Positions 1 to 9,995 of a stretch of 9,995 bases of DNA are shown here, piece by piece (position 1 is the first letter of the stretch; each line of letters opens with the position of its first letter). The translations under genes and the position numbers were made by a program. The notes beneath the pieces are model-generated. The model saw only the letters and a list, made by a program, of their open reading frames with translations, made no database searches and had not been told where the DNA came from. The DNA is from Desulfobacteraceae bacterium (lineage in GTDB: Bacteria > Desulfobacterota > DSM-4660 > Desulfatiglandales > Desulfatiglandaceae): assembly GCA_020349865.1 (NCBI GenBank), contig CP070700.1, positions 3,886,807 to 3,896,801 of the forward strand. The letters run 5' to 3'.

Positions 1-70
1 GCTCTTCGATGGTACCGATTCCCCAGCCCTTGGAATAATGGGAATGGACGTTTAGATGGACAAAGTTCAT
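1..70 (-). CDS. dnaE2: Error-prone DNA polymerase III alpha subunit (DnaE2/ImuC type), N-terminus only
   Basis: The gene starts at an ATG (complement of 68-70) and runs off the window edge after 23 codons. The visible peptide begins MNFVHLNVHSHYSKGWGIGT. This resembles the start of the PHP domain of bacterial DnaE polymerases (pattern FVHLxVHSxYS); the second histidine of the usual HxH metal motif is Asn7, and a substitution here is also known in E. coli DnaE. Assignment to DnaE2 (ImuC, the SOS-induced translesion alpha subunit) rather than replicative DnaE1 rests on context: it follows lexA and an ImuB-like gene in the same direction, as in lexA-imuB-dnaE2 cassettes. The gap to imuB is 150 nt and holds a heptad-repeat element. 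No strong Shine-Dalgarno is seen (GGTG about 12 nt upstream). Only 23 residues are available, so DnaE identity is likely and the DnaE2 subtype is inference. Confidence 0.75.
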   Translation of the reverse strand, partial: MNFVHLNVHSHYSKGWGIGTIEE

Positions 71-125
71 GATGCTGTTTTTCACCGCAGAGCTTGCAGA
101 GATATTTATGCATAAAAAACTGCCT

Positions 126-214
126 GGCTTAAGGCGCAGGGCACAAGGTACAAGGTATAAAGGTAGACGACATTATATTTTTTCCCTTACGCCATGTGCC
201 TTATGCCTTAAGCC
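126..214. repeat. Heptad-repeat element A (inverted heptad arrays around a short core)
   Basis: The left arm consists of 7-nt units of the GGNNNAA type (ggcttaa, ggcgcag, ggcacaa, ggtacaa, ggtataa) and the right arm of complementary units (ccatgtg, ccttatg, ccttaag). The outermost 10 bases, GGCTTAAGGC (126-135) and GCCTTAAGCC (205-214), are perfect inverted copies. The core at about 161-183 aligns with the core of element B (about 15 of 23 positions by eye). The element fills most of the imuB-dnaE2 junction. It carries no credible gene; the only ATG inside it opens a 14-codon frame. Confidence 0.75.
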
Positions 215-220
215 ACATTC

Positions 221-1405
221 TTATGCGGCTCTGCCATATTTGATCACTTCTTCCCCATGCCGCTCCCTGATGCGATCCAGGGCGTGGATCACATGAGATT
301 TTTTCTCTGCATCAGGCGATGAGTTATGAAAAAGCGATAGCTGACCACTTGAGTAAGAAAAGTCCCAAAACCAGACCTTTATAAACCGGACCCGCACCCG
401 GCGTTCGCAGGCCTTGAAAAACAATTTTTCCAGAGGACCGTAGAGATCAAAATCCCAGAAGCTGAGACCGGACAGCTTGATCTGCCGCTTGGTCTCCATC
501 TGGTCGGAATATCTGATCAAGAGGCCTGCCTTCCGGGGGAAAAGTGTCCTGCTCCGCAGCCGGTAGGAGCACTTTTCTACCAGTCTATAAAGGACTCCCA
601 GAAGCTTTACATCTTCATTTTCATCCTGTGGAAGCGTGATCTCTTCGCTCACCATGGGCTTTTGCGGGGCAGGGTAAACCGGGGTAAGATCAATGCCGAG
701 GGCCCGTTGATGGATCAGATAGGCCTGGCGGCCGAAGATAAGTTTGAGGTTCCCCATATCCAGAAGGGACAACTCCTGAACCCGGATAATGTTCAATTCC
801 TCTAAAAGGATTTTTCGGCGGAAACGCCCTATGCCGGGCACCACATTCACTTTTAAGGGGGCCATAAAAGGGGCCTCTCTGCCATGATCCACATCTAACA
901 CTCCTTCGGACGGCATGATTCGCGAGGCAATGTTAGAGACCATTTTGTTGCCTGCCACACCCACCGTTGCGGAGAGATAGAGGTGGCTTTTAATCTCCCG
1001 CCTGAGACGATATCCCGTGTCCTTGGCCCGCCCCCAAAGGCGTTCTGTGCCGGTGAGATCCAGATAGAGATGCCCTGGCCGGGAAGGTTCCCAGACAGGT
1101 GTATATCTTGCCACCACTCTGTTCATGGCCTCACATGCCCTTTCTGTTTGCCCTGGATTGGGAGGCAGGACAGTTAGCCCCGGACATAATTTCATGGCCT
1201 TGCCAATCGGCATGCCTTTAAAGACCCCCTCTTTTCGGGCCTCAGGGGAGACGGACAAGAGAAGTGCCCTCTCGGCTTGGGGCGGGGCCACAGCCACAGG
1301 CCGATCCCTGAGCTTTGGCTCGCACACCCGTGCCACAGCAATGGAAAAAGCCGATATGTGGAGATGGATAATATGACGGGACAAGAATTTACTCCAGATC
1401 CGCAT
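221..1405 (-). CDS. imuB: ImuB-like Y-family DNA polymerase homologue lacking catalytic residues
   Basis: This 394-residue protein has the DinB/ImuB layout: palm/fingers (about 11-180), helix-hairpin-helix near VVPGIGRFRRK (188-198), and little-finger region (about 250-350). The first catalytic motif, normally IIHVDMDAFF, reads IIHLHISAFS, so the metal-binding Asp is His16. The second, normally SIDEAYLD, reads RPGHLYLD, so the Asp-Glu pair is Gly111-His112. Loss of all three acidic ligands is the hallmark of ImuB, a non-catalytic scaffold that brings the DnaE2 polymerase to the beta clamp. A textbook clamp-binding motif, QLSLF, lies at 355-359 near the C-terminus. The protein is shorter than classical ImuB (about 450-500 residues) and slightly longer than E. 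coli DinB (351). It lies downstream of lexA and upstream of a dnaE start. The ATG at 1405 is the only in-frame start (TAA lies four codons upstream), and AAGG 7 nt before it comes from heptad element B. Y-family membership is certain; the ImuB role is inferred from residues and context. Confidence 0.9.
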   Translation of the reverse strand: MRIWSKFLSRHIIHLHISAFSIAVARVCEPKLRDRPVAVAPPQAERALLLSVSPEARKEGVFKGMPIGKAMKLCPGLTVLPPNPGQTERACEAMNRVVARYTPVWEPSRPGHLYLDLTGTERLWGRAKDTGYRLRREIKSHLYLSATVGVAGNKMVSNIASRIMPSEGVLDVDHGREAPFMAPLKVNVVPGIGRFRRKILLEELNIIRVQELSLLDMGNLKLIFGRQAYLIHQRALGIDLTPVYPAPQKPMVSEEITLPQDENEDVKLLGVLYRLVEKCSYRLRSRTLFPRKAGLLIRYSDQMETKRQIKLSGLSFWDFDLYGPLEKLFFKACERRVRVRFIKVWFWDFSYSSGQLSLFHNSSPDAEKKSHVIHALDRIRERHGEEVIKYGRAA

Positions 1406-1410
1406 TTTTT

Positions 1411-1514
1411 GGCCTTATGCCTTGGAATATAGGCGTAAGGCTCAGGGCGCAAGGCTTAAGGTATAAGCGTGGATGACGCTAAATTTTCTTGCTTTGAACC
1501 TTATGTCTTGAGCC
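1411..1514. repeat. Heptad-repeat element B
   Basis: Read on the plus strand it carries units ggcgtaa, ggctcag, ggcgcaa, ggcttaa, ggtataa, then a core (about 1468-1490) related to that of element A, then degenerate complementary units ending in cttgagcc. GGCTCA (1439-1444) pairs with TGAGCC (1509-1514). An extra pair of units (ccttatg, ccttgga) lies at the imuB side. The element spans the junction between the S23 gene and imuB, contributes the AAGG ribosome-binding site of imuB (complement of 1413-1416) and encodes the end of the read-through S23 frame. Confidence 0.75.
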
Positions 1515-1883
1515 TTTTTCTTTGTTGGTGTTTTTTGATCTGGCCTGAATGAGCTTTGCCAACATCCTTGAAATAGTCTGTCATTCATTTTTGACGTGAT
1601 CAAAATTTTCCCTTGGCAAATAACCGATCTCATAGGCTATGATAACTTGAGTAAGAAGTTCTGCAGAAGAACCTTTCGCTATGTAAAAGAATTTGATGGA
1701 CTGCCGATCTGTATCCAATTCATCACCTTCCGCAACGTTGCTTGGAATAGAAACGGCGGATCGACGAATCTGGTCTCTCAGGCCCCAGTCTTTAGCAAAT
1801 GTTCCTTTTCCGGTGAGCTTATAAAGAAACACAGCAAGTTCTTTAGCCCTTTGCCAAACTTTGAGTTCTTGAAAATTTCCCAT
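1479..1883 (-). pseudogene. Four-helix-bundle protein, S23/intervening-sequence family, interrupted by in-frame TGA
   Basis: The first 100 codons (1883 to 1584) encode a recognisable TIGR02436-type four-helix-bundle protein: start MGNFQELKVWQRAKEL, central SIPSNVAEG (45-53) and KGSSAELLTQ (70-79). The frame stops at TGA (1581-1583). Directly after it, in the same frame, the sequence continues with QTISRMLAKLIQARS, a very good match to the normal C-terminal helix of this family, and reaches TAG only at 1479-1481. The TGA sits where relatives often carry Cys, so a single base change in a Cys codon is the simplest explanation; stop read-through or recoding is possible but unsupported. Read through, the product would be 134 residues. 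The family is known from 23S rRNA intervening sequences and is related to the Avd accessory protein of diversity-generating retroelements; its cellular function is unclear. The gene sits between lexA and imuB with heptad repeats on both sides, suggesting insertion into an SOS operon. Confidence 0.8.
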
Positions 1884-1930
1884 TTTTTATCCTTTCTCCT
1901 TGTGCCTTGTGCCTTACGCCTTGAGCCTTA
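1884..1930. repeat. Heptad-repeat array C, supplying the S23 gene ribosome-binding site
   Basis: Plus-strand units at exact 7-nt steps: cctttct, ccttgtg, ccttgtg, ccttacg, ccttgag, cctta (1891-1930). On the coding strand these are AAGGNNN units that begin within the lexA stop codon (TAA followed by GGCTC) and end in AAGGAGA, AAGGATA, then the S23 start ATG. The AAGG to ATG spacing is 7 nt. Unlike elements A and B there is no inverted arm. Confidence 0.75.
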
Positions 1931-2533
1931 TTTATAATACCTCATAACCCCCACGACCTTTCCTTCAATGCGGAGATCCCCTTCCTTGACCCGGATGGAC
2001 TCCATTTCCGTGTGGGCCGGCCGGAGTTCCACGTGATCGTTCTTTTTGTAATATTTTTTGATAGTTGCTTCGTTGTTGATCAGGGCTACCACCGTTTCCC
2101 CGTTCTCTGCCGTGGGCTGCTTTCGTACCACCACAAAATCCCCTTCAACGATACCGTCTTCCTTCATGGAATCCCCGTTTACCTGGAGCACAAAGTGATC
2201 TCCGGTCCCTACCATGGATGGCGGAACCTCGATGGCGTTTACGTCTTCCACCGCCTCAATTGGTTTCCCTGCCGCCACCCTCCCTAAAAGCGGAAACTCG
2301 AATCGCCTGGTTTCCACAGGACTGATCACCTCAATGGCTCGCTTGCGGTTTTTTTGTCGGGGAAGGCGAATATAGCCCTTTCGCTCCAGGATCTTGAGAT
2401 AGGTAGTGACCGTGTTATAAGAACCAAATTTGAACTCGGCGCAGATCTCGTCAAAACTGGGAGGTCTTCCCCAATCCTCGATGTAACGCGAGATATACGC
2501 CAGAAAGATCTTTTGCTTGTCTGTTAGTTTCAT
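1928..2533 (-). CDS. lexA: LexA repressor
   Basis: The 201-residue protein has the standard LexA length. The N-terminal winged-helix DNA-binding domain (about 1-68) starts MKLTDKQKIFLAYISRYIED and has a recognition-helix region around SYNTVTTYLKILERKGYI (38-55). The self-cleavage site is Ala88-Gly89 in RVAAGKP. The C-terminal S24 peptidase domain has the catalytic Ser122 (NGDSMKEDG) and the general-base Lys159 (EATIKK). RecA-stimulated autocleavage would inactivate it and derepress the SOS regulon. It heads a same-strand cassette with the S23 gene, imuB and dnaE2, so it very probably represses its own operon. A GGGGG ribosome-binding site lies about 8 nt before the ATG. The recognition helix differs from the E. 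coli type, so the operator need not be the E. coli CTGT-N8-ACAG sequence. The stop codon is the first base triplet of heptad array C. Confidence 0.97.
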   Translation of the reverse strand: MKLTDKQKIFLAYISRYIEDWGRPPSFDEICAEFKFGSYNTVTTYLKILERKGYIRLPRQKNRKRAIEVISPVETRRFEFPLLGRVAAGKPIEAVEDVNAIEVPPSMVGTGDHFVLQVNGDSMKEDGIVEGDFVVVRKQPTAENGETVVALINNEATIKKYYKKNDHVELRPAHTEMESIRVKEGDLRIEGKVVGVMRYYK

Positions 2534-2580
2534 GTGTTTACCCCCTGATTAGTTCCCAGTAGCAATGCCGCTTTTTTCCA

Positions 2581-2653
2581 GCCCTCTGGGGCGTAGGCCT
2601 CTCAAGGGCCGGAGGCCGTGATATCGTGGCTAAAAGTCACTCCCACACGATAT
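2581..2653 (-). promoter_or_regulatory. Structured lexA 5' leader with consecutive hairpins
   Basis: Downstream of the predicted promoter the about 140-nt leader contains a perfect 8-bp stem (ATATCGTG 2621-2628 with CACGATAT 2646-2653, 17-nt loop), a perfect 6-bp stem (GGCCTC 2596-2601 with GAGGCC 2612-2617, 10-nt loop) and a short GCCC/GGGC stem (2581-2592). No known riboswitch class was recognised. It could be a regulatory leader or an unrelated remnant; function is unknown. Confidence 0.4.
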
Positions 2654-2669
2654 TTTTCTCTGCCCTGAA

Positions 2670-2708
2670 ACTTACACTTTAACTTATACTGTAAATTTAA
2701 TTGTAAGT
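2670..2708 (-). promoter_or_regulatory. Candidate LexA operator: large dyad covering the lexA promoter
   Basis: ACTTACACTTTAACTT (2670-2685, plus strand) and ACTTACAATTAAATTT (minus strand, 2693-2708) are inverted copies matching at 13 of 16 positions, separated by 7 nt. The outer 7 bases are perfect. The two arms cover the -10 region and overlap the -35 region of the predicted lexA promoter, the position expected of an autoregulatory operator. No E. coli-type CTGT-N8-ACAG site was found. Binding by this LexA is inference. Confidence 0.45.
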
Positions 2709-2711
2709 CAA
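2683..2711 (-). promoter_or_regulatory. Sigma-70 promoter of lexA
   Basis: On the minus strand TTGACT (2706-2711) and TATAAG (2683-2688) are separated by exactly 17 nt, each matching the consensus at 5 of 6 positions. Transcription would begin near 2676, giving a leader of about 140 nt before the lexA ATG. Confidence 0.7.
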
Positions 2712-2716
2712 CAGAA

Positions 2717-2751
2717 AAATGACAATAGCTGGCAGGATTTGGTTGTCATTT
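2717..2751. repeat. 9-bp perfect inverted repeat upstream of the lexA promoter
   Basis: AAATGACAA (2717-2725) and TTGTCATTT (2743-2751) are perfect inverted copies separated by 17 nt. The pair lies just upstream of the lexA -35 box and overlaps the end of the istA remnant. It lacks a T-run, so it does not look like an intrinsic terminator; it could be a second protein-binding site. Confidence 0.5.
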
Positions 2752-2793
2752 ATACTCTTTGATCTTTCGCATGGATAATCTTCTTTCTGCCAT
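2746..2793 (-). pseudogene. istA remnant: first codons of an IS21-family transposase
   Basis: A 15-codon frame, MAERRLSMRKIKEYK, is preceded by a strong GAGGAGGGG ribosome-binding site (complement of 2797-2805). The first 13 residues look like the start of IS21-family IstA transposases (RRLSMRKIKEVLRLK...). Similarity ends after KE, and a TGA follows two codons later. Together with the terminal-type repeats upstream this is read as the stub of a deleted transposase gene. The peptide is short, so the assignment rests on family memory and on the adjoining end sequence. Confidence 0.55.
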
Positions 2794-2998
2794 AAACCCC
2801 TCCTCGATAGTCTTTGAGAAAGAGTATGGACGATAAGGTCAATTATCCAGCATCGCTAAATGCATTCTTAGATCTTCAGAGTGGACGGAACGCCCCGGAA
2901 TAGGCGGTGGGAATAAATTGGAATGACCGGTTGAAATACTCAGAAATCAATGATCGGGGTAAATCGGAAGCGATGGTCGGAATGGATCGAAATACGCA
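2746..2998 (-). mobile_element. Left-end remnant of an IS21-family insertion sequence
   Basis: Read on the minus strand from 2998, the segment starts TGCGTATTTCGATCCATTCC and continues with spaced ATTCCG-like motifs (CATTCCG, GCTTCCG, CATTCC, TATTCC, CTATTCCG) down to about 2880. IS21 elements begin with TG and carry multiple such IstA-binding terminal repeats ahead of istA. The istA stub follows at 2793. The rest of the element (most of istA, istB and the right end) is missing, with the break near 2750, just upstream of the lexA promoter. This fills the gap between the yaiO-type gene and lexA. Confidence 0.6.
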
Positions 2999-3017
2999 AT
3001 ATGGCTGATACGTAAAG

Positions 3018-4202
3018 TCACCAGCGGTAGGTAAACTCTAGTCCGAATTGATAATACTTCGTCCCTCCTTCTCTATCCTGAAATTCTAAATTGGGAGACA
3101 CCCCCCAGACAGGGGTGATAAAGTAAGTTCCTCCGATTCCAAAAGTTTTGGCATCGATGCCACCTATTCTGTCGATAGTTTCTATTCTGTAGGCCTCGCT
3201 TCCAGAGGAGAAGTAAGTAAATATTTTATTCGCATCGTTGATGAACCATGTCACCTTAAAGAAAAAGGCAGTATCTGAAGAACTTCCACCTTCTTCGAAA
3301 TCTGTTTTCAAGACTGAGACTCTCGAAAGAAGGGAAAGAAATCCATATGGGTAGTACTCTCCTGCAACTGAAATTCCGTAAAGATCAACATCCCTGTAAT
3401 ATGATAAAATAGGACTGCCGTATATGACTAATGAGGGTGACGCTGTATAAGCAAGTTCGATCCTACCTGAAACAACCGGGAAAATTTCAGCTCTTGGAGC
3501 AAGTCCAACTTCAACAGAAATATCAAGTTCGTCTCTTAACTTTAATGAACCGCCACCTAAAACCCTGACCTCTTTTTCACCAAAGCGCTCGAGATAGTCA
3601 AATTGGCCGTAAAACTTGAATGGCTTATTGGGTATGTACTTAAGACCAGTATAGACATTGTGGCCATTCTCATCATTCTCATTTCTGTCCATATGCAAAA
3701 AACAGTAACCTGTATAGGATTGAAAATTATATATCTTTAAGGCTTTTTCTCTTATTTCGATTGCATCTTGGTCTCCTGGGTTAATTGTCAGAATCCTCTC
3801 TGAATAGTATATTGCTTCATTTTTTCGATCGGCCCATAGATTATATCTTGCCATTCGGATGAGTATTTCATTTTCATTTGGATATTGCTCAACTATCGTC
3901 TTCAATAGGTCTATAGCACTAGAATGATCGCCTTGCCAGGCGGTTAGGTCTGCCAAACCTGTTAGTGCCTCAATATTTTCCGGATACTTTGAGAGCGAGT
4001 CCTCGTACACATTACGAGCGGCATCATATTCACCCATCCAACTCAAAACCCTTGCTTTCCCGTTGAGTGCATCAATATTCTGCGGTGCATTCAAAAGTAT
4101 TGAGTTATATATTTCAAGCGCTGCTTCAAAGTCTTTTGCGATGGCCTTAATTCTTGCTTCTTTTAGTTTCAATTCAATACCTGAAGCATGGGATAGTGTC
4201 AC
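3018..4202 (-). CDS. TPR-containing YaiO-family outer-membrane beta-barrel protein
   Basis: The frame with a canonical start (GTG) gives 394 residues. Residues about 12-155 are tetratricopeptide repeats (for example ALEIYNSILLNAPQNIDALN and spacing of about 34 residues). Residues about 160-394 alternate aromatic/hydrophobic strands, typical of the YaiO barrel, with a late IDAKTFGIGGTYFITPVWG segment (350-367) and the terminal aromatic residue of an outer-membrane beta-signal (EFTYRW end). In E. coli, yaiO lies by the glycosyltransferase gene yaiP, and YaiO-type proteins are thought to act in polysaccharide export. Here it follows the GT2 gene by 47 nt. The true start is doubtful: codons 4203-4241 encode a signal-peptide-like stretch (see separate entry), so the mature protein probably begins after SHA at about residue 6. 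No terminator is seen downstream. Confidence 0.85.
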   Translation of the reverse strand: MTLSHASGIELKLKEARIKAIAKDFEAALEIYNSILLNAPQNIDALNGKARVLSWMGEYDAARNVYEDSLSKYPENIEALTGLADLTAWQGDHSSAIDLLKTIVEQYPNENEILIRMARYNLWADRKNEAIYYSERILTINPGDQDAIEIREKALKIYNFQSYTGYCFLHMDRNENDENGHNVYTGLKYIPNKPFKFYGQFDYLERFGEKEVRVLGGGSLKLRDELDISVEVGLAPRAEIFPVVSGRIELAYTASPSLVIYGSPILSYYRDVDLYGISVAGEYYPYGFLSLLSRVSVLKTDFEEGGSSSDTAFFFKVTWFINDANKIFTYFSSGSEAYRIETIDRIGGIDAKTFGIGGTYFITPVWGVSPNLEFQDREGGTKYYQFGLEFTYRW

Positions 4203-4241
4203 CGTGAGGATGATGCACGCAAGAAAAAACCCAGATTTTTT
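4203..4241 (-). other. Signal-peptide-like codons upstream of the yaiO-type GTG, without a start codon
   Basis: In frame with the barrel gene, TAA (4242-4244) is followed by codons for KKSGFFLACIILT and then the GTG read as V in VTLSHASG. The whole, KKSGFFLACIILTVTLSHAS, is a convincing signal peptide with a SHA-S cleavage site. No ATG, GTG or TTG occurs in these codons. The start of the frame abuts a run of eight A (complement of 4236-4243), so loss of an ATG by indel or base change, or a non-standard start, are options. Confidence 0.6.
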
Positions 4242-4249
4242 TTATTAAA

Positions 4250-5791
4250 TCAATTTGTCGCAACCTTATGGTCCCCCAGATTTTGTAATTTTTCACCAAA
4301 CCCTATTCTTTGGAATTTATTCCAGCGTTTTTTCCCCCGTATGAAATCGATTGTGCCCTTCATTCTCCACCACAAAGCAAGCTGTCTGTATCCGAAATTT
4401 TCCAAAACCGCAAACGCAAGAAGGAGTATTATTTCTCTGGTATTTCGGAAATAAATAAGAGATCTTGTCGAAGCATCGGCTTCAGCTGTTTTTGCTGGCC
4501 AGGCACCCACCACGATTGATGACACAGATATTAGAATCCCATATATTATGGAAACTAGAATGAACATTAGCAGGTAGGAGTAGTTGAGGCTGTGAAAAAT
4601 AAATAGGAAAGGTAATGTCACATAGCCAAAAAACTCGATTGGCCCTCCAAGAAGTTCAAAAAAAAGAAAATAGGGAAAGGTCAAAAGTCCTATTCGGCCA
4701 TAGTCTCTGTTGAATAACATCTTGCGATGATAAACCATGGTTTCTAAAAAGCCCCTTTGCCATCTGTTCCTTTGCTTCGAAAGACTATTTAAGTTTTCTG
4801 GAGCTTCGGTCCAGCAGAAAGGGTGGGGCAAGTAGGCAATCCTCTTATTCAATTTCTTGTCATGAATGTATCTCTGCATTCTCACTATTATCTCCATATC
4901 TTCACAGACCGTTTCAGCCTTGGAATTGGTATATTCTAGAGCAATTCTTGAGGTTAAACCTTTTGTGAGATAACCTCCGATTTTTTTTACAAAATCCTTC
5001 TGAAAGATTCCGAAGACCCCGGAAATTATAAAAATTGAATTCAGTCGTGAAAGGGCTGTTCTTCCGAGGGTAAAAGATCTTAGATACTCAACTATCTGGA
5101 ATCTAATCAGCCAGCAATTTGGCAATTTCGGTTGGACGACTTTTCCCCTTTTGATTACACTCCCATTGAGTATTGCGATCTGTCCTCCAATGGCCACTAT
5201 TCTTTCGTTGTTGAGTAATGTTCGAAAAGCCTGAAGTAGTGCAAGCTCATCAATAACCGAGTCCGCATCAATTGAAAGGAAATATGGGCAAAGGGATGCG
5301 TTAATGCCCGCATTTAGAGCGTCAGCTTTGCCGCCATTTTCCTTGTCCACGAGGACAAACCTAAGCACATGCTCAGGCAAGTCTTGTCTCGATTCATAGT
5401 AACCCAGTATTGGGGCGGTTGTTATGGTTTCAACATAGTTTATATCAACTCGTTTCAGGTTAAATGTCGCCTTAAGAACGTCAAGAGTGGTATCATTAGA
5501 ACCATCATTAACGATTACCAACTCGACTCTTGGGAATTTCAAATTAAGCATAGAATTCACTGATTCTACAATCGTCGATTCTTCATTGTAGGCCGGCACT
5601 ATTAATGATATTGGTGGAGTAAAAGGAGACATCATCACAATATCTAAGTCCTCAAAACCTCTGCTTATGACCCTACGCCTTACATCATAGAAAGACAAAA
5701 AAATGAAACAGAAGCTAATGGAATTATAAAAAACAAAATAGAAAAGAAAGGAATATTCTAAAAACCTGTATACATATTCTATAGAAAACAT
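4250..5791 (-). CDS. Family 2 glycosyltransferase, processive polysaccharide synthase type (PgaC/BcsA-like)
   Basis: This 513-residue inner-membrane enzyme likely polymerises a nucleotide-sugar donor into a polysaccharide. Motifs in order: N-terminal membrane segment (about 12-35); GT-A fold start LIVPAYNEE (63-71); VNDGS with Asp96; GGKADALNAG (153-162); DAD (175-177); CED with catalytic-base candidate Asp298; QRNRW (340-344). All residues expected for an active processive GT2 are present. Several C-terminal membrane segments follow (about 366-430 and 452-470), then a short basic tail. There is no PilZ domain, so direct c-di-GMP control as in BcsA is not indicated. The start ATG is 1 nt after the HEAT gene stop (TAA-T-ATG), indicating translational coupling, and the YaiO barrel follows. 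The substrate (GlcNAc, glucose or other) cannot be told from sequence. The spot G+C of this gene is low (23 of 60 bases at 4621-4680). Confidence 0.92.
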   Translation of the reverse strand: MFSIEYVYRFLEYSFLFYFVFYNSISFCFIFLSFYDVRRRVISRGFEDLDIVMMSPFTPPISLIVPAYNEESTIVESVNSMLNLKFPRVELVIVNDGSNDTTLDVLKATFNLKRVDINYVETITTAPILGYYESRQDLPEHVLRFVLVDKENGGKADALNAGINASLCPYFLSIDADSVIDELALLQAFRTLLNNERIVAIGGQIAILNGSVIKRGKVVQPKLPNCWLIRFQIVEYLRSFTLGRTALSRLNSIFIISGVFGIFQKDFVKKIGGYLTKGLTSRIALEYTNSKAETVCEDMEIIVRMQRYIHDKKLNKRIAYLPHPFCWTEAPENLNSLSKQRNRWQRGFLETMVYHRKMLFNRDYGRIGLLTFPYFLFFELLGGPIEFFGYVTLPFLFIFHSLNYSYLLMFILVSIIYGILISVSSIVVGAWPAKTAEADASTRSLIYFRNTREIILLLAFAVLENFGYRQLALWWRMKGTIDFIRGKKRWNKFQRIGFGEKLQNLGDHKVATN

Positions 5792-5792
5792 A

Positions 5793-8700
5793 TTACTCTG
5801 TTATACACTTTCTTGCTTGTCTTCTCACCTCAGGACAAGGATCTTTGAGGGCTATTCTTTTGAGGTCACTTGAGTAATTAGCACGAACAAGAGATAAAAC
5901 CCGAATGGCATGCAATCGCTTATCATTATCAGGTGACGATCTGAGATCTTTGAGCATATCAGTTTCAGGGCATAGCTCTTCAACAATGCTCTTAGCTAAT
6001 GGATCTTTAGTAACTGATGAGCCATAGGTGAGTCCTTTGCCAAATTTAATACCGTTCACACACGACCGCAGTTCTGGAAAATCATGTGTTCTTCTCATCA
6101 AAACATCAATGGACCTTTCCGGATCTAATTTCGCAAGACTCACAGCTGCCCTTATCCTCACAAACTCGTCAATATCTTTCAATGAAGCCTGAATGAGATC
6201 GAAGGATTCGTTTCCACCAATTGCAGTAATGCCATTAACGGCTGCAGCCCTGACACGCTCATTGGGATCGTAAAGGACTTTTCCCAGATGCTTGATCAGT
6301 TGCTTTTTCTTAAACTTGACAAGGGCACCCACTGCCGACGCTCGAACGTCCGGATCATCGTCCTCTAACAAGCCTATAAGGGATTTCATTGCCCCGCGTT
6401 TTCTGGTTTTGCCCATGAGCCAGGTCATGTCTATTTTCCTCATCTTCGATTCAGGCATACGTTTAATCAAGTCGCCCATTTTATCAGAATCTTCTATGAG
6501 CATTTTGGAAAGAGATGTCGTAACAGCTTCGCGAAACTCTCTATTGGATGTATCCAGAGCATGAAGTAATGCCTCAAGGGCTTCAGGCTGTTTATATTGT
6601 CCTAACAAATCAGTAGCCCTAATTCTGACCTCAAGTACCGGGTCCAACAACATGAGAGAGAGGGCCGATATGGCTTCATCATCCCGATCCATGGACGTTA
6701 GCAACTCCATGGCTTTCATCCTTACTTGAGGAGATGGGTCTCTTTTCATAACTGCAAGTACAAAAATGAACAGGTCTCCCGTGGCGATTATCTTCAACAT
6801 CTCCATCGCCTTCAACCTGATTTCCGGATCAAGCGCTTCTTTAATTGTCTCTTCGAGATTTTGTGCAAACGCTTTTTCGTTTTTTACAAGGAGCAGTTCA
6901 ACTTCAAGGCTGTTAGATTCTTGGGCACGCGATCTCATAGTTTCAACAATAGATTCAAATCGACAGTCATTTATTATTTCCTTCACTTCGGCCCTTATTT
7001 GGCGGATGTTTTTTCTGGAATGGACAGTATCAAGGACAATAGGATCATCAAACGAGGCGAGACTAAGGAGAGCGGCCGCTACGACTCGAACTGAATGATC
7101 ATCGAGCATTTCAAACAGAATCGTCTTATGTGTAGAATCCGAGGAAGCTCCAATAGCAAAAGCCAGGGCAGCCCTCACGTTATTATCCGGATCTCTGAAA
7201 AGCCCTTTGGCTTGCTCTAACAGCTTTTCATTAGGATCCAAAGCAATTCCAGTAAGGACAGCCATTCTTACAGTCTCAGATGGATCGCACAGCCCCTTAC
7301 CAAGGATTTCTTCATGTCCTTTACTTCGATGTAAAGAGAGTGCGTGATAGGATCTTGACCTCAGAAAGGGATTAGAGTCGGATGTGAATTTTATGATAAA
7401 ATCAGAAGCTTTATTGTCATTGATAACTGATGCAATATCAATTAAAATAGATAAGGCTTCTGCTTGTAGCCGCTCAGTGTCAATTAAGCCGAGGACTTCT
7501 TGAAAGCTGAGAGGCCTAATTTGCTTTATATATTCTATAATTTCAGACCTTATATCGTCCGAACCAAAACGCAAGAGGGTGATGGCATTTGAGAGGACGG
7601 TTTCATCCGCCACCTCCGAGAAGTACCTCAATGCCTCAAGTCTCACTCCCTCAGAGATATCTGAAAGAAGTTCAACAATCTTTTCCCTGTCAGAAGGAAT
7701 CCCTGTCTCTCGAATATACTTAAGTGCGGCAATTCTGACCCTGGGTGAGGGGTCTACCAGGAGGCTTTCAACTTTCTCTCGGTATTTTGTTATTCTTAGT
7801 CTGGAGAGGGCTGTAAGGGCCGATTCTCTTGCATAGGAGCTTGGATCGTTTAATATCCCCACAATATCATCCTCTACGTTTTTGGCTCCGAGAAGTCCAA
7901 GAGCTTCTACAGCTGATTTTCTTACCCAAAATTCTCTGTTTCTTAGGCAATCAATGAGAGAGGGAACTGCCTCCTTTGTTCCGAGTCTGCCCAGGCATTC
8001 AATAATCCTTGATTTTAGGGTCCATTCAGACGTGTCGGCAAGTAGCTCGAGTAAGGGCCCAGAGGCCTCCTTCACTCTTGCTTCGCCCAAAAGCCTCACG
8101 ATGCGTTTTTTCAAATGATCTTTAGAGCGAATGAGTTTATCGGTTATGCTCTCGATAACCCCTGCCTGGGCCACGAGAAAAAGTGTCTTTCTAAGGCTTG
8201 GTCTATACTTTTCTTGTCCGTACTCCTCAAGAATTTTTTCCACATAACCAATTTGTTCAAGGGCCATGGCAGAGCGCCGACGTACTTCTTTGTCCTCATC
8301 TTCTAACGCTACAAGAAGACTGGGAACCGCCCTATCGCCTAATTTTTCGAGTGCTTCTATTGCCCTGACTCTCACCCACCATTCCGGATCTTTGAGCACG
8401 TTAATCAGATAATCGATGATTGCCGGATGACCAATGGATCCCAGTGCCTGTGATATCCTAACTCTGACAAAAGGCACTGGGTCCGAAATAAGGATTTCGC
8501 AGAGTTTGGTAACGGCTTTTTCGTCACGTATTTTACCAAGGGCTCCAGCTGCTTTTGCTCTCACTTCTGGGCTTATGTCAGAGAGAGCTTCTATAAGAAG
8601 GTAAACGGAGCTTTTGGCCTCAAGCCATCCTAATATCTCTGCTGCCAACATTCTTCTGCTTTCGCTCCGGTAATTTCTTAGCTCATCTTTTAGTGGCTCT

Positions 8701-9299
8701 ATGGCTTCTTCACCGATATTGAATAAAACTTCAGCTATGCGGCTAGGCAGCCAAGTCTCGGGATAGCCAAGGGCTTCAATTAAGAAAGGAATGGCTCTTT
8801 TGTCTTTTATTCTTCCGAGAGCACGAAGGGAGGCTCCCCTTACATCTTCATCTTCATCTTTGACATTCTTAACAACCGATATTAGTTCAAGAACAGATCT
8901 GGGTGATCCAATTTGACCGAGTTTTTCAGCTGCAAAGGCCCTTTGTTTCCATGATTTGGAATCCTTCAAAAGACCGAGGTATCTGTCAGTAATCCCCGTT
9001 GCATCGTAGAGGTCTCGAAAGTGACTTCTCGGTTGCCCTTTAAGTTCTGCGAATCTGTCAAGAACTAACTCGATATGACTAACCTCGCCAATGCTCTTAA
9101 GCCGCTTTACGAAATCATTTGGAAAAGGCGCCCTGTCGTCTTTGAGTAGATCTGGGAGATCTTTGAATTTCTTTATCAACCTTTCTGTCTTTGTTGATTT
9201 TTTTGCCGTTATCGCTCTCAGCAGGATGAGTGCAAGAACAGAAAATATAGCAAGCGATAGGATGACGAGAAAGATTATAATCAGAAAATCTAATTTCAT
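5793..9299 (-). CDS. Giant membrane-anchored HEAT-repeat protein
   Basis: This 1168-residue protein has one hydrophobic segment at about 5-28 and then an almost uninterrupted solenoid of HEAT/PBS-lyase-like repeats to the C-terminus. The period is about 31 residues, with the pattern VRxxAxxALGxI followed by an aspartate/proline turn; clear examples start near 247, 278, 310 and 340. The length leaves room for roughly 30-36 repeats. No catalytic domain is visible. The basic residues just after the membrane segment (RAITAKKSTK) favour a cytoplasmic solenoid by the positive-inside rule, but a cleaved signal and periplasmic location is not excluded. HEAT solenoids are protein-binding scaffolds; being first in the operon and coupled to the glycosyltransferase, it may assemble or regulate the synthase. 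The ATG has no clear Shine-Dalgarno and overlaps the stop of an upstream open frame (ATGA), suggesting coupled translation. The next in-frame stop upstream excludes an earlier start. Confidence 0.9.
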   Translation of the reverse strand: MKLDFLIIIFLVILSLAIFSVLALILLRAITAKKSTKTERLIKKFKDLPDLLKDDRAPFPNDFVKRLKSIGEVSHIELVLDRFAELKGQPRSHFRDLYDATGITDRYLGLLKDSKSWKQRAFAAEKLGQIGSPRSVLELISVVKNVKDEDEDVRGASLRALGRIKDKRAIPFLIEALGYPETWLPSRIAEVLFNIGEEAIEPLKDELRNYRSESRRMLAAEILGWLEAKSSVYLLIEALSDISPEVRAKAAGALGKIRDEKAVTKLCEILISDPVPFVRVRISQALGSIGHPAIIDYLINVLKDPEWWVRVRAIEALEKLGDRAVPSLLVALEDEDKEVRRRSAMALEQIGYVEKILEEYGQEKYRPSLRKTLFLVAQAGVIESITDKLIRSKDHLKKRIVRLLGEARVKEASGPLLELLADTSEWTLKSRIIECLGRLGTKEAVPSLIDCLRNREFWVRKSAVEALGLLGAKNVEDDIVGILNDPSSYARESALTALSRLRITKYREKVESLLVDPSPRVRIAALKYIRETGIPSDREKIVELLSDISEGVRLEALRYFSEVADETVLSNAITLLRFGSDDIRSEIIEYIKQIRPLSFQEVLGLIDTERLQAEALSILIDIASVINDNKASDFIIKFTSDSNPFLRSRSYHALSLHRSKGHEEILGKGLCDPSETVRMAVLTGIALDPNEKLLEQAKGLFRDPDNNVRAALAFAIGASSDSTHKTILFEMLDDHSVRVVAAALLSLASFDDPIVLDTVHSRKNIRQIRAEVKEIINDCRFESIVETMRSRAQESNSLEVELLLVKNEKAFAQNLEETIKEALDPEIRLKAMEMLKIIATGDLFIFVLAVMKRDPSPQVRMKAMELLTSMDRDDEAISALSLMLLDPVLEVRIRATDLLGQYKQPEALEALLHALDTSNREFREAVTTSLSKMLIEDSDKMGDLIKRMPESKMRKIDMTWLMGKTRKRGAMKSLIGLLEDDDPDVRASAVGALVKFKKKQLIKHLGKVLYDPNERVRAAAVNGITAIGGNESFDLIQASLKDIDEFVRIRAAVSLAKLDPERSIDVLMRRTHDFPELRSCVNGIKFGKGLTYGSSVTKDPLAKSIVEELCPETDMLKDLRSSPDNDKRLHAIRVLSLVRANYSSDLKRIALKDPCPEVRRQARKCITE

Positions 9300-9496
9300 G
9301 GGTTCAGGGCTTTTGGACCATATGTATCAAGGCCAGAAACTAGTAAAGGCTCCCTATAAATATTGACCAAGGGGGCTATATACAAAGAGTTTTTATTTTG
9401 AAGGCATGCTTTGACAGTATGAGGCGGTTGATTCTGGAGAATGTCTGATAGTACATCTTCCGGCCAACATTCTATCGCACCTTTGAAATTCTCTTT
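9296..9496 (-). pseudogene. Open frame without start codon, stop overlapping the HEAT gene: possible gene 3' remnant
   Basis: Sixty-six codons run open from TAA (9497-9499) to TGA (9296-9298). The TGA overlaps the HEAT ATG as ATGA, the arrangement of coupled operon genes. The peptide includes GAIECWPEDVLSDILQNQ and ends GLDTYGPKALNP; it looks protein-like but was not recognised. There is no ATG or GTG start; the only TTG would give 29 residues. REP-like hairpins lie immediately upstream. This may be the tail of an upstream operon gene cut off by rearrangement, or a chance open frame. Confidence 0.3.
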
Positions 9497-9518
9497 TTAA
9501 TCTCCTTGGGTCTAATTA

Positions 9519-9581
9519 ACCGAAGCTTGCTTCGGTATAAAGGGTATCCGATTTTGATACCCCGAAGCTTGGTGCGGGGTA
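9519..9581. repeat. REP-like palindrome cluster
   Basis: Three dyads lie in 63 nt: ACCGAAGC-TT-GCTTCGGT (9519-9536, perfect 8-bp arms), GGGTATC-N7-GATACCC (9542-9562) and TACCCCG-N10-CGGGGTA (9558-9581). The last two overlap and cannot form together. GC-rich palindromes of this style are typical of dispersed extragenic repeats, and a translated frame through them yields the low-complexity NELPRTKLRGIKI, as often seen for such repeats. Copy number in the genome cannot be judged from here. Confidence 0.5.
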
Positions 9582-9741
9582 GTTCATTGGGATCAAAGTC
9601 GTAAATGGGGGACGGAATCCCTCCAACGGTCACACGGAATACAAACACTACTCCCCCCACCGCTCCAACTTCTCCACCAGCCATTGCCTCTGTAGCGGTT
9701 CCCGGGTCTTTAACAATGTTTTACTTTTTGTATAAATTATA

Positions 9742-9757
9742 CGCAAAAACAGTGCCG
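9742..9757 (-). promoter_or_regulatory. Candidate sigma-54 promoter
   Basis: The minus-strand sequence CGGCACTGTTTTTGCG matches the -24/-12 pattern TGGCAC-N5-TTGCA with exact spacing (GGCAC, 5 nt, TTGC). It points toward the HEAT-GT2-YaiO operon, leaving a leader of about 430 nt. A TATAAT lies just downstream (complement of 9735-9740) but has no good -35 partner. The nearly palindromic GTATAA-A-TTATAC (9730-9742) sits at the expected start site. Confidence 0.45.
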
Positions 9758-9995
9758 ATTTGAGAGGTAAATCCCTAAATTAACTAAATGATTATATTAT
9801 TGAATTGGGTTGGATAAGGCTATCTGGAGTATATATAGATCAGTTTGGATGGGTCAAAATTCCCTACATTCTTTATAACATTGGCTGCTGCAAGCTCAAT
9901 CCGGAATTAGAAGGCTACAGGTTCAGGGTAGCTAAGTCCTTCGATTCATAAGTCTGATGACGAACCTATTCAGCGTTGGGCTGAGCGACTCGACG
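9758..9995. other. Upstream region without recognised gene
   Basis: No frame of convincing length or similarity was found on either strand in this stretch. A weak two-part dyad (GAAGG 9910-9914 with CCTTC 9938-9942, enclosing GCTAC 9914-9918 and GTAGC 9928-9932) is present and could be a hairpin or a binding site. If the sigma-54 promoter is real, enhancer-binding sites would be expected here. Confidence 0.4.

What the first reader, a model, noticed from the sequence alone, without database searches (positions are those of the whole stretch)
3018..9299. HEAT solenoid + processive GT2 + YaiO barrel: candidate trans-envelope polysaccharide system
Three adjacent same-strand genes, two of them coupled by a 1-nt gap, encode an inner-membrane polysaccharide synthase with complete motifs, a TPR/YaiO outer-membrane barrel and a giant anchored HEAT protein. 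GT2 and YaiO neighbours are known (E. coli yaiP/yaiO), but no PgaA, PgaB, BcsC or PilZ part is present. A HEAT protein as the first and largest component suggests a compact, little-described export architecture.
Basis: partly seen in the sequence, partly recalled or inferred. Interest (0 to 1): 0.7.

Follow-up and report, generated by a model that had tools for sequence, protein, structure and literature searches.

The report
HEAT-scaffolded polysaccharide synthase operon
A bacterial operon joins a sugar-polymer-making membrane enzyme and an outer-membrane pore to a giant cell-interior scaffold protein of a kind better known from animals and plants, and in many relatives that scaffold gene is paired with a signalling switch, hinting at an undescribed way of controlling slime production.

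Summary
The three genes are real: a 1168-aa HEAT solenoid, a processive-type GT2 one nucleotide behind it, and a TPR plus YaiO-family barrel. A HEAT gene of this family lies next to the GT2 in 49 of 79 GTDB loci (4 more have a short HEAT gene). In 435 Myxococcota and Gemmatimonadota genomes, the 8 with the closest GT2 class (2 are seeds) all hold HEAT, against 1 of 77 with only a more distant GT2. The YaiO barrel is a frequent but replaceable partner. The proposed placement is not supported: HEAT has one N-terminal helix with the solenoid predicted in the cytoplasm (59 of 62), so it is not a trans-envelope part. Outside the window's own GT2 class a receiver-domain gene ends at the HEAT start in 26 loci, 18 allowing a 4-nt overlap. 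Best reading: a new variant of synthase-dependent exopolysaccharide machinery, in which a membrane-tethered cytosolic HEAT scaffold holds and regulates the synthase, perhaps in place of a c-di-GMP-binding subunit. Polymer, HEAT-GT2 contact and receiver binding are inferred, not shown.

The parts
5793..9299 (-). HEAT solenoid protein, 1168 aa; N-terminal membrane anchor, about 36 helix pairs
   Evidence: AF2 model m9bac442109e0 pLDDT 87.4; Foldseek tops are CAND1 and importins
9225..9281 (-). single transmembrane helix (residues 7-25) followed by a Lys/Arg-rich stretch: solenoid predicted cytoplasmic
   Evidence: hydropathy and charge
8250..8999 (-). most conserved part of the HEAT solenoid (residues 101-350); candidate partner interface
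   Evidence: conservation of 64-row alignment A4: 85 columns at 90% or more in these 250 residues
4250..5791 (-). processive-type family-2 glycosyltransferase (inner-membrane synthase), 513 aa, starts 1 nt after the HEAT stop
4760..4774 (-). QxxRW motif (QRNRW, residues 340-344)
3018..4202 (-). TPR plus YaiO-family outer-membrane barrel, as read from GTG
   Evidence: TIGR04390 48 bits, cut-off 32; model mc9cc154db934 pLDDT 91
3738..4196 (-). TPR domain of the YaiO-like protein (helices 3-155)
3024..3725 (-). 14-stranded beta-barrel (strands 160-393)
   Evidence: DSSP of the model; FadL, OmpG and CymA class barrels
4203..4260 (-). signal-peptide coding region, split between two frames, holding an A8 (4236-4243) and a T6 (4224-4229) run
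   Evidence: three-frame translation; sequence; relatives' N-termini

Best explanation
The locus encodes a synthase-dependent exopolysaccharide machine with an unusual cytosolic part. GT2 polymerises and extrudes a sugar chain through the inner membrane (inferred from family and motifs). The TPR domain of the YaiO-like protein receives the chain in the periplasm and its 14-strand barrel releases it (inferred from architecture). The HEAT protein is tethered beside the synthase by one N-terminal helix, with its long solenoid in the cytoplasm (consistent topology prediction, no experiment). It works as a scaffold and allosteric regulator of the synthase (inferred). In other lineages a receiver protein, in part of them with a histidine kinase nearby, is the likely signal input to the HEAT protein (inferred from REC-HEAT gene junctions). 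In the window's own GT2 class that input is missing or encoded elsewhere.
For: HEAT adjacent to GT2 in 49 of 79 loci, upstream in 30 and downstream in 19; 4 have a short HEAT gene, 8 lack it, 18 are undetermined at contig edges. All 15 loci of GT2 score 800 bits or more, the window's class, have HEAT upstream. Genome surveys: HEAT in 5 of 235 Myxococcota and 5 of 200 Gemmatimonadota genomes; in 8 of these 10 it lies within 2 kb of a GT2 hit, in the other two near a contig end. GT2 over 550 bits: HEAT in 8 of 8 genomes (2 are seeds, G003 and G005); GT2 under 480 bits only: 1 of 77. HEAT and GT2 distance matrices correlate at r=0.907, reached by 0 of 1000 permutations, 32 loci. Side towards the solenoid more positive in 59 of 62 proteins, the other three being ties; SPOR precedes the membrane helix in P0014 and P0043. 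Receiver ORF at the HEAT start in 26 loci, 18 allowing a start that overlaps by 4 nt; beside full-length-type HEAT the phospho-Asp is kept in 21 of 22 and the Lys in 22 of 22. YaiO model: BcsC first, PelB tenth.
Against: No experiment and no predicted HEAT-GT2 complex. The window has no receiver, kinase or modifying enzyme next to HEAT, and none of the 15 loci of its class has a receiver hit within 6 kb. The profiles were built from relatives of the window's proteins and the 550-bit line was set after seeing the gap (559 against 479), so the classes are partly defined by kinship to it. Correlated trees can reflect co-inheritance without contact. 8 loci with enough flanking sequence lack HEAT, 3 of them (L035, L039, L043) while keeping a receiver near the GT2. 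No barrel-spanning YaiO match in 5 of 8 carrier genomes, though a diverged barrel could be missed.
Confidence: 0.6

Rival explanations
1. The HEAT protein is mainly a positioning device: it anchors the synthase at one place in the cell (for example at the septum or pole) and does not regulate catalysis.
For: Some relatives carry a periplasmic SPOR domain ahead of the membrane helix: PF05036 is listed for 7 of the 93 proteins and was confirmed by scan in P0014, P0043 and the L065 protein. SPOR domains are known, by recall, to bind denuded peptidoglycan at division sites.
Against: 86 of the 93 listed proteins, and the window's, have no SPOR entry, though P0006 has a similar unscored N-terminal region. 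The receiver partner in 26 loci points to signalling. Conservation peaks in the solenoid, not the anchor.
Confidence: 0.2
2. One reading: the HEAT solenoid spans or lines the envelope and takes part in export between inner and outer membrane.
For: N-terminal anchor and size are real; gene order next to an outer-membrane barrel.
Against: Positive-inside rule in 59 of 62; in SPOR variants the SPOR domain is on the other side of the helix; a receiver-domain partner is expected to be cytosolic; fold matches listed are cytosolic or nuclear HEAT scaffolds and designed repeat proteins.
Confidence: 0.06
3. HEAT is an assembly or stability factor (chaperone-like) for the multi-spanning synthase, needed only while the complex is built.
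For: Immediate 5' position with tight coupling in the window and relatives (gaps of 1 nt in L001, L003, L004, L010-L013 and L064); large binding solenoid.
Against: The gene is downstream of GT2 in 19 of 49 loci; receiver pairing is not explained.
Confidence: 0.12
4. Chance or lineage-specific neighbours with no shared function.
For: None beyond the small size of the window.
Against: Linkage over seven phyla by the tree's labels and in both gene orders; HEAT in 8 of 8 genomes with the close GT2 class against 1 of 77 with the distant one only.
Confidence: 0.02

Closest known systems
Synthase-dependent exopolysaccharide systems (cellulose Bcs, PNAG Pga, alginate, Pel)
   Same: GT2-type inner-membrane synthase; TPR domain coupled to an outer-membrane barrel (fold matches to BcsC and PelB); deacetylase-like and glycosidase-like proteins in some related loci
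   Different: No PilZ, PgaD, BcsB or other c-di-GMP part was recognised in the window; a giant cytosolic HEAT protein is the constant partner instead; barrel model has 14 strands (16 in PgaA and BcsC by recall); GT2 is far below the PgaC cut-off (120 against 422)
E. coli yaiO-yaiX-yaiP
   Same: YaiO-family barrel in the neighbourhood of a GT2
   Different: E. coli YaiO is 257 aa, so it lacks room for the TPR half, and gives no significant BLASTP match (best E 0.73); profile comparison gives 2% probability, E 0.022 over 102 columns; YaiP matches GT2 at 29% over 214 positions, E 3e-12; no HEAT gene is annotated in the 7 kb fetched
Eukaryotic giant HEAT scaffolds (CAND1, importins, PP2A PR65)
   Same: long continuous HEAT solenoid; top Foldseek hits
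   Different: Query TM-scores are low (0.12-0.22 in the list), identity 10-16% for the natural proteins listed; similarity of architecture only, no claim of descent
Bacterial HEAT proteins of phycobilisome metabolism (NblB, CpcE/F)
   Same: HEAT repeats; among the best NCBIfam hits
   Different: All far below the family cut-offs (for example 159 against 300); model lengths of 200-260 positions; no membrane helix or GT2 partner (recalled)

Membership tests
Synthase-dependent EPS system (four typical features, PMC7112194, passage seen) | inner-membrane polysaccharide synthase | tested here: met
   GT2 domains above Pfam cut-offs, membrane segments and QRNRW; processivity itself not tested
Synthase-dependent EPS system (four typical features, PMC7112194, passage seen) | regulatory domain or co-polymerase that binds c-di-GMP | tested here: inconclusive
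   no PilZ or GGDEF in the window proteins scanned; HEAT may stand in; HD_5 in 5 and GGDEF in 1 of 110 neighbours of related loci
Synthase-dependent EPS system (four typical features, PMC7112194, passage seen) | periplasmic polysaccharide-modifying enzymes | tested here: not met
   none among the window's ORFs; present beside the GT2 in some related loci; sequence beyond the window not seen
Synthase-dependent EPS system (four typical features, PMC7112194, passage seen) | periplasmic TPR domain coupled to an outer-membrane pore | tested here: met
EPS operon by the working minimum of PMC7112194 | a polysaccharide synthase plus at least one modification or transport locus | tested here: met
   GT2 plus TPR-barrel; but the paper applied it to five known systems found by their own HMMs
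YaiO family (TIGR04390) | barrel domain above the curated cut-off | tested here: met
   48 against 32 bits; Pfam PF19413 17.4 against 23.9 is below its cut-off
PgaC/IcaA PNAG synthase (TIGR03937) | score above the equivalog cut-off | tested here: not met
   120.4 against 422.3
Cellulose synthase BcsA (TIGR03030) | score above the cut-off; PilZ domain | tested here: not met
   29.7 against 699.1; no PilZ found
NblB / CpcE / PRK13800 HEAT families | score above the equivalog cut-off | tested here: not met
   159/300, 118/330, 125/1196

The most novel reading that the evidence does not exclude
A distinct class of synthase-dependent exopolysaccharide system in which the usual c-di-GMP-binding subunit is replaced by a membrane-anchored, importin-like HEAT solenoid that reads the phosphorylation state of a dedicated receiver (which shares a D-x-F/L-W motif) and passes it to the synthase: direct phosphorelay gating of polysaccharide synthesis.
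Probability: 0.35. Interest if true: 0.8.

Novelty: new variant of a known kind. Interest (0 to 1): 0.6.

Why it matters
Known synthase-dependent polysaccharide systems are typically described with a c-di-GMP-binding regulatory part (PMC7112194, passage). A conserved synthase module whose constant partner is a giant cytosolic HEAT scaffold, paired in many loci with a receiver, would be a different control logic for matrix production. It gives a function hypothesis for proteins that sources name only 'HEAT repeat protein', and it is testable in cultured Polyangium.

Tried and rejected
Viral contigs: 18 pattern matches, no relative of the HEAT protein. Whole-genome search of the window's own genome: none held. 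Rfam at gathering threshold and tRNA search: nothing. Promoter-like matches were at chance level (19 found, 17.0 expected) and terminator-like ones below it (6 found, 10.5 expected). Greedy gene calling of the loci failed in high-GC genomes and was redone with homology-weighted calling; the second version still mis-called some starts, so counts of HEAT, receiver and YaiO were taken from profile hits on ORFs. The first YaiO iteration used the wrong column as score and was corrected. The trans-envelope HEAT model was rejected on topology. The idea that this YaiO lacks a signal peptide was rejected. PDB sequence search found no near structure for GT2 (partial GT2-domain matches only) and none for cluster C6. 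Literature: no paper holds 'HEAT repeat' + 'glycosyltransferase' + 'YaiO', nor the combinations; the hits were seen as search listings only (one paper, PMC7112194, was then opened), and each paper uses 'HEAT repeat' once or twice. PMC7112194 was read as passages only; its main text has no occurrence of HEAT or YaiO. Absence from print is claimed only for these searches of open-licence papers.
Full report
WHAT IS THERE. The window holds three minus-strand genes as described: HEAT 9299-5793, GT2 5791-4250, TPR/YaiO 4202-3018. HEAT and GT2 are separated by 1 nt; GT2 and the GTG of YaiO by 47 nt. Pfam: 13 HEAT_2 stretches; GT2; TPRs. NCBIfam: TIGR04390 YaiO 48 bits against a cut-off of 32; PgaC/IcaA 120 against 422. 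GT2 keeps NDGS 95-98, DAD 175-177, CED 296-298 and QRNRW 340-344 (the meaning of these motifs is recalled). Downstream on the same strand lie LexA, a four-helix-bundle protein and a Y-family polymerase. The 696 bases upstream of HEAT hold no listed ORF of 80 aa except one that overlaps the HEAT start on the other strand.

THE YAIO START. The GTG start cuts the signal peptide. The 86%-identical relative P0218 begins with a hydrophobic leader whose last residues match the window in frame. In the window the leader's first part reads in one frame and the rest in another, with an A8 and a T6 run in that stretch. This is either an indel (assembly or real) or slippage; the data do not decide. A 384-aa copy, 100% identical, is listed on a contig of 4,985,782 bases with '-' as source, the tool's mark for a protein that the window encodes (P0217), so the window probably comes from that contig.

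HEAT AND GT2 ARE ONE MODULE. Profiles were built from the window's proteins plus 16 of the 120 listed GT2 hits (A1) and 15 of the 93 HEAT hits (A2), chosen by me. A GT2-alignment scan of GTDB representatives gave 79 loci (121 confirmed, best 80 kept). A HEAT-family gene of 90 bits or more lies next to the GT2 in 49 of 79 (30 upstream, 19 downstream), a short HEAT gene in 4 (Acidobacteriota), none in 8 with at least 4.5 kb on both sides, and 18 are undetermined at contig ends. In two of the 49 (L002, L009) the HEAT gene is split in two ORFs. By GT2 score: 15 of 15 at 800 bits or more; 6 of 9 at 650-800 (3 undetermined); 28 of 41 at 550-650 (5 none, 8 undetermined; L019 and L064, whose GT2 ORFs are broken or shortened, fall here); 0 of 14 below 500 for full-length-type HEAT (4 short, 3 none, 7 undetermined). 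The tree's labels place full-HEAT carriers in Nitrospirota, Thermodesulfobacteriota, Myxococcota, Gemmatimonadota, Krumholzibacteriota, Latescibacterota and Acidobacteriota. The window's GT2 groups with Nitrospirota sequences, with a Desulfobacterales row inside the group. On the tree HEAT-upstream needs 3 changes where shuffles average 19.2 (0 of 500 as low); the tool warns of some long branches.

GENOME SURVEYS. These score only the top few first-look candidates per genome and may overlap the 79 loci. Myxococcota, 235 genomes: HEAT at E<=1e-40 in 5, all five on the contig of a GT2 hit and within 2 kb of it, match to match. Gemmatimonadota, 200 genomes: HEAT in 5; three within 1 kb of a GT2 hit. 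Of the other two, G543 has HEAT at one contig's start and a GT2 hit at another contig's start, and G503 has HEAT about 1.5 kb from a contig end and no GT2 hit at E<=1e-100. GT2 hits over 550 bits: 4 and 4 genomes, all 8 with HEAT; G003 and G005 among them are the seeds, so 6 of 6 without seeds. GT2 hits under 480 bits only: 33 and 44 genomes, 1 with HEAT (G243). The line was drawn after seeing that no hit lies between 479 and 559 bits. Nitrospirota: 1 of 198 at E<=1e-60, the seed genome itself, so the module is rare and patchy. In six carrier genomes the HEAT family had one match in four and several in two: G004's two lie in one place, G002 has further matches on other contigs. Distance matrices of HEAT and GT2 over 32 loci correlate at r=0.907 (0 of 1000 permutations as high); the test does not remove shared species history.

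TOPOLOGY. Of 64 HEAT proteins, 62 show a hydrophobic helix by a simple hydropathy rule; in 59 of the 62 the side towards the solenoid is the more positive, and the other three (P0028, P0037, L059) are ties. P0047, counted among the 59, was scored on a later hydrophobic stretch and says nothing. In P0014 and P0043 a SPOR domain lies before the helix; in P0043 a further hydrophobic stretch, signal-peptide-like, precedes SPOR. That fits SPOR in the periplasm and the solenoid in the cytoplasm. This is prediction, not experiment. The solenoid model (pLDDT 87) matches CAND1, RanBP5, Kap121 and other HEAT scaffolds, with query TM-scores of about 0.2 or less. Conservation peaks at residues 101-350.

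RECEIVER COUPLING. A receiver hit lies within 6 kb of the GT2 in 0 of 15, 8 of 9, 26 of 41 and 5 of 14 loci by class, a kinase hit in 22 of 41 and in none of the other classes. In 26 loci a receiver-domain ORF ends at the HEAT start: 22 with full-length-type HEAT, 4 with short HEAT. In 20 of the 26 the ORF is 160 aa or shorter; the other six are longer as called (L022 and L023, 351 aa, of the cluster of L017's REC-HD protein; L028, L029, L041, L055, whose starts may be over-extended). Possible HEAT starts overlap the receiver stop by 4 nt in 18 of 26; the rest lie between -1 and +33. The pairing holds whether GT2 is upstream or downstream. The 22 keep the phospho-Asp (21), acidic partner (21), Thr/Ser (21) and Lys (22); of the 4 beside short HEAT, 3 lack the Asp, 3 the Thr/Ser and all 4 the Lys. 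A D-x-F/L-W motif is in 20 of 22 partners, 0 of 4, and 5 of 33 other receiver domains in the same loci; those 5 lie in GT2 loci without a detected HEAT gene (two of them undetermined at contig ends), so the motif tracks the GT2 system rather than HEAT alone. I scanned 110 of the 166 neighbours within two genes of the core, leaving out mainly TPR-barrel and long ones: Response_reg is the commonest family (23), then HATPase_c (10); PilZ is not among the 25 families shown of 85. Against the reading: no receiver near any of the 15 loci in the window's class, and L035, L039 and L043 keep a receiver near GT2 without HEAT; in L043 the next gene is a TPR protein.

POLYSACCHARIDE CONTEXT. Related loci carry proteins with a CBM30 match and a weak glycoside-hydrolase match (cluster C8), a polysaccharide-deacetylase match (C7 in L006), and in Bacteroidota, Cloacimonadota and WOR-3 loci where no HEAT gene was seen a large protein with a deacetylase domain (C5). 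This supports an exported, modified polymer. The sugar is unknown.

KNOWN OR NEW. PMC7112194 (passages only) lists synthase, c-di-GMP regulatory or co-polymerase subunit, periplasmic modifiers and TPR-coupled pore as the typical parts, and names five known polymers. The window meets two, lacks one, and one is open. E. coli YaiO/YaiP share the families but little more. I therefore call it a new variant of a known kind.

Noticed in passing
window 221-2533, minus strand: LexA (2533-1928), a 23S_rRNA_IVP four-helix-bundle protein (1883-1581) and a Y-family (IMS) polymerase (1405-221) in a row: an SOS-like group. A CTTAC...GTAAG arrangement at 2671-2708, upstream of lexA, seen by eye, could be an operator.
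   Followed up: no
L045:2512-4911: One 799-aa ORF reads as GT2 followed by a YaiO barrel (TIGR04390 593-795, 32.9 against cut-off 32), a fusion or a lost stop, downstream of a HEAT ORF.
   Followed up: partly
protein P0131: HEAT C-terminus (about 137 aa) reads straight into the GT2 in one ORF on a 253,684-base contig; real fusion or lost stop not determined.
   Followed up: no
L066-L068, L073: Acidobacteriota variant: degenerate receiver, short (about 400 aa) HEAT protein and a more distant GT2; a gene of the cluster of L067's GGDEF protein also lies beside it in L066-L068.
   Followed up: partly
L043:13435-15746: Receiver with the D-x-F-W motif followed by a TPR protein where other loci have HEAT: possible swap of one solenoid for another.
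   Followed up: partly
L046, L057, L058, L060 (Polyangium): Cultured carriers with a shortened (about 670 aa) HEAT gene that follows the GT2 (ORFs overlap by 35-50 nt as called); useful for experiments.
   Followed up: no
L031, L044, L059: GT2 loci with a multi-spanning membrane protein (cluster C18) and, in L059, a protein with a DUF3485 match; my guess is a link to exosortase-associated polysaccharide clusters.
   Followed up: no
L001, L002, L004; L013: Conserved opposite-strand neighbours include a multihaem cytochrome-like protein (L001:2743-4245, Cytochrome_C7; same cluster in L002 and L004); in L013 a Band_7/SPFH protein lies directly behind GT2.
   Followed up: no
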